DNA of 64,000 nt, from the NCBI RefSeq assembly GCF_003382285.1, contig NZ_QTJR01000002.1:1-64000 (forward strand). Direction: 5' to 3'. The notes under the pieces were generated by a model. That model was given only the letters and a program-made list of their open reading frames with translations, did no database searches and had not been told where the DNA came from. A program made the translations under genes and the position numbers. Origin of the DNA: Lysobacter soli (lineage in GTDB: Bacteria; Pseudomonadota; Gammaproteobacteria; Xanthomonadales; Xanthomonadaceae). Positions 1 to 64,000 of the stretch are shown piece after piece (the first letter of the stretch is position 1; each line of letters begins with the position of its first letter).

Positions 1-1
1 T

Positions 2-481
2 GCCGCGATCCGCGCCGCGGGCTACCCGATTCCGATCTCGCCTGTCATCGGCTGGACTGGCGTGGCGAACGTGCTGCTGGCGCCGTTCGGCGCGTTCGCG
101 CTCAACCTGGCCGCGATCACCGCCGCGATCTGCATGGGTCGCGAGGCGCATGAGGATCCTGCGCGCCGCTACGTGGCATCGGTCGCGGCCGGCGTGTTCT
201 ACATCGTGGTCGGCTTGTCGGGCGCCACGGTGGTCGCGCTCTTCGCGGCGTTTCCGAAGGAGCTGATCGTGGCGATCGCCGGCATCGCGCTGCTCGGCAC
301 GCTCGGCAGCAGTCTTGCCGCTGCGTTGCGCGAAGAATCCGAACGCGAGGCCGCGCTCGTGACCTTCCTGGTCACGGCGTCGGGCCTGTCGCTGTGGGGC
401 ATCGGCTCGGCGTTCTGGGGCATCGTCGCGGGTGTCATCACGATGGTGGCGTTGATGCGGCCCAAGCCCGCGCGGCCCTGA
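2..481 (+). CDS. benE: BenE-family benzoate/H+ symporter, C-terminal part (5' end outside window)
   Basis: The open frame runs in from the left edge. An internal GTG at 62 exists, but coding similarity continues upstream of it, so this is the 3' part of a longer gene. The roughly 159 visible residues contain hydrophobic segments and the family-typical stretches PVIGWTGVANVLLAPFGAF, ICMGREAHEDPARRY and GIALLGTLGSSLAAAL of BenE inner-membrane transporters, which import benzoate with protons. Full-length members are about 390-400 residues, so over half is missing here. No aromatic-degradation gene is visible downstream, so the substrate is inferred from family only. Confidence 0.8.
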   Translation, partial: AAIRAAGYPIPISPVIGWTGVANVLLAPFGAFALNLAAITAAICMGREAHEDPARRYVASVAAGVFYIVVGLSGATVVALFAAFPKELIVAIAGIALLGTLGSSLAAALREESEREAALVTFLVTASGLSLWGIGSAFWGIVAGVITMVALMRPKPARP

Positions 482-832
482 GCGCGGGAAAGAAGCCGGA
501 AGCACCGCCATCCCGGCGAAAGCCGGGACCCAGGCCTGCAACGTGCGGGCACGCTGGAAGCGGTGAACCATCCATCGTCATTCCAGCAAACGCTCGAATC
601 CATTTTGTCTCTGCATCTGATGCAACACGCAACAGCGAAGCGGAGGCGGCGGGCACCGCCTGCTCACAAAACTGAAAGATCAGCCGCACGGCAGACGAGG
701 TCGCCCGACTTCACCGCATTGCCCGGAGCTTCGGCATGTGCCCTCACGCCGCCATGACCCGGCCCGGTGCATGAGTAAGGCCGATTCACGAGATACAGGG
801 CGCCGGCATGCCCGACGCTAGCCACCGCGACC
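482..832. repeat. Intergenic region with REP-like hairpins
   Basis: No gene is seen in this 351-bp gap. At 511-537 lies TCCCGGCGAAAGCCGGGA followed by CCCAGGCCTG, a hairpin of the family that recurs at about 51559, 51891, 59501 and 59570. At about 568-594 is a degenerate copy of the second family (GTCATTCCAGC...GAATCCA) seen at 51491 and 51824. The first copy may also act as a terminator for the benE-like gene. Short open frames in the gap lack Shine-Dalgarno sites and look spurious. Confidence 0.6.
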
Positions 833-2356
833 ATGGACAACTCGAACGGACACGGCTGGCGGCGATGGGCCGTGGCGGTGGGTGCGGTCCTCATCGCCTG
901 CCTCGCGCGCGCGGTGCTATGGCCGGACCTTTTCCGCGAAGCGACGTTCATGCCGCTGTTCGGCGCCGTCCTGCTGTCCGCGTGGTACGGCGGCCTCGGG
1001 CCCGGGCTGTTGGCCGTGGCGCTCGGTGCGGCTTTCATGGCGTGGACCATCTTCCCGCCGCTCGAGAACTTCGCCGTCTCAGATCCCAGAAGCCAGCTGG
1101 GAATGGCCTTGTACCTCGCGTTTGGTACGGGCATCTGCCTTGCGTGCCACTCGCTGCATGCGTCGCGACGACGCCAGCGCGTGGTTCAGGCCGCGCTGCA
1201 CGAGGTCAAATTGCGTGAGGCGATGACGGTGGCCGAGACGGCGCAGCTCGCGGCGGAGGCGCAACGCAAGGATCGTTTTCTCGCAACGCTCGCGCACGAG
1301 CTGCGCAACCCGCTCGCGCCGGTGCGATACGCGGTGGAGATCGCGCGGCGCAATCCCGCCTACGCGTCCGATGCGCTTGCGACGATCGACCGCCAGGTCG
1401 ACCACCTGAGCCGGCTCGTCGAAGACCTCATGGACGTCAGCCGCATCGCGCGCGATCGCCTGGAACTGCGTACCGGCATCGTGCGTGCGGAGGACGTGCT
1501 CGCGGTCTCGCTCGAAACCGCGCGCCCGGTCATCGAAGGCGCCCGGCATCGGCTGGACATCGTCGAGCCCGATCGGAGATGGGCGCTGGAAGGCGATCTC
1601 GTGCGAGTCGCGCAAGCCATCACCAATCTGCTCAACAACGCGGCGAAGTTCACCCCGCCGGACGGCACCATCCGCGTGGAAGTGACCGCGGACGATGCGA
1701 CGCTGTCGTTCACCGTGACGGACAACGGCGTGGGGATCGACGCGAACGACATCGAACGCCTGATGCAGCCGTTCGAGCAGGGCGTCCCGCCGCCGCACAT
1801 GGCATCGTCGGGACTGGGCATCGGGCTGGCGCTTTCGCGCCAGATCGCGCAGCTCCACGGCGGTTCGCTCGTGCTGGAACGCGGGCCCGATGGCACCGGC
1901 ACCCGCGCGACACTTCGCCTGCCGCGTGCGAGCGACGTGGCGCCTGCCGTCGATCCGGCGCTCCCTGCGCGAAGCAGTGAAGCGATCAGCGTCCTCGTTG
2001 CCGACGACAACGCCGATGCCGCCACCACGCTGCGGCTCATGCTCGAGCTCGAAGGGCATACGGTGCATGTGGCCAGCGACGGTGAAGAAGCGTGCCAGCT
2101 TGCCGAGGCGGTGCGTCCGGCCGCGGCGTTCATCGACCTCGGCATGCCGCGCCGCGATGGCCTGCAGGTGTGCGGCTGGATTCGCGGCCGACCCTGGTCG
2201 CGCCGCACGCGGCTGATCGCGCTCACTGGATGGGGACAGGCGTCGGACTTCGAGCGCACGCGGCGTGCAGGGTTCGATGCGCATCTGGTGAAGCCCGTCG
2301 ATTCGGACACGATCATGCGGGCGCTGCGCGGCGAGGACCGTTCTGCGGCAAATTGA
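833..2356 (+). CDS. Hybrid sensor histidine kinase with DUF4118-like membrane domain and C-terminal receiver
   Basis: 507 residues. Three to four hydrophobic segments lie in residues 12-107 and resemble the DUF4118 membrane domain of KdpD-type kinases. A short linker follows, then a HisKA domain with the H-box FLATLAHELRNPL (phospho-accepting His about 155). The HATPase domain shows NLLNNAAKF, DNGVGI and GLGIGLAL. The last 120 residues form a receiver with acidic DD, the phospho-acceptor Asp in FIDLGMP and Lys in HLVKPVD. This architecture autophosphorylates and passes phosphate internally, and an Hpt or output partner would be needed. No response regulator is adjacent. The start has only a weak ribosome site. 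The signal sensed is unknown. Confidence 0.9.
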   Translation: MDNSNGHGWRRWAVAVGAVLIACLARAVLWPDLFREATFMPLFGAVLLSAWYGGLGPGLLAVALGAAFMAWTIFPPLENFAVSDPRSQLGMALYLAFGTGICLACHSLHASRRRQRVVQAALHEVKLREAMTVAETAQLAAEAQRKDRFLATLAHELRNPLAPVRYAVEIARRNPAYASDALATIDRQVDHLSRLVEDLMDVSRIARDRLELRTGIVRAEDVLAVSLETARPVIEGARHRLDIVEPDRRWALEGDLVRVAQAITNLLNNAAKFTPPDGTIRVEVTADDATLSFTVTDNGVGIDANDIERLMQPFEQGVPPPHMASSGLGIGLALSRQIAQLHGGSLVLERGPDGTGTRATLRLPRASDVAPAVDPALPARSSEAISVLVADDNADAATTLRLMLELEGHTVHVASDGEEACQLAEAVRPAAAFIDLGMPRRDGLQVCGWIRGRPWSRRTRLIALTGWGQASDFERTRRAGFDAHLVKPVDSDTIMRALRGEDRSAAN

Positions 2357-2513
2357 GCGCGCGTTGCACGGTTGGTCACGGGAACTTGCTGGCGTGCTGG
2401 CGACGCAACGCGAACGGGCCGAGCGGGGCGTCGAGCTACCGCCATGAAGCGGACGCCCTGCGGGGCGATAGCCGCGATGCTAATGTCCGCTACCGACCGC
2501 GGATATCAAGCCG

Positions 2514-2987
2514 ATGAAGTGCGCGACCGCCCTCGTGGCTCTGTTGCTTGTGACCATTTCGGCTGACGTCCTTGCCGCTACCTCGGGACGCGATGACGCG
2601 CTGTGCGGAGAACTAGGGGAGTTCCTGGCATCGGTCCTTCCAGATGAGCAGCGCGCCATCACGCTTCACACCTATTGGGGCGCCAAGGAGGAGGGCGACA
2701 GGATTGTCATCGCCTCCAGAAGTTGCGAACACGACGACTACGAACCGGGGAAGAAGCTGTGCGCCTATCTGATGGAAAACAGCTCAACCGAGTTCCCGGG
2801 TTACAACACCCAGCGGGTTCTCGCCTGTCTGGCCCCACCGGGACTCCCAGGCGATCTCACGATCAGCAGCGGTTCCTTCTCGACCGACTATGGCTCGCCT
2901 GGTCGCGGTGCGCTGGTTGACATAGAGCTGAGCCCCGGCAAAGAGCCAGGTGGCATGACATTGCGCCTCAAGGCAGATGGTTACTGA
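2514..2987 (+). CDS. Hypothetical secreted protein
   Basis: 157 residues with a clear Sec signal peptide (MKCATALVALLLVTISADVLA, cleavage near residue 21). The mature part has several Cys (CGELG, SCEHDDYE, KKLCAYLM, LACLAPP), suggesting disulfides in the periplasm. I do not recognise the family. The gene is a single cistron between a kinase and a convergent Sel1-type gene. Its G+C is lower than its neighbours, which may indicate recent acquisition, but this is only an impression. Confidence 0.7.
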   Translation: MKCATALVALLLVTISADVLAATSGRDDALCGELGEFLASVLPDEQRAITLHTYWGAKEEGDRIVIASRSCEHDDYEPGKKLCAYLMENSSTEFPGYNTQRVLACLAPPGLPGDLTISSGSFSTDYGSPGRGALVDIELSPGKEPGGMTLRLKADGY

Positions 2988-3063
2988 TCGGCTGCAAGGC
3001 CAAACGTACGCTCCAGCCGCGCGCAGCATCCGGAGCCTCGGCTCCGGATGCAATCAATAGCGG

Positions 3064-3825
3064 CTACTTCGACTTCTTCATCGGCGAAACCGGTCCGACG
3101 GCGGTCGAGCCGATACCGTCGAGCAGCGCATCCTGCTCCTTCCAGTAAACGTCGAAGTTGACGCCGCCGGTGCGCCCGTAGACCTGCTCGGGCGTCACCG
3201 CGTCGGCGATCATGTAGGCACCCGCGTTTGCGCCGATTTCGGGCATGAAAATGCCATTCAGAGGCTTGCCCGCGATTTCCATCATCTGGTTGCGGTAGCC
3301 CAGGCGACTGCCGGTCATGTCGCGGGCGAACGCACGCATCAGGCCTTCGGCACGCGGCTTTGCAACCTCGTCGCCATAACGAGCGTAGAAGTCGCTTCCA
3401 AGCGCGAGTGCGCGTGCCTGCTCGGCGGGGGTCATCAGCGACCACATCTTCTCGCGGATGAGGAGCAGCGTCCGACTGCCCCGTTCGGCCGCCAGGTCGG
3501 CCCAGACGTACGCCTGCGCGCGATCCTCCGCCACGCCGGCTCCGTGCCAGTACATCAGGCTCAGGTAGTGCTGCGAATACTTGTCCGCATACCGGGCGGC
3601 CGTCATGAAATGACCGATGGCGTCCTCGCCGTCTCCCCTCAGGTAGGACTTCAGGCCGAACACGCGCTGCAGTTCGTTCGGCTTGTCCTTGGACGCCATG
3701 ACGACGGCGTCGAGCTCCATGAAATTCTTTTCGCTGAGCCGCAGGTCCTGTCCTGGGCCGCTGTGCGCACCTGCCGTACCTACCGCGAGCAACATCGCCA
3801 GAACCAACACGTTTCCATGGATCAT
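3064..3825 (-). CDS. Secreted Sel1/TPR-like repeat protein
   Basis: About 253 residues. The start chosen is the ATG at 3825, which has AGGGAG nine bases upstream; an ATG at 3834 abuts that site and the open frame runs further to 4347, but without a ribosome site. The N terminus is a signal peptide (MIHGNVLVLAMLLAVGTAGA). A Sel1-like helical repeat follows (AIGHFMTAARYADKYSQHYL, YWHGAGVAEDRAQAYVWADL), typical of envelope scaffolding proteins that bind partners rather than catalyse. The C-terminal 100 residues are not recognised. The gene is convergent with the secreted protein ending at 2987. Function is inferred as protein-protein interaction. Confidence 0.7.
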   Translation of the reverse strand: MIHGNVLVLAMLLAVGTAGAHSGPGQDLRLSEKNFMELDAVVMASKDKPNELQRVFGLKSYLRGDGEDAIGHFMTAARYADKYSQHYLSLMYWHGAGVAEDRAQAYVWADLAAERGSRTLLLIREKMWSLMTPAEQARALALGSDFYARYGDEVAKPRAEGLMRAFARDMTGSRLGYRNQMMEIAGKPLNGIFMPEIGANAGAYMIADAVTPEQVYGRTGGVNFDVYWKEQDALLDGIGSTAVGPVSPMKKSK

Positions 3826-4192
3826 CACTGCCATCTCCCTGTGCACGATGAGTGGTGTCGTTCGTCCCCGGGACGTGCGCAACGAAGCGCAAGCGCGCGA
3901 AGGCGGCAGGTCCCGCCAGAACCCTACCGGCTCCCCGGGCGCACCGCAAACGTGCGCTCTCCACCCGCCACAGCGCACGCGCGCGGAAGATGCCCGCGTC
4001 CGCTTTCGAACAAGGCAGAGCCCGTTATCGCGGCCGAACCGTCGACGGCATGGTCGGCGCGATGCGGCGACGTCGCCGATGCATGGCCGTGCGAGCCGAA
4101 GCCATCCGCCGTCAGCGAAGTGAACGGATCCGCGCCGGACTTCACGGACGAGGGGCGTAGGGTGGGCGGCTCCAAACCAGAGGAGGCGTGCC
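3826..4192. other. Intergenic region between divergent genes
   Basis: This 367-bp gap lies between the divergent starts of the Sel1-like gene and the monooxygenase-fold gene and must hold both promoters. I see no strong sigma-70 pair, no sizeable inverted repeat and no credible small gene. The only clear element is the ribosome site GAGGAG at about 4181-4186 serving the rightward gene. Confidence 0.4.
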
Positions 4193-4495
4193 ATGGTCAA
4201 AGTAGCGCTGCTCGTCCGCCTGGAAGCCAAGCCCGGAAAAGAGAAGGACATGGAGCAGTTCCTGCTGAGCGGCCTTCCGCTGGTCGAGGCGGAGCCCGCC
4301 ACGACGGCATGGTTCGGCATTCGCCTGGGGCCCTCGACGTTCGGCATTTTCGATGCGTTTCCCGATGAGCCGGGTCGTCAGGCGCATCTGGGCGGCAAGG
4401 TGGCCGCTGCCCTCATGGCGAAGGCCGGCGAACTGTTCTCCTCGCCGCCATCGATCGAGAAGGTCGACGTGCTTGCGGCCAAGTTGCCCGGCTGA
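4193..4495 (+). CDS. Antibiotic biosynthesis monooxygenase (ABM)-fold protein
   Basis: 100 residues. The pattern VALLVRLEAKPGKEKDMEQFL, then TTAWFGIRLGPSTFGIFDAF and a final SIEKVDVLAAKLPG matches the dimeric ferredoxin-like ABM family (YgiN-type quinol monooxygenases and related proteins). Family members oxidise or sequester small quinones or polyketides without cofactors, and many homologues have no known substrate. A GAGGAG ribosome site precedes the ATG. It is followed after 31 bases by the TMEM175-like gene and may share its transcript. No biosynthetic genes surround it, so a protective role is more likely than antibiotic synthesis. Confidence 0.75.
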   Translation: MVKVALLVRLEAKPGKEKDMEQFLLSGLPLVEAEPATTAWFGIRLGPSTFGIFDAFPDEPGRQAHLGGKVAAALMAKAGELFSSPPSIEKVDVLAAKLPG

Positions 4496-4526
4496 TAACG
4501 GTCAACAACCAGTCGGCTTCCCGATA

Positions 4527-5228
4527 ATGATTCGCAAGGAAGGCAACAACCAGCACGGCTCGCACACGCACGGTGCCGAGCGCGGGCTCAGTCGGTTCGA
4601 GGGATTCAGCGATGCGGTGTTCGCCATCGCTCTGACGCTTCTGATCGTCGAGATCAAGGTGCCCGGATCGCCCGACGGGCCACAGGGCTACAGCGACCTT
4701 GTCAGTGCAATCGCCGAACAGCGACGCGAATTCCTCGCGCTCGCCCTGTGTTACGTCGTGATCGGTGCCTACTGGATCCAGCACCATTACTCGGGACGGA
4801 TCTACGCGAAGAGCGATCACTGGTTCGGCGTGATCAACCTGCTGTTCCTGCTGGCCATCGTCGTCATTCCGTATCCGGTCCGTGTCTGGTGCTTCCATTA
4901 CGGCACGGACTTCGAGCCGATCGCGTCGGTGATTCTGGTCGCCGGCCTGGCCGTGACCGCCTGCACCTGGATGGCGAAGTGGTTCTACGGCATGCCCGGT
5001 CGCCGCGTGATGGACCAGCGCCTTGCGCCCGATTTCCTCCGGCAGATGACGCGCCGCTACGGCATCGCGACGCTGGTCCAGATCGTCGCGGTTCCCATCG
5101 CGGTCGTGGCGCCACGCGTCGGCGTCGCCGTCGCGCTGTTGTGCATCGCCTTCTTCCTGCTGCCGCAGCCGAAGCCGCGCTACGTGCCCGGCGAGGAGCC
5201 GGACGAGGACGAGAAGTTGAAGGAGTAG
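4527..5228 (+). CDS. TMEM175-family (DUF1211) potassium channel-like membrane protein
   Basis: 233 residues from the ATG at 4527, preceded by a short overlap-free gap from the ABM gene. The defining TMEM175 motif RFEGFSDAVFAIALTLLIVEI is at residues 23-43 (FSD at 27-29). Further membrane segments follow around EFLALALCYVVIGAYWIQHH, LLFLLAIVVIPYPV, ASVILVAGLAV and a final pair near the C terminus, giving about six. Bacterial members are single-repeat proteins that assemble as tetrameric K+-permeable channels. The charged tail PGEEPDEDEKLKE is cytoplasmic. The frame stays open upstream to 4353, but without a ribosome site and overlapping the previous gene. Confidence 0.85.
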   Translation: MIRKEGNNQHGSHTHGAERGLSRFEGFSDAVFAIALTLLIVEIKVPGSPDGPQGYSDLVSAIAEQRREFLALALCYVVIGAYWIQHHYSGRIYAKSDHWFGVINLLFLLAIVVIPYPVRVWCFHYGTDFEPIASVILVAGLAVTACTWMAKWFYGMPGRRVMDQRLAPDFLRQMTRRYGIATLVQIVAVPIAVVAPRVGVAVALLCIAFFLLPQPKPRYVPGEEPDEDEKLKE

Positions 5229-5606
5229 CTGCGCGCGCGAGTCCACGCGCGCCAGCGCCGGCGGTTTGCGCTGCCGGCGAGTAGTCACCCGCCGGCTCCG
5301 CTGCAATGCGCAGGCATCGCAGCGACATGCTGTCGCGACTCGTTGCTCGTGGTGTCGTTCCGAACGATCCCGCAACCGCTGCGCGCGTTGCTGCTGCACA
5401 TCGCGCAACAAAAACCGCCGCGCGCAAGGTGACCATCTGAAGCGACGATGCGGCGAAACGGACTCAAGCATCAGCACAAATTTGCGCATTCCACTCGCGG
5501 CCGCTTATGCACGACGCGAACTTTTCGGAGCGTAGGATCCATCGCTCCAGCACAAGACCCACTCCACTGCTGGCACGTGTCCACGTAGCCCATTCCTGGA
5601 GGTCCC
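5229..5606. other. Intergenic region upstream of the formaldehyde dehydrogenase gene
   Basis: 378 bp with no convincing gene. The left part has GC-rich inverted repeats around 5255-5300 (GCCGGCGG...CCGCCGGC) that could terminate the TMEM175-like transcript. The right part (5460-5606) is more AT-rich and should contain the promoter of the next gene, whose ribosome site GGAGG is at about 5598-5602. I recognise no operator. Confidence 0.4.
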
Positions 5607-6746
5607 ATGCGCGCACTCGTCTATAACGGACCGCGCGACGTCAGCGTCGTCGAGCGGCCGGATCCCACCATCGAAAAGCCCACCGATGCGCTCGTTCGCA
5701 TCACCACCACGAACATCTGCGGCTCCGACCTGCACATGTACGAAGGCCGCACCTCCATGGAGAGCGGCCGCATCCTCGGGCACGAGAACCTGGGTGAAGT
5801 GATCGAAGTCGGCAAGGCGGTCGAACGCGTCAAGAAGGGCGATCGCGTCTGCCTGCCGTTCAATGTGTCGTGCGGTTGCTGCGAGAACTGCGAGCGCGGC
5901 TTCACCGGTGCGTGCATCCGCGCGAATCCCGGTGGCGTGGGCGCCGCGTACGGTTTCGCCGACATGGGCCCGTACGCCGGTGGCCAGGCCGAATACCTGC
6001 GCGTGCCGTACGCGGACTTCAACTGCCTGGTCCTGCCCGAGGACGCGGAGGAGAAGGAAAACGACTACGTGATGCTCGCGGACATCTTCCCGACCGGCTA
6101 TCACGCGACCGAACTCGCCGGCGTGCGGCCGGGCGAGAGCGTGGTCATCTATGGAGCCGGCCCCGTCGGCTTGATGGCGGCGTACTCGGCCACGATCCGC
6201 GGCGCCTACCAGGTGATGGTCGTCGACACCAACAAGGATCGACTTGCGCTCGCCGAGCAGATCGGCGCGATCCCGATCGACGACACCGAGCAGGACGGCG
6301 TGGAACAGGTGCTCGAACTCACCAACGGCCTGGGCGCGGACCGCGGCTGCGAATGCGTCGGCTACCAGTGCTTCAACTGTGCCCAACGCGAAACGCCGGG
6401 CCTGACGATGAACAACCTGGTGAAGGCGGTGAAGGGCACCGGCGGCATCGGCGTGGTCGGCGTGTTCGTTCCGCAGGACCCGGGCGGTGCGACCGATCTC
6501 GCGAAGGAGGGCAAGATCCCGTTCGACATCGGCATGTTCTTCTACAAGGGCCAGCAGATGGCCATCGGCCAGTGCCACGTCAAACGCTACAACCGCTACC
6601 TGATGAACCTCATCCACGCCGACAAGGCGACGCCGTCGTTCGTGATCTCGCACGAGCTGCCCCTGCAGGACGCGCCCGAAGGCTACGAGAACTTCGACGC
6701 GCGCAACGATGGCTGGACGAAGGTCGTGCTCAAGCCCGGCCGCTGA
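5607..6746 (+). CDS. fdhA: Glutathione-independent formaldehyde dehydrogenase (zinc ADH superfamily)
   Basis: 379 residues with a strong GGAGG ribosome site. Catalytic zinc residues are visible as Cys in TTNICGSDLHMYEGR and His-Glu in GHENLGEV. The structural zinc lobe is CGCCENCERGFTGAC. The NAD-binding motif is GAGPVGLMA near residue 186. The long insert around GLGADRGCECVGYQCFNC and the ending PEGYENFDARNDGWTKVVLKP are characteristic of the Pseudomonas-type enzyme that oxidises formaldehyde to formate without glutathione, using tightly bound NAD. It is followed 17 bases later by a Yellow/MRJP-like gene, probably in one transcript. Likely role is aldehyde detoxification. Confidence 0.9.
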   Translation: MRALVYNGPRDVSVVERPDPTIEKPTDALVRITTTNICGSDLHMYEGRTSMESGRILGHENLGEVIEVGKAVERVKKGDRVCLPFNVSCGCCENCERGFTGACIRANPGGVGAAYGFADMGPYAGGQAEYLRVPYADFNCLVLPEDAEEKENDYVMLADIFPTGYHATELAGVRPGESVVIYGAGPVGLMAAYSATIRGAYQVMVVDTNKDRLALAEQIGAIPIDDTEQDGVEQVLELTNGLGADRGCECVGYQCFNCAQRETPGLTMNNLVKAVKGTGGIGVVGVFVPQDPGGATDLAKEGKIPFDIGMFFYKGQQMAIGQCHVKRYNRYLMNLIHADKATPSFVISHELPLQDAPEGYENFDARNDGWTKVVLKPGR

Positions 6747-6763
6747 CTGGAGTGCATACCGAC

Positions 6764-7846
6764 ATGGCGACGACCCGATCAGAGCGTGCCGAATCGACCG
6801 CGCGAGGCCGCGCGCTTTCGGCCATTTCCGACCCGCGCCTGGTGGAAGTCGCGCGCTTCGACCACGAGGTCACCGGCGTCAGCGTGAGCGAGGACGGCCG
6901 CATCGAAGTGTCCGTCGCCGAGTTGCTGCCGGACGGCAGCCTGCGCCCCTATCCGGACGCGCGCTGGAACGAATGGCGCAATGCGAAGAAGAACGCGTTG
7001 TCGCCCGGGGACCGCTGGGTCTGCGTGCAGAGCGTGGTGGCGGACGGCCGCGGCTCGCTCTGGGTGATCGATCCCGCTGCGCCGGCGACGGCGTTCCTCG
7101 TGCAGGGGGGACCGAAGCTGGTGCGCATCGATCTTGCGAGCGACGCGGTCGTGCAGACCATCGCGTTCGACGAGCAGATCGCCCGCGAGGGTTCGTACCT
7201 CAACGACGTGCGCTTCAGCCCGGATGGTCGCCACGCCTACATCACCGATTCGGGCACGCGGGGCGCGCTGGTGATCGTCGACCTCGAAACGGGCCGCGCG
7301 CGGCGCGTGCTCGACGGCCATCCCAGCACGCAGCTGGAGAAGGACGTGGTGGTCACGCATCAAGGGCAGGAAATCCGCCGACCGGACGGCCGCGGCGTGG
7401 AGTTCAGCTCCGATGGCATCGCGCTTTCGCCCGACGGCGAAACGCTTTACTGGCAGGCCGTCACCGGCCGCACGCTGTATCGCATCCCCACGCGCGTGCT
7501 GCACGACGCGTCGCTGTCGGAACACGAGGTGGCCGACGCGGTGGAGATGGTCGGCGAGAACGGTGTCTCCGATGGTCTGTGGATCGATCCACAGGGACGC
7601 ATGTACATCTCGGCGCTGGAGGAAGACGCGATCAAGGTCCGCGACGGCGACCGCGTCGAGGTGCTGCTGCAGGACTCGCGACTGCGATGGCCCGACACCT
7701 TCTCGCAGGGGCCGGACGGCACGATGTACGTCACCGCGTCGCGTATCATGGACAACGCCTGGCACGATCCCGAAGCGCCGGCGCGGCTGTCGACGACGCT
7801 GTTCCGCTTCACGCTGGAGAACCAGAAGGACGCGCGGCGGCACTGA
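6764..7846 (+). CDS. Yellow/MRJP (L-dopachrome tautomerase-related) beta-propeller protein
   Basis: 360 residues from the ATG at 6764; an upstream open frame overlaps fdhA and is rejected. Blades are visible as YLNDVRFSPDGRHAYITDS, GIALSPDGETLYWQAVTGRTL and SDGLWIDPQGRMYISALEED, the pattern of the major royal jelly/Yellow family. Bacterial members resemble SMP-30-type lactonases and mostly have no proven substrate. Unlike many relatives it has no signal peptide, so it appears cytoplasmic. Its position directly behind formaldehyde dehydrogenase suggests it handles a related aldehyde adduct or sugar lactone, but that is inference. Confidence 0.75.
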   Translation: MATTRSERAESTARGRALSAISDPRLVEVARFDHEVTGVSVSEDGRIEVSVAELLPDGSLRPYPDARWNEWRNAKKNALSPGDRWVCVQSVVADGRGSLWVIDPAAPATAFLVQGGPKLVRIDLASDAVVQTIAFDEQIAREGSYLNDVRFSPDGRHAYITDSGTRGALVIVDLETGRARRVLDGHPSTQLEKDVVVTHQGQEIRRPDGRGVEFSSDGIALSPDGETLYWQAVTGRTLYRIPTRVLHDASLSEHEVADAVEMVGENGVSDGLWIDPQGRMYISALEEDAIKVRDGDRVEVLLQDSRLRWPDTFSQGPDGTMYVTASRIMDNAWHDPEAPARLSTTLFRFTLENQKDARRH

Positions 7847-7867
7847 GGCCGCGCGGACGACTCGCCA

Positions 7868-8695
7868 TCACCCGCATTGATTCGTCAACGGCACCTGCAG
7901 GGCCTGCTCATAGGCGCTCGCTGACGCATCGAGGCGTTGGGGCGCGGGCGGGAAGTCGATGCGCACCTTCATTGGTGCCCCGTCCGATTCGCGTATCGTG
8001 CCGAGGCCTTCGAAGGTGCGAAGGCGACGCGTGGTGGCGTCGTAAGTGACCTGCATGCTCGGCGCGACGAAGTCCAGCCAGCTGTCGAGGCTCAGCCGGA
8101 ACCGCACGAGATCGGCCGACGGCGCATCCACGCGCTGCACGCGGATGGGTATCCGCGCATCACGGCTGGGCACGACGAACTGCACGCGCGCCGCCGAACC
8201 GCTTGCGAGCAAGTTCCAGCGCGTACGAACCCAGGCGTCGAAACCCGCGTCGATCACCGTGTCGGCGTCGACCGCTACCGTCCGCTCGCGCACGGGCGCG
8301 GACCTCGATGCACGCCAGTACGCACGACGCGTGCCCGATCCACCCGCGACCCCTTCGCGATAGCCGTCGCGGGCATCGTCGAACTCGAAATCGGGTGCGC
8401 CCGGCAGCGCGGTATCGATCACGCGCTTGCGCGCGAACGCGCGTCCATCGGGACACCGGTACACGACCAGCCGACTGCGTTCCTTGCCGACAGTGCGGAT
8501 CCAGTGCTGCTCCTCGTACAGAAGGCGCCCGGTGCGCAGATCCGTGGCGCGGCCCGTCGTCCGTTCGAGCGTGTTTCCCTCGGCGTGGCTGCTGGCGAAC
8601 AGCAGGAAGGCGAGCACGCACGTACCGCCCGCCATCGCGAACGGCCGTGCGTGTCCGCCGGGGGATGGCCCGCCAGCTTTACCGGTCCGGCTCAT
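7868..8695 (-). CDS. Conserved hypothetical envelope protein downstream of the lipid-modification operon
   Basis: 275 residues from the ATG at 8695. An internal ATG at 8635 would begin directly at the signal peptide (MAGGTCVLAFLLFASSHAEG) and is an alternative start. The mature part has motifs such as YEEQHWIRTVG, LVVYRCPDGRAFARKRV and DFEFDDARDGYREG, then a beta-rich C-terminal half. I do not recognise a named domain. It lies 205 bases downstream of the lipocalin gene on the same strand. A 10-bp motif shared with the operon promoter region sits in that gap (8885-8894), so co-regulation is plausible. Probably periplasmic. Confidence 0.65.
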   Translation of the reverse strand: MSRTGKAGGPSPGGHARPFAMAGGTCVLAFLLFASSHAEGNTLERTTGRATDLRTGRLLYEEQHWIRTVGKERSRLVVYRCPDGRAFARKRVIDTALPGAPDFEFDDARDGYREGVAGGSGTRRAYWRASRSAPVRERTVAVDADTVIDAGFDAWVRTRWNLLASGSAARVQFVVPSRDARIPIRVQRVDAPSADLVRFRLSLDSWLDFVAPSMQVTYDATTRRLRTFEGLGTIRESDGAPMKVRIDFPPAPQRLDASASAYEQALQVPLTNQCG

Positions 8696-8780
8696 GGGAC
8701 CAGGTCTTCACGTGAGCCGTACCGATGGGAATGCCGGCGGTGAACGCCGACACGCCGCCGATGAGCGCTGGAGTGCGCAT
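8679..8780 (-). CDS. Possible 33-residue peptide overlapping the next gene's start
   Basis: An ATG at 8780 preceded by GAGGAA (spacing about 6) opens a 33-codon frame, MRTPALIGGVSAFTAGIPIG and so on, ending in TAA at 8679-8681, 17 bases inside the 275-residue gene. Its ribosome site is better than that of the downstream gene, so it could be a leader peptide that couples translation. It might equally be a relic of a different N terminus in another frame. The hydrophobic start is compatible with a tiny membrane peptide. Evidence is limited to the start signals. Confidence 0.3.
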   Translation of the reverse strand: MRTPALIGGVSAFTAGIPIGTAHVKTWSHEPDR

Positions 8781-8884
8781 GGAATCTTCCTCGTCCGTAG
8801 GGGGCCGCGCGTGGTGCGCGCGGCGATCCCAGCTACTTCCCGCGTGCACCGCGCCGCCAGCGGACAAGCACGCAACCGGGCTCG

Positions 8885-8894
8885 GTAGTTGTAC
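8885..8894. promoter_or_regulatory. 10-bp motif GTAGTTGTAC, copy 2
   Basis: The decamer GTAGTTGTAC (GTACAACTAC on the minus strand) lies just after the lipocalin stop and about 105 bases before the next minus-strand start. The identical decamer is at 16268-16277 upstream of the lipid operon. It is an operator candidate inferred only from this recurrence. Confidence 0.35.
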
Positions 8895-8900
8895 GCAGGA

Positions 8901-9449
8901 TCAGGGTGCGTTCCCGCTGACGGTCTCCGGCCAGCGTTGCGGCACCTTGCGTAGCTCGTCGATGTGGTAACCCATGTCGCGCAGGCGCTGCACGGCATCG
9001 GCGTACGCCGCGTCGGAAATCGTCGGCGTGCGCGCCATGATCCAGGCGTAGTCGCGCTTGCTGCGGGCGACGATGGTGAGCGTGTAGTCGGGATCGAGAT
9101 GCGAGATCACGTACTCGGCCTGGATCGGCCAGACGAACTGCATCCCCCACACCGCATTGCCCGTGCCCGCACGCACGGTGCCGACCGGTTCCATCGTGCG
9201 CACGGGCGCGTCGAAGCTTCCGCGCCGGTAGCGAAAAAGCGTCTGTATGCGACCGTCCTCGCGCATCGAGTAAGACTCGATGGCGTTGTAGGCCTCGCGC
9301 TCGGGGAACGAAGGGATGTGGGCGATGACGTACCAGTCGCCCATGAAGCGCGGGATGTCGACCTCCGCGACCTTGGGCACGGTCGGCGCGGTGTGGGCGC
9401 AGCCGCACAGCGCGAGTACGCCTGCGATGAGTGCGGATGGAAGTTTCAT
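8901..9449 (-). CDS. blc: Bacterial lipocalin (Blc-type lipoprotein), last gene of the lipid operon
   Basis: 182 residues from the ATG at 9449, separated by one base from the stop of the preceding gene (TGACATGA), so translation is coupled. The N terminus MKLPSALIAGVLALCGCAH is a lipoprotein signal with the lipidated Cys at LCGC. The lipocalin signature is RFMGDWYVIAHIP, and later strands include GNAVWGMQFVWPIQAEYVI and YAWIMART, as in Blc. Blc proteins sit in the outer membrane and bind fatty acids or lysophospholipids. In this operon it probably stores or moves the modified fatty acids. Confidence 0.9.
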   Translation of the reverse strand: MKLPSALIAGVLALCGCAHTAPTVPKVAEVDIPRFMGDWYVIAHIPSFPEREAYNAIESYSMREDGRIQTLFRYRRGSFDAPVRTMEPVGTVRAGTGNAVWGMQFVWPIQAEYVISHLDPDYTLTIVARSKRDYAWIMARTPTISDAAYADAVQRLRDMGYHIDELRKVPQRWPETVSGNAP

Positions 9450-9450
9450 G

Positions 9451-10521
9451 TCAGTCCTCCCGCACGAAACGGTAGTGGGCCACCTGCCATTCCTCGCCAC
9501 CGCGATATCCGAACAGCTCCGCGCACGCCATCCAGAACATGCGCCAGCGCTGGTTCCACAGTGCCGCGGCGTCGCCATAGGCCTGGCGCAGATGGCCCAT
9601 CACCGCATCGCGTCGTGCATCGTGGTTGGCGAGCCAGTGGTTGGCCGTGCGCTCATAGTGTTCGCCACCCATCATCCAGCGCTCGTCCAGCCGCAACGCC
9701 TGTTGGAAATGCAGCAGCGTGTCGGCGGCGGGCATGAGGCCGCCGGTGAAGAAGTGACGGCCCATCCAGTCGTCCTCGCCGTCGACCTCGAACGGATAGA
9801 GCAGGGTACGGTGGCAGAAGATGTGCACGAACAGGCTGCCGCCGGGACGCAGCCACCGCGCGATGCGACGCATGAGGATGTCGTAATTACGCATGTGCTC
9901 GAACATTTCCACCGAGACGCAGCGATCGAACGCGGTGTGGTCGAGTTCGAGCCGGTTGACGTCGCAGGTGATGACGCGGACGTTGTTCAGACCCAGCTCG
10001 CGGCAGCGGGTGAGGATGTGCTCGCGCTGCCCGTGCGAATTCGATACGGCGGTGATGCGCGAATGCCGGTAACGCTGCGCCATCCACAGCGTGAGCGAGC
10101 CCCAACCGCAGCCGAGTTCGAGGATGTCCAGGCCGTCGGCCAGTCGCGCGCGCTCGGCATAGAGTTCGAGCATGGCCTCTTCGGCTTCGTCGAGCGTCTC
10201 GCGGCCGCTGGGGTAGTAGCAGCACGAATACTTCAGCCGTGCTCCCAAGCACTCCTTGAAGAACGCGGCCGGCAGTTCGTAATGCTGGCGGTTGGCCGCA
10301 TCGGTGTGCAGTGCGAGCGGGCTGTGGCGCAGATCCGACAGCCGCTGCGTCATGCGTTGCGACTGCATCTGGATGCCGCCGATGCGCTCGTCGGACAGGC
10401 GTTGCGCGCATAAACGGCGAACGCCCAGACGGACCACGGCATCGGGCAGGAGACCGCGTTCGGCCATGCCCAGCAGGCCGGGCGCGGGCAAATCGGGGAT
10501 CGCATGCATCACGGTGCTCAT
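9451..10521 (-). CDS. CFA-synthase-like SAM-dependent lipid methyltransferase (second copy)
   Basis: 356 residues. It starts at 10521 with GGAAGAC upstream and overlaps the DUF1295 stop by ATGA. The SAM-binding motif is ILELGCGWGSLTLWMA at about residue 133-148, with acidic motif ITCDVNRLE after it. HYELPAAFFKECLG and YSCCYYPSG correspond to the DLGNDFF...YSCAYF region of cyclopropane-fatty-acyl-phospholipid synthases. It differs from the classical enzyme 15 genes' width upstream mainly by lacking the long N-terminal domain. It may methylate a different double bond or intermediate. Having two paralogues in one operon is notable. Confidence 0.85.
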   Translation of the reverse strand: MSTVMHAIPDLPAPGLLGMAERGLLPDAVVRLGVRRLCAQRLSDERIGGIQMQSQRMTQRLSDLRHSPLALHTDAANRQHYELPAAFFKECLGARLKYSCCYYPSGRETLDEAEEAMLELYAERARLADGLDILELGCGWGSLTLWMAQRYRHSRITAVSNSHGQREHILTRCRELGLNNVRVITCDVNRLELDHTAFDRCVSVEMFEHMRNYDILMRRIARWLRPGGSLFVHIFCHRTLLYPFEVDGEDDWMGRHFFTGGLMPAADTLLHFQQALRLDERWMMGGEHYERTANHWLANHDARRDAVMGHLRQAYGDAAALWNQRWRMFWMACAELFGYRGGEEWQVAHYRFVRED

Positions 10522-11297
10522 CTGTCTTCCTTCGGGAACCAGGGGAACAGCATTGGAGTGGAACGCTGGTAACGGCGGTAATCGTCGCCGCGCGTGCGCA
10601 GCGCCTGGCGTTCGGTATGCGGAACGCCGCTGAGCCAGCGCAGGAACACGTACATCGTCAGCGGGCCGGACCAGGCCAGCCACGCGATCGGCGAGCCCAC
10701 GGCGAGCAGCACGTAGGCGAACCAGTGCAGCCACTCGAAGAAGTAGTTGGGATGCCGGCTGTAGCGCCACAGGCCGGCGCGCATCGTTCGCCCGCGGTTT
10801 TCCGGCTGCGAGCGGAAGCGGGCGAGCTGGGCGTCTGCGATGGTCTCGCCGACGACGGACACGATCCACACCGCCACGGCCGCCCACAGCAGCCCGGGGG
10901 ATTCCATCCGATTGCTTGCCACCGCCGCGAAGGGCAGCGCGAACAGCACCACTAGCAGCGCCTGTGCCTGGAACAGCGCGAACCATCGCAACGGCGCATC
11001 GCCCCAGCTCTCGCGCAAGGCGGCGTAGCGGCCGTCCTCCTGTTCGCCGCGCACGCGACGCCAGAGGTGCCACGCGAGGCGAAGCCCCCAGAGTCCGCCG
11101 AGCAGCGCGAGCAGCAGGCGCGGCATCGTCGCGCCGTCTCCCAGCGCCGCGAGCAGCACCGCCGCGCCTGCGACCCCGCCCGCCCACACGACGTCGACCA
11201 GCCCCGCGTTGCGATGCCGTTGCTGCCACCACCACGCCAGCGTCTGCGCCGCCGCCGTGAGCGCCCACACCAGCAGCAGCGACGCGCCCATGCTCAT
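10518..11297 (-). CDS. DUF1295 membrane protein (steroid 5-alpha-reductase/ICMT-like)
   Basis: 259 residues. It starts at 11297 and overlaps the preceding DUF2878 gene by ATGA. About six membrane segments are visible, starting GASLLLVWALTAAAQTLAWW. The C-terminal signature GLWRYSRHPNYFFEWLHWFAYVLLA is the cofactor-binding motif of the 3-oxo-5-alpha-steroid dehydrogenase/isoprenylcysteine methyltransferase superfamily. A reductase acting on a lipid intermediate in the membrane is the likeliest role here, inferred from fold and operon. The substrate is unknown. Confidence 0.85.
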   Translation of the reverse strand: MSMGASLLLVWALTAAAQTLAWWWQQRHRNAGLVDVVWAGGVAGAAVLLAALGDGATMPRLLLALLGGLWGLRLAWHLWRRVRGEQEDGRYAALRESWGDAPLRWFALFQAQALLVVLFALPFAAVASNRMESPGLLWAAVAVWIVSVVGETIADAQLARFRSQPENRGRTMRAGLWRYSRHPNYFFEWLHWFAYVLLAVGSPIAWLAWSGPLTMYVFLRWLSGVPHTERQALRTRGDDYRRYQRSTPMLFPWFPKEDR

Positions 11298-11830
11298 CGC
11301 GAGCCACCCATCGCGAGTGGTCGGGACACGCCGCCGCCACGCGCATGTCGCGCCACGAGCGTGAGCGCGCAGGTCGCGATCGCCCAGCCGATCGCCAGCG
11401 CGATCGTCGCCTGCACGGAGGCGACCAGCTCGATGGCGCCCAGCCGCTGCGCACCGACATACGCCAGCGGTCCGCCCACGGCACCGAGGACGATCGCCAT
11501 GGCCGGACGCAGCCACGCGAGCGAATGGTTGATCGTCATCGCGAACGCGGCCCAGAGCGCGAGGATCCACGCCGGCGCGGGAAGCGCGGCGATACTGCCG
11601 CGATAGTCGATCCAGCCCAGTTGCGAGAGCAGCCCGTCGAACACGAGGCCCGTGAGAACGGCGCAGCCGACCAGCCACGCGTCAGCGCGACGTCGCGCCG
11701 ATGCGCACCACTGCAGCGCGACGAACGCCACGCACGCGACGACGCCAATCCACGACGCGCCGTGGGCCGCGCCGAGCACGCAGGCCCACCACGCGATCTG
11801 GAAACCGGCAAAGTTCGCGAACGCGTGCAT
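11294..11830 (-). CDS. DUF2878 inner-membrane protein
   Basis: 178 residues, starting at 11830 with a one-base TGATG overlap with the CFA synthase stop. The opening [24 protein letters not shown] is typical of DUF2878, and five to six membrane segments follow. No catalytic motif is visible. DUF2878 genes recur beside CFA synthase, DUF1365 and FAD-oxidoreductase genes in gammaproteobacteria (family knowledge), so it is presumably an accessory of lipid modification. Confidence 0.8.
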   Translation of the reverse strand: MHAFANFAGFQIAWWACVLGAAHGASWIGVVACVAFVALQWCASARRRADAWLVGCAVLTGLVFDGLLSQLGWIDYRGSIAALPAPAWILALWAAFAMTINHSLAWLRPAMAIVLGAVGGPLAYVGAQRLGAIELVASVQATIALAIGWAIATCALTLVARHARGGGVSRPLAMGGSR

Positions 11831-13101
11831 CACGCCTCCGCTGTCCCAGTTGCCTGCGCGTGAGGCCGGTAGCCGGGGCGCGCGAAGAGCATCTGCGCGA
11901 CACCGATCGAACGCTCGCGAAAGCCGCCTTCGCAATAGGCGAGATAGAACTCCCACATGCGGATGAAGCGCTCGTCGAACCCGAGCGCCCGCACCTCCGG
12001 CAGGCGGTCCAGGAAGCGCTCGCGCCACGCCTGCAACGTGCGTGCATACGACAGGCCCATGTCTTCCAGATGCAGCAACGCGAGATCGCTGGCCGCGGTC
12101 TTCGCCGACATCATCGCCGCGATGGACGGAATGAACGAGCCCGGGAACACGTGGCGCTTGATGAAATCCACCGAGCGCACTGCCTGCTCGTAGCGGTGGT
12201 CCTCGATGGTGATGGCCTGCACGAGCGCCAGGCCGTGGTCGGCAAGCCGTTCGCCGATGCACGCGAAGTAGCGCCGCAGGTTCTCCGGCCCGATCGCCTC
12301 CACCATTTCGATCGAGGCGAGCTTGTCGTACGTGCCGTCGAGCTCGCGGAAATCGCGCATCAGCACGGTGACGCGATCCTGCAGTCCGGCTTCGGCGACG
12401 CGCTGACGCGCGAGTTCGTACTGCTCGCGCGAGAGCGTCGTCGTAGTGACGTGGCATCCGTGTTCGCGCGCGGCGTGCAACGCGAAGCCGCCCCAGCCGG
12501 TACCGATCTCGAGCACCCGCTCGCCTTCGCGCAGGTCGAGCTTGCGGCAGATCGCCTGGAGCTTCCGAGTGGATGCGACTTCCAGCGTGTCGTCTTCGCG
12601 TTCGAACAATGCCGACGAATACATCAGGTCGTCGGACAGGAACAGGCGGAAGAACGTGTTGCCGAGGTCGTAATGCGCCGCGATGTTGCGGCGCGCGCCC
12701 GACGCGGTGTTCCTGCGCAGCGCGTGGGCTGCACGGAACGCCCAGCCGGCCACGCGTGCCGGGCCGCGTTCCACGTCGTCCAGCAGGTCGCGATTGCGCA
12801 CGAGCAGCCGCACCAGGCCGACCAGGTCGTCACACGCCCAGGCACCGTCCATGTAGGCCTCGGCGGCGCCGACGCTGCCGCCGAGCGCAACCGCCCGATA
12901 GAAGCGCGCGTCGTTCACGCGCAACGTCGGCAGCGGCGCACCACCGGCGCACTCGCCGAGCGCGGCCGATCCCCATGGATCACGCAGCGTGACGGCGCCG
13001 GAGCGCAACGCGCGCAACTGCGAGACCACGCGATCGCGCAGGAGCCGGTCGACGACGCCGACGTCGGGCAGGGAAAGGATTTGCTGCGCGGTGTCGCTCA
13101 T
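11830..13101 (-). CDS. Cyclopropane-fatty-acyl-phospholipid synthase family methyltransferase
   Basis: 423 residues from the ATG at 13101, overlapping the DUF1365 stop by ATGA. It has the full two-domain layout of CFA synthases: an N-terminal lipid-binding domain to about residue 130, then [20 protein letters not shown], the SAM motif [17 protein letters not shown] and [24 protein letters not shown] synthase adds a methylene from SAM to unsaturated phospholipid acyl chains. Homologues placed next to FAD oxidoreductase and DUF1365 genes include UfaM, which methylates a diene on the way to furan fatty acids. Either activity is possible here. Confidence 0.88.
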
Positions 13102-13889
13102 GGTGCCGTGCCCTTGGCGGGATGGGGGTGGACAGGCGTGCGCTTTAGCCACAGCTTCAGCGCCTGCCAGTGGATGGCGCCGATGACCTGCAGGGTCATC
13201 GCGGGATATCGCCACAGCACGCGCGAAAGCGCAGCCGCATCGAGCGGGTGGCGCTCGAGCGACAGCGTGGCGTCGAACTCGCGCGTGTCGCCCTCGCAGA
13301 CGTTCATGTGCACGTGCAAGGTGTCGCCGGGCGGCGTGAAGGACCACGCGTAGCGGCGCTGCATCGCCATGAACGGCGAGACGTGGAAGGTCTTGTCGAA
13401 CTGCCAGTGCAGTGCCCGTCCGCGTGGTTCGGCGTCCGCGACCGGCAACACGTAGGCGTGGCGTTCGCCCCATGGCGTGTTGGTGATCTCGGCCACCACA
13501 TGTTCCAGCGTGCGGTGGTCGGGCCCGTAGCAGTAGTAGAAGCTCACCGGGTTGAACACGTACCCGAAGTAGCGCGCGTGCGTGAGCAGGCGGATCGGTC
13601 CGATGGGTCGTGCGCCGGTAGCCGCCGTGATGCGCTGTCGCACGGCCTGCGCGAGGGACACGTCCGTCGGCCCCAGGTAGTCGCTGCGGCGGAACTCGCC
13701 GAGATTTCGGCCGTGCGTGGACCAGAGCGGATGCGCGTCGAGGATCGTCTCCACTTCGTCCAGGTCGAGGAACAACTGCGCCATGCGGTAATCGAACGCG
13801 TGCCGACGCGGCGCGAAGCGGCGGTGCCGCACCGTGCCTTCGTACAGTGCGCTGCTGCGCGGTCGCGTGCGTTCGCCGCCGTCGCTCAT
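13098..13889 (-). CDS. DUF1365 family protein
   Basis: 263 residues from the ATG at 13889, overlapping the FAD-oxidoreductase stop by ATGA. The signatures [49 protein letters not shown] and [13 protein letters not shown] define DUF1365. The family is nearly always encoded between a NAD/FAD-binding amine-oxidase-like protein and a CFA-type methyltransferase. No catalytic role is established. It is probably a lipid-binding or oxygenase accessory at the membrane face. Confidence 0.88.
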
Positions 13890-15196
13890 GCGCGGCCCCA
13901 TGCGAGGTTTCCGGGCGCCGCGTCATCGATTGCGCGCGGCTCCGGTGCGAGGTCCGGCCATGCGACGCCGAGCGATCGGGCGACCTCGACGGCGCTGCGC
14001 AGTCCGTCCTCGTGGAAGCCCCAGCCCCAGTACGCGCCCGCGAACCACGTGCCGCGCCGCCCCTGTATTTCGTGCCGGCGCGTCTGCGCCGCGACGGCTT
14101 CTCGCGTGAACACCGGATGGTGATAGCGCACGCGCTTGAGGACGTGGCACGGGTCGACCGCATCGCCGCGATTGAGCGTCACCACCACGGGCGTCGATAC
14201 AGGCAAACCCTGCAGCAGGTTCATGCAGTAGCTGACGGTGCACGCCTGTGCCTCGTCGGCGCCGATGTGCGCGTTCCAGGCCGCCCACGCCTTGCGGTTG
14301 CGCGGCAGCAGGCGCGGGTCGGTGTGGAGGACGACGTCGTTGGGCTGGTAGGCGATCGCGCCGAGCACGTCGTGTTCGCGGTCGTCCGCATCGGACAGCA
14401 GCGAAAGCGCCTGGTCGCTGTGGCAGGCGAACACGACCTGGTCGAAGGTCTCCTTTCCCTCGGCGGTGGTCAGTACCACGCCGTTCTCCAGTCGTCGCAC
14501 GGCCTGCACCGGCATGGCGAGTCGGACGTATGCCGACCACCGCTGGCGGAGCGCTTCCACGTAGCGCCACGAACCGCCGCGCACGACCTTCCACTGCGAC
14601 CGCCCGGCGAGCTGCAGCATGTGGTGGTTCGCCATGAACTGCACCAGGTGCCGCGCGGGAAAGTGCAGGATCTGCCCGGCGGGCGCGGACCACAGCGCGG
14701 AGGCCATGGGGACAAGGTGATCGTCGCGGAACGCGTCGCCGAAGCCCTGCGCGTGGAGGTAATCGCCCAGCGTGGGGCCGGGCTCGTCGCCGGCGAGCAG
14801 CTGCGGCGCGATGCGGTAGAACCGCACCAGGTCGGCCAGCATGCGCAGGAACCGCGGCGACAGCAGGTTGCGACGCTGGCAGAACAGGCCGTCGAGCGAG
14901 GTCGCGTTGTATTCCAGCCCGGTGCGTTCGTTGTGCACCGAGAAGCTCATCGTCGTGTCCTGCGTGGAGACGCCGAGTTCGCGGAACAGCCGCGTGAGCA
15001 GCGGATAGTGGTCGGGGTTGTGCACGATGAAGCCGGTGTCGACGTCGAGCGCGACGCCGTCCACGTCCACCCGGTGCGTGTGGGTGTGTCCGCCGAGGTA
15101 GTCGTTCGCCTCGAACAGCACGACCTCGTGTTCGCGCGACAGCAGCCACGCGGCGCCGAGTCCGGAAATGCCCGATCCGATGATCGCGATGCGCAT
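13886..15196 (-). CDS. NAD(P)/FAD-dependent amine-oxidase-like oxidoreductase (lipid operon)
   Basis: 436 residues, two bases after the desaturase stop (TGACATG). An N-terminal Rossmann motif [15 protein letters not shown] binds FAD, followed by [12 protein letters not shown], and the C terminus closes the fold with [23 protein letters not shown]. It belongs to the COG2907-type flavoproteins paired with DUF1365. In Rhodobacter sphaeroides genes of this neighbourhood take part in furan fatty acid formation and in the singlet-oxygen response, so oxidation or desaturation of an acyl chain is the expected role. This is inferred by context, not shown by the sequence. Confidence 0.87.
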
Positions 15197-15197
15197 G

Positions 15198-16148
15198 TCA
15201 GTGCCTCGCCCGCGCCCAGACCCACGCCGGCACGGGCTTCAGATCGCGCACCAATCCGACGGACGACAGCAGCTTCAGCCCGTACCAGGTCAGGTCGATC
15301 TCCCACCAGCGAAAGCCCTGCCGCGCCGTCCCCGGGAAGAAGTGGTGGTTGTTGTGCCAGCCCTCGCCGAAGGTGAGCAGCGCGAGCAGGGCGTTGTTGC
15401 GGCTGTCGTCGCGCGTGTCGAAACGCCGGCTGCCGAAACGGTGCGCCAGCGAATTGATCGTGACCGTCACGTGGAACAGCACGATGGTCGACACGAAGAA
15501 GCCCCACACGACCAGCTGCATGCCGCTGGTGCCCAAGGCGGGCGCGACGTGCTGCAACAAAGCGCCCAGCCCGTACAACGCGACGGCGAGCGCGACCGGA
15601 ACGGCGATGTCGTACCGGTCGAGCCAGCGCAGTTCCGGGTAACGCGCGAGGTCCGGCACGCGCGACAGGTCGGTGGCGAACGCACGACGCGTGAGGAACC
15701 AGCCGACGTGGCTGCGCCAGAACCCGTGCACGCCGGGCGAATGGAGGTCTTCCGGCGAATCGGCATTCGCGTGGTGGTGGCGATGCTGCGCCGCCCACCA
15801 CAGCGGCCCGCGCTGCACGCAGGAGGCGCCGATCAGCGCGAAGGCGAACTGCACCGGACGCGAGGCGCGGAACGTGCGATGCGAGAAATAGCGATGGTAG
15901 AACGCGGTGATCGCAAACATCCGCACCGCGTACAGCACCGCCGCGACCGCCACCGCCGTAGCCGAGATGCCGACCCAGAACACGCCGAGGCAGGCCAGGT
16001 GCATCGCGACGAAGGGCACCACGCGCACGAGGTCGAGCCTGTCGCCCTCGTCGATGGCGTCGGGCGTGTCGGTGGCGCCCGCGTCGAACCATCGGCGGAC
16101 CGAGGCGAGCGCGTGGACGCGCGGATTCTGGGAAGCGGAAGCGGGCAT
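15198..16148 (-). CDS. Membrane acyl-CoA/acyl-lipid desaturase, first gene of the lipid operon
   Basis: 316 residues from the ATG at 16148; the frame is open to 16286 but upstream Met codons lack ribosome sites. The three iron-binding His boxes are present: HRYFSH, HRHHH and HNNHH. Four membrane segments surround them (VVPFVAMHLACLGVFWVGI, FAFALIGASCV, VALAVALYGLGALL, FFVSTIVLFHVTVTINSL). It should be a delta-9-type desaturase supplying the double bond used by the downstream methyltransferases. It leads an eight-gene, fully coupled operon. Confidence 0.92.
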   Translation of the reverse strand: MPASASQNPRVHALASVRRWFDAGATDTPDAIDEGDRLDLVRVVPFVAMHLACLGVFWVGISATAVAVAAVLYAVRMFAITAFYHRYFSHRTFRASRPVQFAFALIGASCVQRGPLWWAAQHRHHHANADSPEDLHSPGVHGFWRSHVGWFLTRRAFATDLSRVPDLARYPELRWLDRYDIAVPVALAVALYGLGALLQHVAPALGTSGMQLVVWGFFVSTIVLFHVTVTINSLAHRFGSRRFDTRDDSRNNALLALLTFGEGWHNNHHFFPGTARQGFRWWEIDLTWYGLKLLSSVGLVRDLKPVPAWVWARARH

Positions 16149-16267
16149 TGGGTCGCAACGAAGGATCCGGGACGCTTTATGGCATGCGGCGTCCGGCGGC
16201 CACATCCGTAGATTTGCGTAGGCCGCGGTCCTTTCGGGAAGTACCGGTGCCGACCGCGCGAAGTTGC

Positions 16268-16277
16268 GTAGTTGTAC
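16268..16277. promoter_or_regulatory. 10-bp motif GTAGTTGTAC, copy 1, upstream of the lipid operon
   Basis: The decamer lies 120 bases upstream of the desaturase start in the divergent gap 16149-16377 and is identical to 8885-8894. On the minus strand it reads GTACAACTAC. It partly resembles the TRTACANY sites reported for light-responsive LitR-type MerR regulators, but the first base differs. A related GTAGAACTAC occurs at 20345-20354. Confidence 0.35.
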
Positions 16278-16377
16278 CGAAGGCATGCGACGGCGGCGGC
16301 GCTAACGTCGAAGTGACGCGGCTGCGCATCCATGCGGCCGCATCGTGCCCACGACCATTCCCTGGATGGAGATGCTC

Positions 16378-17160
16378 ATGAAAGCGATGACGATACTGGC
16401 GAGCGCGTGCCTGGTCTGCGGCTCGGCGCAGGCCGCCGGCCCCGAACCCGGCCGCTTCTCGTTGACCCTGCTCGGCGGCGGCGATATCCCCATCAGCGGC
16501 GACGTGCACGATGGCGCGACCGTCGACGTGCCCGATCTCGGCCCGCTCAACCCGGCGCTGGCCGGCGTCGACGCGCAGTTGCGCATCGGTTCGCGCACGC
16601 ACGAGCGCATCTACGACGTCGCCAGCACCTACGGCCTGCGCATGGCATGGGGCATGAGCGATCGCATGGAAGTATTCGGCGAGCTGCGCGAGACCCATGC
16701 GTCGGCGGGAAGCGTGCAGGTCGGCGAGGCCTACGTGCCCGCGCTCGACGTCGCGCTGCCGGTGTACGGACGGTTCTCGTCCTACCAGGCGTGGAGCGCC
16801 GAAGTCGGCGTGCGCTGGTACTTCATGGATCCCGGCTTCGCCCGTCCGTACGTGGCCGCGCGCCTCGGCGGCACGGAGACGGACGACATCGACGCGACCT
16901 TTCAAATCCCCGACGCCGACATCCTCATCCCCAACGCGCCGTTCTACGAGAAGAAGTGGGCGCTCAGCGCCGGCTTCGACGTGGGCGTGAACATCCCGCT
17001 GTCCGAGCGTGCGAGCTTCATCGCCGAAACGGGCGTGCGTTACGTCGACGACCTCGAAGGGGACGACAGCGCGATCGGGCCGCTCGGCCTGTCCCGCATC
17101 AACGACACGGGCCGGCGGGTATCCGTGCCGGTGACGCTGGCGTTGCGGTGGGATTTCTAG
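16378..17160 (+). CDS. Outer-membrane beta-barrel protein
   Basis: 260 residues. The start chosen is the ATG at 16378, which has GGAG six bases upstream; ATGs at 16366 and 16372 lie inside that site. A Sec signal (MKAMTILASACLVCGSAQA) is followed by alternating strands such as YGLRMAWGMSDRMEVFGELRE, WSAEVGVRWYFMD and FARPYVAARLGG. The C terminus ends in LALRWDF, the terminal Phe that BamA recognises. The size suggests a 10-12-strand barrel. It is transcribed divergently from the lipid operon, so it may respond to the same envelope cue. The ligand is unknown. Confidence 0.8.
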   Translation: MKAMTILASACLVCGSAQAAGPEPGRFSLTLLGGGDIPISGDVHDGATVDVPDLGPLNPALAGVDAQLRIGSRTHERIYDVASTYGLRMAWGMSDRMEVFGELRETHASAGSVQVGEAYVPALDVALPVYGRFSSYQAWSAEVGVRWYFMDPGFARPYVAARLGGTETDDIDATFQIPDADILIPNAPFYEKKWALSAGFDVGVNIPLSERASFIAETGVRYVDDLEGDDSAIGPLGLSRINDTGRRVSVPVTLALRWDF

Positions 17161-17822
17161 GAAACCGGGGGCGTCGTGCGGAGCCCGGGCGTGAGGCCGT
17201 ATTCATCGGCCTTGCGCACCAGCTCCAGCGTGCTGTGCACGTCCAGCGCCTGCATGATCGCGTATTTGTGCGATTCCACCGTGCGCACGGACACGCCCAG
17301 TTCGGCGGCGATCTGCTTCGAACGCAGGCCCGCCGACACCAGTTGCAGCACCTGCATCTGCTTGTCGGTGAGCTCCTGCTTCTGGCCGCGACCGGGCGCG
17401 GCGATCACGCGCGCGCCCAGCGTCGGGGTGATGTAGGTGCGGCCGCTGCGCACCACGTGGATCGCGCGGAGCAGTTCCTCGCCGGCGGAGCTCTTGAGCA
17501 CGTAGGCCGAGGCGCCGGCACGCAGCGCCTGTTCGGCGAGCGTGGGTTCGGCGTGCATCGTGAGGAACACGAACGGCACCTGCACGCCGGCCGCGCGCAG
17601 TTCGCGCATGACGCTCAGGCCGTTGCGGTCGGGCATGCTCAGGTCGGTGACCACGAGGTCGGGCGCGTACTGGTGCACGGCATCGAGCAGCGCGGTGCCG
17701 CTGGACACGCACGCCACCAGTTCGCACTCGTCTTCCAGCAGGCGCTGGAGGCCTTCGGCCACCAGGCGGTGGTCGTCGGCGAGCACGACGCGTGGTCGAT
17801 CGGCGGGCATCTCGGGCATCAT
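17157..17822 (-). CDS. NarL/LuxR-type response regulator, partner of the MASE1 kinase
   Basis: 221 residues from the first of two ATGs at 17822/17819; the open frame extends to 17882 without a ribosome site. The receiver domain shows LADDH, the phospho-acceptor in VVTDLSMPDRNG, and YVLKSS. The C-terminal LuxR helix-turn-helix reads LTDKQMQVLQLVSAGLRSKQIAAELGVSVRTVESH. It is divergent from the HisKA_3 kinase starting at 17903, an 80-base gap, the usual layout of a NarX/NarL-type pair. It overlaps the barrel gene's 3' end by four bases (convergent). Confidence 0.92.
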   Translation of the reverse strand: MMPEMPADRPRVVLADDHRLVAEGLQRLLEDECELVACVSSGTALLDAVHQYAPDLVVTDLSMPDRNGLSVMRELRAAGVQVPFVFLTMHAEPTLAEQALRAGASAYVLKSSAGEELLRAIHVVRSGRTYITPTLGARVIAAPGRGQKQELTDKQMQVLQLVSAGLRSKQIAAELGVSVRTVESHKYAIMQALDVHSTLELVRKADEYGLTPGLRTTPPVS

Positions 17823-17902
17823 CGTGGAAGTGTCATCGGGCGGGGGAGGATTCCGTGGCGAGGGTACTCCACCGACGGACAATGCAGCTGCAGGAGATGG
17901 TC

Positions 17903-19486
17903 ATGAACACGCGACGCGCGACCGGCCATCCGCTCGCCGTCGCCGGCATCGTGACGGTGTCGGTGGCGTGCTCGCAGTGGGCGTCGATGCTGCTCTGGAT
18001 GCCGAACCCGCGCAGCCACATGGTGTGGTTCCCCGGCGCGGTCCTGCTCGGCGCGCTGCTGTTGCAGCCACGCCGGCACTGGTGGGCCTGCCTGCTCGGT
18101 ACGGCCATCGGCGAAGCGGCGGCGTTCGGCGTGCTCGGCGTTCCGCCGCTCGCGGTCACGATCGCGATGCTGGGATCGCTCGTGCTCACGCCGGCAGCGG
18201 CCATCGCGCTGGAATCGCTGCGCAGCCGGCTGCAATCGCCGCTGGAGGACTTCCGCCTGCTCACCGCCTTCGTCGTGCTGGGCGGGCTCGCGCTGCCGAT
18301 GCTCAGCGCCGCGTGGATCGCCTTTTCCATCCGCGGCACCGTACTGGAGCCGTACCTGTCCGACTGGCCGAACGTCACGCTCGCGCAGAGCCTGGGCAAC
18401 CTGATGCTCGTGCCGGCCGTCGTGTGGACGGCAATGCGCCGGCGCAACGCGGTACCCCTGGACACCAGCGGCACCAGCATCGCCGTCGGCGCGGGACTGC
18501 TGGTGATCCTGTGCGTGCTGTGGACGTGGCACCTTCCGATGCAGCGACTGCAGCCGGCGCTGGTGGTCGCGCCGGTGCCGTTCCTGATCTGGGCGATGGT
18601 GAGCTTCCGCGCGGTCGGCGCCTCGCTGGCGATGCTCGCCGTCGGCCTGCTCGCGATGCATTTCAGCGTCGCCGGCGTGGGGCCCTTCATTCGCGACGAC
18701 CTGGCCACCACCACCATCGCCGTGCAGCTGTGGACCGTGTCGCTGACCGTCGCGCTGCTGTACATGACCGTGGTCGTCGAGCAGCGCGCCACGCGCACGC
18801 AGGCGCTGCAGCACGCGCACCAGCGCCTGCAGTCGATGACGGTGCAGCTGATGCGCGCCCAGGAGGACGAGCGCAGCCGCATCGCGCGCGACCTGCACGA
18901 CGGCGTCAACCAGTCCATCGCGTCCATCGCGATCCGCCTGAGCATCGCCCGCCAGCACGCGCAGGGGGGCGAACGCGAGCTGCTCGGCGAACTGCAGGCC
19001 GCGGTGACCGACGTGTCCGAAGACGTGCGCCGCCTCTCGCACGAGCTGCACCCCAGCCTGCTGCGCTACACCGGCCTGACGATGGCGCTGCGTTCGCTCT
19101 GCGAAGCGCAGCCGGCTGCGCTGCGCGTGCATGCGGAACTCGACGAGTTGCCCGAGCTTCCGCTCGATGTCTCCACCGCGCTGTACCGCATCGCGCAGGA
19201 GTCGCTGCGGAATGTCGAGAAGCATGCGCGCGCCAGCGAGGTCACCGTGCGCCTGCAGCGCGTGGGCGCCGACATCCAGCTGGAAATCGGCGACGACGGC
19301 ATCGGCCTGGACGATCAACCGCACGATGCCCCGCGCGGACTGGGCCTGCTCAGCATGCGCGAGCGGGCGCGCGAGATCGGCGGCGAGTTGCGCCTGGTCA
19401 GCGGCCTGCACGGTGGAACGCGCGTCATCGCCCGCGTCGCCGGCATCGCTTCGCAGGCGAACCAGCGCGACGACGCCTGGCGCTAG
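17903..19486 (+). CDS. MASE1-domain sensor histidine kinase (NarX type)
   Basis: 527 residues from the ATG at 17903, with AGGAG six bases upstream; two ATGs further up are inside or before that site. About eight membrane segments in residues 8-295 form a MASE1 sensory domain (MVWFPGAVLLGALLL, RRHWWACLLGTAIGEAAAFG). The HisKA_3 H-box is DERSRIARDLHDGVNQSIASI and the HATPase motifs are RIAQESLRNVEKHA, GDDGIGLD and GLGLLSMRERA. It should phosphorylate the divergently encoded regulator at 17157. MASE1 ligands are largely unknown. Confidence 0.92.
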   Translation: MNTRRATGHPLAVAGIVTVSVACSQWASMLLWMPNPRSHMVWFPGAVLLGALLLQPRRHWWACLLGTAIGEAAAFGVLGVPPLAVTIAMLGSLVLTPAAAIALESLRSRLQSPLEDFRLLTAFVVLGGLALPMLSAAWIAFSIRGTVLEPYLSDWPNVTLAQSLGNLMLVPAVVWTAMRRRNAVPLDTSGTSIAVGAGLLVILCVLWTWHLPMQRLQPALVVAPVPFLIWAMVSFRAVGASLAMLAVGLLAMHFSVAGVGPFIRDDLATTTIAVQLWTVSLTVALLYMTVVVEQRATRTQALQHAHQRLQSMTVQLMRAQEDERSRIARDLHDGVNQSIASIAIRLSIARQHAQGGERELLGELQAAVTDVSEDVRRLSHELHPSLLRYTGLTMALRSLCEAQPAALRVHAELDELPELPLDVSTALYRIAQESLRNVEKHARASEVTVRLQRVGADIQLEIGDDGIGLDDQPHDAPRGLGLLSMRERAREIGGELRLVSGLHGGTRVIARVAGIASQANQRDDAWR

Positions 19487-19503
19487 CGGGCCGCGCTGCA
19501 TCG

Positions 19504-20262
19504 TCACGCCTTCACGCCCAGCGGCGGCACATCGCGCGTCCACCGGAGCCACGTGCATTGAACGAGCAGGACCAGGGCGAGCAGGAGGGCCGCGATCGCC
19601 GTGATGCGCGCACCGTCCAGCGGACTGGCGGACTGCTTCACGTACAGCGCGACCAGTCCCCACACGGCCGCCGCCACGTACGGGATGTTGCCGCGCATCG
19701 CCAGGTTGGCCAGCAACAGCAGCGCCGCCGCCCCGCCCAGCAGCGCCAGGCTCCACGGCAACTGCACGGCCGTGGAAAGCCAGCCGTGCGCGACGATCAG
19801 CTGCGCGGTGTTGAGGAATGCCGCCAGCGAAAGCCAGCCCGCGTGGAGCGACAGCGGCAACCACGCGAACACCGCCTGGCCCGGCCACGCGCGGCGCACC
19901 TGCGAGAGCGCGATCGCGCAGTACAGCAGGCAGGCGAGCGCGGCGACGATGATGGCCCATGCCGCCACGAACCAGCCCATCGAGAACACCGGCATCCACG
20001 CGGCCGTCAACACGAATCCGGCCGTCGCGAAGGGCGCGATGCGTTCGCGCCGCGGGCGTCGGTCGCGGGTCAATTGCCAGCCGCCGTACGCGATGTCGAG
20101 CAGGAAGATCAGGCCCCAGATCGCGAACGCATAGCCGGCCGCGGCCAGGAGGGTGGGGTAGCGGTCCGACACGGTGCCCGTATCGGGCCCGAACGCGCCG
20201 CGCATCGTGAGGAACGCGACGACCGGCATCGACAGCGCGGCCACCAAGGGAAGGAATCGCAT
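19504..20262 (-). CDS. TspO-like tryptophan-rich membrane protein
   Basis: 252 residues from the ATG at 20262, with CGGAG seven bases upstream. Seven or eight membrane helices are visible. The stretch YAFAIWGLIFLLDIAYGGWQL near residue 48 matches the larger branch of TspO/MBR-related tryptophan-rich proteins. TspO family members bind porphyrins and influence light- and oxygen-dependent regulation in Rhodobacter. It is divergent from the LOV kinase starting at 20590, and both flank a gap with a GTAGAACTAC motif. A role in porphyrin or photo-oxidative physiology is inferred. Confidence 0.75.
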   Translation of the reverse strand: MRFLPLVAALSMPVVAFLTMRGAFGPDTGTVSDRYPTLLAAAGYAFAIWGLIFLLDIAYGGWQLTRDRRPRRERIAPFATAGFVLTAAWMPVFSMGWFVAAWAIIVAALACLLYCAIALSQVRRAWPGQAVFAWLPLSLHAGWLSLAAFLNTAQLIVAHGWLSTAVQLPWSLALLGGAAALLLLANLAMRGNIPYVAAAVWGLVALYVKQSASPLDGARITAIAALLLALVLLVQCTWLRWTRDVPPLGVKA

Positions 20263-20589
20263 CTCCGTGCTCCGAGCGGGAACGCGACGATGGAACCGCA
20301 TCGGCGAGCCTGCGCGCCTGCGTCGCAGCACTGGGCGGACGCCAGTAGAACTACGTAGCCGCACCTGCCGTACCTTCGCTGGCGCCCGGCCCCGGCAGCG
20401 CGGACCCTGCATGCGGCACCACTCACGACCGTGGTGTCCGGCCCCATCCCTGCGCGGGCCGGCTGCCGCGCCGGGCTCTTCCTCGACCCGGCGTGGCGGC
20501 ATTCCCCTCGGACGCATCATCGCGCGGCTTTCACCTGCCGTCCTGACACTGCGCCGCTCAGGGAGGCAGCCGCTCCACACGCACGAGTC
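20263..20589. promoter_or_regulatory. Divergent promoter region between TspO-like and LOV-kinase genes
   Basis: The 327-bp gap contains GTAGAACTAC at 20345-20354 running into CTACGTAG (20351-20358), which resembles the GTAGTTGTAC decamers near the lipid operon. No clear -10/-35 pair is seen. The long open frame reaching back to 20431 has no ribosome site and is not believed to be coding. Confidence 0.35.
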
Positions 20590-22140
20590 ATGATGGAATC
20601 CGTCACTTCGGATCGGGGATTGCTCACCCAGATCGTCGAGCAAAGCCGCATCGGCATCATCGTTACCTCCGTGGACGACGACCAGCGGATCCTGTACGCG
20701 AACCAGGCGTTCCTGGACCTCACAGGCTATGCGCTGGACGAAGTCGTCGGCCGGAACTGCCGCTTCCTGCAGGGCGCGAACACGGCGCCGGACGCGATCG
20801 CCGAACTGCGCGAGGCGATCCGCGAAGGCAGGACGGCGGTCATCGAGCTGGTCAATTACCGCAAGGACGGCTCCGAGTTCTGGAACCTGCTGCACGTGCA
20901 CCCGATCAGCGGCGCGGACGGGCAGCCGCAGTACCTGCTGGGCTACCAGCGCGACGTGACGCAGCGCCGTACCCTCGAACAGGGCCTGCAACAGGTGAGG
21001 CGGCTGGAGGCGCTCGGCGTGCTCACCGGCGGCATCGCGCACGAGTTCAACAACATGCTCCAGGTCATGACCACGACGCTGGACATGATCGAGTACCACG
21101 ACGCCGGTCTCGCCGGTCGCATGGCGACGCCCATCGACAACGGGCGTGCCGCGATCGCCCGCGTAGAAGCGCTCACCCGCCAGTTGCAGACGTTCGCGAA
21201 AGGCAAGCCAGGCGCCACGGCCACCGCGCAGGTGAACGAGGTCGTCGAATCGCTGCGGGAGATCCTGACCAACGCGCTGGGCGAGGAGGTCCACGTCGAG
21301 TTCGACCTGTCGGCGACGGTGGGCAGCTGCTGCATCGATCGCGTGCTCGCCGAAACCTGCCTGGTCAACATCGCGATCAACGCCAAGGAAGCGATGGAAG
21401 GGCGCGCCGATCGCAGGCTCCTCATCCGGACGGGCCGGCGCGACGTGGGGACGAATCAGGCGCAGGTGCACCGGATCGAGCCGGGCGCGTACTTCTCCAT
21501 CGAGCTGGCCGATACCGGGCGCGGGATGGACGCCGCCACGCTGGAACGCTCGCTCGATCCGTTCTTCAGCACGAAGGGATCGCGCGGCGTCGGGCTGGGA
21601 CTTTCCACCGCGTATGGATTCGCGCGCCAGTCCGGCGGAACGCTGACGATCGAGAGCGAACCGGACAAGGGAACGCGCGTGACGCTGCTGCTTCCCGCCG
21701 TGCATGCCGAGACCGGCAGCGCACGCGAAGCCGGCGCGGTGGAGGACGCGCGCCGTCCGCTGCGCCTGCTGATGGTGGACGACCGCGAGGACCTCGTCTT
21801 CATCGTGCGCGACATGCTGCGCAACGAGGGCCTCGACGTGACCACCGCCAGCGACGCCAGGCAGGCATTGTCGAGACTGGAAGACGAAGGTCCCTTCGAC
21901 ATCATGCTGAGCGACGTCGTCATGCCGGGCGAAATGGATGGCATCGCGCTCGCGCGACACGCGCGCGAGCATTACCCCGACATGCGCATCCTGCTGATGA
22001 GCGGTTTCACCGGCCGTGAACTGGCGCCGGAAGCCGCCGAGTTCGACCTGATCGCGAAGCCCTTCCGCTTGCCGGAACTGATTTCGCGCATCCGCAAGGC
22101 GCTTGCGGCGGACTCGCGTAAGCGACTGTCGCCCGCCTGA
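20590..22140 (+). CDS. LOV-domain hybrid histidine kinase, probable blue-light receptor
   Basis: 516 residues. Residues 10-125 are a PAS domain with the exact LOV signature GRNCRFLQG, photo-adduct Cys at 57. The flavin-contacting residues are also visible: Asn in NYRKDGSEFWN (89, 99) and the signalling Gln in LLGYQRDVT (120). Next come a HisKA domain with GGIAHEFNNMLQ (His 151), an HATPase domain (NIAINAKEA, ADTGRGMD, GVGLGLSTAYGFARQSGG) and a C-terminal receiver (MVDDRED, IMLSDVVMPG, LIAKPFRLPE). The family binds FMN and switches kinase activity in blue light. The start is one of two adjacent ATGs, with a weak ribosome site. No output regulator is adjacent. Confidence 0.93.
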   Translation: MMESVTSDRGLLTQIVEQSRIGIIVTSVDDDQRILYANQAFLDLTGYALDEVVGRNCRFLQGANTAPDAIAELREAIREGRTAVIELVNYRKDGSEFWNLLHVHPISGADGQPQYLLGYQRDVTQRRTLEQGLQQVRRLEALGVLTGGIAHEFNNMLQVMTTTLDMIEYHDAGLAGRMATPIDNGRAAIARVEALTRQLQTFAKGKPGATATAQVNEVVESLREILTNALGEEVHVEFDLSATVGSCCIDRVLAETCLVNIAINAKEAMEGRADRRLLIRTGRRDVGTNQAQVHRIEPGAYFSIELADTGRGMDAATLERSLDPFFSTKGSRGVGLGLSTAYGFARQSGGTLTIESEPDKGTRVTLLLPAVHAETGSAREAGAVEDARRPLRLLMVDDREDLVFIVRDMLRNEGLDVTTASDARQALSRLEDEGPFDIMLSDVVMPGEMDGIALARHAREHYPDMRILLMSGFTGRELAPEAAEFDLIAKPFRLPELISRIRKALAADSRKRLSPA

Positions 22141-22164
22141 GCGCGCTCCAAAGCTTTCCGCCAA

Positions 22165-23334
22165 TCACGGGACGAACGCCGCGCGCACGCAGCCGTCTTC
22201 CTTCTTCTTGAACATCTCGTAGCCGCGCACGGACTCCTCCAGCGGCATGCGGTGCGTCATCAGGAAGCGCGTGGACAGCTCGCCATTGGCCGCGAGTTCG
22301 AGCAGGCGCGGAACGTATCGCTGGCCGTGCTGCTGCGCCGTGCGCACGGTGAGTCCCTTGTTCATGATGACGCCCACCGGAAACTTGTCCATCAGACCGT
22401 ACACGCCGAGGATCGAGAGCACGCCGCCCTTGCGGCAGGCGTGGATCGCCTCGCGCAGCGCCTGGCCGCGATCGCTGGCCAGATGCAGCGCCTGCTTCGC
22501 GCGATCCATCGCATGCAGCAGGCCCTCGCCATGCGCTTCCATCCCGACCGCGTCGATGCACGCATCCGGGCCACGACCGCCGGTCATCTCGCGCAGCGTG
22601 TCGGGAACACTGTCCACCGCGCTGTAATCGATGATTTCCGAACCCACGATGTCGCGCGCCATCGCCAGGCGTTCGGGCAGGCGATCGATGCCGATCACGC
22701 GCCCGGCGCCGAGGACGCGCGCGCTCTGCTGCGCCATCAGGCCCACGCCGCCGCAGCCCCAGACCGCCACGGTGTCGCCCGGCGAGATGTCGCAGAAGTC
22801 CGCGCCCATGAAGCCGGTCGGGCCTGCGTCGGACAGGAACAGCGCGTCGTCGTCGCTCACCTGTTCGGGCACCTCGAAACAGCCGATATCTGCATGCGGC
22901 ACGCGGATGAACGTCGCGTGCGAACCCGCATAGCCGCCGAAGGCGTGCGTGTAGCCGTAGATGCCCGCCGTCGCGTGGCCGAGTAGCGGTTCCTGCATCG
23001 CCCAGTGCGGGTTGGTGTTGTCACAGAGCGAGAACTCCTTGCGGTCGCAGAACCAGCAGCTGCCGCAGGAAATGAAGGAAGGCACGACCACGCGCTGGCC
23101 GCGCTTCACGCGTCGCACCTCGGGACCGACCTCGACCACTTCGCCCATGAACTCATGGCCGATGATGTCGCCTTCCCGCATCGTCGGCAGGTAGCCGTCG
23201 ATGAAGTGCAGGTCCGAGCCGCAGGTCGTGGTGAGCCTCACCTTGAGGATCGCGTCGCGTGGATTCACCAGCACCGGATCCGGCACGGTTTCCACCCGCA
23301 GGTCGTTGACTCCGTTCCAGCACAGTGCGCGCAT
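22165..23334 (-). CDS. Zinc-dependent alcohol dehydrogenase family protein
   Basis: 389 residues. Catalytic zinc ligands appear in TTTCGSDLHFIDGYLP and GHEFMGEV, and the structural zinc lobe is CGSCWFCDRKEFSLC. The cofactor motif is WGCGGVGLMAQQSARVLGAG. The long insertion after CDNTNPH and the ending GYEMFKKKEDGCVRAAFVP place it in the formaldehyde-dehydrogenase-like branch of unknown substrate. It is nine bases downstream of the SRPBCC gene on the same strand, a pairing that recurs in proteobacteria. Cytoplasmic. Confidence 0.88.
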   Translation of the reverse strand: MRALCWNGVNDLRVETVPDPVLVNPRDAILKVRLTTTCGSDLHFIDGYLPTMREGDIIGHEFMGEVVEVGPEVRRVKRGQRVVVPSFISCGSCWFCDRKEFSLCDNTNPHWAMQEPLLGHATAGIYGYTHAFGGYAGSHATFIRVPHADIGCFEVPEQVSDDDALFLSDAGPTGFMGADFCDISPGDTVAVWGCGGVGLMAQQSARVLGAGRVIGIDRLPERLAMARDIVGSEIIDYSAVDSVPDTLREMTGGRGPDACIDAVGMEAHGEGLLHAMDRAKQALHLASDRGQALREAIHACRKGGVLSILGVYGLMDKFPVGVIMNKGLTVRTAQQHGQRYVPRLLELAANGELSTRFLMTHRMPLEESVRGYEMFKKKEDGCVRAAFVP

Positions 23335-23343
23335 GGCGTTGCC

Positions 23344-23853
23344 TCAGGGGTTGTCGTCGTTGTCGCGGGCCGAAGGGTTGCGCTCCAGCGTCGGGAATTC
23401 ACCGGTTTCGAGCAGTGCCTTGAAGCGATGCAGCACCGTGCTCACGAGCAGCTCGGGCGCCGAGCCCAGCCATTTGGCCAGCGTTTCGGCCACCACGCCG
23501 CCGGGCAGCGAGTAGCCAACGCGAAGGCTCGCCTGCGTGCCCCAATCCGCAGGTCCCGGCGTCACGGTGAGTTTGCTCTCCACGCGCAGGTCGCGGTCGC
23601 CTTCGCTCAGGTAGCGGACGCTGCGGCCTTCGTTCCACTCGACCTGTCGCGATCGGACGTCGACATGTCGATCGCCATGCGTGCGTACCGACCAGACCAT
23701 CTGTTGACGGTCGCCCGACACGAGCGTGGCGCGATCGTGCAGCACGGCGCGTTGGACTTCCGGATCGCTCCAGCGCTCCAGCAACTGTTCGGGTGTTGCG
23801 CGGATGGTGAGCGAACGCTGCACCCATGAGTCCGCCGTCGAAGATGTCTCCAC
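23344..23853 (-). CDS. SRPBCC (START-like) family protein
   Basis: 169 residues from a GTG at 23853, which has GGAG six bases upstream; the frame is open to 23967 but the upstream ATG lacks a site. The pattern VQRSLTIRATPEQLLERWSDPE at the N terminus, then strands around VWSVRTHGDRHVDVRSRQVEW and a final amphipathic helix (VSTVLHRFKALLETGEFP) fits the polyketide-cyclase/START-like ligand-binding fold. It probably binds a hydrophobic ligand handled by the alcohol dehydrogenase encoded nine bases downstream. Confidence 0.78.
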   Translation of the reverse strand: METSSTADSWVQRSLTIRATPEQLLERWSDPEVQRAVLHDRATLVSGDRQQMVWSVRTHGDRHVDVRSRQVEWNEGRSVRYLSEGDRDLRVESKLTVTPGPADWGTQASLRVGYSLPGGVVAETLAKWLGSAPELLVSTVLHRFKALLETGEFPTLERNPSARDNDDNP

Positions 23854-24086
23854 TGACTGCTCCTTGCTGCAAACGCGAACTTTCGTGCGGTTCGAGCGGA
23901 TGCTAGGTAGCAGGAAGTGAAGGAGAAGTCTGTCGCGTGAACAACTGTTGTCGTCGCTTGCGCGCACTTACAAGCTGCGTTCGCTTGCATTCGCGTCGTC
24001 ATCGGCGTGCACGGAAACCACGTACGCGAAGCGACTTTCGGAGAGGGGGTTGCAGCGCGAAAGCACAGCGCAATCGCGACGTGTTG

Positions 24087-24196
24087 TCATCGCACGCGCA
24101 CCGTCGCCGACATGCCGGGACGCAGGCGTTCGACATCCGCGCCATCATCGACGAGTGCCACACGCAGCTTCGCCGCAATGCGCGGCGGGCAGCGGT
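24087..24196 (-). pseudogene. Relic of an HlyD/EmrA-type membrane-fusion protein C terminus
   Basis: Directly after the stop of the BufC-like gene, the minus strand encodes CPPRIAAKLRVALVDDGAD, then VERLRPGMSATVRVR and a stop at 24087-24089. The ending LRPGMSATVRV is the classic C terminus of HlyD-family secretion adaptors. No start, no N-terminal domain and no adjacent MFS transporter exist; upstream sequence is occupied by the BufC-like gene. It looks like the tail of a deleted or replaced efflux gene. The call rests on about 25 residues only. Confidence 0.5.
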
Positions 24197-24976
24197 CTAG
24201 GGCGCGTTGCTGCTGCCGTTCGTCCGGCCGATGCGGGTTCCAGGCACGACGCCGCGCTCGCGAAGGTCGCGCAACATGCGCAGGCCATCCGCCTCCAGCG
24301 CGGCCGGCTCGGCGCCGACACGCGAGGCCAGCGCCGTCAGATGCGCGCGTCCGGTCCATGCGTGTTTCGCCAGCGACTCCAGGAGGCTGTAGACGAGCGG
24401 CGAGATGCGCGTGAATTGCACCTGGTGCTCCGCATCGCGATGCACGAGCAATGTCGTCGGCGTATCCGGCGCGGCGTCGGGACGATGCTGCGGACCGATG
24501 TCGGCGACCGGCCATCGATAGATCAGCGGCATGGCAAGCGGCGACAACACGGGCACGCCATCGAGCAGATCGCCGTCCGGATCGTGCGCCGGCAGCGACG
24601 CATCGCTCACGAACAACGCCTGTTCCACCCATTCGTAGTGCGCCAGTTCCGGCAGCCACGGCGGGATCGCGGCATCATCCGCGCGGCCTTCGAGGTACGT
24701 GACGAACTCGCCGGCGATCTGCGTGAACAACGGCGTGCGGCTGCGATGGCCCGCGTAGAAGGCACGCACCAGTTCCAGCCAGATGGTCGTCCCCAGCGTT
24801 TCCCGGATGACCGGGAAGCCGCCCGCCAGCAGGCCTTCGATCGAGTGGAAGAAGAGCTCGCGATACACCTTCAGGCGACGATCCTGCACGCCCGGCGGCG
24901 GACGGTTGCCTTCGGGATCGCGGATATGGCGCGCCAGCGCGAATTGCTGCTCGCGTAGCGTGGTCTCAGGCAGCAC
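24197..24976 (-). CDS. bufC: BufC/HvfC-type (DUF2063) RiPP-modification partner protein
   Basis: 259 residues, overlapping the MNIO gene's 3' end by 11 bases. The N-terminal DUF2063 domain shows [41 protein letters not shown] and [14 protein letters not shown]-terminal winged-helix-like part follows. The family delivers the precursor peptide to the MNIO enzyme and is required with it for thiooxazole or oxazolone/thioamide formation on precursor Cys. The downstream neighbour is only an HlyD relic, so this ends the operon. Confidence 0.9.
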
Positions 24977-25826
24977 GGGTTTGCTTCAGCAGACGCTGAC
25001 GGTCGAGATGCGCCAGCTGCATCGCCCGGATGCGGTTGGTTTCGAGCAACAGCTCGTGCAGCGGCGGGAAGTTGAAGTCGCGTTCCAGCAGCGTCGGCCG
25101 CACGCCGAAGCGGCGATACGCGGCGTCGAGCAACGTCCACACGTCGTCCTTCACCGGTGCGCCGTGCGTGTCGACCTTCAGGTCGATGTCTTCGTCGTAA
25201 TGGCCGGCGATGTGGTACTGCGCGACGCGTTCGGCCGGCAGGCGCGCGAGGAAATCCGCCGCGTCGTAGCCATGGTTGATCGCGTTGACGTACAGGTTGT
25301 TGACGTCGAGCAGCAGGTCGCAATCGGCCTCGGCCAGCACGGCGTTGATGAAATCGATCTCCGCCAGCGCCTGGTAGGGCGCGGCGTAGTAGCTGACGTT
25401 TTCCACCGCGATGCGTCGCTCCAGCACGTCCTGCACCTGTCGAATGCGCGCCGCGACGTGCGCGACGGCTTCGTCGGTGAACGGAATCGGCATGAGGTCG
25501 TACAGCTGGCCGTCGTCGGTGGTGTAGCTCAGGTGCTCGCTGTACATCACGACGCCAAGGCGCTGGTTGAACTCGCGCGTGCGACGCAGCAGCTCCATGT
25601 CCAGCGGCGCGACGCCGCCGAGCGACAACGACAGACCGTGCGCGCTGATCGGGAATCGCGTCGCGATCTGGCCCAGCTGTTCGCCGAACCGGCCGCCCAC
25701 GCCGATCCAGTTGTCCGGCGCGAGTTCGAGGAAATCCACGGCGCCATCGTCCATCGCCAGCAGTTCCGGCATGAGGCCGCGACGCAGCCCGAGGCCGGCG
25801 GAGGCTTGCGATTCGAGGGTGCGCAT
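24966..25826 (-). CDS. bufB: MNIO (DUF692) multinuclear iron oxidase, BufB/HvfB type
   Basis: 286 residues, the usual length. TIM-barrel MNIO motifs are visible in order: [53 protein letters not shown] and [11 protein letters not shown]. These hold the His, Asp, Glu and Asn ligands of the iron cluster. MNIO enzymes oxidatively convert Cys residues of RiPP precursors into heterocycles that bind copper or other metals. It sits 80 bases downstream of the Cys-rich precursor gene and overlaps bufC. Confidence 0.93.
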
Positions 25827-25906
25827 GGTCGTTTCCGAACGTAGAAGACGCTCCCTCGCGGGGAGGGGACGAGGGAGCGCCGGGCGTCACACGACGTGTC
25901 GTGCGA

Positions 25907-26446
25907 TCACTTGCCGAAGTGCGAGAACAGGCCGGCCGGCATCGGCTTGCCGTTGGCCTCGTAGGTGGCCTTGAGGAAGTCGTAGGCTTCCTTTTCCGAG
26001 GCCTTGCCGTCGCCGGACACGTCGAGCTTCGCGAAGTCGGCGGCGCGCGTCGGCGCCACGGCGATGAACTCGGCCTTCGACACGAAGCCGTCGTCGTCGC
26101 TGTCAGTCCTGGCGAACGAGGCGTCGCCACACTTGCCTTCACCGCACTTGCCTTCGGCCGTCTTCGATGCGGTGGCGGCCTTGGCCGGCTTGGCGCCATC
26201 GGCACCGCACTTGCCTTCACCGCACTTGCCTTCGGCGGCCTTCGATGCGGTGGCGGCCTTGGCCGGCTTGGCGCCGTTGGCGCCGCACTTGCCCTCACCG
26301 CACTTGCCTTCGCCCGCGGCCTTGCTGGCGGCGAGCATGTAGCCCTGGCTGAGCGGTTCGATGGCGAACGCGGACGTGCTGAGGGACAGGCCGGCGAGGG
26401 CGAGACCGAGCAGGCCGACGGTGTTGCGGGTGTTGGAGGTGGACAT
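25907..26446 (-). CDS. bufA: BufA/HvfA-type RiPP precursor with three EGKCGEGKCG repeats fused to two EF-hands
   Basis: 179 residues from the ATG at 26446 (GGAG eight bases upstream). A Sec signal ends near SLSTSAFA (28). Residues 46-107 hold three double motifs EGKCGEGKCG at a 26-residue period, Cys at 49/54, 75/80 and 101/106, joined by ADGAKPAKAATASK linkers. The last 65 residues hold two canonical EF-hand loops: D115-x-D117-x-D119-G...E126, and D142-x-S144-x-D146-G...E153. EGKC Cys are the substrates of MNIO enzymes. A calcium-type EF-hand module on a precursor is unusual. The product is probably a periplasmic metal-binding protein that keeps its C-terminal domain. Confidence 0.9.
   Translation of the reverse strand: MSTSNTRNTVGLLGLALAGLSLSTSAFAIEPLSQGYMLAASKAAGEGKCGEGKCGANGAKPAKAATASKAAEGKCGEGKCGADGAKPAKAATASKTAEGKCGEGKCGDASFARTDSDDDGFVSKAEFIAVAPTRAADFAKLDVSGDGKASEKEAYDFLKATYEANGKPMPAGLFSHFGK
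26120..26311 (-). repeat. Three in-frame 78-bp repeats inside the precursor gene
   Basis: Each 26-codon unit encodes EGKCGEGKCG plus a KPAKAATASK linker. The units are nearly identical at DNA level, so they probably arose by recent tandem duplication, and copy number may vary between strains. The repeat is coding, not a CRISPR. Confidence 0.85.
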
Positions 26447-26531
26447 TGCGAATACTCCGTGGAGATACACGGCGTGTGCCGTGAGGGATGGAGCGCCGCA
26501 TAGGCGGCGCGAGGAAATGCAGGTGTGCGGA

Positions 26532-27209
26532 TCAGGCGTTGACGAGTTCGCGTCCGGAGTCGCCGCGAGCGCGGTTCCAGGCGAGCAGTCCCGCGCCGAC
26601 GAGGGCCAGCGCGCCACCGGCGACAGGCAACAGGAGCGACACCGCTGCGCCGATGCCGAGCAGGACGGCGCCCCAGGCGGTGGCGTCGGCGTTCGTCGGC
26701 GAGGCCAGCGAGCTCCACCAGGCGATCAGCCGGTCCACACTCAGGCGGCCACCGCCGTTGAGCATCAGCGGAACGAGCATCACCAGGTAGATCAGCGGGA
26801 GCTTGTAGTTGCCGAACCCGTCGTTGGTGATCGCATAGCCCTGCAGCAGCTCGCCGACGCTCGACCAGTCGGACGGCCAGTGAACGGCGTAGGTCGCCAC
26901 GACGGTCAGCACGAACAGCGCAGCGGCGACGTAACGCGTGCCCAGTCCGAGCAGCAGCGCGATGCCGCCGGCCAGTTCCAGCCACATGGCCGCGTTCCAG
27001 TTGACGTTCGCGCTGAGCAGCGAGAACGGCAGCGGAAACTTGTCCCCGAGGTCGGCGAACCAGTTGGCGCCGTGCAGCTTTTCCAGGCCGGCCTCGAAGA
27101 ACTCCCAGGCCAGCAGCACGCGCAGGCCCAGCGGAGAAAGCCATTGCCCGACGCCATCCACGCGGGAGAAGAAGGGCGGGGCGGCACGGCGGGAGAGGGA
27201 GGTGGACAT
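26532..27209 (-). CDS. bufD: DoxX-family membrane protein of the bufferin operon
   Basis: 225 residues from the ATG at 27209 (AGGAAC four bases upstream). DoxX signatures are [45 protein letters not shown] and [19 protein letters not shown], with four to five membrane segments. DoxX proteins regularly accompany MNIO RiPP operons and are proposed to help the product or its redox chemistry at the inner membrane. It is the first gene of the four-gene operon; the precursor follows after 85 bases. Confidence 0.85.
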
Positions 27210-27324
27210 CGTCGTTCCTGCAAGGGAGGCCATCGGCGTTGGTGCGCATTTCAGCCACGCCCGGTATCAGGCTTGTGTCGCGCACGCCGACGCCCCGACG
27301 CAAAACGTGTCGTCGGGCAGGGCG

Positions 27325-27339
27325 GATACGTTTCGATAC
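27325..27339. promoter_or_regulatory. Direct repeat GATAC-N5-GATAC upstream of the bufferin operon
   Basis: GATAC occurs at 27325-27329 and 27335-27339, one helical turn apart (GTATC-N5-GTATC toward the operon), about 115-130 bases before the DoxX start. Such spacing is typical of tandem regulator sites or an ECF -35/-10 region. Assignment is inferred from position only. Confidence 0.35.
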
Positions 27340-27457
27340 AAACCCGTCAGGCACGGGTCAGCGATCCGCCGATGGCGGATGTCTCGGAGTGCGGATGCGT
27401 GCCGGGCGCTGATCGCGCGAGTGGCCCTGTCAGCCAGGGCGCATGGTCAGGCGCTGC

Positions 27458-27479
27458 ATGTGCGCGCTTGCGCGCACAT
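27458..27479. terminator. Hairpin downstream of the bufferin promoter, upstream of the alpha/beta hydrolase stop
   Basis: ATGTGCGCG-CTTG-CGCGCACAT is a perfect nine-base stem with a four-base loop, 24 bases past the stop of the minus-strand hydrolase in the sense of the upstream gap. With no T run it may be a structural or intrinsic terminator of weak type. A second hairpin ATCCGCC-GAT-GGCGGAT is at 27364-27380. Confidence 0.35.
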
Positions 27480-27502
27480 CGGGAGATTGCGGGCCAGAGC
27501 CT

Positions 27503-28417
27503 TCAGCGAGCGCCGGCGCGGCCAAGGAAATCCACCACGAGACCGGAGACTTCGTCGGGATACTGATGGTGCGGCGCGTGGCCGGTGCGCGAGTAGAAGA
27601 CGAACCGGGCGTCCTGCATCTTGCCGATCAGCGGGAACCAGTTCTGGCCGGCGGTGCTGGTGTCGTGGTCGCCGGCGATGACGAGGATCGGCAGGTCGAG
27701 CTGCGCGAGCTTCTGCCTGCGTCCGGCCGCGTCTTCGTGGAACTCGCCGGCGACCTGGAAATAGCGCTCGAACTGCGCCTGCTGCGACGGGATGTGCGCA
27801 TCGATGTCGGGCCGCACGCGGATGCGTTCGTGCGATGTGCGGGCGCGATCGCGGCTCAGCGAGGAGGCCGGCTCGAAGAACAGGACTTCTTCATCGGCCA
27901 GGTCGTTGACCGGTTTGAGCGCGCGTTCCAGGAATGCCGGCTGCAACGGGATCTCGTTCTTCCCCGGTGGATTCGTCGCCAGCAGCACGGCGTGGTCGAC
28001 GCGGCCCGGTTTGTCGATCAGGTACGCCTGCGCCAGCAATCCGCCCCACGACCATCCCAGCAGGTCGAACTTCCGCAAACCCAGCGCATCGACGAAGCCG
28101 TCCAGCGAGGCCACCGCCTGTTCCATCGTCTGCGGCTGCGCGCCCTGCGAATACCCGATGCCGGGCAGTTCGAACAGGATCACCGTGTGTTGTCGCGCAA
28201 GTGCATCGACGAACGCTGGATCCCAGGTATCCAGCGTGCCGCGGAAGCGGTTCACCAGCACGAGCGGCGAGCCGCTTCCGAGCTTGCGATACGCGATGCG
28301 ATCGGAACCGACCTGCACCGTGCGCGTTTCGGCCGCGGCGGCGCCGTCGGCAGCGATTGCGTGCGCCGGGAAGAACGCGCCGACGACCAGGAGAAACAGC
28401 AACGGCAGCCTGCGCAT
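27503..28417 (-). CDS. Secreted alpha/beta hydrolase
   Basis: 304 residues with a signal peptide (MRRLPLLFLLVVGAFFPAHAIA). The nucleophile elbow is LGWSWGG, the acid lies near VIAGDHDTSTAG and the catalytic His in RTGHAPHHQYPDE. The oxyanion region NRFRGTLDTWD replaces the common HGxP and is shared by a branch of alpha/beta hydrolases close to haloperoxidases and epoxide hydrolases. Its substrate is unknown. It is 35 bases downstream of the broken SMP-30-like gene on the same strand. Confidence 0.85.
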   Translation of the reverse strand: MRRLPLLFLLVVGAFFPAHAIAADGAAAAETRTVQVGSDRIAYRKLGSGSPLVLVNRFRGTLDTWDPAFVDALARQHTVILFELPGIGYSQGAQPQTMEQAVASLDGFVDALGLRKFDLLGWSWGGLLAQAYLIDKPGRVDHAVLLATNPPGKNEIPLQPAFLERALKPVNDLADEEVLFFEPASSLSRDRARTSHERIRVRPDIDAHIPSQQAQFERYFQVAGEFHEDAAGRRQKLAQLDLPILVIAGDHDTSTAGQNWFPLIGKMQDARFVFYSRTGHAPHHQYPDEVSGLVVDFLGRAGAR

Positions 28418-28452
28418 GGAATCCCCTCGTGGATGCGCTCGCGCGCGTTGGC

Positions 28453-29531
28453 TCAACGTGGATCGACTTCCGGGATATCGAACTGCACCAGGTTCCACCG
28501 CGTGACCTTCTCTTCCCACTCGTCGCCCTCGCGCGGCGTGAGCGGAAGCGCGAGGTTCGCCACGAGCATCCGCTTGCCCTGCACCGCGGTGGCAGCCGGG
28601 AAGAGCAGGCCCAGCGGCGCGCCATCGTTGCCGATGTCGTCGAAGTGGCCCGCGCGGGCCCGAACGAGCCCGTTGGCATCCAGCGCGACCACCGCGTCGA
28701 TCTGGTTCGAGGCGACCCAGAGCAGCCCGTCGTGCAGCAGCAGCCCGTCGGCGCCGTAGACGCCGTCGGCGAGCACATCGAGCTTGCCGCCGGCCAGCGG
28801 CATGCGCAGCACGCGGCCGTCGCCGGCGTTGTTGACGTAGAGCAGGCCGGCGGCTTCGTCGATCGCGATGCCGTTCGCGCCGAACGGCAGGGCGCCTGTC
28901 GTGGCGAGCACGGATCGCGCACCAGCACGTCGACCTTGCACGGCCGGCAGGTGGTCGCATCCTGGATGCGGTAGATCGCGCCCTGGAACGAATCGGAGAC
29001 GTACGCATCGCCTGCGGCGTTGAACGCCAGTCCGTTGATCGCGGGGAAGCCCGCCGAACCGAAGACGATCCGGTCCTGGCTGCCATCGGGGTTGGCGATG
29101 AGGCGATCGCCAGGCGCGGGCGGCGTCAGCGCCGCGAAGCTCGCGATGTCCTCGGGGGATTGGCCGGTCGCGAACTTCGCGGGCAGGCGCTGCAGTTTCG
29201 ATGCGCCGAAGTTGAGGAAGTAGAGCGCGCCGTCGGCATACGCCAGGCCGGTGATCGGCGTCGGCCCGAGGTCCACGCGGGCGAGCAGCTTTCCCGTCGG
29301 CGACAGGCGAACGACCTGGTTCCGGCGGGCCGTCGCGGGTTCGCGGCTGTCGAAGGAACCGACGTATACCTCGCCGGTGGCGGGATGGGTCGCGAGGCTT
29401 TCCGGATGGCGGAAGTCGTCCGGCAACGTCGCGAACGGGCGCGTTTCGATGCGCATCGGCGCGCCCGCCGATTGCGCTGCCGCAAGCGGGCACACCAGCG
29501 TCAACGCGATCACGCAAAGCGTGGTCTTCAT
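28453..29531 (-). pseudogene. SMP-30/NHL-type propeller protein, frameshifted
   Basis: The N-terminal two thirds (signal MKTTLCVIALTLVCPLAAAQ, then ESLATHPATGEVYVGSFDSRE, GLAFNAAGDAYVSDSFQG, CKVDVLVRDP) read in one frame from 29531. The last third (VLATTGALPFGANGIAIDEA, LYVNNAGDGRVLRMPLAGGK, to VQFDIPEVDPR) reads in another frame to 28453. The switch is at about 28911, where one base is missing after the Asp-Pro codons. The joined product would be about 359 residues, a normal secreted SMP-30/gluconolactonase-like protein. Either the gene is newly broken or this GC-rich base was lost in sequencing, since both halves show no other decay. Confidence 0.85.
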
Positions 29532-29577
29532 CTCCACGCACCTCTGTCCGAAGTCGAGTCTGGTGTTTCGCGACGCA

Positions 29578-30075
29578 TCACGCCGCCGCGGCCGTCCGGA
29601 GCCCACGCCGTATGCGCATCGCCTGCACCGCGGCGCCGGCGAGATAGACGAGGAAACCGGCGCCTACGATCGCCTTGAGCACGGGATCTTCCGGACCCGT
29701 GAAGGCCGGATCGCCGATCGGAATGCGCGTGCCGGTCTCGGTCAATCCGGGAATCAGATGGAAGAACAGCGTCAGCGAGTTGCCCAGCACCGTGATGTAT
29801 CGCGCGAGGCCCGATCCGCCGGCGCGCTCCGCCATGGCCGCGGCCGCGAGCACCACCAGCGTCGCGATCGCGAGCATGTGCGGCGCGCCGAACCCGCCAT
29901 GGCGGAAGATGAAAAGCCCGGTGAACGCGGTGGCTGCCGTCAGCCACACATACAACGCGCCCGAACGCGTGCGCGTCCCGATCTCGCCGTAACGCACGAG
30001 CGACCGGATCCCGAAGAACACCGCCACCAGTGCGATGGCGGTGTGGAACATTCCGAACGGCGAGATGTTGAGCAT
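29578..30075 (-). CDS. Hypothetical four-helix membrane protein
   Basis: 165 residues from the ATG at 30075, which has GGAG eight bases upstream; an in-frame GTG at 30084 lacks a site. Four hydrophobic helices are visible (MFHTAIALVAVFFGIRSLV, LYVWLTAATAFTGLFIF, LAIATLVVLAAAAMAE, AIVGAGFLVYLAGAAVQ). A conserved-looking loop with GNSLTLFFHLIPGLTETGTR contains a membrane His. I know similar proteins only as uncharacterised. It lies between the chloroperoxidase-like gene and the broken SMP-30 gene, all on the minus strand. Confidence 0.7.
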   Translation of the reverse strand: MLNISPFGMFHTAIALVAVFFGIRSLVRYGEIGTRTRSGALYVWLTAATAFTGLFIFRHGGFGAPHMLAIATLVVLAAAAMAERAGGSGLARYITVLGNSLTLFFHLIPGLTETGTRIPIGDPAFTGPEDPVLKAIVGAGFLVYLAGAAVQAMRIRRGLRTAAAA

Positions 30076-30127
30076 GGCGAGCACTCCAGCGTTCGCGCCG
30101 GCGGACGTTCGCGGCGGCGGTGCGGCG

Positions 30128-31132
30128 TCAGGACTTGGCGAAGGCCAGCAGGTCCGCGTTGAGGCGGTCCTTGTGCGTGTCAGTGATGCCGTGCGGCGCG
30201 CCTTCGTAGACGATCAGCTTGCTGTCCTTGACCAGCTTCGCCGACGCGCGGCCGGCGGCATCGATCGGCACGATCTGGTCGTCGTCGCCGTGGATGATCA
30301 GCGTGGGCACGTCGAAGCGCTTGAGGTCTTCGGTGAAGTCGGTCTCGGAGAACGCCTTGATGCTGTCGTAGGTGTTCTTATGGCCGCCGAGCATGCCCTG
30401 CATCCACCACGCGTTGATCACGCCCGGCGAGGGCTTCGCACCCGGGCGGTTGTAGCCGAAGAACGGGCCGGACGGGATGTCGAGGAACAACTGCGCGCGG
30501 TTCGCCACCAAGCCCTGGCGGATGCCATCGAACACCGAGAGCGGAAGGCCGCCGGGATTGCTGTCGGTCTTCACCATGATCGGCGGCACGGCCGACACCA
30601 GCGCGACCTTCTTCACCCGCTTGGTGCCATGGCGACCGACGTAGCGCGCGACCTCGCCACCGCCGGTGGAGAAGCCGACCAGCATCGCGCCCTTCACGTC
30701 GAGCTTGTCGAGCAGCTGCGCCAAGTCGTCGGCGTAGTGGTCCATGTCGTTGCCATCCCACGGCTGGCTCGAACGTCCGTGCCCGCGGCGATCGTGCGCG
30801 ATGCAGCGGAAGCCGTTGGAGGCGAGATGGAACATCTGCGATTCCCAGCTGTCGGCGTTGAGCGGCCAGCCGTGGCTGAAGACGACCGCCGGGCCGGTGC
30901 CCCAGTCCTTGTAGTAGATCTCGACGCCGTCTTTGGTGGTGATGGTGCTCATGGTCTTTGCGATTCCTGCGTCAGGGGGAGTGGGGGTGGCGGCGGCCTG
31001 CGTCGCCGGCGGCGGCTCGGAGGACGAGCAGCCGACGAGGGGAAGCAGCGAGGCGGCGGCCAGGGCGGTGCCGCCGATCAGCACCGTGCGGCGGCCTTCG
31101 TCGATGGGGGTGGCGCGATCGTCGTTTGGCAT
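30128..31132 (-). CDS. Tat-exported lipoprotein alpha/beta hydrolase (non-heme chloroperoxidase family)
   Basis: 334 residues from the ATG at 31132. The N terminus has twin Arg (14-15) in [20 protein letters not shown] and a lipobox LVGC (Cys 35), so it should be a Tat-dependent lipoprotein. The catalytic domain starts near residue 61 ([20 protein letters not shown]). It has the nucleophile Ser 155 in VGFSTGGGE, Asp in HGDDDQIVP and His in APHGITDT, the pattern of arylesterase/perhydrolase 'chloroperoxidases'. Most relatives are cytoplasmic and lack the leader. It is divergent from the isochorismatase operon across a gap with two operator-like sites. Confidence 0.88.
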
Positions 31133-31267
31133 GGTCTTGGCCGGATCTGTGCTCGGCACCTGGGTGCCACGGAGGAAGGCCGGCGCGGCGGCGTGGCGCG
31201 CGCCCGGCATGTCCACGATAGGAAGCCGGTCGCCCCGCGGCGTACCCGCATGAGGGGTGAGGCCGCC

Positions 31268-31285
31268 CCCCCTGTTCGGGGGAGT
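31268..31285. promoter_or_regulatory. Operator-like palindrome CCCC-GTTC-GGGG, copy 1
   Basis: CCCCCTGTTCGGGGGAGT lies in the divergent gap between the chloroperoxidase-like and isochorismatase genes. It matches 31318-31335 at 15 of 18 positions, and the two starts are 50 bases apart (about five helical turns). A dimeric regulator site is inferred. Confidence 0.5.
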
Positions 31286-31317
31286 GCGGATCGCGCGATG
31301 GCGTGATCGCCACGGCA

Positions 31318-31335
31318 TCCCCCGTTCTGGGGAGT
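31318..31335. promoter_or_regulatory. Operator-like palindrome CCCC-GTTC-GGGG, copy 2
   Basis: TCCCCCGTTCTGGGGAGT, the second copy, is 97 bases before the isochorismatase start. Shared consensus: YCCCCYGTTCKGGGGAGT. Confidence 0.5.
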
Positions 31336-31431
31336 CGCGATTCCTACCGCTGGCGGTTTGCGCGGCGAGTGCGCGAAGCCAGTCTGGACGCAGCACGCGA
31401 GTCCGCGTGCCATCCCCGTCGGAGCGCTCCC

Positions 31432-32088
31432 ATGCCCAAGGCTTCCCCCGGTCCGAGTTCGACGTTGCTGACCCCAACGGATCACACGCTGGTGCTGATC
31501 GACCACCAGTCGCAGATGGCCTTCGCGGTGCGTTCGATCGATGTCGGATCGCTGCGCACCAATGCCGCCCTGCTGTCGCGCGCGGCCGTCGGTTTCGGCG
31601 TATCGACCATCGTCACCACCGTCGCCGAAAAGAGCTTTTCCGGCCCGCTGTTCCCGGAGATCGGCGACACCTTCGCGAAGGGCGCCGTGTACGACCGCAC
31701 CACGATGAACGCGTGGGAAGACGTTCCCGTCGTCCAGCGCATCAACGAAATCGGCAAGGACCGGCTGGTGTTCGCCGGGCTGTGGACGAGCGTGTGCATC
31801 GTCGGCCCGGTGCTGTCGGCGATCGAACAGGGCTTCCAGACGTACGTCGTCACCGACGCCTGCGGCGATGTGTCCGACGAAGCGCACGAGCGCGCCGTCA
31901 CCCGCATGGTGCAGGCCGGCGCGGTGCCGATGACGAGCCTGCAGTACATGCTCGAACTGCAACGCGACTGGGCGCGCGGCGAGACGTACGGGCTGACGAC
32001 CGGCATCGCGCGCGAACTCGCCGGTGGCTACGGCATCGGCATCCAGTACGCGAAGGCCATGTTCGGCGCGCAGGAAGGCGGGCACTGA
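31432..32088 (+). CDS. Isochorismatase-like cysteine hydrolase (YcaC-type)
   Basis: 218 residues; GGAGCG precedes the ATG. The catalytic triad is recognisable: Asp in [11 protein letters not shown] (about 24), Lys in [14 protein letters not shown] and Cys in [15 protein letters not shown]. The family hydrolyses C-N or enol-ether bonds in small molecules, and YcaC-like members have no settled substrate. It is followed by the XapX gene after 64 bases and then the amidohydrolase. This suggests a pathway that hydrolyses an amide or urea-like compound. Confidence 0.88.
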
Positions 32089-32152
32089 GCGCGGCGGTGC
32101 GGCCACCACCTCCCCCGGGTCGCACCGCCGCGCTTCCATCGGGAGAAGCACG

Positions 32153-32431
32153 ATGAAACCGTATGTGTTGTCGCTCGGTGCCGGCCTGCTCGTCGGCATC
32201 GTGTACGCGTTGCTCAACGTCCGCTCGCCCGCACCGCCGGTGATCGCGCTGGTCGGGCTGCTCGGCATCCTGCTGGGCGAGCAGGTTCCGCCGCTGCTGA
32301 AGCACTACCTTCACAAGGACGCGCGCGCGGCGGCGTGGATGGACGAGCAGGTCAGGCCGCACGTGTTCGGCGACCTGCCGCAGTGCCGCCGCACGCCCGC
32401 CGCGCCGGACGATCCGGACGCGCGCTCATGA
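32153..32431 (+). CDS. XapX-domain (DUF1427) small membrane protein
   Basis: 92 residues with GGGAGAAG before the ATG. Two hydrophobic helices form the XapX domain (VLSLGAGLLVGIVYALLNVRSP, ALVGLLGILLGEQVPPLL). The charged tail KHYLHKDARAAAWMDEQVRP follows. XapX genes are typically found in amidohydrolase and isochorismatase operons, and no biochemical role is known. Its stop overlaps the start of the amidohydrolase (ATGA), so the two are translated together. Confidence 0.88.
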   Translation: MKPYVLSLGAGLLVGIVYALLNVRSPAPPVIALVGLLGILLGEQVPPLLKHYLHKDARAAAWMDEQVRPHVFGDLPQCRRTPAAPDDPDARS

Positions 32432-34392
32432 CATCCGATTGCCCTGGCGTGGACGCGGGGCGGCGCGCCTTCCTCGGCGCGGCCGTCGGCGCCACGTCGG
32501 TGGCGGTCCTTCCCGCGATGGGCACTTCGACGATGCCAGACCTGATCCTGCACGGCGCACGCATGACCACGCTCGACCGCACGCGCCCCCGCGCTGCGGC
32601 GGTGGCGATCCGCGACGGCCGCTTCCTGCGCGTGGGCGACGATCGCGGAGTGCTGGCGCTCGCCGGACCGGCGACGAAGGTCATCGACCTGCAGGGCCGC
32701 AGCGTGCTTCCGGGCCTGTGCGACAACCACACGCACGTGATCCGCGGCGGCCTGAACTACAACATGGAGCTGCGCTGGGACGGCGTGCGCAGCCTGGCCG
32801 ATGCGATGGCGATGCTGAAACGCCAGGTGGCGGTCACGCCGCCGCCGCAATGGGTGCGCGTGGTCGGCGGCTTCAGCGACCACCAGTTCGCCGAGAAGCG
32901 GTTGCCGACGCTGGATGAACTCAACGCCGTCGCGCCCGACACGCCGGTGTTCATCCTGCACCTGTACGACCGCGCGCTGCTCAACGCCGCGGCGCTGCGT
33001 GCGGTGGGCTACGGACGCGACACACCCAATCCGCCGGGCGGCGAGATCGCGCGCGACGCCAGCGGCAATCCGACCGGCCTGCTGCTCGCGCGGCCCAACG
33101 CCAGCATCCTGTACGCGACGCTGGCGAAAGGGCCGAAGCTGCCATTCAACTACCAGCTCAACTCTACGCGCCACTTCATGCGCGAGCTCAACCGCCTCGG
33201 CGTCACCAGCGTCATCGATGCCGGCGGCGGCTTCCAGAAGTACCCGGAAGACTACGAAGTGATCCGGCGCCTGGCCGACGAAGACCAGCTCACGGTGCGG
33301 CTCGCGTACAACCTCTTCACGCAGAAGCCGAAAGAGGAAAAAGAGGACTTCCTCAACTGGACGCGCACGTCGACGTACCGCCAGGGCAACGACTACTTCC
33401 GCCACAACGGCGCGGGCGAGATGCTGGTGTTCTCCGCGGCCGACTTCGAGGATTTCCGCCAGCCGCGTCCGGACATGCCGCCGAACATGGAAGGGGATCT
33501 CGAAGCGGTCGTGCGCATCCTCGCGCAGAACCGCTGGCCATGGCGCATGCATGCCACGTACGACGAGACGATCGGCCGCGCGCTGGACGTGTTCGAGAAG
33601 GTGAACCGGGAGATCCCGTTCGACGGACTGCACTGGTTCTTCGACCACGCCGAAACCATTTCGGATCGCTCGATCGATCGCGTCGCGGCGCTCGGCGGCG
33701 GCATCGCCGTGCAACACCGCATGGCCTACCAGGGCGAGCATTTCGTCGAGCGTTACGGCAAGGCGGCCGCCGCGGCGACGCCGCCAGTAGCGAAGATCAT
33801 GGCATCGGGCACACGCGTCTCGGCGGGCACGGACGCCACGCGCGTCGCGTCGTACAACCCGTGGGTGTCGCTGTCATGGCTGGTCACGGGGCGCACCGTC
33901 GGCGGCATGTCGCTGTATCCGCCGGAAAACCGGCTGGATCGCGAGTCGGCCCTGCGCATGTGGACCGAGCGCGTCGCGTGGTTCTCCAACGAGGAAGGGA
34001 ACAAGGGAACGATCAGCGAAGGCCAGCTCGCCGACCTGGTGGTGCCGTCGTGCGACTACTTCGGCTGTGCGGATGACGACATCGCGCACATCGCGTCGCT
34101 GATGACGGTGGTCGGCGGTCGCATCGTGTACGCCGCCGGCGACTTCGCGTCGCACGATCCCCCGATTCCGCCCGCCATGCCGGACTGGTCGCCGGTGCGC
34201 ACGCAGGACGGCTACGCCCGATCGGCCGACGTCCCGGCGCGCGATGCGCTCGTGCAGACCGCCGGCTGCGGATGCGCCCACGCCTGCAACGTGCATGGAC
34301 ACGCACACGCGAAGGCGTGGGCCGCGAACGCGCCCACCGGCGACCTCAAGGGCTTCTGGGGTGCGCTCGGCTGCGCGTGCTGGGCCGTGTGA
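32428..34392 (+). CDS. Tat-exported amidohydrolase (YtcJ-like, amidohydrolase 3) with Cys/His-rich tail
   Basis: 654 residues. The twin-Arg leader reads AGRRAFLGAAVGATSVAVLP. The metal-dependent core has LPGLCDNHTHVIRGG (about 95-108), WRMHATYDET, HWFFDHAETI and GTRVSAGTDATR, the ligands of the binuclear amidohydrolase fold. Family members hydrolyse exocyclic amides or related bonds. The last 45 residues are unusual: AGCGCAHACNVHGHAHAKAW and a final GCACWAV, five Cys and four His that could bind an extra metal. ATGA coupling to XapX places it in the same pathway. Confidence 0.88.
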   Translation: MTSDCPGVDAGRRAFLGAAVGATSVAVLPAMGTSTMPDLILHGARMTTLDRTRPRAAAVAIRDGRFLRVGDDRGVLALAGPATKVIDLQGRSVLPGLCDNHTHVIRGGLNYNMELRWDGVRSLADAMAMLKRQVAVTPPPQWVRVVGGFSDHQFAEKRLPTLDELNAVAPDTPVFILHLYDRALLNAAALRAVGYGRDTPNPPGGEIARDASGNPTGLLLARPNASILYATLAKGPKLPFNYQLNSTRHFMRELNRLGVTSVIDAGGGFQKYPEDYEVIRRLADEDQLTVRLAYNLFTQKPKEEKEDFLNWTRTSTYRQGNDYFRHNGAGEMLVFSAADFEDFRQPRPDMPPNMEGDLEAVVRILAQNRWPWRMHATYDETIGRALDVFEKVNREIPFDGLHWFFDHAETISDRSIDRVAALGGGIAVQHRMAYQGEHFVERYGKAAAAATPPVAKIMASGTRVSAGTDATRVASYNPWVSLSWLVTGRTVGGMSLYPPENRLDRESALRMWTERVAWFSNEEGNKGTISEGQLADLVVPSCDYFGCADDDIAHIASLMTVVGGRIVYAAGDFASHDPPIPPAMPDWSPVRTQDGYARSADVPARDALVQTAGCGCAHACNVHGHAHAKAWAANAPTGDLKGFWGALGCACWAV

Positions 34393-34410
34393 GCCCGGAG
34401 GTATGCGGCT

Positions 34411-35037
34411 TTACTGCGTCATCTGGCGCAGGATGCCGCGCCGGATGCCGATGCGGATGGCCTCGGTGCGGTTGTGGCATCCGAGCTTCTCGAAGATCCG
34501 CGACACGTGCGATTTGACCGTTTCGATGGAGATGCCGAGGTCGCTGGCGACGCGCTTGTTCTCCTTGCCTTCCGACAGGAGCTGGAGGATGCGCAGTTCG
34601 CGCGGCGTCAGCAGTTCGTTGCCCAGGTGCGTCGCGACGTCCGCGCACACTTCCGCCGACACGTACCGCCCGCCTGCATGCACCTTGCGGATGCAGTCGA
34701 GCAGCTCGTCGCGTAGCGCGCTCTTGAGCAGGTAGCCGGCCGCGCCGGCCGCCATCGAATCGCGCGCGTTCGCATCGCCGCGGAAGGTCGTCAGGATGAC
34801 CACGCGCGCTGCCGTGTACTCACCGCGCAGGGTGCGCACGCCTTCCAGGCCGCCCATGCCGGGCATCTGCAGGTCCATCAGCGTGATGTCGGGCAGAAGG
34901 CGGCGGAACGCGTCCAGCCCGGCCTCGGCGTTCGATTCGCCGCCCACCACTTCGATGTCGGATTCGTTCGACAGCATCGCCGCGATGCCTTCGCGCAGCA
35001 CGGGATGGTCGTCGATGGTCAGCACGCGTATCGGCAT
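34411..35037 (-). CDS. NarL/LuxR-type response regulator, probable partner of the propeller kinase
   Basis: 208 residues from the ATG at 35037; a GTG at 35046 is an alternative. The receiver has LTIDDHPVLREG, the phospho-acceptor in ITLMDLQMPGMGG, and GYLLKSALRDE. The LuxR helix-turn-helix is LTPRELRILQLLSEGKENKRVASDLGISIETVKSH. It lies convergent with the amidohydrolase operon and near the HisKA_3 propeller kinase at 35807, the only orphan kinase close by. It is the best candidate for binding the paired sites at 31268 and 31318 or the palindrome at 38917. Confidence 0.92.
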   Translation of the reverse strand: MPIRVLTIDDHPVLREGIAAMLSNESDIEVVGGESNAEAGLDAFRRLLPDITLMDLQMPGMGGLEGVRTLRGEYTAARVVILTTFRGDANARDSMAAGAAGYLLKSALRDELLDCIRKVHAGGRYVSAEVCADVATHLGNELLTPRELRILQLLSEGKENKRVASDLGISIETVKSHVSRIFEKLGCHNRTEAIRIGIRRGILRQMTQ

Positions 35038-35241
35038 GGCGCTCACGCTGGGGGACGTGGTCGAACGGTCGAGTCCGCTCGTGGGTGAAAGAGTACCTCC
35101 GCGGCGACGGCCGGCGCGACAGCGGATCGCGTCCGTCATTCACCCGGATGGGGGAGGTCGCCAGGGCAAGGATGGTGGATTGCAGGGCGTCGGCCGGCTT
35201 CTACATTGGCCTCTCGCGGGCAAGGACCGGGAGTGGCCACG

Positions 35242-35772
35242 ATGCTCGTCAATATTCCCTGCCTGGATGCATTGCTCGACCGGCACGCCGACCCGCTGGG
35301 CGCAGCGTTCAACGCGTACCGCAACCACGCGTACCGGGTGGTCAACTTCCATTGCCTGCTCGGCGGCGAGGACATCGACCTGGAGAAGCTGTCCATCGCC
35401 GCGGCGTACCACGACCTCGGCATCTGGTCGGCCGGCACGTTCGATTACCTGGCGCCGTCGATCGCGATGGCGAACGCGTACCTCGAGGACATCGGGCGCA
35501 CGGAGTGGTCCGGCGAGATCTCGGCCATGATCGATCACCACCACAAGCTGACGCCGTGCGATCCGCGCGAGCGCGCCAGCGTGGAGACCTTCCGCCGCGC
35601 CGACTGGGTGGACGTATCCCGCGGCCATCTGCGGTTCGGCCTGAAGCGCCGCGTCGTCGCGTCCGTCATGGACATGTTCCCGGGCTTCGGCTTCCATCGC
35701 CTGCTGCTGAAGCTGTCGCTGAAGCGGATGCTCACCCATCCGTTCAGCCCACTTCCGATGCTGCGCTGGTAG
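35242..35772 (+). CDS. HD-domain phosphohydrolase-like protein
   Basis: 176 residues from the ATG at 35242, with GGGAG eight bases upstream; an upstream ATG at 35206 lacks a site. The HD metal motif is AAYHDLGIWSAGTFDYLAPS, with earlier His in NHAYRVVNFH and later DHHHKLTPCD, matching the H...HD...H...D pattern. HD proteins hydrolyse phosphate esters, often of nucleotides. The substrate is unknown. It sits between the regulator and kinase genes, so it may belong to that signalling unit. Confidence 0.8.
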   Translation: MLVNIPCLDALLDRHADPLGAAFNAYRNHAYRVVNFHCLLGGEDIDLEKLSIAAAYHDLGIWSAGTFDYLAPSIAMANAYLEDIGRTEWSGEISAMIDHHHKLTPCDPRERASVETFRRADWVDVSRGHLRFGLKRRVVASVMDMFPGFGFHRLLLKLSLKRMLTHPFSPLPMLRW

Positions 35773-35806
35773 CAGCGTGGATGACGGCGCCACGCGGCCG
35801 CTTCGT

Positions 35807-38800
35807 TCAATGCCTGGGGTACGCCGCGTCCGCGTCGATGCCGACCTTGACCTCCGTACCGCCGCCCGACCTGCCGCTGATGGACAACGTCGCGCCGATC
35901 AGCAGTGCGCGTTCGCGCATGCCCTTCAGGCCCCAGTGGCGCTCCACGCCCATCCGGTCATCTGCGATGCCGATGCCGTCGTCCTGCACGGTCAGGACGA
36001 CACCGGAATCGCCGTAGGTCAGGCGGATGTCCACGCGCGTGCCGTTTGAATGCACGCAGGCGTTGCTGATCGCCTCGCGCCCGATCTGGCGCAGCTCCTC
36101 GTAGACGACGGGCTGAAGCGGTCGCGGCGGCAACGGCACGGTGATGTCGCACACGAGCTGGTGCTCGGCCGCAAGTTCCTGCGCGTGCCGCCCAAGCGCC
36201 TCGGCCAGGTCCATCGTGCTCGCTTCGGGATCGCGCAGCTGGTGGATGCGGTCGCGCCCTTCGCGGATGGTGTCCTGCGTGCGATCGAGCACGCGCTCCA
36301 TCTGTTGGCGGAGCGCCGCGTCCTGCGGCAACTTCGAGGCGAGCGCCTGGAAGCTCAGCAGCATGCCCTGCATGCCTTGCAGGAGGGTGTCGTGCAGGTC
36401 GCGCGCGATGCGGTTGCGTTCCGCCATCTGCGCATCGAAACGATCGCGAAGGCGCGCCGTCGCGTAGCGCAGCCGCAGCGCGTAGAACATCCACAGCACG
36501 AGCGCGAGCGCGGCGACGACGAGCGCCTTGAACCACATCGACTGGATGAACGTCGGCGGCACCGTGAAATCGAGCGACGCGCCCTGCGGGTTCCACACGC
36601 CATCGTTGTTCGCCGCGACGACCCGGAACCGGTAATCGCCCGGCGCGAGGTTGGTGTAGAACGCCTGGCGGCGGTTGCCGGCCTCGACCCAGTCGTCGTC
36701 CACGCCGAGCAGCTGATAGCGGAACCTCACGCGCCTGGGCACCGTCAGGCTCAGCGCGGTGTAGTCGATCTCGATCCGCGAGGCACCCGCGGGCAGTGTC
36801 GCCGACGCGGGATCGCGCAACCGCTGCGACCCGAACGCGAGTCCGGTGATGCTCACCGGCGGCGGCATGCGGTTGCGCGCGAGCCGCGCGGGCTGAACCT
36901 GCACGATCGCGTCCGTCGTCAGGAAGCGCAGCACGCCGTCGCCACCGAGGACGGCGCTGTTCCTCGAATAGCCCGTCACGGCGGGCGCCTTCAGGCCATC
37001 GTCGAAATCGAACAGCTGCGCGTGCAGCGGCGCATCCGGGTCGTCGAAGGCGCGGGCGAGGGCGTCGCGAGACACCCTCGCGATGCCGGCACGCGAAAGC
37101 ATCCAGGTGTAGCCGAGCCGGTCGTCCGCGATCCCGACGACGCCCTGCAGCCAGGGAGCGTCGCGTCCGAGCGGCGTGATCGTCCCGTCGCGCAGCCGCG
37201 CCATGCCGCCCACGCTGGCGAGAAGCACATCGTTGCCCAACGGCTGCAACGCGGTGATCTCGCCGCCCGGGATGTCGTCCTTGTTCCACACCACGCGGGT
37301 GTCGGGAAGTTCCATGTAGACCAGCCCGCGCGAACGCACGTGGGCGAGCAGCCCGTTGCGGTAGGCGATCAGCGTGGTGACCTTGAGCGGCCCGTCCGGT
37401 CCATCGGGCAGGCTGTCGGTCCAGCTTCCGTTCTCGTAGCGCGTGATGCCGCCGCGCGTGCGACTGAACCACAGGCGCCCGTCCGGCGTCGCCACGCAGT
37501 CCAGCACATTGCGGCGCTTGTCGGTGGGGATGCGCTCGAAACGCTGCCCGACGCCGCGGAAGAAGGCATCGCTGGTCGCGAACCAGACGACGCCCATCGC
37601 GTCCTCGCACAGGGCCTGCGGGTTGTTGAGGCCATCGAGCAGCCGCGTCGTGATGCCCTTCGGCGAAATCCCGTACAGGCTGTCGGAATCGGCGGCGTAG
37701 ACGGTTCCGTCGCGCGCGCCCATCACGATGTAGCCGAATCGCGAATATGCGGGGATGTCGGTCGCCGGGCGCACGTTGGCCGGCGTGAAGCGATCCAGTC
37801 CCGCGCTCGTGCCGATCCAGAGATTGCCTTCGCGGTCTTCCAGGATCGACAACGCACGATCGGAAGACAGGCCGTCGTTCGCGGTGAAGGTTTCCTCGAC
37901 GGGACGGCCGCCGCGGTACAGGGCGTCGGGCGTCGCGATCCGGAACATGCCCGCCGAATACGTGACACCCCAGATCGAACCGTCGCGATCGAACAGGAAC
38001 GTCCGGTACGAATGCGTCGCCGATGCGGCGGGCACCGTGGCGAAGGGCGGCACGTCCGGTCGTGCGAGCGGAACCGACGGCAACCGGCGCGTGCCTTCGA
38101 CGCCGCTCGACTGCCACACGCGCCCGGAGCGGTCTGTCGCGAGGCCCTCGTTGTAGCCATCGCCGCGGGTGCCCGCAATGCCCACGTTGCGGAAGCTCCG
38201 TTCACCGGGGGCCAGCACCAGCGTCCTGGCGCCGTCCGAAACCCAGACGCGTCCATCCCGGCTCTCGGCGATGCCCCATGCGGAGGGCGCGGTGATGCCC
38301 CACTGCGCGCCGATGCTTTCCCAGCGGCCCGCCGCATAACGCATGAACGGGTGGTTCGAATTGCCGGTGATGGTCCAGACCGCGCCCGAGCGGTCCTCCA
38401 GGAAGCGGTACACCCATCGGTCGCTAGCCGCCGGCGAGCGGTCGATCAGCGTTCCGTCGCGCAGCAGTGCGATGCGACCGGACTGGTAGCCGATCCAGAG
38501 GTCGCCGTTGCGCGCCGTCAATAACGCCGACACCGGCTCGCCCACGCGCGCGCCGTTGGCGCGGGCGGGGACGACCTCGAAGCGCACGCCGTCGAAGCGA
38601 TGCAGTCCGCTGTCGCTGCCGGTCCAGAGGAAACCATCGGGCGTCTGCGCGAGGGCATAGATGCCCAGCGGCACGCCGTCCTCGGCGGTCCATCGTGTGT
38701 GTCGGAACTGGTTGATCCCGACGTTGGGATCCAGCGCATGCACGGCCGCCGCGCACAGCAGCATCGCAAGACCGGAAAGGACTGCCAGGAGATGGCGCAC
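35807..38800 (-). CDS. Two-component propeller sensor histidine kinase (HisKA_3)
   Basis: 997 residues from a GTG at 38800 (GGGGG a few bases upstream); an ATG at 38872 in the same frame would add a poorly plausible N-terminal extension. A signal peptide (LLAVLSGLAMLLCAAAVHA) precedes about 12 beta-propeller repeats (WTAEDGVPLGIYALAQTPDG, LEDREGNLWIGTSAGLDRF) and a Y_Y_Y domain (YTNLAPGDYRFRVVAANNDG). One membrane helix (FKALVVAALALVLWMFYAL), the H-box RNRIARDLHDTLLQGMQGML and an HATPase ending (DDGIGIADDR, GLKGMRERA) follow. The periplasmic propeller should bind a ligand, perhaps one processed by the neighbouring exported hydrolases. Confidence 0.92.
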   Translation of the reverse strand: MRHLLAVLSGLAMLLCAAAVHALDPNVGINQFRHTRWTAEDGVPLGIYALAQTPDGFLWTGSDSGLHRFDGVRFEVVPARANGARVGEPVSALLTARNGDLWIGYQSGRIALLRDGTLIDRSPAASDRWVYRFLEDRSGAVWTITGNSNHPFMRYAAGRWESIGAQWGITAPSAWGIAESRDGRVWVSDGARTLVLAPGERSFRNVGIAGTRGDGYNEGLATDRSGRVWQSSGVEGTRRLPSVPLARPDVPPFATVPAASATHSYRTFLFDRDGSIWGVTYSAGMFRIATPDALYRGGRPVEETFTANDGLSSDRALSILEDREGNLWIGTSAGLDRFTPANVRPATDIPAYSRFGYIVMGARDGTVYAADSDSLYGISPKGITTRLLDGLNNPQALCEDAMGVVWFATSDAFFRGVGQRFERIPTDKRRNVLDCVATPDGRLWFSRTRGGITRYENGSWTDSLPDGPDGPLKVTTLIAYRNGLLAHVRSRGLVYMELPDTRVVWNKDDIPGGEITALQPLGNDVLLASVGGMARLRDGTITPLGRDAPWLQGVVGIADDRLGYTWMLSRAGIARVSRDALARAFDDPDAPLHAQLFDFDDGLKAPAVTGYSRNSAVLGGDGVLRFLTTDAIVQVQPARLARNRMPPPVSITGLAFGSQRLRDPASATLPAGASRIEIDYTALSLTVPRRVRFRYQLLGVDDDWVEAGNRRQAFYTNLAPGDYRFRVVAANNDGVWNPQGASLDFTVPPTFIQSMWFKALVVAALALVLWMFYALRLRYATARLRDRFDAQMAERNRIARDLHDTLLQGMQGMLLSFQALASKLPQDAALRQQMERVLDRTQDTIREGRDRIHQLRDPEASTMDLAEALGRHAQELAAEHQLVCDITVPLPPRPLQPVVYEELRQIGREAISNACVHSNGTRVDIRLTYGDSGVVLTVQDDGIGIADDRMGVERHWGLKGMRERALLIGATLSISGRSGGGTEVKVGIDADAAYPRH

Positions 38801-39222
38801 CACAGCCCCCGTAGGCTGTCTGATCGTGTGGGGTTGATCGCGTGCGCGGAGTCCCCTCGCGCAGGAGCCCATCCTAACCGTTCTCCAGCCAGGACCGGCT
38901 CATCCTTTCGACGTATGACTACCGTCCGGTAGTCGGCACTTCTTCGTGCAACCGAAGCGTAAGGCAACCTCGCACGACGATGCGAACGGTTGCGGATGAC
39001 ATCGATACGTCGCCCGCTTTTCCTCTGACCGACAGCACCCGGGATAGTCAACGTTGAAAGGCGCGCGTAGCGGTCAGGCGCGTTCGGGATCGACAACGAA
39101 CCGGCCAGCGGCACGTCAACGGCAGGCCGATGCCCACGTCCAGCTGCCAGTCGCCGAAATGAATCCCGCGGTGGAACGCTTCTCTGTTAGCGTTCGAACC
39201 CTGCCGCGAGGAAAAACATCAC
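38801..39222. other. Divergent intergenic region upstream of the propeller kinase and HEPN-like gene
   Basis: 422 bp without a credible gene. The one clear element is the palindrome listed separately at 38917-38934. The part from 38940 to 39060 is less GC-rich and probably holds promoters. The ribosome site GAGGAAA for the rightward gene is at about 39206-39212. Confidence 0.4.
38917..38934. promoter_or_regulatory. Perfect palindrome GACTACCG-TC-CGGTAGTC
   Basis: Eight-base inverted half-sites around a two-base centre, 117 bases upstream of the propeller-kinase start. The TACC...GGTA halves resemble NarL-type sites, which suggests autoregulation by the regulator at 34411. This is inference. 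Confidence 0.5.
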
Positions 39223-39663
39223 ATGGGCACGAGTCCGGAAGGTCTGCTGCACTACGCGAAAGAGTTCATGGATGCGGCGAACGTGGTCGCCGACGAGAGC
39301 GTGATGGCGAGCCACACGCTGATCGGGCATTCGATCGAGCTGGGCCTGAAGGCATTCCTGCTGGCGAAGGGAATTCCCATGGAGCAGCTGAAATTCAAGC
39401 CGTATGGGCACGACCTCGGTTACATGCTCGACGCGGCCGATGCGCTGGACCTCAACAGCTATGTCGAGTTCGCCGCGGACCATCGCACGGCGATCGGGGT
39501 CCTGAACGACGTCTATTCCACGCACGGATTCCGCTACTACGAGCCGAACACCGTGCCGGTTCCCGAGTGGAAGACCGTCAACGATGTAGCCGACCGCCTG
39601 GTCCAGCGCCTGCGCGAAATCACGCAGGAAGCCAGCAGGACATGGAACCAGGAGCCCGCCTGA
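39223..39663 (+). CDS. HEPN-like small protein
   Basis: 146 all-helical residues with GAGGAAA before the ATG. The pattern YAKEFMDAANVVADESVM, then HTLIGHSIELGLKAFLLAKGI and KPYGHDLGYMLDAAD fits HEPN domains (His and Glu in the helix pair, GHDL motif) found in nucleotide-binding or RNase partners. No nucleotidyltransferase or other toxin-antitoxin partner is adjacent, so it may not be a toxin. It faces the XRE gene across a strong hairpin terminator. Confidence 0.65.
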   Translation: MGTSPEGLLHYAKEFMDAANVVADESVMASHTLIGHSIELGLKAFLLAKGIPMEQLKFKPYGHDLGYMLDAADALDLNSYVEFAADHRTAIGVLNDVYSTHGFRYYEPNTVPVPEWKTVNDVADRLVQRLREITQEASRTWNQEPA

Positions 39664-39708
39664 GCGCGCAGGTCCTGCCGTCCGACTTCTACGATGCCGC
39701 TGCGAAAC

Positions 39709-39740
39709 GATGGCATCCCCGCCTTCGCGGGGATGCCATC
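39709..39740. terminator. Bidirectional hairpin terminator
   Basis: GATGGCATCCCCGC-CTTC-GCGGGGATGCCATC is a perfect 14-base stem with a CTTC loop, exactly between the convergent stops at 39663 and 39749. Its core resembles the CCGGCCTTCGCCGGG repeat family found elsewhere here. It lacks a long T run but its position strongly supports termination on both strands. Confidence 0.75.
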
Positions 39741-39748
39741 GGGCTGGA

Positions 39749-40186
39749 TCAGGAAAGCGACTCCAGCCGCGCCCGTGCTTCCTTCTTGCCCAGCCCGCGC
39801 AGGCTCGCCAGCTTCGGCAGCTGCGACTTGCGCGGTACGGACTTGCCCTGTTCCCAGTGATAGATCGACTGGCCGCTCACGCCGGCCAACGCGCCGAAAT
39901 CCGCGGCCGACAGGCCCAGCTTCGCGCGCAGCGACTGCAGGCCCTTGGCGCTGAAGCGCATGCGCGTACCCGTGTCCTCGCCTTCCGGCGCGCTCGCCGC
40001 CGCAGCCGGGCGCGTCTTCGCCGCCTGCTTCAGCCGGCGCTCCAGCTGCGCCACCTGACGCTTCAATTCGGCGATTTCCCGGCGATACGTGCCGCTGGCT
40101 TTCCGTAGCGTTTCAACTTCCGCACGAACTTCCTTGCGTGCGAGTCGGGAAATTTCAGCCTTCAGCACCGTTCCGAGATTCGGCAT
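39749..40186 (-). CDS. XRE-type helix-turn-helix protein with N-terminal coiled coil
   Basis: 145 residues from the ATG at 40186; an ATG at 40204 would add six residues and is nearly as likely. The N-terminal half is a long helix/coiled coil (ISRLARKEVRAEVETLRK, REIAELKRQVAQLERRLKQA). The XRE helix-turn-helix is at the C-terminal end (LRAKLGLSAADFGALAGVSG, IYHWEQGKSVPRKSQL). The domain order suggests a DNA-binding protein that oligomerises through its N terminus. Target genes cannot be told from the sequence. Confidence 0.82.
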   Translation of the reverse strand: MPNLGTVLKAEISRLARKEVRAEVETLRKASGTYRREIAELKRQVAQLERRLKQAAKTRPAAAASAPEGEDTGTRMRFSAKGLQSLRAKLGLSAADFGALAGVSGQSIYHWEQGKSVPRKSQLPKLASLRGLGKKEARARLESLS

Positions 40187-40270
40187 GCGCAGCTCATCAA
40201 CCATTGGGAGAAGCCCAATAAGCTAACACTCCGCTCGAATCGGGCACGTGGAAGAGGGCTGCCCGCGCCG

Positions 40271-41212
40271 TCAGGCCTCCACGACCACGCTCCGCCTGAT
40301 GAAGGCGCGGGCCGCATCGCGGTCGCGCGCGGCCTCGCTTTCCAGCCATTCGCGAAAGCGCGCGATCTTGCGGCTGTCGTGCCGCGCCGCGGGGTAGGTG
40401 AACCAGAACGCGCGGCCGTCGCTGACCACCAGCTCGTGCGCGGGCACCAGGCGGCCGGCGTCGATTTCGTTGCGGAACAGGATGGGCGAGCCGATCGCGA
40501 CGCCCTGTCCGGCAATCGCCGCGGCGATGTCCAGGTATTCCGCCGACAGCTGCGTGCCGAAGCGGCCGGGCGGAATGTCCGCATCGAAACCGAGCGCGCG
40601 GTACCAGCGCGACCACCAGTCGGGACGGCCCAGCAGCGGCACCGGCAACGGCGTGCGCGGGTCGCGGCCCAGCTCCGCCACCGCCGCGCGCAGCGAAGGC
40701 GCGCACAGCGGCATGAAGAGGCTGGGCAACAGTTCGACTGCGCGCAGGCCGGGCCAGTGGCCATGGCCGTTGCGGATTGCGGCGTCGTAGCGGCCGTCGG
40801 TGAGGTCTTCGGCAACGGCCGACAGATCCAGTTCCAGCGCGATGTCCGGATGGCGCGTGCGGAACCGGCCGAGCTTCGGCGTCAGCCAGCTCGTGCCCAG
40901 CGAAGGCAACGTCGTGAGCGACAGGTGGGTGTCGTCGACCTCGGCCGCCTGCACGAAACTCGCGCGCAACGCGGCGAAGGCGTCGATGGCCTCGCGCGCG
41001 ACGATCTCGCCGCCGCGCGTCAGCATCACGTGGTTGGCATGGCGCACGAACAGCGCGACGCCGATCTGCTGTTCCAGGCGACGCACGTGGTAGCTCACCG
41101 ACGCGGCCGTGGTGTCCAGCTCCTGCGCCGCCCGGGAAAAGCTGCCCAGCCGGGCGGCGGCCTCGAAGGCCCGGATCGCGGCGAGCGAAGGGAATCGGCG
41201 GTCGCTGACCAT
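40271..41212 (-). CDS. LysR-family transcriptional regulator (GcvA-like)
   Basis: 313 residues from the ATG at 41212; an ATG at 41239 is less probable. The winged helix-turn-helix reads FPSLAAIRAFEAAARLGSFSRAAQELDTTAASVSYHVRRLEQQIG. The effector domain follows with DPRTPLPVPLLGRPDWW and ILFRNEIDAGRLVPAHELVV, typical of GcvA/AmpR-type members. It is divergent from the Tat-exported gene at 41312 with a 99-base gap, so it probably controls that gene. Confidence 0.9.
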   Translation of the reverse strand: MVSDRRFPSLAAIRAFEAAARLGSFSRAAQELDTTAASVSYHVRRLEQQIGVALFVRHANHVMLTRGGEIVAREAIDAFAALRASFVQAAEVDDTHLSLTTLPSLGTSWLTPKLGRFRTRHPDIALELDLSAVAEDLTDGRYDAAIRNGHGHWPGLRAVELLPSLFMPLCAPSLRAAVAELGRDPRTPLPVPLLGRPDWWSRWYRALGFDADIPPGRFGTQLSAEYLDIAAAIAGQGVAIGSPILFRNEIDAGRLVPAHELVVSDGRAFWFTYPAARHDSRKIARFREWLESEAARDRDAARAFIRRSVVVEA

Positions 41213-41311
41213 AAGTCTGGCTGAGTGTGCGGGCCGCATTTCGGGTGGTCAACGCAATCCCGCCGTCCCCATGATCGGCGCACGGTTCCCCGCCGGACAG
41301 GAGCGCCACCC

Positions 41312-42436
41312 ATGCCAGGACCATCCTTCACGCGCGATCTTCAGGACGCAGGTTTCGGGCTCGACGCCCGCTTCGACTCACGCCGCCGGTTCCTTGCCGC
41401 GGCCGCGGGCGCGGCGACGTGCTCGCTCGTATCGCCCGCCTTTGCGTTCGCTCCGCCCATCGCGCAGGCCTCGGCCCATGCGCAGGACTGGCGATGGCTC
41501 GTCGGCACCTGGGACGTGTGGCATCGGCGCCTGAAGGACCGCCTCGCCGGCAGCGACGAGTGGGAGGAGTTCCCCGGCAAGAGCGCCTTCTGGCAGACGA
41601 TGGATGGGCTCGGCAACGTGGACGACAACATCGTCGACATTCCATCGGGCACGTATCGCGGACTGAGCGTGCGCGCCTTCGATCCGGTCGCCCGCACGTG
41701 GGCGATCTGGTGGCTCGACGGCCGCAATCCCACGCATATCGATCCGCCCGTGCGCGGCGCCTTCAAGGGCGAACACGCCGAGTTCGTCGGCCGCGACACC
41801 TTCAAGGATCGCCCCATCGTCATGCGCTTCCGCTGGCACGACGTGCACGGTGCGCGGCCGTGGTGGGAGCAGGCGTTCTCGCCCGACGATGGCAAAAGCT
41901 GGGAGGTCAACTGGCGCAACTACTTCACGCGCACCTCGCCGCAGCCGCACGCGCTGCCGAAACTTGCCGACGCGCCGAAGGATTTCGACTTCCTCGTCGG
42001 ACGCTGGAAGGTCAGCCATCGCCGCCTGCGCGAACGCCTCGTCGGCAGCGACCAGTGGGATGAATTCGGCGGCACGCTGGTCAACTGGCCCGTGCTCGGC
42101 GGCAAGGGCAACGTCGGCGACAACGTCATGGACTTTCCCAGCGGCACGGTGCGCGGCGTCGGCTTGCGCTCGTTCGATGAAGCCAGCCGGCAGTGGTCGA
42201 GCTGGTGGCTCGATGGCCGCACGCCGACCGACATCGCCGCGCCCGTGCGGGGCGGCTTCGAAGGCGACGTCGGCACGTTCATCGGCGACGACACCGTCGC
42301 GGGTCGCCCGGTGAAGACGCGTGTGACGTGGTCGCGCATCACGCCCACGTCCGCACGCTGGGAGCAATCCAGCTCCGCCGACGGCGGCAAGACGTGGGAA
42401 AGCAACTGGGTGAGCGATTTCATGCGCGCCGGGTGA
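41312..42436 (+). CDS. Tat-exported protein with duplicated DUF1579-like domain
   Basis: 374 residues; AGGAG lies eight bases before the ATG. The leader has SRRRFLAAAAGAATCSLVSP, a twin-Arg signal. Two homologous halves follow. Residues 60-215 carry WLVGTWDVWHRRLKDRLAGS and WWLDGRNPTHIDPPVRGAF, and residues 220-372 carry FLVGRWKVSHRRLRERLVGS and WWLDGRTPTDIAAPVRGGF. This is a clear internal duplication of a lipocalin-like beta-barrel domain. The ligand is unknown. It is divergent from a LysR regulator. Confidence 0.8.
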   Translation: MPGPSFTRDLQDAGFGLDARFDSRRRFLAAAAGAATCSLVSPAFAFAPPIAQASAHAQDWRWLVGTWDVWHRRLKDRLAGSDEWEEFPGKSAFWQTMDGLGNVDDNIVDIPSGTYRGLSVRAFDPVARTWAIWWLDGRNPTHIDPPVRGAFKGEHAEFVGRDTFKDRPIVMRFRWHDVHGARPWWEQAFSPDDGKSWEVNWRNYFTRTSPQPHALPKLADAPKDFDFLVGRWKVSHRRLRERLVGSDQWDEFGGTLVNWPVLGGKGNVGDNVMDFPSGTVRGVGLRSFDEASRQWSSWWLDGRTPTDIAAPVRGGFEGDVGTFIGDDTVAGRPVKTRVTWSRITPTSARWEQSSSADGGKTWESNWVSDFMRAG

Positions 42437-42447
42437 GGAAGCGGCAG

Positions 42448-43629
42448 CTACGCCGCATCCGCCACTGCATTCGCTTCGCGTCGAGGCTCGCGCGGGCCCA
42501 GTCCCAGCAGCGGGCGCATCCATCCGATGCGGCGTACGAGTTCGAATCCCGCGAACGCCAGTGCGAACGTCGCCACCACGAGCAACGGTCCTTCCACTGC
42601 CGGACGCAGCGCCAGCGGCTGCAGGTTGTGCGCGAGCACGACGATGATCGTCTGGTGGAGGATGTAGACCGGGAAGACCGCTTCGGTCAGGTAGCGACGC
42701 GCGCGGCTGTCGCCCGGCGACCAGTGCGCCGCGAAGCCGATGATCGCCACGATCGCCGTCCACTGGAACGTGCCCCACACAGCGCGCATCGTGGTGCGCA
42801 GTGCGTCCGGCGGCGTGACGTCGCCGCTGTAGGCGCTGAAGTACACGACGATCGCCACGTAGCCCAGCACCGCAAGCACGGCGGCCTGCCAGCGCAACGC
42901 GGCGAAGCGATCCCACACCGGCTGCGACTTCGCCACCGCGAAGCCCAGCAGGAACTGCGGCAGGTACTGCGCGTGGTTGTACCAGTCGTCCACCAGCGCG
43001 TGCGTCGATTCGAAGCGGTCGAACATCGTGATTCGCGCCACGATCAGGAACAGCGCCGGCCACAGCAGCAGGCCGACGCCGCGCCCGAACACGCCGGCGA
43101 TGCGGTCGCACACGCGGGAGAGTCCATCCGGCGCGATCCACTTCAGCAGGCACAGCACCACCGTGTAGACCCACAGGTAGGCGACGAACCACAGGTGGTT
43201 CCAGGTCGGCACGTCAAGGCAGTCGCCGTCGCGGCAGAAGTTCTGGTCGTTTTGCAGGTAGCGGGCCCAGAAGGCGAGGTAGCCGTCGTGGTACCCGCCG
43301 GGCAGCCGCTCGACCACTTCGTAATAGGACTGCGGCGGGACGATGACGAGCATGCCGAAGATCAGCGGCACCAGCAGCCGCCACGACCGCTTGCGCAGAA
43401 AGCCCTGCGGCGTCTTGCCGAGCAGGCAGGCGGTCGCCACGCCGGAGATGAAGAACAGCAGCGACAGCCGCCACGGCGAGGTCATCAGCATGAACGGCTC
43501 GAGCGCGTGGCTCGCGAACGGGCTTTTGACGTGCCAGTCCCAGGTCACGTAGTACATGCCGACGTGGTAGAGCACCAGCAGCGCGAAGGCGCCGATCCGG
43601 ACCCAGTCGAGGAAATAGCGGCGGCTCAC
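42448..43629 (-). CDS. Integral-membrane acyltransferase (acyltransferase 3/OpgC-like family)
   Basis: 393 residues from a GTG at 43629, supported by AGGAG nine bases upstream and by the family-typical start SRRYFLDWVRIGAFALLVLY; an ATG at 43704 would add 25 residues. About ten membrane segments are visible, with the catalytic-site His in LLVLYHVGMYYV and later FISGVATACLLG, LWFVAYLWVYTVVL and FPVYILHQTIIVV. Such proteins O-acylate glycans or other envelope molecules at the periplasmic face. The divergent LytTR regulator at 43789 is the likely controller. Confidence 0.88.
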   Translation of the reverse strand: MSRRYFLDWVRIGAFALLVLYHVGMYYVTWDWHVKSPFASHALEPFMLMTSPWRLSLLFFISGVATACLLGKTPQGFLRKRSWRLLVPLIFGMLVIVPPQSYYEVVERLPGGYHDGYLAFWARYLQNDQNFCRDGDCLDVPTWNHLWFVAYLWVYTVVLCLLKWIAPDGLSRVCDRIAGVFGRGVGLLLWPALFLIVARITMFDRFESTHALVDDWYNHAQYLPQFLLGFAVAKSQPVWDRFAALRWQAAVLAVLGYVAIVVYFSAYSGDVTPPDALRTTMRAVWGTFQWTAIVAIIGFAAHWSPGDSRARRYLTEAVFPVYILHQTIIVVLAHNLQPLALRPAVEGPLLVVATFALAFAGFELVRRIGWMRPLLGLGPREPRREANAVADAA

Positions 43630-43788
43630 GGCGGCGTGCTCCTGCAGGGAAGTTGCAGCCACATTCGGTTCCGCGAGCGCGGGCTTCCACCGTGAAGTGA
43701 CCATCCGGCGGGGCTTTGGGACGAATCGCGGGCCCGCAGGGACGAGCCGGGACGGACCCCCGGCACCGTGCCCCTACAATCCCGCTCG

Positions 43789-44676
43789 ATGAATGCGCCC
43801 TCCGCTCCGACGCCGTCGCCCGTCCCGTTCCGGTCGCATGCGCGGCGCCGCGCGTTCGAGATCGGCTTCTGGGTCGTCACCACGCTCATCAATGCCGTCG
43901 CCAACAGCGTGACGGTGCTGATGGACATCCGCCGCACCCGGCTGGATTTCGGCGCCTGGGAGCCGGTGACCTGGGAGTGGTCGAGCGCCGTGCTCATGCT
44001 GGCGCTGGCGCCGGCCGTGGTCTGGTTCACCCGCCGCGTGCCGCTTCACTGGGACACCTGGCGCCGGACGCTGCCGCTGTATGTGCTGGCCAGCCTCGTG
44101 TTCAACCTGGCCCACGTGCTCGGCATGGTCGCGATCCGCGAGGTCGTCTATGCGGCGCACGGCGCGGAGTACGACTTCGGACCCTGGCTGGAGCAGTTGG
44201 GCTACGAATACCTCAAGGACGTGCGCAGCTTCGCGAGCATGGTGGTGCTGGTCGAAGGCTACCGCTTCATCCGCCGACGCCTGCAGGGCGAGGCGAGCCT
44301 GCTCGGCGAACCCGACGAAGGCCCGCCGGTCGAGCCGGTCGAACGTCCCGAGCGCTTCCTCATCCGCAAGCTCGGTCGCGAATTCCTCGTCGCCGCCAAC
44401 GACATCGAATGGCTGCAGGCCGCGGGCAACTACGTGAACCTGCGCGTGCGCGGCCACGACTATCCGCTGCGCTGCACGATGGCGACGATCGAGGAGCGAC
44501 TGGATCCTTCGCGCTTCGCACGGATACATCGCAGTTACATGGTGAACCTCGGGCAGGTGGCCTCGATCGAGCCGCTCGACACGGGCGATGCGCGCGTGCA
44601 TCTGTCCGACGGCACGGTGCTGCCGTGCAGCCGCCGTCATCGTGATGCATTGCGCGAACGCGCGGGTTTCGCGTGA
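43789..44676 (+). CDS. Membrane-anchored LytTR transcriptional regulator
   Basis: 295 residues. Four membrane helices occupy residues 22-165 (IGFWVVTTLINAVANSV, VLMLALAPAVVWF, LPLYVLASLVFNLAHVLGMV, SMVVLVEGYRFI). The C-terminal 100 residues form a LytTR DNA-binding domain (FLIRKLGREFLVAANDIEWL, ARIHRSYMVNLGQV). One-component regulators of this layout usually control an adjacent membrane protein. Here the divergent acyltransferase, with a 159-base shared gap, is the obvious target. Confidence 0.88.
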   Translation: MNAPSAPTPSPVPFRSHARRRAFEIGFWVVTTLINAVANSVTVLMDIRRTRLDFGAWEPVTWEWSSAVLMLALAPAVVWFTRRVPLHWDTWRRTLPLYVLASLVFNLAHVLGMVAIREVVYAAHGAEYDFGPWLEQLGYEYLKDVRSFASMVVLVEGYRFIRRRLQGEASLLGEPDEGPPVEPVERPERFLIRKLGREFLVAANDIEWLQAAGNYVNLRVRGHDYPLRCTMATIEERLDPSRFARIHRSYMVNLGQVASIEPLDTGDARVHLSDGTVLPCSRRHRDALRERAGFA

Positions 44677-45068
44677 TGTTGCGACGCGCGTGTTGCACTT
44701 CGTGCAGTGCGCGCATCGTTTTGTCGCAAGTATCGCAATCGAGTCTATGGATGCAGCAACTGACGTGAAAACAGGGCTTGCAGCCGACGGACGGCTGCGT
44801 TGCCGACACGATCGGCAAGTTCGCGCACGACGCGCTGCGGTATTGGAGCGCCGGCTCGCATCGCACGAAAACACGTGAAAACGGCCGTGATTTCGAGCGC
44901 GCGTGACCTTTCGCGTTTGCATCGTTCAGCTTGCTGTGGTTTATTGCATCGCAGTGGGATCGGGGATGAGCTCACATCCGATGCGATGCACGCGCCGGTC
45001 TGGCGCATGTGCAGTTCCTTTTTTCGCGAAGCCGCGTTGCGGTGTCTCGCGCATGGATGTTGGTTGCA
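44677..45068. other. AT-richer intergenic region with a direct repeat
   Basis: 392 bp with no credible gene and noticeably lower G+C than flanks. ACGTGAAAAC occurs twice, at 44763-44772 and 44873-44882, 110 bases apart. It may hold the promoter of the small Trp-repeat gene. Several short open frames cross it, without ribosome sites. Confidence 0.4.
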
Positions 45069-45296
45069 ATGAGCAGAGATGATCCGGAAGCCGCATTGGC
45101 TTCCTACGAGATATTGATCCGGTCGGTGGGCCAGGGCATTCGCGAAGTGCACGGCAACACGACGTGGGAAGCGGTGCAGGCGCGCGCTGAAAGCCTGTGG
45201 CACCTGTACGCGGTGACCACCGGGCTGGAATGGCCGCAAGTGGCCGAACGCGTGCGCGAGGCGTGGCGCGCGGCGGCGGACGACGCGCAACCGTAG
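45069..45296 (+). CDS. Small Trp-motif repeat protein, one unit
   Basis: 75 residues from the ATG at 45069; an in-frame upstream ATG at 45009 is possible but has no ribosome site. The protein is helical, with the pattern TWEAVQARAESLWHL...GLEWPQVAERVREAW, that is W-x7-W spaced about 20 residues. The next gene carries two copies of the same pattern. I do not recognise a named family. Cytoplasmic, function unknown. Confidence 0.55.
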   Translation: MSRDDPEAALASYEILIRSVGQGIREVHGNTTWEAVQARAESLWHLYAVTTGLEWPQVAERVREAWRAAADDAQP

Positions 45297-45304
45297 CGTC
45301 GCGT

Positions 45305-45355
45305 CATATCGCGTGCCGTCGTGTCAGATCGCATGCCGCATCGGCACGCGATATG
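45305..45355. repeat. Inverted repeat CATATCGCGTGCCG with internal direct copy
   Basis: Arms at 45305-45318 and 45342-45355 are perfect 14-base reverse complements with a 23-base loop. Inside, GTCAGATCGCATGCCG (45323-45338) is a near copy of GTCATATCGCGTGCCG in the left arm. It lies between the two Trp-motif genes, upstream of the second. A regulatory stem or tandem operator is possible. Confidence 0.65.
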
Positions 45356-45447
45356 TCGGTTACATGACGCGCCGCCTATCGCGTTCGACAAGACGATTGG
45401 CCGATGGAAGGTCCGTCACATCCGACGGATCGGTCTACGATCGCTGC

Positions 45448-45828
45448 ATGCCCGCCGCGATCACGCCGATGCAGCGCTACTTCCTTGAAGCGTTGGGACG
45501 CAACGCCCGGCGTGCGTTTCCGACGGCGCGACTGCGCGAAGTGGAATCGCGATTGTCCGCGTGCTGGTACGGCAGCGGCCTGGCCGGCGATTGCGAATGG
45601 CCCCAGGCGCGCGGCATCGCCATCCACAGCTGGCGCGTGTCCACGCCGACGCGCGTGTTCGCGCAATCGCTCGGTCGCGTCGCGCGCAACTACCACCCCA
45701 CGCTCAGCTGGGACGAACTCGAACCGTCGCTGGTCGATGCCTGGCACGCAAGCGCCTGGGGCGGTACGACGTCATGGAGCCGCGTGCGCGAGCTCGCGCG
45801 ATCGAGCTGGACCCACGCGGACGGCTGA
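45448..45828 (+). CDS. Small Trp-motif repeat protein, two units
   Basis: 126 residues from the ATG at 45448; the frame is open to 45313. Two helical repeats are visible: RLREVESRLSACWYGSGLAG then EWPQARGIAIHSW, and LSWDELEPSLVDAWHASAWG then SWSRVRELARSSW. They match the single unit in the gene ending at 45296, so the pair looks like duplicated paralogues. No known domain. It is followed by the CheB-like gene. Confidence 0.55.
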   Translation: MPAAITPMQRYFLEALGRNARRAFPTARLREVESRLSACWYGSGLAGDCEWPQARGIAIHSWRVSTPTRVFAQSLGRVARNYHPTLSWDELEPSLVDAWHASAWGGTTSWSRVRELARSSWTHADG

Positions 45829-45932
45829 CTCGCGCGACTCGTCGCGCGCCAACGCCATCGTCACCCCATCGCCACCGCTGCCTCACGCGCGGTAACCGAC
45901 GCTGCGGGTTCCACGGGAACGGACGTCCGCGA

Positions 45933-46916
45933 ATGCCGGGCTGGGCGCAACGCAATGTCATCGTCATCGGGGGATCGTCCGGCGCCGTGAAGCCGTTGCT
46001 GGAGGTGGTGGCGGGCCTGCCGCGCGAGTTCCCGGCGACGATCCTCGTCGTGCAGCACATCGGCGCGCACATCAGCGTGCTACCGGAACTGCTGAACCGG
46101 CGCGGCGCGTTGCCGGCGATGTTCCCGACGTCCGGCCGGTTGCTCGAACCCGGCGTCATCTACGTCGCGCCGCCGGACCACCACCTGCTGGTCAGCGACG
46201 GCGCGGTGCGGCTGAGCAGGGACGCGAAGGAGAACTTCACCCGGCCCGCGATCGATCCGCTGTTCCGCTCGGCAGCGATCGCAAAGGGCCCGCACGTGAT
46301 CGGCGTGCTCCTGAGCGGCCTGCTCGACGATGGCGTCGCCGGATTGCAGGCGATCAAGGCCTGCGGCGGGCTGGCGATCGTGCAGGATCCGGCCGACGCC
46401 GAATCGCCGGAGATGCCGCAGAACGCGCGCGATTACGTCGCCTTCGACGCGCTGCTGCCGGCGGCCGACATCGCGCAGGCCCTCATCGTGATGGCGGCGC
46501 AGCGCGTGGATGCGGAGCCTTCGGTACCAACCGCACTGATCGAGGAACACCGGCTCAGCATCGGGGAGGCAGACAACCCCATGGCCACGCTCGACGACAT
46601 CGGCACGCCTTCGCGCATCACCTGTCCCGAATGCAGCGGCGTGCTGTGGGAGATCAAGGGCGCGCAGCCGCCGCGGTATCGCTGCCACACCGGGCATGCG
46701 TACACCATCGGCGCGCTCGACGCGGCGCAGAACGCACGCACCGACCAGGCGTTGTGGGTGGCGTTGCGCGCGCTGCAGGAGCGCGAACGCCTGCTGCGCA
46801 ATGTCGCTGCGGCACATCGCCACCGACAGGCGCGCCACGACGCCGATCGCGCCGACGCCGAAGCCGACCACATCGCCGTGCACGCGGCGCAACTGCAGCG
46901 ACTGGTGGCGGACTGA
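45933..46916 (+). CDS. CheB-type methylesterase without receiver, with C-terminal Cys motif
   Basis: 327 residues from the ATG at 45933; the open frame to 45561 overlaps the Trp-repeat gene and is ignored. The catalytic CheB domain has Ser in VIGGSSGAVKPLLEVV, His in VVQHIGAHISVL and Asp in VLLSGLLDDGVAGL. After about residue 215 a Cys motif CPECSGVLWEIKG...YRCHTGHAYT may bind zinc, and a helical tail follows. No MCP genes are nearby, so it probably acts on the CheR-containing kinase encoded 58 bases downstream rather than in flagellar chemotaxis. Confidence 0.85.
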   Translation: MPGWAQRNVIVIGGSSGAVKPLLEVVAGLPREFPATILVVQHIGAHISVLPELLNRRGALPAMFPTSGRLLEPGVIYVAPPDHHLLVSDGAVRLSRDAKENFTRPAIDPLFRSAAIAKGPHVIGVLLSGLLDDGVAGLQAIKACGGLAIVQDPADAESPEMPQNARDYVAFDALLPAADIAQALIVMAAQRVDAEPSVPTALIEEHRLSIGEADNPMATLDDIGTPSRITCPECSGVLWEIKGAQPPRYRCHTGHAYTIGALDAAQNARTDQALWVALRALQERERLLRNVAAAHRHRQARHDADRADAEADHIAVHAAQLQRLVAD

Positions 46917-46974
46917 TTGCCGCGCCAAAAGCCGTGCCGGATACTGAACGTCTTCTTCGAAACCCGCCGAACCC

Positions 46975-49900
46975 ATGACCAAGCCGCCCCATCGCGACGC
47001 AAAGCCGAAAGGCGCGGCAGACGAGCAGCCGGGGCAGGCGCGCGCCAGCGATACCGCAGCGTCCGCGAACGTGCCGCTGATCGTCGGAATTGGAGCCTCC
47101 GCCGGCGGCCTGGAGGCGTACAAGTCGTTCTTCGAGAACCTCGAAAGCGCGGACGGCATGGCCTTCGTGCTCGTCTCGCACCTCTCGCCCGACCACGCGA
47201 GCATGCTGCCGGAACTGGTGGCGCGATACACCTCGCTGGCGGTGATGGAAGCGGCCGACGGCATGGACGTGGAAGCCGGCCACGTCTACATCATTCCGCC
47301 GGACGCGACGCTCACCATCAGCGGCGGCGTGCTGCAGCTGAGCAAGCCGGCGCCGCCGCGGCAGTACCGTTTTCCGATCGACACGTTCTTCGCCTCGCTC
47401 GCCGAAGACCAGGGCGACAACGCGGTGTGCATCATCCTGTCCGGCGCCGGCAGCGACGGTGCGCGTGGGCTCGGGGCGATTAAGGAACGCGGCGGCCTCA
47501 CGCTCGCGCAGGCGGCGATCGACCACATCGCCATCGCCGGCATGCCGGCCAGCGCCGCGGCGACGGGCCTGGTCGACAACATCGTCCCGGTCGAACAGAT
47601 GCCGGCGCGGCTCAAGGCGTACCGCGCACACCTGTCCACGGCGCGCACGCAGAAGGGTCCGGATGGCATGCGGCAGGACCTGAGCCACCACCTGCAGGCG
47701 ATCTGCACATTGCTGCGCGCCGAAGTCGGCCACGACTTCAGCCAGTACAAGGAAAAGACGCTGATCCGTCGCATCCAGCGACGCATGCAGGTGGTGCAGA
47801 TCGACGGCGTCGCCGGCTACATCGACTACCTCAAGCAGACGCCGCGGGAGCTCGACAACCTGTTCCGCGAGCTGCTGATCGGCGTCACCGAGTTCTTCCG
47901 CGATCCGGAAGCGTTCGAGGCGCTGCAGACGCTCGCCATTCCCTCGCTGCTGGAAGGCAGGAGCGCCGCCGACACATTGCGCGTGTGGACGCCCGCATGC
48001 GCGACGGGCGAGGAGGCGTATTCCATCGCGATCTCGCTGGCCGAAGCCATCGCGGCGCGCCGCGGCGGCCCGAAGGTGCAGATCTTCGCCACCGACATCG
48101 ACGACCGCGCGATCAACGCCGCGCGTGCGGGCCGCTTCCGCGCGCCGCTGCCGGGCGTGTCGGCCGAACGGCTGGAGCGCTGGTTCATCCAGGACGGCGA
48201 GCACTACGTCGTGGTCAAGCCGATCCGCGAGATGGTCGTGTTCTCGCCGCACAGCGCCATCAAGGATCCGCCGTTCTCGCGCCTGGACCTGATCTCGTGC
48301 CGGAACCTGCTGATCTACATGAATTCGGAGCTGCAGGAGCACCTGATCCGCACGTTCCATTACGCGCTGCGGCCCGGCGGCGTGCTGATGCTCGGGCCGT
48401 CGGAAAGCCTGGGCCGCAATACCGCGCTGTTCTCCGTGCTCGACAAGAAGCATCGCCTCTACTCGCGTCGCGCCGATGGTCGCGCGAGCCTGCCGATGAC
48501 CACGCCCAAGCGCCTGGCCGGCATGGAAGCGGTCGCGCGGGTGCCGGTGGTGCGCGGCGGCGGCATCGAGGATGCGATCGACCGCAACGCGCGGCGCGTG
48601 CTCGACAAGCACTCGCCGGCGTACGTCGTCATCGACGCCAACCACGACGTGCTGCGTTTCTCCGGCGATACCGGGCGCTATCTCGGCCCGTCGGCGGGCG
48701 CGGCGAGCCTCAACCTGTTCGCGCTGCTCAACAAGGGCCTGCGCGGACCGGCGCGCACCGCGGTGCAGCAGGCGCTGGTCCGCCACAACACCGTCGTGCA
48801 GGAAGGCCAGCTCACCGGACCCCACGGCGAGCGAATCCCGGTGCGCCTGATCGCCGAGCCGATCCACGAACAGGACGATGGCAACGCCGAACGCCGCGCG
48901 CCGTCGTCGCTGTGCATCCTGGTGTTCAAGGAACTGACGCCCGTCGCAGCCGTCGCCGAATCGACCACGCCCAACGGCCGTCGCGCGCGCGGCGAATCGG
49001 CGCGCATCCGCGAACTCGACCTCGAACTGGCCACCACGCGCGAGCAGCTGCACACGGCGATCGACGAGCTGGAAACGGCCAACGAGGAGATGAAGTCGGC
49101 CAACGAGGAATACCAGTCGGTCAACGAGGAACTGCAGTCGTCCAACGAGGAACTGGAAACCTCGAAGGAAGAGATGCAGTCGATCAACGAGGAGCTGCAG
49201 ACGGTCAACGTCGAGCTCAACAGCAAGAACGAGGCGCTCGCGCGACTCAACAGCGACCTGCAGAACCTGCTGGAAAGCACGCAGATCGCCACGCTGTTCC
49301 TCGATTCGGCGCTGCACGTGAGCGGCTTCACGCCGGCCATCAGCGACCTGTTCCACCTGCGAGAAGGCGACCACGGCCGGCCGATCACCGAGATCACCGC
49401 GCGCATCCCGTACCCGCAGCTCAAGCAGGACGTGAAGCAGGTGCTGCGCACGCTGGCGATGGTCGAGCGCGTGCTGCACGGCGGCGTCGATGACGCGGTC
49501 TACCTGTTGCGCATGCGCCCCTACCGCACCACGGACAACGTCATCGACGGCGTGGTGCTCACCTTCATCGACATCACCGAACGCCAGCAGCACGAGTACG
49601 AACGCGCGCGGCTGGCGGCCATCGTCGAATCCTCGCAGGACGCGATCATCGGCCACAGCCTGGAAGGCATCATCACCAGCTGGAACGCCGGCGCCGAAAG
49701 CATGTTCGGCTATCCGCCGGCGCGTGCGATCGGCAAGCCGCTCTCGGTGCTGCTGCCGCCGGATTCGAAGAAGGACCTCGACACGCTGCTGGAAGCCTCC
49801 TCGCGCCAGATCAAGGCCGAAGAGCTGCTGATGACGTGGATACGCGAGGACGGCACGCCGGTGCCGCTGTCGCTGCGCTGCTCGCCGGTGCTGGATCCGG

Positions 49901-50949
49901 CCGGCGCGGTCGTCGGCGGTTCGACCATCGCGCGCGACATCACCGATCGCAAGCGCGCGGCGTGGATGCTCGACGAAACCGAGCGCCGACTCGCGGCGAT
50001 CATCGAACAGACCACCGTCGGCGTCGCGCAGACGGACCTGGACGGCAAGCTGGAGATGGTCAATCCGCGCTACGGCGAGATCCTTGGCCGCAGCGCCGAC
50101 GAACTCATCGGCCATCGCCTGCACGAGTACATCCATCCGGCCGACGCGGCGGAATTCGAGGCGCAGTTCCACGACCTGGTCGCCGAAGGCAAGCCCTTCC
50201 AGACCGAACAGCGCTACGTGCGCCCCGACGCGAAGCTGGCGTGGATCAACCACCACGTCACGCTCATCCACGACGAAGGCGGGCAGCCCTCGCACGCGGT
50301 GGCGTTCGCGCTGGACGTGACGCAGCGCCGCCTCGCCGCGCAGCAGCGCGAGCTGCTGGTGAGCGAGCTCAACCATCGCGTCAAGAACACGCTTGCGACG
50401 GTGCATTCGATCGCGCTGCAGACGCTGCGCCACACGCCGGACATGGGCAAGTTCCGCGACGCGTTCGTCTCGCGCCTGCGTTCGCTGTCGACCGCGCACG
50501 ACCTCCTCGCGAAGGAAGGCTGGCGCGGCGTGAGCCTGGCGGACCTGGCGCGCGCCGAACTGGCGCCGTACCACGCGGGCGACACCGACACCGCGCACGT
50601 GCAGATCGTCGGCGACGACCTGCACCTGGACGCGAAGACCGGCCTCGCGCTGAGCCTCGCGCTGCACGAGTTGGCGACCAACGCCGGCAAGTACGGCGCG
50701 TTCACGCGCGAAGGCGGGCAGGTGCGTCTGGAATGGGCCACGTTCGAACGCGACAGCCAGCGCTGGCTGCGCATGGTGTGGACCGAGTCCGGCGGCCCGC
50801 CGGTGAATGCGCCCGCCTCGCGTGGCTTCGGTTCGCGCCTGATCACCGAAGGCGTGGGCTACGAACTCGGCGGCGACGTGTCGCTGGAGTTCCCCGACAG
50901 CGGCGTGGTGTGCACGATGACGGTGCCGCTGAAGGACGCAGGAAGCTGA
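46975..50949 (+). CDS. CheB-CheR-PAS-HWE histidine kinase fusion
   Basis: 1324 residues. In order: CheB domain (VGIGASAGGLEAYKSF, SHLSPDHASM, SGAGSDGARGLG; about 35-220), CheR methyltransferase (YKEKTLIRRIQRRM, WTPACATGEEAYSIA, DLISCRNLLIYM; 235-500), a heptad coiled coil of NEE repeats (about 675-765), three PAS domains (about 770-1120), and an HWE/HisKA_2 kinase with LLVSELNHRVKNTLATVHS (His near 1133) and LHELATNAGKYGA. Such fusions combine methyl-transfer adaptation with phosphotransfer to a single-domain receiver. The receiver at 50951 starts one base after the stop. Confidence 0.93.
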   Translation: MTKPPHRDAKPKGAADEQPGQARASDTAASANVPLIVGIGASAGGLEAYKSFFENLESADGMAFVLVSHLSPDHASMLPELVARYTSLAVMEAADGMDVEAGHVYIIPPDATLTISGGVLQLSKPAPPRQYRFPIDTFFASLAEDQGDNAVCIILSGAGSDGARGLGAIKERGGLTLAQAAIDHIAIAGMPASAAATGLVDNIVPVEQMPARLKAYRAHLSTARTQKGPDGMRQDLSHHLQAICTLLRAEVGHDFSQYKEKTLIRRIQRRMQVVQIDGVAGYIDYLKQTPRELDNLFRELLIGVTEFFRDPEAFEALQTLAIPSLLEGRSAADTLRVWTPACATGEEAYSIAISLAEAIAARRGGPKVQIFATDIDDRAINAARAGRFRAPLPGVSAERLERWFIQDGEHYVVVKPIREMVVFSPHSAIKDPPFSRLDLISCRNLLIYMNSELQEHLIRTFHYALRPGGVLMLGPSESLGRNTALFSVLDKKHRLYSRRADGRASLPMTTPKRLAGMEAVARVPVVRGGGIEDAIDRNARRVLDKHSPAYVVIDANHDVLRFSGDTGRYLGPSAGAASLNLFALLNKGLRGPARTAVQQALVRHNTVVQEGQLTGPHGERIPVRLIAEPIHEQDDGNAERRAPSSLCILVFKELTPVAAVAESTTPNGRRARGESARIRELDLELATTREQLHTAIDELETANEEMKSANEEYQSVNEELQSSNEELETSKEEMQSINEELQTVNVELNSKNEALARLNSDLQNLLESTQIATLFLDSALHVSGFTPAISDLFHLREGDHGRPITEITARIPYPQLKQDVKQVLRTLAMVERVLHGGVDDAVYLLRMRPYRTTDNVIDGVVLTFIDITERQQHEYERARLAAIVESSQDAIIGHSLEGIITSWNAGAESMFGYPPARAIGKPLSVLLPPDSKKDLDTLLEASSRQIKAEELLMTWIREDGTPVPLSLRCSPVLDPAGAVVGGSTIARDITDRKRAAWMLDETERRLAAIIEQTTVGVAQTDLDGKLEMVNPRYGEILGRSADELIGHRLHEYIHPADAAEFEAQFHDLVAEGKPFQTEQRYVRPDAKLAWINHHVTLIHDEGGQPSHAVAFALDVTQRRLAAQQRELLVSELNHRVKNTLATVHSIALQTLRHTPDMGKFRDAFVSRLRSLSTAHDLLAKEGWRGVSLADLARAELAPYHAGDTDTAHVQIVGDDLHLDAKTGLALSLALHELATNAGKYGAFTREGGQVRLEWATFERDSQRWLRMVWTESGGPPVNAPASRGFGSRLITEGVGYELGGDVSLEFPDSGVVCTMTVPLKDAGS

Positions 50950-50950
50950 G

Positions 50951-51325
50951 ATGGGCGGCAAGACCCTGCTGCTGGCCGAGGACGAGATGTACGTCGCGAT
51001 GACGCTGAGCGACCTGCTCACCGAAGCCGGTTACCGGGTCCTCACCGCCGCGCGGCTCGGCGATGCGATCGACGTCGCCGAACGCGAGCGCATCGACTGC
51101 GCGATCCTCGACATCAACCTGCACGGCGAGCAGGTCTATCCGCTGTGCGAACGCCTGCGCGAAAGCGGCGTGCCGTTCTTCTTCACCTCCGCCTACGGCG
51201 CCGAGGGCCTGGCCGAGGAGTACCGCGACGTCCCGATGGTGCCCAAGCCCTACACCTGCGACGAGGTGGTGGAGGCGATCGTGCGGCAGATGGATGGCGC
51301 TGCAGACGGGGCCCAGGCGCGTTGA
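50951..51325 (+). CDS. Single-domain response regulator, partner of the HWE kinase
   Basis: 124 residues, receiver only: LLLAEDEMYVAMTLSDLL, the phospho-acceptor Asp in CAILDINLHGE, Thr/Ser in FFFTSAYG and Lys in MVPKPYTCDE. It starts one base after the kinase stop, so it is the immediate phosphate acceptor. HWE-kinase receivers of this kind often feed general-stress anti-sigma pathways or a phosphorelay, but no such output gene is in the window. Confidence 0.92.
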   Translation: MGGKTLLLAEDEMYVAMTLSDLLTEAGYRVLTAARLGDAIDVAERERIDCAILDINLHGEQVYPLCERLRESGVPFFFTSAYGAEGLAEEYRDVPMVPKPYTCDEVVEAIVRQMDGAADGAQAR

Positions 51326-51326
51326 G

Positions 51327-51424
51327 CGCCTCTCCTGCTTGAAGAGACGTTGGTGTAGCCCCTCTCCCTGCGGGAGCGCTGGTTTAGCCCCTCTCCCACC
51401 GGGAGAGGGGTTGGGGTGAGGGTC
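51327..51424. repeat. REP-like hairpin array, first block
   Basis: Three tandem units of the type TAGCCCCTCTCC-loop-GGGAG(AG)CGTTGGT. The third (51388-51410) is a perfect ten-base stem CCCCTCTCCC/GGGAGAGGGG with loop ACC. It follows the response regulator stop at once and may end that transcript. Confidence 0.7.
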
Positions 51425-51602
51425 GGGGCGTGCGATGTGCTGGCGCTTGCGATGCGCTGCTTGATTGCCTTTCAAGAGCAACAGCAACGTGGATTCCAGC
51501 TTTCGCTGGAATGACGGAGTCGTAGTTCGCCGGTGACGTGGTGCCCAGACGCTATCAGCCTGGATCCCGGCCTTCGCCGGGATGACGGCTCCGGGGAGGC
51601 TG
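51375..51602. repeat. 227-bp duplicated segment, copy A
   Basis: Starts AGCGCTGGTTTAGCCCCTCT and ends GGCTCCGGGGAGGCTG. It contains one CCCCTCTCCC hairpin, one GGATTCCAGC-type element (51491) and one TGGATCCCGG-CCTTCG-type hairpin (51560). It matches 51708-51934 along its length, with divergence mainly between 51517 and 51555. Confidence 0.8.
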
Positions 51603-51624
51603 CCGGCCATCGACGGAATGACGC

Positions 51625-51757
51625 CTTTACCCTTCTCGTAGCGGGAGAGCGCTGGTTAGCCTCTCTTTCACGGAAGAGGCGTTGGTATAGCCCTCTCCAA
51701 CGGGGGAAGCGCTGGTTTAGCCCCTCTCCCTGCGGGAGAGGGGTTGGGGTGAGGGTC
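51625..51757. repeat. REP-like hairpin array, second block
   Basis: Four further tandem units, the first three degenerate and the last (51721-51743) a perfect ten-base stem with loop TGC. It overlaps the start of copy B of the duplicated segment. Confidence 0.7.
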
Positions 51758-51934
51758 GGGGCGTGCGATGTGCTGGCACTGCGATGCGCTGCTTGATTGC
51801 CTTTCGAGAGCAACAGCAACGTGGATTCCAGCTTTCGGTGGAATGACGATGTTCTTGTTCGTCAGAGATGAAATCCCCAGGCTCTATCAGCCTGGATCCC
51901 GGCCTTCGCCGGGATGACGGCTCCGGGGAGGCTG
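51708..51934. repeat. 227-bp duplicated segment, copy B
   Basis: Second copy of 51375-51602, in the same orientation and 333 bases away. The remaining gap to the next gene (51935-52074) holds only the ribosome site GGAGG at about 52062. Confidence 0.8.
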
Positions 51935-52074
51935 TTTTGGGGAGGGGGTGGCTGCCTGCCATTGTTGTCCCACAGGCAACACCCGATGTCCGCACCCGAA
52001 CCTACCGGCCATCTGCCAACGGCCGCACCATCACAGCCGGATGGCAGCCGAACTGCGCGCCGGAGGACTCCGCA

Positions 52075-52878
52075 ATGAAGATCGTCGTCGCAGGCGGAGC
52101 CGGGCTGGTCGGGACGCGGCTGGTCACGCGGCTGCGCGAGGGCGGGCACGACGTCGTCGCGGCCTCGCGACGCACCGGTGTCAATGTCGTCACGGGCGAA
52201 GGGCTCGACGCCGCGCTCAAGGGCGCCAGCATCGTCATCGACGTCACCAACGCGCCATCGTTCGACGAACCCGATGTCGCGGACTTCTTTCGCGCCGCCA
52301 CGCGCAACCTGCTCGACGCGGGCGAACGCGCCGGCATCGCGCACCATGTCGCGCTGTCGGTCGTCGGAACCTCAAGGCTGCAGGGCAGTGCGTACTTCCG
52401 CGCGAAGCAGGTGCAGGAAGACCTCGTGCGCGCGTCGCGCGTGCCGCACACGCTCGTGCAGGCGACGCAGTTCTTCGAGTTCATGGCCAGCATCATTCCG
52501 CGCAACGACGATCGCGACCCGGTGCATCTATCCAACGGCCTCGTCGAACCCGTCGCGGCCGACGACGTCGCCGCGCAGCTGGTGGATATTGCGGTTTCGC
52601 CGCCGTCAGCGGCGACGATCGAGATTGCCGGGCCCGATACGTATCGGCTGAGCGAACTGGTGCAATGGGTGATGTACAGCTACCAGGACGACCGGCCGGT
52701 CATCGCCGATCCGGCCGCGTCGTACTACGGCGGCCTCCTCGACGACCGCACGCTGACGCCCGGGCCCGGCGCGCGCATCGCGCCGACGCATTTCCGCGAC
52801 TGGCTGAGCGAGGTGCAGGCATCGAAGATCGAGATCCCGCACGTGCATCATCCCGATCCCATCGCGCGCCGGCGCTAG
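52075..52878 (+). CDS. NmrA-like NAD(P)-binding SDR protein
   Basis: 267 residues with GGAGG eight bases before the ATG. The Rossmann start is KIVVAGGAGLVGTRLVTRLREGGHDVVAASRRTG. The atypical-SDR features ALSVVGTSRLQGSAYFRAKQVQE (YxxxK-like) and a C-terminal segment with GPDTYRLSELVQW follow. Family members are NADP-dependent reductases or redox sensors. The gene is isolated behind the REP array and convergent with the hydrolase at 52875, whose stop it overlaps by four bases. Confidence 0.85.
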   Translation: MKIVVAGGAGLVGTRLVTRLREGGHDVVAASRRTGVNVVTGEGLDAALKGASIVIDVTNAPSFDEPDVADFFRAATRNLLDAGERAGIAHHVALSVVGTSRLQGSAYFRAKQVQEDLVRASRVPHTLVQATQFFEFMASIIPRNDDRDPVHLSNGLVEPVAADDVAAQLVDIAVSPPSAATIEIAGPDTYRLSELVQWVMYSYQDDRPVIADPAASYYGGLLDDRTLTPGPGARIAPTHFRDWLSEVQASKIEIPHVHHPDPIARRR

Positions 52879-54425
52879 CGATTCTTCGCGTCGACCGTCG
52901 CCGCGATACGCGCGAGCATCCAGCCGTGGAACGGATTGCTGCCCAGGCGACTGAGCACGTCCTGCGACACGACCAGCGCATTGCGTTCGCCGCGCACCGC
53001 CACGGCGCCGAGCCGCAGCCCCCCCTGTCCTTCCGGATGCATGCCGTACAGCGGATCATCGTCGGCGAAGGGCAGTGCGACGTGCGACAGCGAATACACC
53101 TCGGCGGGGTACGCCATGCCGATCGGCTGCGCGGTGATGGCGCCGGCGCGCGCCGGCCGTGATCGCGCGAGCACGGCCGCGTCGTCCTGCGAGGTCACGC
53201 CAAGCACGGTCAGCGTGTAGTCGCGCGGGCGCTGCAGCGCGTCGCGCGTCCAGTTCGTCGCGGCGGCGCGCAGCATCGGCGCCATCACGCGGCTGCGGTT
53301 CACGTCGAACAACACCAGCTCGCTGCCGTTGTCGGGCAGCACGTCGAACAGGCGCGTCATCACCGCGCGCGCGGATACGGTGTCGTCGACGATCGACTGG
53401 AACGCGAGGATCGGCGGCAGCTGCGAGATGCGGTTCTGCCGCGCGACGGTTTCCAGCGAGCGTTGCAGGTCGGCCGTCACCAGGTACGACTCGCGCGCGG
53501 CGCGCACCGGGAAGGAGTTGTACTTGAACGGGTTGTACTCCGGCATCAGGTCCAGCCATGCGGATTTCGCGTAGCGGCTGAAGAACGCCGGCACGCCCGC
53601 CAGGCCCGCGTATCGCGCGAAGCGGTTGACCTCGATCATCGGCGAGAGCAGCACGATGCGATCCACGTCGCTGCGCTGGCCGCGTTCGATCCAGCGCATC
53701 TCGTGCAGCAGCGCGAGCGCGGCACCGTTCGAATAGCCCACGAGGTGGATCGGCAGCGCATCGCCCGCGCGACGCTGCGCCTCGCGCATCGCCATGTCGG
53801 TGACGGCGTTCCATTCCGCGCGGCCTTCGCGCGTGAGTCCGGCGGGCACGGTGCCGTGGCCCGGCATGCGCGGCACGAGCACCACGAAACCGTGCTCGCG
53901 ATACAGCGCCGCGAGGCTGCGCATGCTGTACGGCGAATCCGTCAAACCGTGCAGCATCACCGCGACGCCGCGCGGCTTGCGTTCGGGTTCGAACACGAAC
54001 GAGCGGTTCCAGTCGCGATCGAACCGCAGCGGCGAGGTGATGCTTTCGTCGTAATAGCGGTTGAGCGGCGTGTGGTCGGACGGATCAAGCTGTGCGCGCA
54101 GCTTGCGATGCACCTGGTCGAACATCGCCGTTTCGGCCTGCACCCAGGCGCGCCAGTCCATCTTCGCGATGGCGGCGGCGTCGGGCTCCTCGGGCACGAT
54201 GGTCTGCCACGGGCGCAGCGGTGGACCCTGCGTCGACAGGTACGCACGGATGGCGACGAGCGCGACGACCAGCAGCACGACGCCCAGCAGCAGCCGGCGC
54301 GCGAACGTGCCCACGCCGCTGAGCGACCGGCGGATCAGATGCGTCAAGCCCTGCGCATGCGCGGGATCGTCGTCGTTGTCCTCGACGCCGGGATGCTCGC
54401 GGTTCTCGTCTTCGGGCAAGGCCAT
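52875..54425 (-). CDS. Membrane-anchored alpha/beta hydrolase
   Basis: 516 residues. One N-terminal membrane helix (RLLLGVVLLVVALVAIRAYL, residues 44-63) anchors a periplasmic hydrolase domain. The oxyanion loop is VAVMLHGLTDSPYSMRSLA, the nucleophile Ser is in LVGYSNGAALALLH and the late His is in VYSLSHVALPFADDDPLYG. Long acidic N and C extensions are present. It resembles lysophospholipase/carboxylesterase types, and the substrate is unknown. The start has GGGAG seven bases upstream. Confidence 0.85.
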   Translation of the reverse strand: MALPEDENREHPGVEDNDDDPAHAQGLTHLIRRSLSGVGTFARRLLLGVVLLVVALVAIRAYLSTQGPPLRPWQTIVPEEPDAAAIAKMDWRAWVQAETAMFDQVHRKLRAQLDPSDHTPLNRYYDESITSPLRFDRDWNRSFVFEPERKPRGVAVMLHGLTDSPYSMRSLAALYREHGFVVLVPRMPGHGTVPAGLTREGRAEWNAVTDMAMREAQRRAGDALPIHLVGYSNGAALALLHEMRWIERGQRSDVDRIVLLSPMIEVNRFARYAGLAGVPAFFSRYAKSAWLDLMPEYNPFKYNSFPVRAARESYLVTADLQRSLETVARQNRISQLPPILAFQSIVDDTVSARAVMTRLFDVLPDNGSELVLFDVNRSRVMAPMLRAAATNWTRDALQRPRDYTLTVLGVTSQDDAAVLARSRPARAGAITAQPIGMAYPAEVYSLSHVALPFADDDPLYGMHPEGQGGLRLGAVAVRGERNALVVSQDVLSRLGSNPFHGWMLARIAATVDAKNR

Positions 54426-54506
54426 GGCGGGCTCCCGCGTCGCGGATGCGCCGCATGGTGCGGCGGCGCGCCGCTCCGATCAAGTCGATCGATCAGATCG
54501 TGGGCT

Positions 54507-54842
54507 TCAAGGCGCGGGCGCGAGGCTGTAGACGTGCGCGCGTACCTGCGATCCGTCGTCCAGCCGCGCGGTCGTGATCACGCGGATGTAACCCTCGCCC
54601 TCGAAATCGTCCAGCCGTTCCCAGTGGGCCGGCAGCTCCGCGGACGTGAATACCAGGCCGGCGACGTCATCGCCCTCCGGGTCGAGCACGAGTCCAGGAA
54701 AGCCCATCGCCGCGCCCCAGCCTTCGGCGTGCAACGTTCCGCGCACGGTGGCGGGGCGCCATTGCCCTGGGATGTCGGCGAGTACGTGCGCGTTGGCGCG
54801 ACCGGGGGCGAGGCTGCCGTAGACGAACAGGTGCGTGGTCAT
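54507..54842 (-). CDS. Gamma-glutamylcyclotransferase-like protein
   Basis: 111 residues from the ATG at 54842; the longer frame to 54881 has no ribosome site. MTTHLFVYGSLAPGRANAHVL contains the YGSL substrate-binding motif of the AIG2/GGCT fold, with the catalytic acid in WERLDDFEGEGY. Family members cyclise gamma-glutamyl amines or act on glutathione derivatives. It lies 53 bases before the PQQ-dehydrogenase stop on the same strand. Confidence 0.88.
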   Translation of the reverse strand: MTTHLFVYGSLAPGRANAHVLADIPGQWRPATVRGTLHAEGWGAAMGFPGLVLDPEGDDVAGLVFTSAELPAHWERLDDFEGEGYIRVITTARLDDGSQVRAHVYSLAPAP

Positions 54843-54894
54843 GCGCGAAGCGTAGCGCGTCGAGCGCGCGCCACGCTTCACGCCGCCGCGCCGA

Positions 54895-56712
54895 TCACTT
54901 CAGCGGAGGAACCGTCTGCTGGTACGTGTCGACGCGTTCGCCCTTCGCGATCACATGGCCCTTCGCGGCCGACAGCACCTGGTCGCGATCCGCGCCCGGG
55001 GGCAGGTCGAGCACCGTGTCCAGTGCAAGGATCTGGAAGTGGTAGTGATGCGGCGGATCGCCCACCGGCGGGCGCGGCCCGTAGTAGCCGACGGAGCCGC
55101 GGCTGGTCCGGCCCTGCATCATTCCGTCCGGCTTGGTGAGGCGCATCTGCTCCTGCAGGCCTTCCGGGAGCGACGTCACGTCGCCCGGGATGTTCCAGGC
55201 GACCCAGTGCACGAACGGCGTGATCGGCTTCGCGTCGGGGTCTTCCATGATGATCGCGTACGATTTCGCGCCCGGCACCGCGGTCCACGACAGCGCCGGC
55301 GACACGCCGTCCTTGTATTCGCTGTGTTTGGGCGGGATCGGACCGTTCGCCGGAATCGTCGGCGATTCGACGGTGAGTGCGCCCTTCGCGGCCGTTTCCT
55401 TGCGCTGCATCGCGATCGGCACGCCGACGCCCTTCGCCGGCTGCGTCTTCATCGGGCCAGCCGGCGGCGACAGCGGCTTCACCGCGCCGTTGCCGTCACG
55501 ACTGGCGAGGCGATAGATCACGCCGTTGACGTCGTCGCCGACGAGCAGCGCGCCGTCTTTCGCCACCGCGACGCCGACCGGCCGGCCGAAGTGCTGCTGC
55601 CCGCCATCGACGAGGAAGCCGGAGAGGATCGGCTCCATCGACTGCGGCTTGCCGTTGGCGAAATGCACGCGCACCACCTCGTAGCCGGACGGCTTCGCGC
55701 GATTCCACGAACCGCGCATGGCGATGAAGGCATCGTTCGCGTAATCGGCCGGCACCGCGCCGCCACCGGGATGGAACGCCATCTGCATCGGCGCCGCATG
55801 CGCGGTGTAGCCCAGGCTCATCGGCACGCTGATCGCCGCCCACTGCTCGCGCGTGATCCCGCCCGGCGGCGGCGCGCTCTGCGGATTGAGCTCGCCCTTG
55901 CCGTAGACGTGCGGCCAGCCGTACTGCTTGCCGAGTTCGATCCGGTTGAATTCCTCCGGCTGCTGCTCGTCGCCGAGCAGGTCGATGCCGTGGTCGGCGC
56001 CCCACAGCTCGCCCGTCTGCGGATGCCAGCCGAAACCAATGGTGTTGCGCAGGCCACTGGCGAAGATCGTGCGCGACTTGCCATCGGGTGACATGCGCAG
56101 CAGCGTCGCGTGTTCGGGGTTGGTCTCGTTGCATGCATTGCAGGTCGAACCAACGCTGACGTACAGCATGCCGTCCGGGCCGAAGGCGAGCGTGCGATTG
56201 GGATGCTGGCCGCCGTCGGGCAGGTCGCCGACGAGCAGCGTTTCCTCGCCGAGCGTGCCGTCGGCGTTGATCGGCGCGACGAAGATCTCCTTCACCGTCG
56301 CCATGTACAGCTTGCCGTCGTGGATCGCCAGGCCGTGCACGCTCGGACGCGTGGCGACGATGGTCGGTTCGCCATCGGCGGCGCCGTCGCCGTTGGCGTC
56401 GCGCAGCATCAGCACGTCGCCCTGTTCGCGACGGCTCACGTACACGGTGCCGTCGGGCGCGACGACGAGGATGCGCGCGTTTTTCAGGCCGGTCGCGAAG
56501 GGTTTCACTTCCAGTCCGTCGGCGGCCTTCAGGCTGGCGATACGCTCGGGCGTCGCCTCGACCTTCGCCGGTCGCAGGATGTTGGCTTCGTTGCGGCGCG
56601 TTTCGGTCTTCTCGTCCTGGGCGAAGGCGGGCGCGGCAAGCGTGCTCATCAGTGCAAGGCAGGCCAGCGATGTCGCTCGCGTCGATCGTGTTCCGTTCAT
56701 CGTTGTGCTCAT
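54895..56712 (-). CDS. PQQ-dependent sugar dehydrogenase fused to a PEBP (YbhB/YbcL) domain
   Basis: 605 residues. A signal peptide (ATSLACLALMSTLAAPAFA) precedes a soluble-glucose/sorbosone-dehydrogenase propeller: LVVAPDGTVYVSRREQGDV, PNRTLAFGPDGMLYVSVGST, HGIDLLGDEQQPEEFNRIE and FGRPVGVAVAKDGALLVGDD. From about residue 440 a PEBP domain follows: FALTVESPTIPANGPIPPKHS-type start, YAIIMEDPDA, FVHWVAWNIP and YYGPRPPVGDPPHHYHFQI. Both domains usually exist as separate proteins. The combined product should be a periplasmic sugar oxidoreductase with a ligand-binding tail. Start at 56712; a second ATG is at 56700. Confidence 0.9.
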   Translation of the reverse strand: MSTTMNGTRSTRATSLACLALMSTLAAPAFAQDEKTETRRNEANILRPAKVEATPERIASLKAADGLEVKPFATGLKNARILVVAPDGTVYVSRREQGDVLMLRDANGDGAADGEPTIVATRPSVHGLAIHDGKLYMATVKEIFVAPINADGTLGEETLLVGDLPDGGQHPNRTLAFGPDGMLYVSVGSTCNACNETNPEHATLLRMSPDGKSRTIFASGLRNTIGFGWHPQTGELWGADHGIDLLGDEQQPEEFNRIELGKQYGWPHVYGKGELNPQSAPPPGGITREQWAAISVPMSLGYTAHAAPMQMAFHPGGGAVPADYANDAFIAMRGSWNRAKPSGYEVVRVHFANGKPQSMEPILSGFLVDGGQQHFGRPVGVAVAKDGALLVGDDVNGVIYRLASRDGNGAVKPLSPPAGPMKTQPAKGVGVPIAMQRKETAAKGALTVESPTIPANGPIPPKHSEYKDGVSPALSWTAVPGAKSYAIIMEDPDAKPITPFVHWVAWNIPGDVTSLPEGLQEQMRLTKPDGMMQGRTSRGSVGYYGPRPPVGDPPHHYHFQILALDTVLDLPPGADRDQVLSAAKGHVIAKGERVDTYQQTVPPLK

Positions 56713-56879
56713 GGAATGGCCATCTCGACGCACGAAGGTAAAAGCGGGCGCGTGGGCAAACCGTCCACGCAACGCGATGATCACGTCGTCGTCATCGCGC
56801 GATGCACGTTTCACGAATCCGTGCATGCGAGTGCGTTTCCATCGAACACGACGCCGCCTCGCACACGGAGTGACACCTC

Positions 56880-57161
56880 ATGAAGCGCACGATGAGCCGC
56901 ATCCACGTAGTGCTGTTCCTGCTGGGCATCGCGATGGCGATGCCGGGTTGCGATCGCCGCGAAAGCGATGGCAATTCCACGACGCCGCCAGCGGCGGGCG
57001 ATGCGTCCGAACCGGTGCAGTCCGAGCAGCCCGCCGCGCCGGCGCCGGAAGCGGCGAGCAACGATTCCACGGCGCCGGGCGCGGCGAATCCGCCGCCGGA
57101 AACCACGCCGTCGGACACTTCGCCCCAATCGCCGCAGCAGGACGATCCATCCCGCCGCTAG
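56880..57161 (+). CDS. Small Pro/Ala-rich lipoprotein
   Basis: 93 residues. Signal [21 protein letters not shown] has a plausible lipobox (MPGC, Cys 24), and the mature part is a low-complexity Pro/Thr/Ala/Ser tether ([20 protein letters not shown]). No domain is recognisable. GGAG lies nine bases before the ATG. It is followed 100 bases later by msrA on the same strand. Confidence 0.65.
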
Positions 57162-57261
57162 GCCGTCGACGCCGCCACGGCGCGCTTGCGGGGGCGTCTT
57201 CACGCCCCCATCGTGGAGGGACCGGACGAGACCGTCCCCATCGACGAGGCAGAGGACCGAC

Positions 57262-57768
57262 ATGAGCGCCCGTACCGAAACCGCACTGCTGGCCGGTGGC
57301 TGCTTCTGGGGCATGCAGGAGCTGATCCGCGCGATGCCCGGCGTGGTGTCCACGCGCGTGGGCTACAGCGGCGGCGACGTGCCCAACGCCACGTATCGCA
57401 ACCACGGCACGCACGCCGAGGCGATCGAGATCGTGTTCGATCCGGACAAGCTGAGTTATCGCGAGATCCTGGAGTTCTTCTTCCAGATCCACGATCCCAG
57501 CACGAAGAACCGCCAGGGCAACGACATCGGCACCAGCTACCGCTCGGCGATCTTCTATACGAACGACGAGCAGAAGCGCGTGGCCGAGGACACCATCGCC
57601 GACGTCGATGCGTCGGGTTTGTGGCCGGGCAAGGTGGTGACCGAAGTGTCGCCGGCCGGCCCGTTCTGGCAGGCCGAGCCCGAACACCAGGACTACCTGC
57701 AGCATTACCCCACCGGCTACACCTGCCACTTCGTGCGTCCCGACTGGAAGCTGCCGCGCCGGGCCTGA
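57262..57768 (+). CDS. msrA: Peptide-methionine (S)-S-oxide reductase
   Basis: 168 residues. The catalytic motif [10 protein letters not shown] (Cys 14) starts the protein, then [39 protein letters not shown] and [16 protein letters not shown], all defining MsrA. It reduces methionine-S-sulfoxide in proteins with thioredoxin. It has no signal peptide, so it is cytoplasmic. AGAGGA precedes the ATG. No msrB is adjacent. Confidence 0.96.
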
Positions 57769-57870
57769 CCGGCGCGCCGATGCAGGGCGCGTGAAGCGCG
57801 GCCCCGTTCGCGCGTGTCCACCGATCCCCGGCTAGACTCGCCGCACGACCACGGCTGGGGAGAACGGTGT

Positions 57871-59415
57871 ATGGCTGCATCGGTTTTCGGGCGTCGCGCG
57901 CAACTGGGCGCGATCGGTTTGACCGCCTTCGCGCTCACCGCGATGGCATCGGGGATGGCACTCGCGCAAACGCCTGATCGCGCCGCGATCCAGGTGCAGG
58001 TGGCCAAGCGGCACGACACGGCGGTGAAGGCGCTGCAGGACTGGATCGCCCTGCCGTCCATTGCCGCGGAGGATCGCAACGCGAATCAGGGCGCCGAATA
58101 CATGGCGAAACTCGCGCGCGAGGCCGGCTTCCAGAAGGTCGAGATCGTCGACACCGGCGGCAAGCCGGGCGTGTTCGCCACGCTCGACGCAGGCGCGCCG
58201 ACCACCGTCGGCGTGTACTACATGTACGACGTGAAGCAGTTCGATCCGGCCGAATGGTCGTCGCCGCCGCTGGAAGCGCGCATCGTCGACAAGCCGGGGC
58301 TCGGCAAGGCGATCGTCGGCCGCGGCGCGGCCAACCAGAAGGGCCCGGAAATGGCCTTCCTCACCGCGCTGCACGCCATCCGCGACGCGAAGCAGAAGAT
58401 GCCGGTGAACCTCGTGCTCGTCGCCGAGGGCGAGGAGGAAATCGGTTCGCCCAACATCGCCAAGCTGGTGCTGCGCCCCGACGTGCAGGCCGCGCTGAAG
58501 AAGAGCATCGGCGTGTTCATGCCGATGGGCCTGCAGGATCCCGACGGCGCGGTGACGGTGAACCTCGGCGCGAAGGGCGTGGTCGAGCTGGAACTGGTCG
58601 CCGACGGCAACGCATGGGGACGTGGCCCGTCGAAGGACGTGCATTCCTCGCTCAAGGCGATGGTCGACAGCCCCGCATGGCGTCTGGTCAAGGCGCTGGA
58701 CACACTGGTGTCGGAAGACGGCAACACCATCACCGTCGACGGCTTCCCGAAGCCGACGCCGCTCACCGCGACCGAACGCGCGCAGATCGCCAAGTCCGTC
58801 GCCGCGCGCGACGAAGCCACTGCGCGCAAATCGCTGGGCGTACCGCACTGGATCGACGACCTGTCGTGGGAAAAGGCGAACGAGCGCCTGGTCTCGCAGC
58901 CGACGATCAACATCGAAGGCCTCGTCGGCGGCTACACCGGCCCCGGCGGCAAGACGATCCTGCCGTATCGCGCGGTCGCGAAGATCGACATGCGCCTGGT
59001 CCCGCCGATGACGCGCGACGGCGCGGTCGAGGCGCTCAAGGCGCACTTGAAGAAGCGCGGTTACGGCGACATCGCCGTGAACGTGAGCGGCGGCTACGAC
59101 CCGACCACGACCGATGCGGATTCGAAGCTGATCCAGGCGCAGATCAACGTGCTGCGTCGTAACAACATCGAGCCGCTGCTGTGGCCGCGCCTGGCCGGCT
59201 CGTACCCGGGCTTCGTGTTCACCCAGCCGCCGCTGTCGCTGCCGTCGGGCCACTTCGGCCTCGGCCATGGTGGCGGCGCGCACGCGCCGGACGAGTTCTA
59301 CCTCATCCAGTCCACCAACCCGAAGGTGCAGGGATTCGACGGCGCGGTGATGTCGTACGTGGATTACCTGTACGAGCTGGGCGCGACGGGCGGGAGTTCG
59401 GCTGCGGCGAAGTGA
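57871..59415 (+). CDS. Secreted M20-family peptidase-like protein with altered metal ligands
   Basis: 514 residues from the ATG at 57871 (GGGGAG about eight bases upstream). Signal peptide AQLGAIGLTAFALTAMASGMALA. The M20 fold is clear (LQDWIALPSIAAED, AEGEEEIGSPNIAKL, a dimerisation domain, and HFGLGHGGGAHAPDEF near the end). Two metal ligands differ: the usual GHxD reads YMYD (Met 118 for His, Asp 120 kept) and the usual GRGxxDxKG reads GRGAANQKG (Asn 155 for Asp). The distal site and the EEE triplet remain. It may bind one metal or be a non-peptidase amidohydrolase. Confidence 0.85.
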   Translation: MAASVFGRRAQLGAIGLTAFALTAMASGMALAQTPDRAAIQVQVAKRHDTAVKALQDWIALPSIAAEDRNANQGAEYMAKLAREAGFQKVEIVDTGGKPGVFATLDAGAPTTVGVYYMYDVKQFDPAEWSSPPLEARIVDKPGLGKAIVGRGAANQKGPEMAFLTALHAIRDAKQKMPVNLVLVAEGEEEIGSPNIAKLVLRPDVQAALKKSIGVFMPMGLQDPDGAVTVNLGAKGVVELELVADGNAWGRGPSKDVHSSLKAMVDSPAWRLVKALDTLVSEDGNTITVDGFPKPTPLTATERAQIAKSVAARDEATARKSLGVPHWIDDLSWEKANERLVSQPTINIEGLVGGYTGPGGKTILPYRAVAKIDMRLVPPMTRDGAVEALKAHLKKRGYGDIAVNVSGGYDPTTTDADSKLIQAQINVLRRNNIEPLLWPRLAGSYPGFVFTQPPLSLPSGHFGLGHGGGAHAPDEFYLIQSTNPKVQGFDGAVMSYVDYLYELGATGGSSAAAK

Positions 59416-59753
59416 GGTTCTTCAGCCCCTCTCCCGCCGGGAGAGGGGTTGGGGGTGAGGATGCGCTGCGTTCCTGATCGCCGAACCCTGTTTCCTCCGT
59501 CTTCCCGGCGAAAGCCGGGACCCAGGCCGATCACGCTGGTTCTTGCGTCACGCCCATCTTCGGATTGTCAGCGGGCCTGGCTCCCGGCCTTCGCCGGGAT
59601 GACGATTCGGGAAGGCGCGGCGTGAGCCCGCTTTGCCTCAACTGGCGCCCCGCACTCCGCACCCCGCCAGCCGCCACAAACCCCACCAAAGTCACGCGAC
59701 AGCCCCGTCGCGCGCCGTTAGCCTCGGGCGTTCCATTCCCGTCGGAACCACCC
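59416..59753. repeat. Intergenic region with three REP-like elements
   Basis: No gene in this 338-bp gap. A perfect CCCCTCTCCC-GCC-GGGAGAGGGG hairpin is at 59426-59448, right after the M20 stop and likely a terminator. TCCCGGCGAAAGCCGGGACC is at about 59503-59522 and GGCTCCCGGCCTTCGCCGGG at about 59578-59597, in opposite orientations. They are the same families as at 51.4-51.9 kb. The ribosome site before the M13 gene is weak. Confidence 0.75.
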
Positions 59754-61808
59754 ATGAAGTTCTCGTCCCTGAGCCTCGCCCTCGCGCTCGGCCTGGCATC
59801 CACCGCCTCCTTCGCCGCCGGGAATCCGGCCGGCAAGCCCGAGCTCGGCGATTTCGGCGTCGACCTCAGCGCCCGCGACCTGTCGGTCAAGCCCGGCGAC
59901 GACTTCAACCGCTACGTCAGCGGCACGTGGCTGAAGAGCTACCAGCTCAAGGATTACGAGACCTCCTTCGGTTCGTTCAACGCGCTGCGCGACCGTTCGG
60001 AGGAGCAGGTGCACGGGCTGATCGAGGAACTGCACGCCAAGGGCGGCATCGCGCCGGGCAGCAACGACCAGAAGGTGCGCGATTTCTACGCCAGTTACAT
60101 GGATCGCGACGCTCGCGACGCCAAGGGCATCAAGCCGTTGCAGCCGGTGCTTAAGCGCATCGGTGCGATCAAGTCGAAGGGCGATCTGATCAACGCCTTC
60201 GCCAACGCCGACCTCGACGCCAGCGCCTCGCCGGTACGCCTGGGCGTGGACCTGGACCGCAAGAATCCCGATGCGTACCTGGTGAGCCTCAACGTCGGCG
60301 GCCTCGGCCTGCCGGACAAGGACTACTACACCAATCCCGACGCGCGCTTCGTCAAGATCCGCGAGGCCTACGTCGCGCACATCGCGCGCATGCTCGCCTT
60401 CGCCGGCGCGAAGGATGCGCAGGCGCGCGCGCAGAAGGTGCTCGAGCTCGAAACCGCGCTCGCCAAGCCGCAGTGGGAGCGCGCCAAGCGCCGCGATCGC
60501 GACAAGACCTACAACGTCTCCTCCTTCGCCGAGCTGCAGAAACAGTTCCCGTCGTACGACTTCGCCGCGCACCTGAAGGCGCAGCAGATGCCGCAGCCGG
60601 ACCGCGTCAACATCGTCACGCCCGATGCCGTGCAGCCCGTACTCGACGTGATCGCCGCCACGCCGCTGCCGGTGTGGCGCGACTACCTCGCCTTCCACGC
60701 CGTCGATGGCAACGCCGAACTGCTGAGCCGCGAGATCGACAACGCGTCGTTCGAATTCAACGGCAAGGTGCTCGCCGGCCAGAAGGCGCAGAAGGACGAC
60801 TGGAAGCGCGCGGTGGCGATCGTCGGCGCGAAGGACGGCGGCCTCGGCGATGCCGTCGGCGAGCTGTACGTCGCGAAGTACTTCCAGCCCGAGTCCAAGG
60901 TCGCGATGGACAAACTGGTGGAAAACCTGCGCGCCGCGCTGCGCCAGAACATCCAGCAGCTGGACTGGATGGGCGAGGCGACCAAGGCCGAGGCGTACCG
61001 CAAGCTCTCCACGTTCCGCCCGAAGATCGGCTACCCGGAAAAGTGGACCGACTATTCCAGCGTCACCATCGTGCCGGATGACCTGGTCGCCAACGCGATC
61101 CAGATGCGCCGCTTCGAACGCAACGACGAGAACCGCCGCGTCGGCCAGAAGACCGATCGCGACGAATGGCGCATGACCCCGCAGACCGTCAACGCCTACT
61201 ACAACTCGACGTTCAACGAGATCGTGTTCCCCGCCGCCATCCTGCAGCCGCCGTTCTTCGACGTGCATGCCGACGCAGCGGTGAACTACGGCGGCATCGG
61301 TGCGGTGATCGGCCACGAGATGGGTCACGGCTTCGACGACCAGGGCAGCAAGTCCGATGCCGACGGCGTGCAGCGCAACTGGTGGACCGATGCCGACCGC
61401 GCGCGCTTCGACGAACGCACCAAGGCGCTGGGCGCGCAATACGACAGCTACTGCCCGCTGGAAGGCCAGTGCGTCAACGGCGCGCTGACGATGGGCGAGA
61501 ACATCGGCGACCTCGGCGGCATCTCGATGGCCTACACCGCCTACAAGCTGAGCCTGGACGGCAAGCCCGCGCCGAAGATCGACGGCCTGACCGGCGACCA
61601 GCGCTTCTTCCTCGCGTTCGGCCAGATCTGGAAGGGCAAGTACCGCGACGAATCGCTGCTCAACCTGATCAAGACCAACCCGCATTCGCCGGGCATGTAC
61701 CGTGCGAACGGTCCGGTGCGCAACTTCGATCCGTGGTACCAGGCGTTCGACGTGAAGCCGGGCGACGCGCTGTACCTGCCGCCGGAGAAGCGCGTGCGTA
61801 TCTGGTAA
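59754..61808 (+). CDS. M13-family zinc metallopeptidase (neprilysin-like)
   Basis: 684 residues with signal MKFSSLSLALALGLASTASFAA. The zinc site is VIGHEMGHGFDDQGSK (HExxH near residue 520) with the third ligand in MGENIGDLGG (about 582) and the substrate-binding NAYYNST (NAYY). The C terminus ends in VRIW, normal for the family (CxxW type). M13 peptidases cleave small peptides in the periplasm or outside. Length and motifs are intact, so it should be active. It is a single gene ended by the hairpin at 61827. Confidence 0.95.
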   Translation: MKFSSLSLALALGLASTASFAAGNPAGKPELGDFGVDLSARDLSVKPGDDFNRYVSGTWLKSYQLKDYETSFGSFNALRDRSEEQVHGLIEELHAKGGIAPGSNDQKVRDFYASYMDRDARDAKGIKPLQPVLKRIGAIKSKGDLINAFANADLDASASPVRLGVDLDRKNPDAYLVSLNVGGLGLPDKDYYTNPDARFVKIREAYVAHIARMLAFAGAKDAQARAQKVLELETALAKPQWERAKRRDRDKTYNVSSFAELQKQFPSYDFAAHLKAQQMPQPDRVNIVTPDAVQPVLDVIAATPLPVWRDYLAFHAVDGNAELLSREIDNASFEFNGKVLAGQKAQKDDWKRAVAIVGAKDGGLGDAVGELYVAKYFQPESKVAMDKLVENLRAALRQNIQQLDWMGEATKAEAYRKLSTFRPKIGYPEKWTDYSSVTIVPDDLVANAIQMRRFERNDENRRVGQKTDRDEWRMTPQTVNAYYNSTFNEIVFPAAILQPPFFDVHADAAVNYGGIGAVIGHEMGHGFDDQGSKSDADGVQRNWWTDADRARFDERTKALGAQYDSYCPLEGQCVNGALTMGENIGDLGGISMAYTAYKLSLDGKPAPKIDGLTGDQRFFLAFGQIWKGKYRDESLLNLIKTNPHSPGMYRANGPVRNFDPWYQAFDVKPGDALYLPPEKRVRIW

Positions 61809-61826
61809 TCATCGACACGCGTTGAT

Positions 61827-61867
61827 GCAGAACGGCGCGGCGGAGCGATTCCGCCGCGCCGTTCTGC
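61827..61867. terminator. Bidirectional hairpin terminator with an 18-bp stem
   Basis: Arms 61827-61844 and 61850-61867 are perfect reverse complements with the loop GCGAT, between the convergent stops at 61808 and 61871. The flanks GTTT and TCAAC give only weak T runs. Confidence 0.8.
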
Positions 61868-61870
61868 GTT

Positions 61871-62710
61871 TCAGGCGCCGAGGTCCGGTTCCGGCGGAGG
61901 ACGCTCGCGAGTGCCGCGCGTCACCAGGCGCAACTGCCGCAGCGGCCCCTTCCACGGCAGCACGAAACGCCGATAGAAGAACGACAGCACGCGGCGCGGC
62001 CACGGCACGCGTCGTGCGAGGCCTTCCTCGATCGTGTACACGCATGGCGCGCACAGGCCGCACGGCTTGCCACGCACGGGGCGATGGCAGAACCACGTCA
62101 TCTCCATGATGCCGTCCCAGCCGGCCGCGCGCGATTCGCGTTCGATCCCGCGCTTGTCGACGTGGAACAGCGGGAAGCCGAACGCGCCGAACAACGTGTG
62201 TTCAGGCGTTCCGATGCGCGCCGGATCCACGCGCACGCTGCGGAAGCCTGCCGGGTGGTCGACTTCGACGACGAAACCGCGCAGCAGCGCCTGCACCTTG
62301 TCGTCCACGTGCACGCCCAGTTCCATGCCGTCGAGCGTGTGGTCGCGACAGAACGCCGGCAGCCACGCATATTGGCTCCCGATGAACGAACGACGGCGGA
62401 TCTTCGACAGCGCGAAGGCGATATCGTCGTCCACCACGATGTCCGCCACCGCCGCGCGCCGTAGCGGCTGCAGCAGCTCGCGCGTGTGGGGGAACTCCTC
62501 GTTCAGGCGCTGCGCGATGCGCGCCATCGTGTCGATCTCGGTATCCGTCGACGGACGCGTGCGATCTTCCAGGTAATAGGGAATCACGCGCGCGCGATCG
62601 CGCAACAGCAGCTGCAACAGGCGGAACGTGGAATCCCAGCCGCCGGTCCAGAGCAGCTTCACGCTTCGCGCGTCCTCGTGCAGGTCATTGTTGACGCGCG
62701 TGCTGCGCAT
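61871..62710 (-). CDS. QueC-like PP-loop ATPase with zinc motif
   Basis: 279 residues from the ATG at 62710, which has GAGGAA nine bases upstream; the frame is open to 62770. The PP-loop reads VKLLWTGGWDSTFRLLQLLL (GGWDS at 23-27), as in SGGxDS of QueC and other ATP-pyrophosphatases. Near residue 207-222 four Cys (FCHRPVRGKPCGLCAPC) match the zinc site of 7-cyano-7-deazaguanine synthase. QueD, QueE and QueF are not nearby and the rest of the sequence differs from QueC, so a related amidation or thiolation reaction is possible. It is divergent from the diiron gene. Confidence 0.75.
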   Translation of the reverse strand: MRSTRVNNDLHEDARSVKLLWTGGWDSTFRLLQLLLRDRARVIPYYLEDRTRPSTDTEIDTMARIAQRLNEEFPHTRELLQPLRRAAVADIVVDDDIAFALSKIRRRSFIGSQYAWLPAFCRDHTLDGMELGVHVDDKVQALLRGFVVEVDHPAGFRSVRVDPARIGTPEHTLFGAFGFPLFHVDKRGIERESRAAGWDGIMEMTWFCHRPVRGKPCGLCAPCVYTIEEGLARRVPWPRRVLSFFYRRFVLPWKGPLRQLRLVTRGTRERPPPEPDLGA

Positions 62711-63074
62711 GCGGCGCGGTTCCTCTTCGCGATGCGGGGAGACAGGACATGCGTTGTAGCAGTCGTGCATGAAGGATGCATCGCTGTCGTCGGCAGGCTC
62801 GCATGCGCTTCGTAAAGGTAGATGAATACTGGCTGTTCGAAGAACAACATGAATGCGCGATCGCGTGAAGCGCGTCTTCGCAAACGTGAGCGCAATCGCG
62901 AAATTCCCCGCAATTCCAGTGAAAACGAGAGGTCGTGGTCAAAAGGGAGTGAACCTTGCCATGATTCCTGCGGGGTATGCTCCAGCCGCACTCGATGTTC
63001 GTCATCGACGAGTTCGCTTCCCTCCACGCGCAGCGCATGCAATGCGTGCAACGCGCCTCTACCGGACCGGATGC
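62711..63074. other. Divergent intergenic region
   Basis: 364 bp between the QueC-like and diiron-protein starts, AT-richer around 62800-62960. No convincing gene, operator or terminator is seen. An in-frame open stretch reaches upstream of the diiron gene to 62853 but its codons do not look coding. Confidence 0.4.
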
Positions 63075-63851
63075 ATGTCCCTGGAAAACAGTCTGAGCCC
63101 GCTGACCACGCCCTCCTTTCCTGTCGCGATGCATCGCGGCGAATGGGACAGGGACAGTTTCTGGACGTTCGCGGACGCTGCCAAGGAAGCTACCGAAGCG
63201 CTTGCGGCGCAGAAGATGAAGGCGCTGGAGAACATGCCGGTCGAGGCGCTGCGCGAGTTCTGCACGCAGTACCGCTTCTTCACCATCGAATACATCAGCG
63301 ATCTCGCGCTGCTGCTCGCCAAGCTCCCCTTCGGCGGCCTGCGCAGCCTGTTGAGCCAGATCCTCTCGGAGGAACTCGGTGAAGGCGACGCCTCGCGCGC
63401 GCATCCGGAGATCTACGATCGCTTCCTCGCCAGCATCGGCGTGCCACGCGACCGGCTGGATCGCGGCTTGCCGGAGAACCGCCGCATCCTCGGCGCGCTC
63501 ACGCAGGAAATGGCGCAGCGCGATCCGGCCTTCGGCGTCGGCCTGCGCGGCATGGGCGGCGAGTGCCTGTGCCAGACCTACCTGTCGGTGATGTTCGACC
63601 ACCTGCGCGTGCATCCCTACATGCAGGAGAACGCCGACCGCATCGACTGGGAGTTCTGGACGATCCACACCGGCGAGGAAGACATCGTCCACGGCGAACT
63701 CACGCGTGCGGCGATCGACCGCTACATCCAGGACGAGCCGGGCGCACTGCCGGATCTTGCGCAGGGCTACGAGCGCAGCATCACGGCATGGAACCGCTTC
63801 TGGCAGAACATCTTCGACGCGTGCGCGCCGCAGCGGAGTGCCGTCTCGTGA
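63075..63851 (+). CDS. Heme-oxygenase-like diiron (iron-containing redox enzyme) protein
   Basis: 258 residues from the ATG at 63075. All-helical HDO fold with likely iron ligands Glu 72 (FFTIEYISDL), Glu/His in SEELGEGDASRAH (to 110), Glu 163 (GMGGECLCQTY) and HTGEEDIVHGE (198-206). HDO enzymes use a diiron centre to oxidise amines, fatty acids or amino acids (UndA, SznF, BesC types). The stop overlaps the GTG start of a VOC protein. The substrate cannot be read from the sequence. Confidence 0.8.
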   Translation: MSLENSLSPLTTPSFPVAMHRGEWDRDSFWTFADAAKEATEALAAQKMKALENMPVEALREFCTQYRFFTIEYISDLALLLAKLPFGGLRSLLSQILSEELGEGDASRAHPEIYDRFLASIGVPRDRLDRGLPENRRILGALTQEMAQRDPAFGVGLRGMGGECLCQTYLSVMFDHLRVHPYMQENADRIDWEFWTIHTGEEDIVHGELTRAAIDRYIQDEPGALPDLAQGYERSITAWNRFWQNIFDACAPQRSAVS

Positions 63852-64000
63852 GCGAGGCGCCGCGCAGGATCACGCAGTTCCACCTCGCGTTCCCCGTGCG
63901 CGACCTCGACGAGGCGCGCCACTTCTACGGCGAGGTGATCGGTTGCCCGCAGGGCCGCACCGACGTGTCGTACCAGGATTTCGATTTCTTCGGCCACCAC
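63848..64000 (+). CDS. VOC-family (glyoxalase/dioxygenase fold) protein, N-terminal part, cut by window edge
   Basis: 51 residues from a GTG that overlaps the previous stop (GTGA), so it is translationally coupled. ITQFHLAFPVRDLDEARHFY and GEVIGCPQGRTDVSYQDFDF start a typical vicinal-oxygen-chelate beta-alpha-beta-beta-beta unit, with metal-ligand His in FHLAFPV. The rest lies outside the window. It probably acts with the diiron protein on a shared substrate. Confidence 0.8.
   Translation, partial: MSEAPRRITQFHLAFPVRDLDEARHFYGEVIGCPQGRTDVSYQDFDFFGHH

Follow-up and report, generated by a model that had tools for sequence, protein, structure and literature searches.

A predicted EfhP-branch MNIO precursor with EGKCG repeats and a C-terminal EF-hand pair in Lysobacter soli, and its BfmR-like promoter box

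Results

The precursor gene and its operon

The window analyzed here is a 64,000-nucleotide stretch of Lysobacter soli DNA (contig NZ_QTJR01000002.1, positions 1 to 64,000). An operon with the gene order hvfX-hvfA-hvfB-hvfC lies on its minus strand, and consists of the DoxX-family gene hvfX (26532..27233; NF050144 above cut-off), a precursor gene (25907..26446), the MNIO enzyme gene hvfB (24966..25826; PF05114, with NF003818 above cut-off) and hvfC, which codes for a DUF2063 partner protein (24197..24976; NF050145 above cut-off). Flanked by MNIO, DUF2063 partner and DoxX genes, the precursor sits in the neighborhood that marks the HvfA / Buf_EGKCG group. Its reading frame translates to 179 amino acids without an internal stop and scores 51.6 bits against the NCBIfam profile NF050137 (KCGExKCG_twice; cut-off 19.5), and we describe it as an EF-hand-bearing EGKCG precursor of the HvfA/EfhP type.

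By-eye reading of the translation gives a candidate Sec-type signal or leader, MSTSNTRNTVGLLGLALAGLSLSTSAFA, at residues 1-28 (26363..26446, minus strand). It is followed by three EGKCGEGKCG units on the same strand, starting at residues 46, 72 and 98 with a spacing of 26 residues: unit 1 with Cys49 and Cys54 (26282..26311), unit 2 with Cys75 and Cys80 (26204..26233) and unit 3 with Cys101 and Cys106 (26126..26155). These six cysteines are the only ones in the protein, and together with the operon they bear out the original prediction of an HvfB/HvfC (MNIO) precursor with six candidate cysteines. The same prediction spoke of three 78-bp repeats. A tandem repeat with a period of 78 bp is indeed present (2.4 copies, 92% matches, score 327), although only two units are complete, being identical at 72 of 78 nucleotides, and the third copy keeps the motif before giving way to the EF-hand pair. 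A conserved tail, NGKPMPAGLF, was recognized in an alignment of 9 sequences at residues 165-174 (25925..25954, minus strand). Elsewhere in the window, positions 49076-49210 hold a 21-bp tandem repeat (6.4 copies, 71% matches). A search of a plasmid collection returned no match, and plasmid-borne spread was dropped as an explanation.

Two canonical EF-hand loops follow the EGKCG units on the minus strand, as had been predicted: loop 1, DSDDDGFVSKAE, at residues 115-126 (26069..26104), and loop 2, DVSGDGKASEKE, at residues 142-153 (25988..26023). Both are supported by the loop search, by AlphaFold2 and by the family. Pfam EF-hand_6 falls slightly under its threshold (E 2e-5; 24.4 bits, cut-off 25), as does EF-hand_5 (20.8 bits against 25.9). 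AlphaFold2 builds a helix-loop-helix pair with a mean pLDDT of 85-89 over residues 121-160 in a model with an overall pTM of 0.39, and the EGKCG arm has no confident fold (pLDDT below 50 for residues 1-109, 109 of the 179, with a nine-sequence alignment). The EF lobe is the sole confident fold in both models that were built. The Foldseek hits to the precursor model were EF-hand proteins, and no hit reached E ≤ 0.001; the best phmmer match in the PDB had an E-value of 0.23. Lanmodulin-like lanthanide binding was set aside, as the profile score of 16.2 bits is far below its cut-off of 135.

Relation to EfhP, HvfA and the bufferins

Sequence places the precursor, a Lysobacter-group protein, in the EfhP or 'Buf_EGKC|EF-hand' branch of HvfA-type MNIO precursors, and its design is a known one that is common among related bacteria. 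A second type of Buf_EGKCG/oxazolin precursor carrying two C-terminal EF-hand_5 domains was described by Antoine et al. 2025 (PMC12452194), who cited EfhP and suggested roles in copper and calcium homeostasis or signaling for the EF type. Their type and the window locus have in common a predicted transmembrane or signal segment, EGKCG motifs, two C-terminal EF-hands and genes for MNIO, DUF2063 and DoxX proteins. They differ in that the published type has a short EGKCG domain without 17-residue repeats, whereas the window precursor, which also lacks a 17-residue period, repeats every 26 residues and has three double motifs.

EfhP (PA4107) of Pseudomonas aeruginosa contains EGKCG repeats (PMC11559002) and is thought to be in an operon with DUF692 and DUF2063 genes (PMC4053335). 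The protein binds Ca2+ at 13.7 uM with NMR shifts, a structural change and a Ca-dependent rise in hydrophobicity (PMC9132961), and deletion of efhP impairs calcium responses (PMC11559002). In the published work as covered, the emphasis is on calcium signaling and iron, not on copper, and control by CarSR is also reported (PMC11559002). Going by EfhP's published description, the two proteins are alike in having EGKCG repeats and two EF-hands; four repeats are reported for EfhP, whereas the window precursor has six, and hvfX lies directly upstream of it at the window locus.

Among the better-characterized relatives, the EGKCG captophorins carry 5-thiooxazoles and bind copper (PMC13097082), and Haemophilus HvfA has a secretion signal, which is proposed to serve as the leader, and three AEGKCGEGKCG motifs with six cysteines (PMC13419390). 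Both HvfA (PMC13419390) and the captophorin FonA (PMC13097082) are modified. HvfA (an oxazolin) and FonA (a fontiphorin) resemble the window precursor in their EGKCG repeats and HvfBC-type enzymes, and differ from it in the EF pair: the term 'EF-hand' has no occurrence in the two papers (PMC13097082, PMC13419390). The HvfA equivalog profile NF050188 scores 40.9 bits on the precursor against a cut-off of 95, so the precursor is not filed as an HvfA equivalog. The bufferins Buf1 (DUF2282) and Buf2 are likewise linked to MNIO enzymes and copper and have a Sec signal (PMC12452194), but they belong to another precursor family; PF10048 (DUF2282) has no match on the window precursor at E ≤ 1. Of the initial label 'Bufferin/HvfA-type', the HvfA half stands and the Buf1 half falls away.

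Relatives, architectures and repeat number

A match at E ≤ 0.001 was found in 137 of 197 genomes of the same family, EF-less EGKCG proteins included. Extraction of precursors, in which reading frames without a usable start were skipped, yielded 164 distinct EGKCG precursors from 172 loci: 72 whose EF pair is C-terminal (the window precursor among them), 44 of a sandwich form with the EF pair between EGKCG modules (for example L026, L028, L038, L043, L055, L056 and L066) and 48 without EF-hands, counts that are not frequencies because the loci were fetched with C-terminal-EF queries. A class-level sample collected with the EGKCG model alone gave 68 distinct precursors, of which 64 were EF-less, 4 sandwich and 0 C-terminal (70 loci, 4 of them without a precursor, including L210, a 100-base placeholder; 71 rows, 5 partial). 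The window genome itself has a second MNIO locus (L002, G000:C1:515991-517239; wider stretch L248) with a precursor of the sandwich kind. On the minus strand of L278, a 73-residue EGKCG reading frame lies beside hvfX and is perhaps a truncated precursor. Two records, titled Bacillus subtilis SK7B5 (L147) and Pantoea sp. Cy-639 (L098), have hvf operons that are Lysobacteraceae- or Pseudomonas-like and may be mislabelled or contaminated.

The 72 distinct C-terminal-EF precursors rule out an unusual fusion or a chance event at the window locus. They also speak against the initial view that MNIO precursors normally end soon after the EGKC motifs, since a C-terminal EF pair defines a type that already has a name (PMC12452194). 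Many characterized precursors with the same EF-hand module had been named beforehand as the finding that would speak against the idea; in view of the named type and the 72 examples this is largely what was found, in that such precursors are described in number, though not characterized chemically.

The expectation of a variable copy number holds between species, with 2 to 8 cysteines among the 72 C-terminal-EF precursors. The window gene and 11 others have repeat periods of 17 to 31 residues. Spacers are more alike within genes (mean identity 0.68, 20 pairs) than between them (0.47, 541 pairs), a value reached in 0 of 2000 permutations (16 genes with at least two spacers), and the nearest-matching spacer lies in the same gene for only 17 of 34 spacers. 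Together, the spacer and period data indicate that unit number and spacing change by lineage.

In the loop counts, 71 rather than 72 C-terminal-EF proteins are used because L142 gave only one loop. EF1 is canonical in 60 and EF2 in 70 of these 71, and both loops are canonical in all 44 sandwich proteins, although part of this canonicity is built in, as the loop finder required D at position 1 and D, E or Q at position 12. Gly6 of EF1 is missing in 11 of the 71, which indicates that two working calcium sites are not always required.

A fixed spacing between the last cysteine and EF1

In all 71 C-terminal-EF proteins, the last cysteine (Cys106 in the window) stands 9 residues before D1, the first calcium ligand of the EF1 loop. 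This count carries a bias, as 25 of the 71 fit the second peptide pattern, which fixed that spacing; the register is also 9 in all 46 proteins found by routes free of the spacing (21 from the family search and 25 outside the fixed-spacing pattern). It is kept in 9 of 9 representatives below 60% identity, though the D1-to-D1 distance varies from 25 to 27. Sandwich proteins have a distance of 6 in 36 of 44 and of 9 in six. A short helix begins within 4 residues of the register cysteine in two models, at low confidence (block pLDDT about 43-69). A heterocycle at that cysteine would cap the entering helix of EF1; a conserved domain that simply begins at this point would explain the constant register just as well.

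Precursor architecture was also compared with a FastTree phylogeny of 160 MNIO proteins. Mapping the three architectures onto the tree takes 12 changes, where shuffled labels need 68.2 on average; for the C-terminal-EF group the numbers are 2 and 30.3. Near-copies inflate this clustering. A single MNIO branch (support 91, unstarred) holds 33 C-terminal rows and one sandwich row (L023). On the evidence of this tree, MNIO enzyme and precursor architecture move together, and one MNIO branch is almost exclusive to the C-terminal type.

A direct-repeat box shared with a stress-type regulator operon

Genome and family pattern searches identified a direct-repeat box, TTTGTATC-N5-GTATCC, upstream of hvfX (27324..27342, minus strand), which is similar to the published BfmR motif. 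The exact box has two copies in the whole window genome, and two more places match with two mismatches. The second exact copy (the C23 site) precedes an operon for Ohr, a TlpA/redoxin protein, an OmpR-family response regulator and an EnvZ-like kinase. The box is absent from the 500 bp before the second MNIO locus of this genome (L002), where the best site has 5 mismatches.

With up to three mismatches allowed, the box precedes 61 of the 72 C-terminal-EF genes and only 4 of the 92 other EGKCG genes (3 of 44 sandwich and 1 of 48 EF-less), and a reversed-pattern control precedes 3 of the 72. The regions compared were those around hvfX where hvfX precedes the gene and otherwise the 400 bp before the precursor, an inequality by which a farther-upstream promoter in the other architectures could be missed. 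The figure of 61 counts L001 as a miss though the window site is exact, and L121 (L315) likewise, the choice of start codon having displaced the upstream regions. Among the C-terminal-EF genes that were not used in finding the box, it precedes 44 of 51. The enrichment has a Fisher p of about 2e-28, relatedness being ignored.

Across 119 genomes of the family, sites with at most one mismatch number 33, against 7 for the reversed pattern. All 12 exact boxes have hvfX/hvfA or regulator/Ohr/TlpA genes no farther than 1.5 kb away; at three of the 12 (two genomes) the regulator is at about 1 kb. Five of the 18 one-mismatch boxes examined adjoin regulon-type genes and 13 do not; 3 more were left out. 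A search of 16 genomes that allowed one mismatch also turned up several sites with no regulon-type gene next to them. In L297, L304 and L306 the box comes after the kinase gene and hvfX follows about 0.8 kb on, and in Steroidobacter (L315) an exact box lies between the hvf genes and the regulator operon, which run away from it in opposite directions.

An exact 17-mer form of the box occurs 27 times in 59 genomes of a Pseudomonas genus group, against 0 for the reversed pattern. Twelve of the 27 sites lie by a regulator gene whose product is 71-78% identical to that of the window genome, 2 lie by DipZ/TlpA genes, 3 precede EF precursors (one of them then followed by Ohr), 1 lies by hvfX with a short EGKCG reading frame, 3 precede hvfB-hvfC, 1 precedes a DUF2282-like gene (by eye) and 5 precede other genes. 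In L285 (1668-2613), an orphan EF-hand EGKCG precursor has an Ohr gene directly after it. The DUF2282-like case, L277, has a 90-residue reading frame that by eye is of the Buf1 type and stands 172 bp after the exact box, which hints that the regulon may extend to other bufferin families.

Because the C23 regulator adjoins thiol-disulphide genes, DsbRS was considered as a candidate; it was dropped given the BfmR motif and the efhP data. The P. aeruginosa BfmR motif is TACAA-N3-GATACA (PMC8025907), with TGTATC-N3-TTGTA as its reverse complement, and this consensus is matched at 9 of 11 positions by the window site and at 10 of 11 by the C23 site. The top three ChIP regions of BfmR are the promoters of efhP-pa4106-pa4105, pa4103-pa4104 and bfmRS, and efhP is the gene most highly activated by BfmR (PMC8025907). 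As motif, gene order and target agree, we propose that the OmpR-family regulator at the C23 operon is BfmR-like. The shared box suggests that a known stress-type regulator governs the C-terminal-EF class of copper peptides. Among the matches listed from a library with few subscription papers, none joined BfmRS to MNIO chemistry.

Precursors without a neighboring MNIO gene

Thirty-three C-terminal-EF loci have no MNIO gene within the fetched flank, one of them (L105) near a contig end where a neighbor may be cut off. The genomes of 28 of the 33 all have MNIO genes elsewhere (26 of 26 genomes), which says little alone, since MNIO genes are common in the orphans' genus (96 of 119 genomes). Within 600 bp before the 46 MNIO genes of these 26 genomes, box-like sites with up to three mismatches occur at 22, against 4 for the reversed pattern, and at up to two mismatches the numbers are 13 and 0. 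Twenty of the 22 sites lie at 155-234 bp. Likewise, 20 of the 22 boxed MNIO genes have no EGKCG precursor in that stretch, and they are spread over 20 of the 26 genomes. This pattern, drawn from sequence comparison, supports, without proving, the view that the orphan precursors are matured in trans by a remote, co-regulated MNIO enzyme. Precursors without a neighboring MNIO gene were raised as a question in PMC12452194, and co-regulation in trans would give it a testable answer.

Discussion

We consider it likely that the window encodes an HvfA-type precursor of the EfhP branch with HvfBC-modified cysteines, a periplasmic copper arm and a Ca2+-binding lobe, under control of BfmRS type. Starting from the computed anatomy, family, register and box with its company, we infer cysteine modification, metal binding, calcium-driven folding and regulator binding as follows. 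HvfB-HvfC would modify the six cysteines in the cytoplasm, most likely to 5-thiooxazoles, and the modified precursor would then be exported via Sec. In the periplasm, the flexible EGKCG arm would bind copper and the C-terminal EF lobe Ca2+. The main job of the lobe would be to delay folding until export has brought it to abundant Ca2+, and so to provide a stable, possibly calcium-responsive anchor for the disordered metal arm directly behind the last modified cysteine. A BfmRS-type two-component system of the OmpR family would drive expression of the precursor and hvfX within an envelope response to thiol and oxidative stress (Ohr, TlpA/DipZ). A protein combining metal and calcium binding, as first envisaged for this locus, is plausible by analogy, as EfhP binds Ca2+ (PMC9132961) and captophorins bind copper (PMC13097082).

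Three other readings of the EF pair bear on this proposal. It may be a purely structural stabilizer or export-folding module, always loaded by periplasmic Ca2+ and without any sensing, a reading to which we give serious weight while leaning slightly against it. Its two placements, C-terminal in 72 precursors and flanked by EGKCG modules in 44, are what one expects of a movable domain, and the lobe is the only part that folds confidently in either model; yet the canonical loops (70 of 71 for EF2, 44 of 44 in the sandwich proteins) go beyond what a generic stabilizer needs, even if this is partly built in by the loop finder. A protein that is first of all a calcium sensor, in which the lobe changes shape with Ca2+ and signals to a partner, following the proposal made for EfhP, with the EGKCG arm as a secondary metal or redox sensor, is possible, though we regard it as doubtful. 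The affinity, NMR shifts and hydrophobicity change of EfhP (PMC9132961) and the phenotype of the efhP deletion (PMC11559002) argue for it, and the conserved NGKPMPxGLF tail could be the regulated element. Against this, Gly6 of EF1 is degraded in 11 of 71 proteins, an EF pair is missing from 48 of the 164 distinct EGKCG precursors, and the company of the box includes thiol and peroxide stress genes.

The original prediction also offered the EF-hands as a device that positions the core peptide for the MNIO enzyme, read here as placing it in the active site. The fixed register (71 of 71) and the nearly separate MNIO branch of the C-terminal type are what such a role would produce, but we think it very unlikely: cytoplasmic Ca2+ is low, and of up to eight cysteines the register fixes the position of the last one alone. 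FonA and HvfA, moreover, are modified without an EF-hand being mentioned in the text covered (PMC13097082, PMC13419390), and for HvfA the signal peptide is the proposed leader (PMC13419390). A bolder extension of the preferred reading, in which an EF lobe anchors a copper arm, would treat the last thiooxazole and the first calcium site as a coupled unit. With the EGKCG motif at a fixed distance (9 residues, or 6 in 36 of 44 sandwich proteins) at the start of EF1's entering helix, cysteine modification would reshape that helix and the Ca2+ state would set copper affinity; the dual-metal protein would then be a chief output of an ancient BfmRS-type circuit for envelope thiol stress that also controls the maturase where its gene is remote. 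We offer this as speculation that is more likely wrong than right by a good way.

The sandwiched EF pairs, the cysteine-to-EF1 register, the regulator box in its cross-family reach and the link to orphan MNIO genes were not found in the text of PMC12452194 as covered or in the rest of the cited literature to the same extent. Antoine et al. tie EfhP-like fusions to MNIO enzymes (PMC12452194), so that parts of one system appear to have been described under different names, in the work on EfhP and BfmR on the one hand and on EfhP-like fusions with MNIO enzymes on the other. The EfhP study used recombinant protein from E. coli and PA4106 is not mentioned in its text as covered (PMC9132961), and the metal chemistry of EfhP may therefore deserve repeating on the mature form. 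The conserved box, found from a Lysobacter-group window, suggests a link between BfmRS and MNIO enzymes that extends across Lysobacteraceae, Pseudomonas and Steroidobacter.
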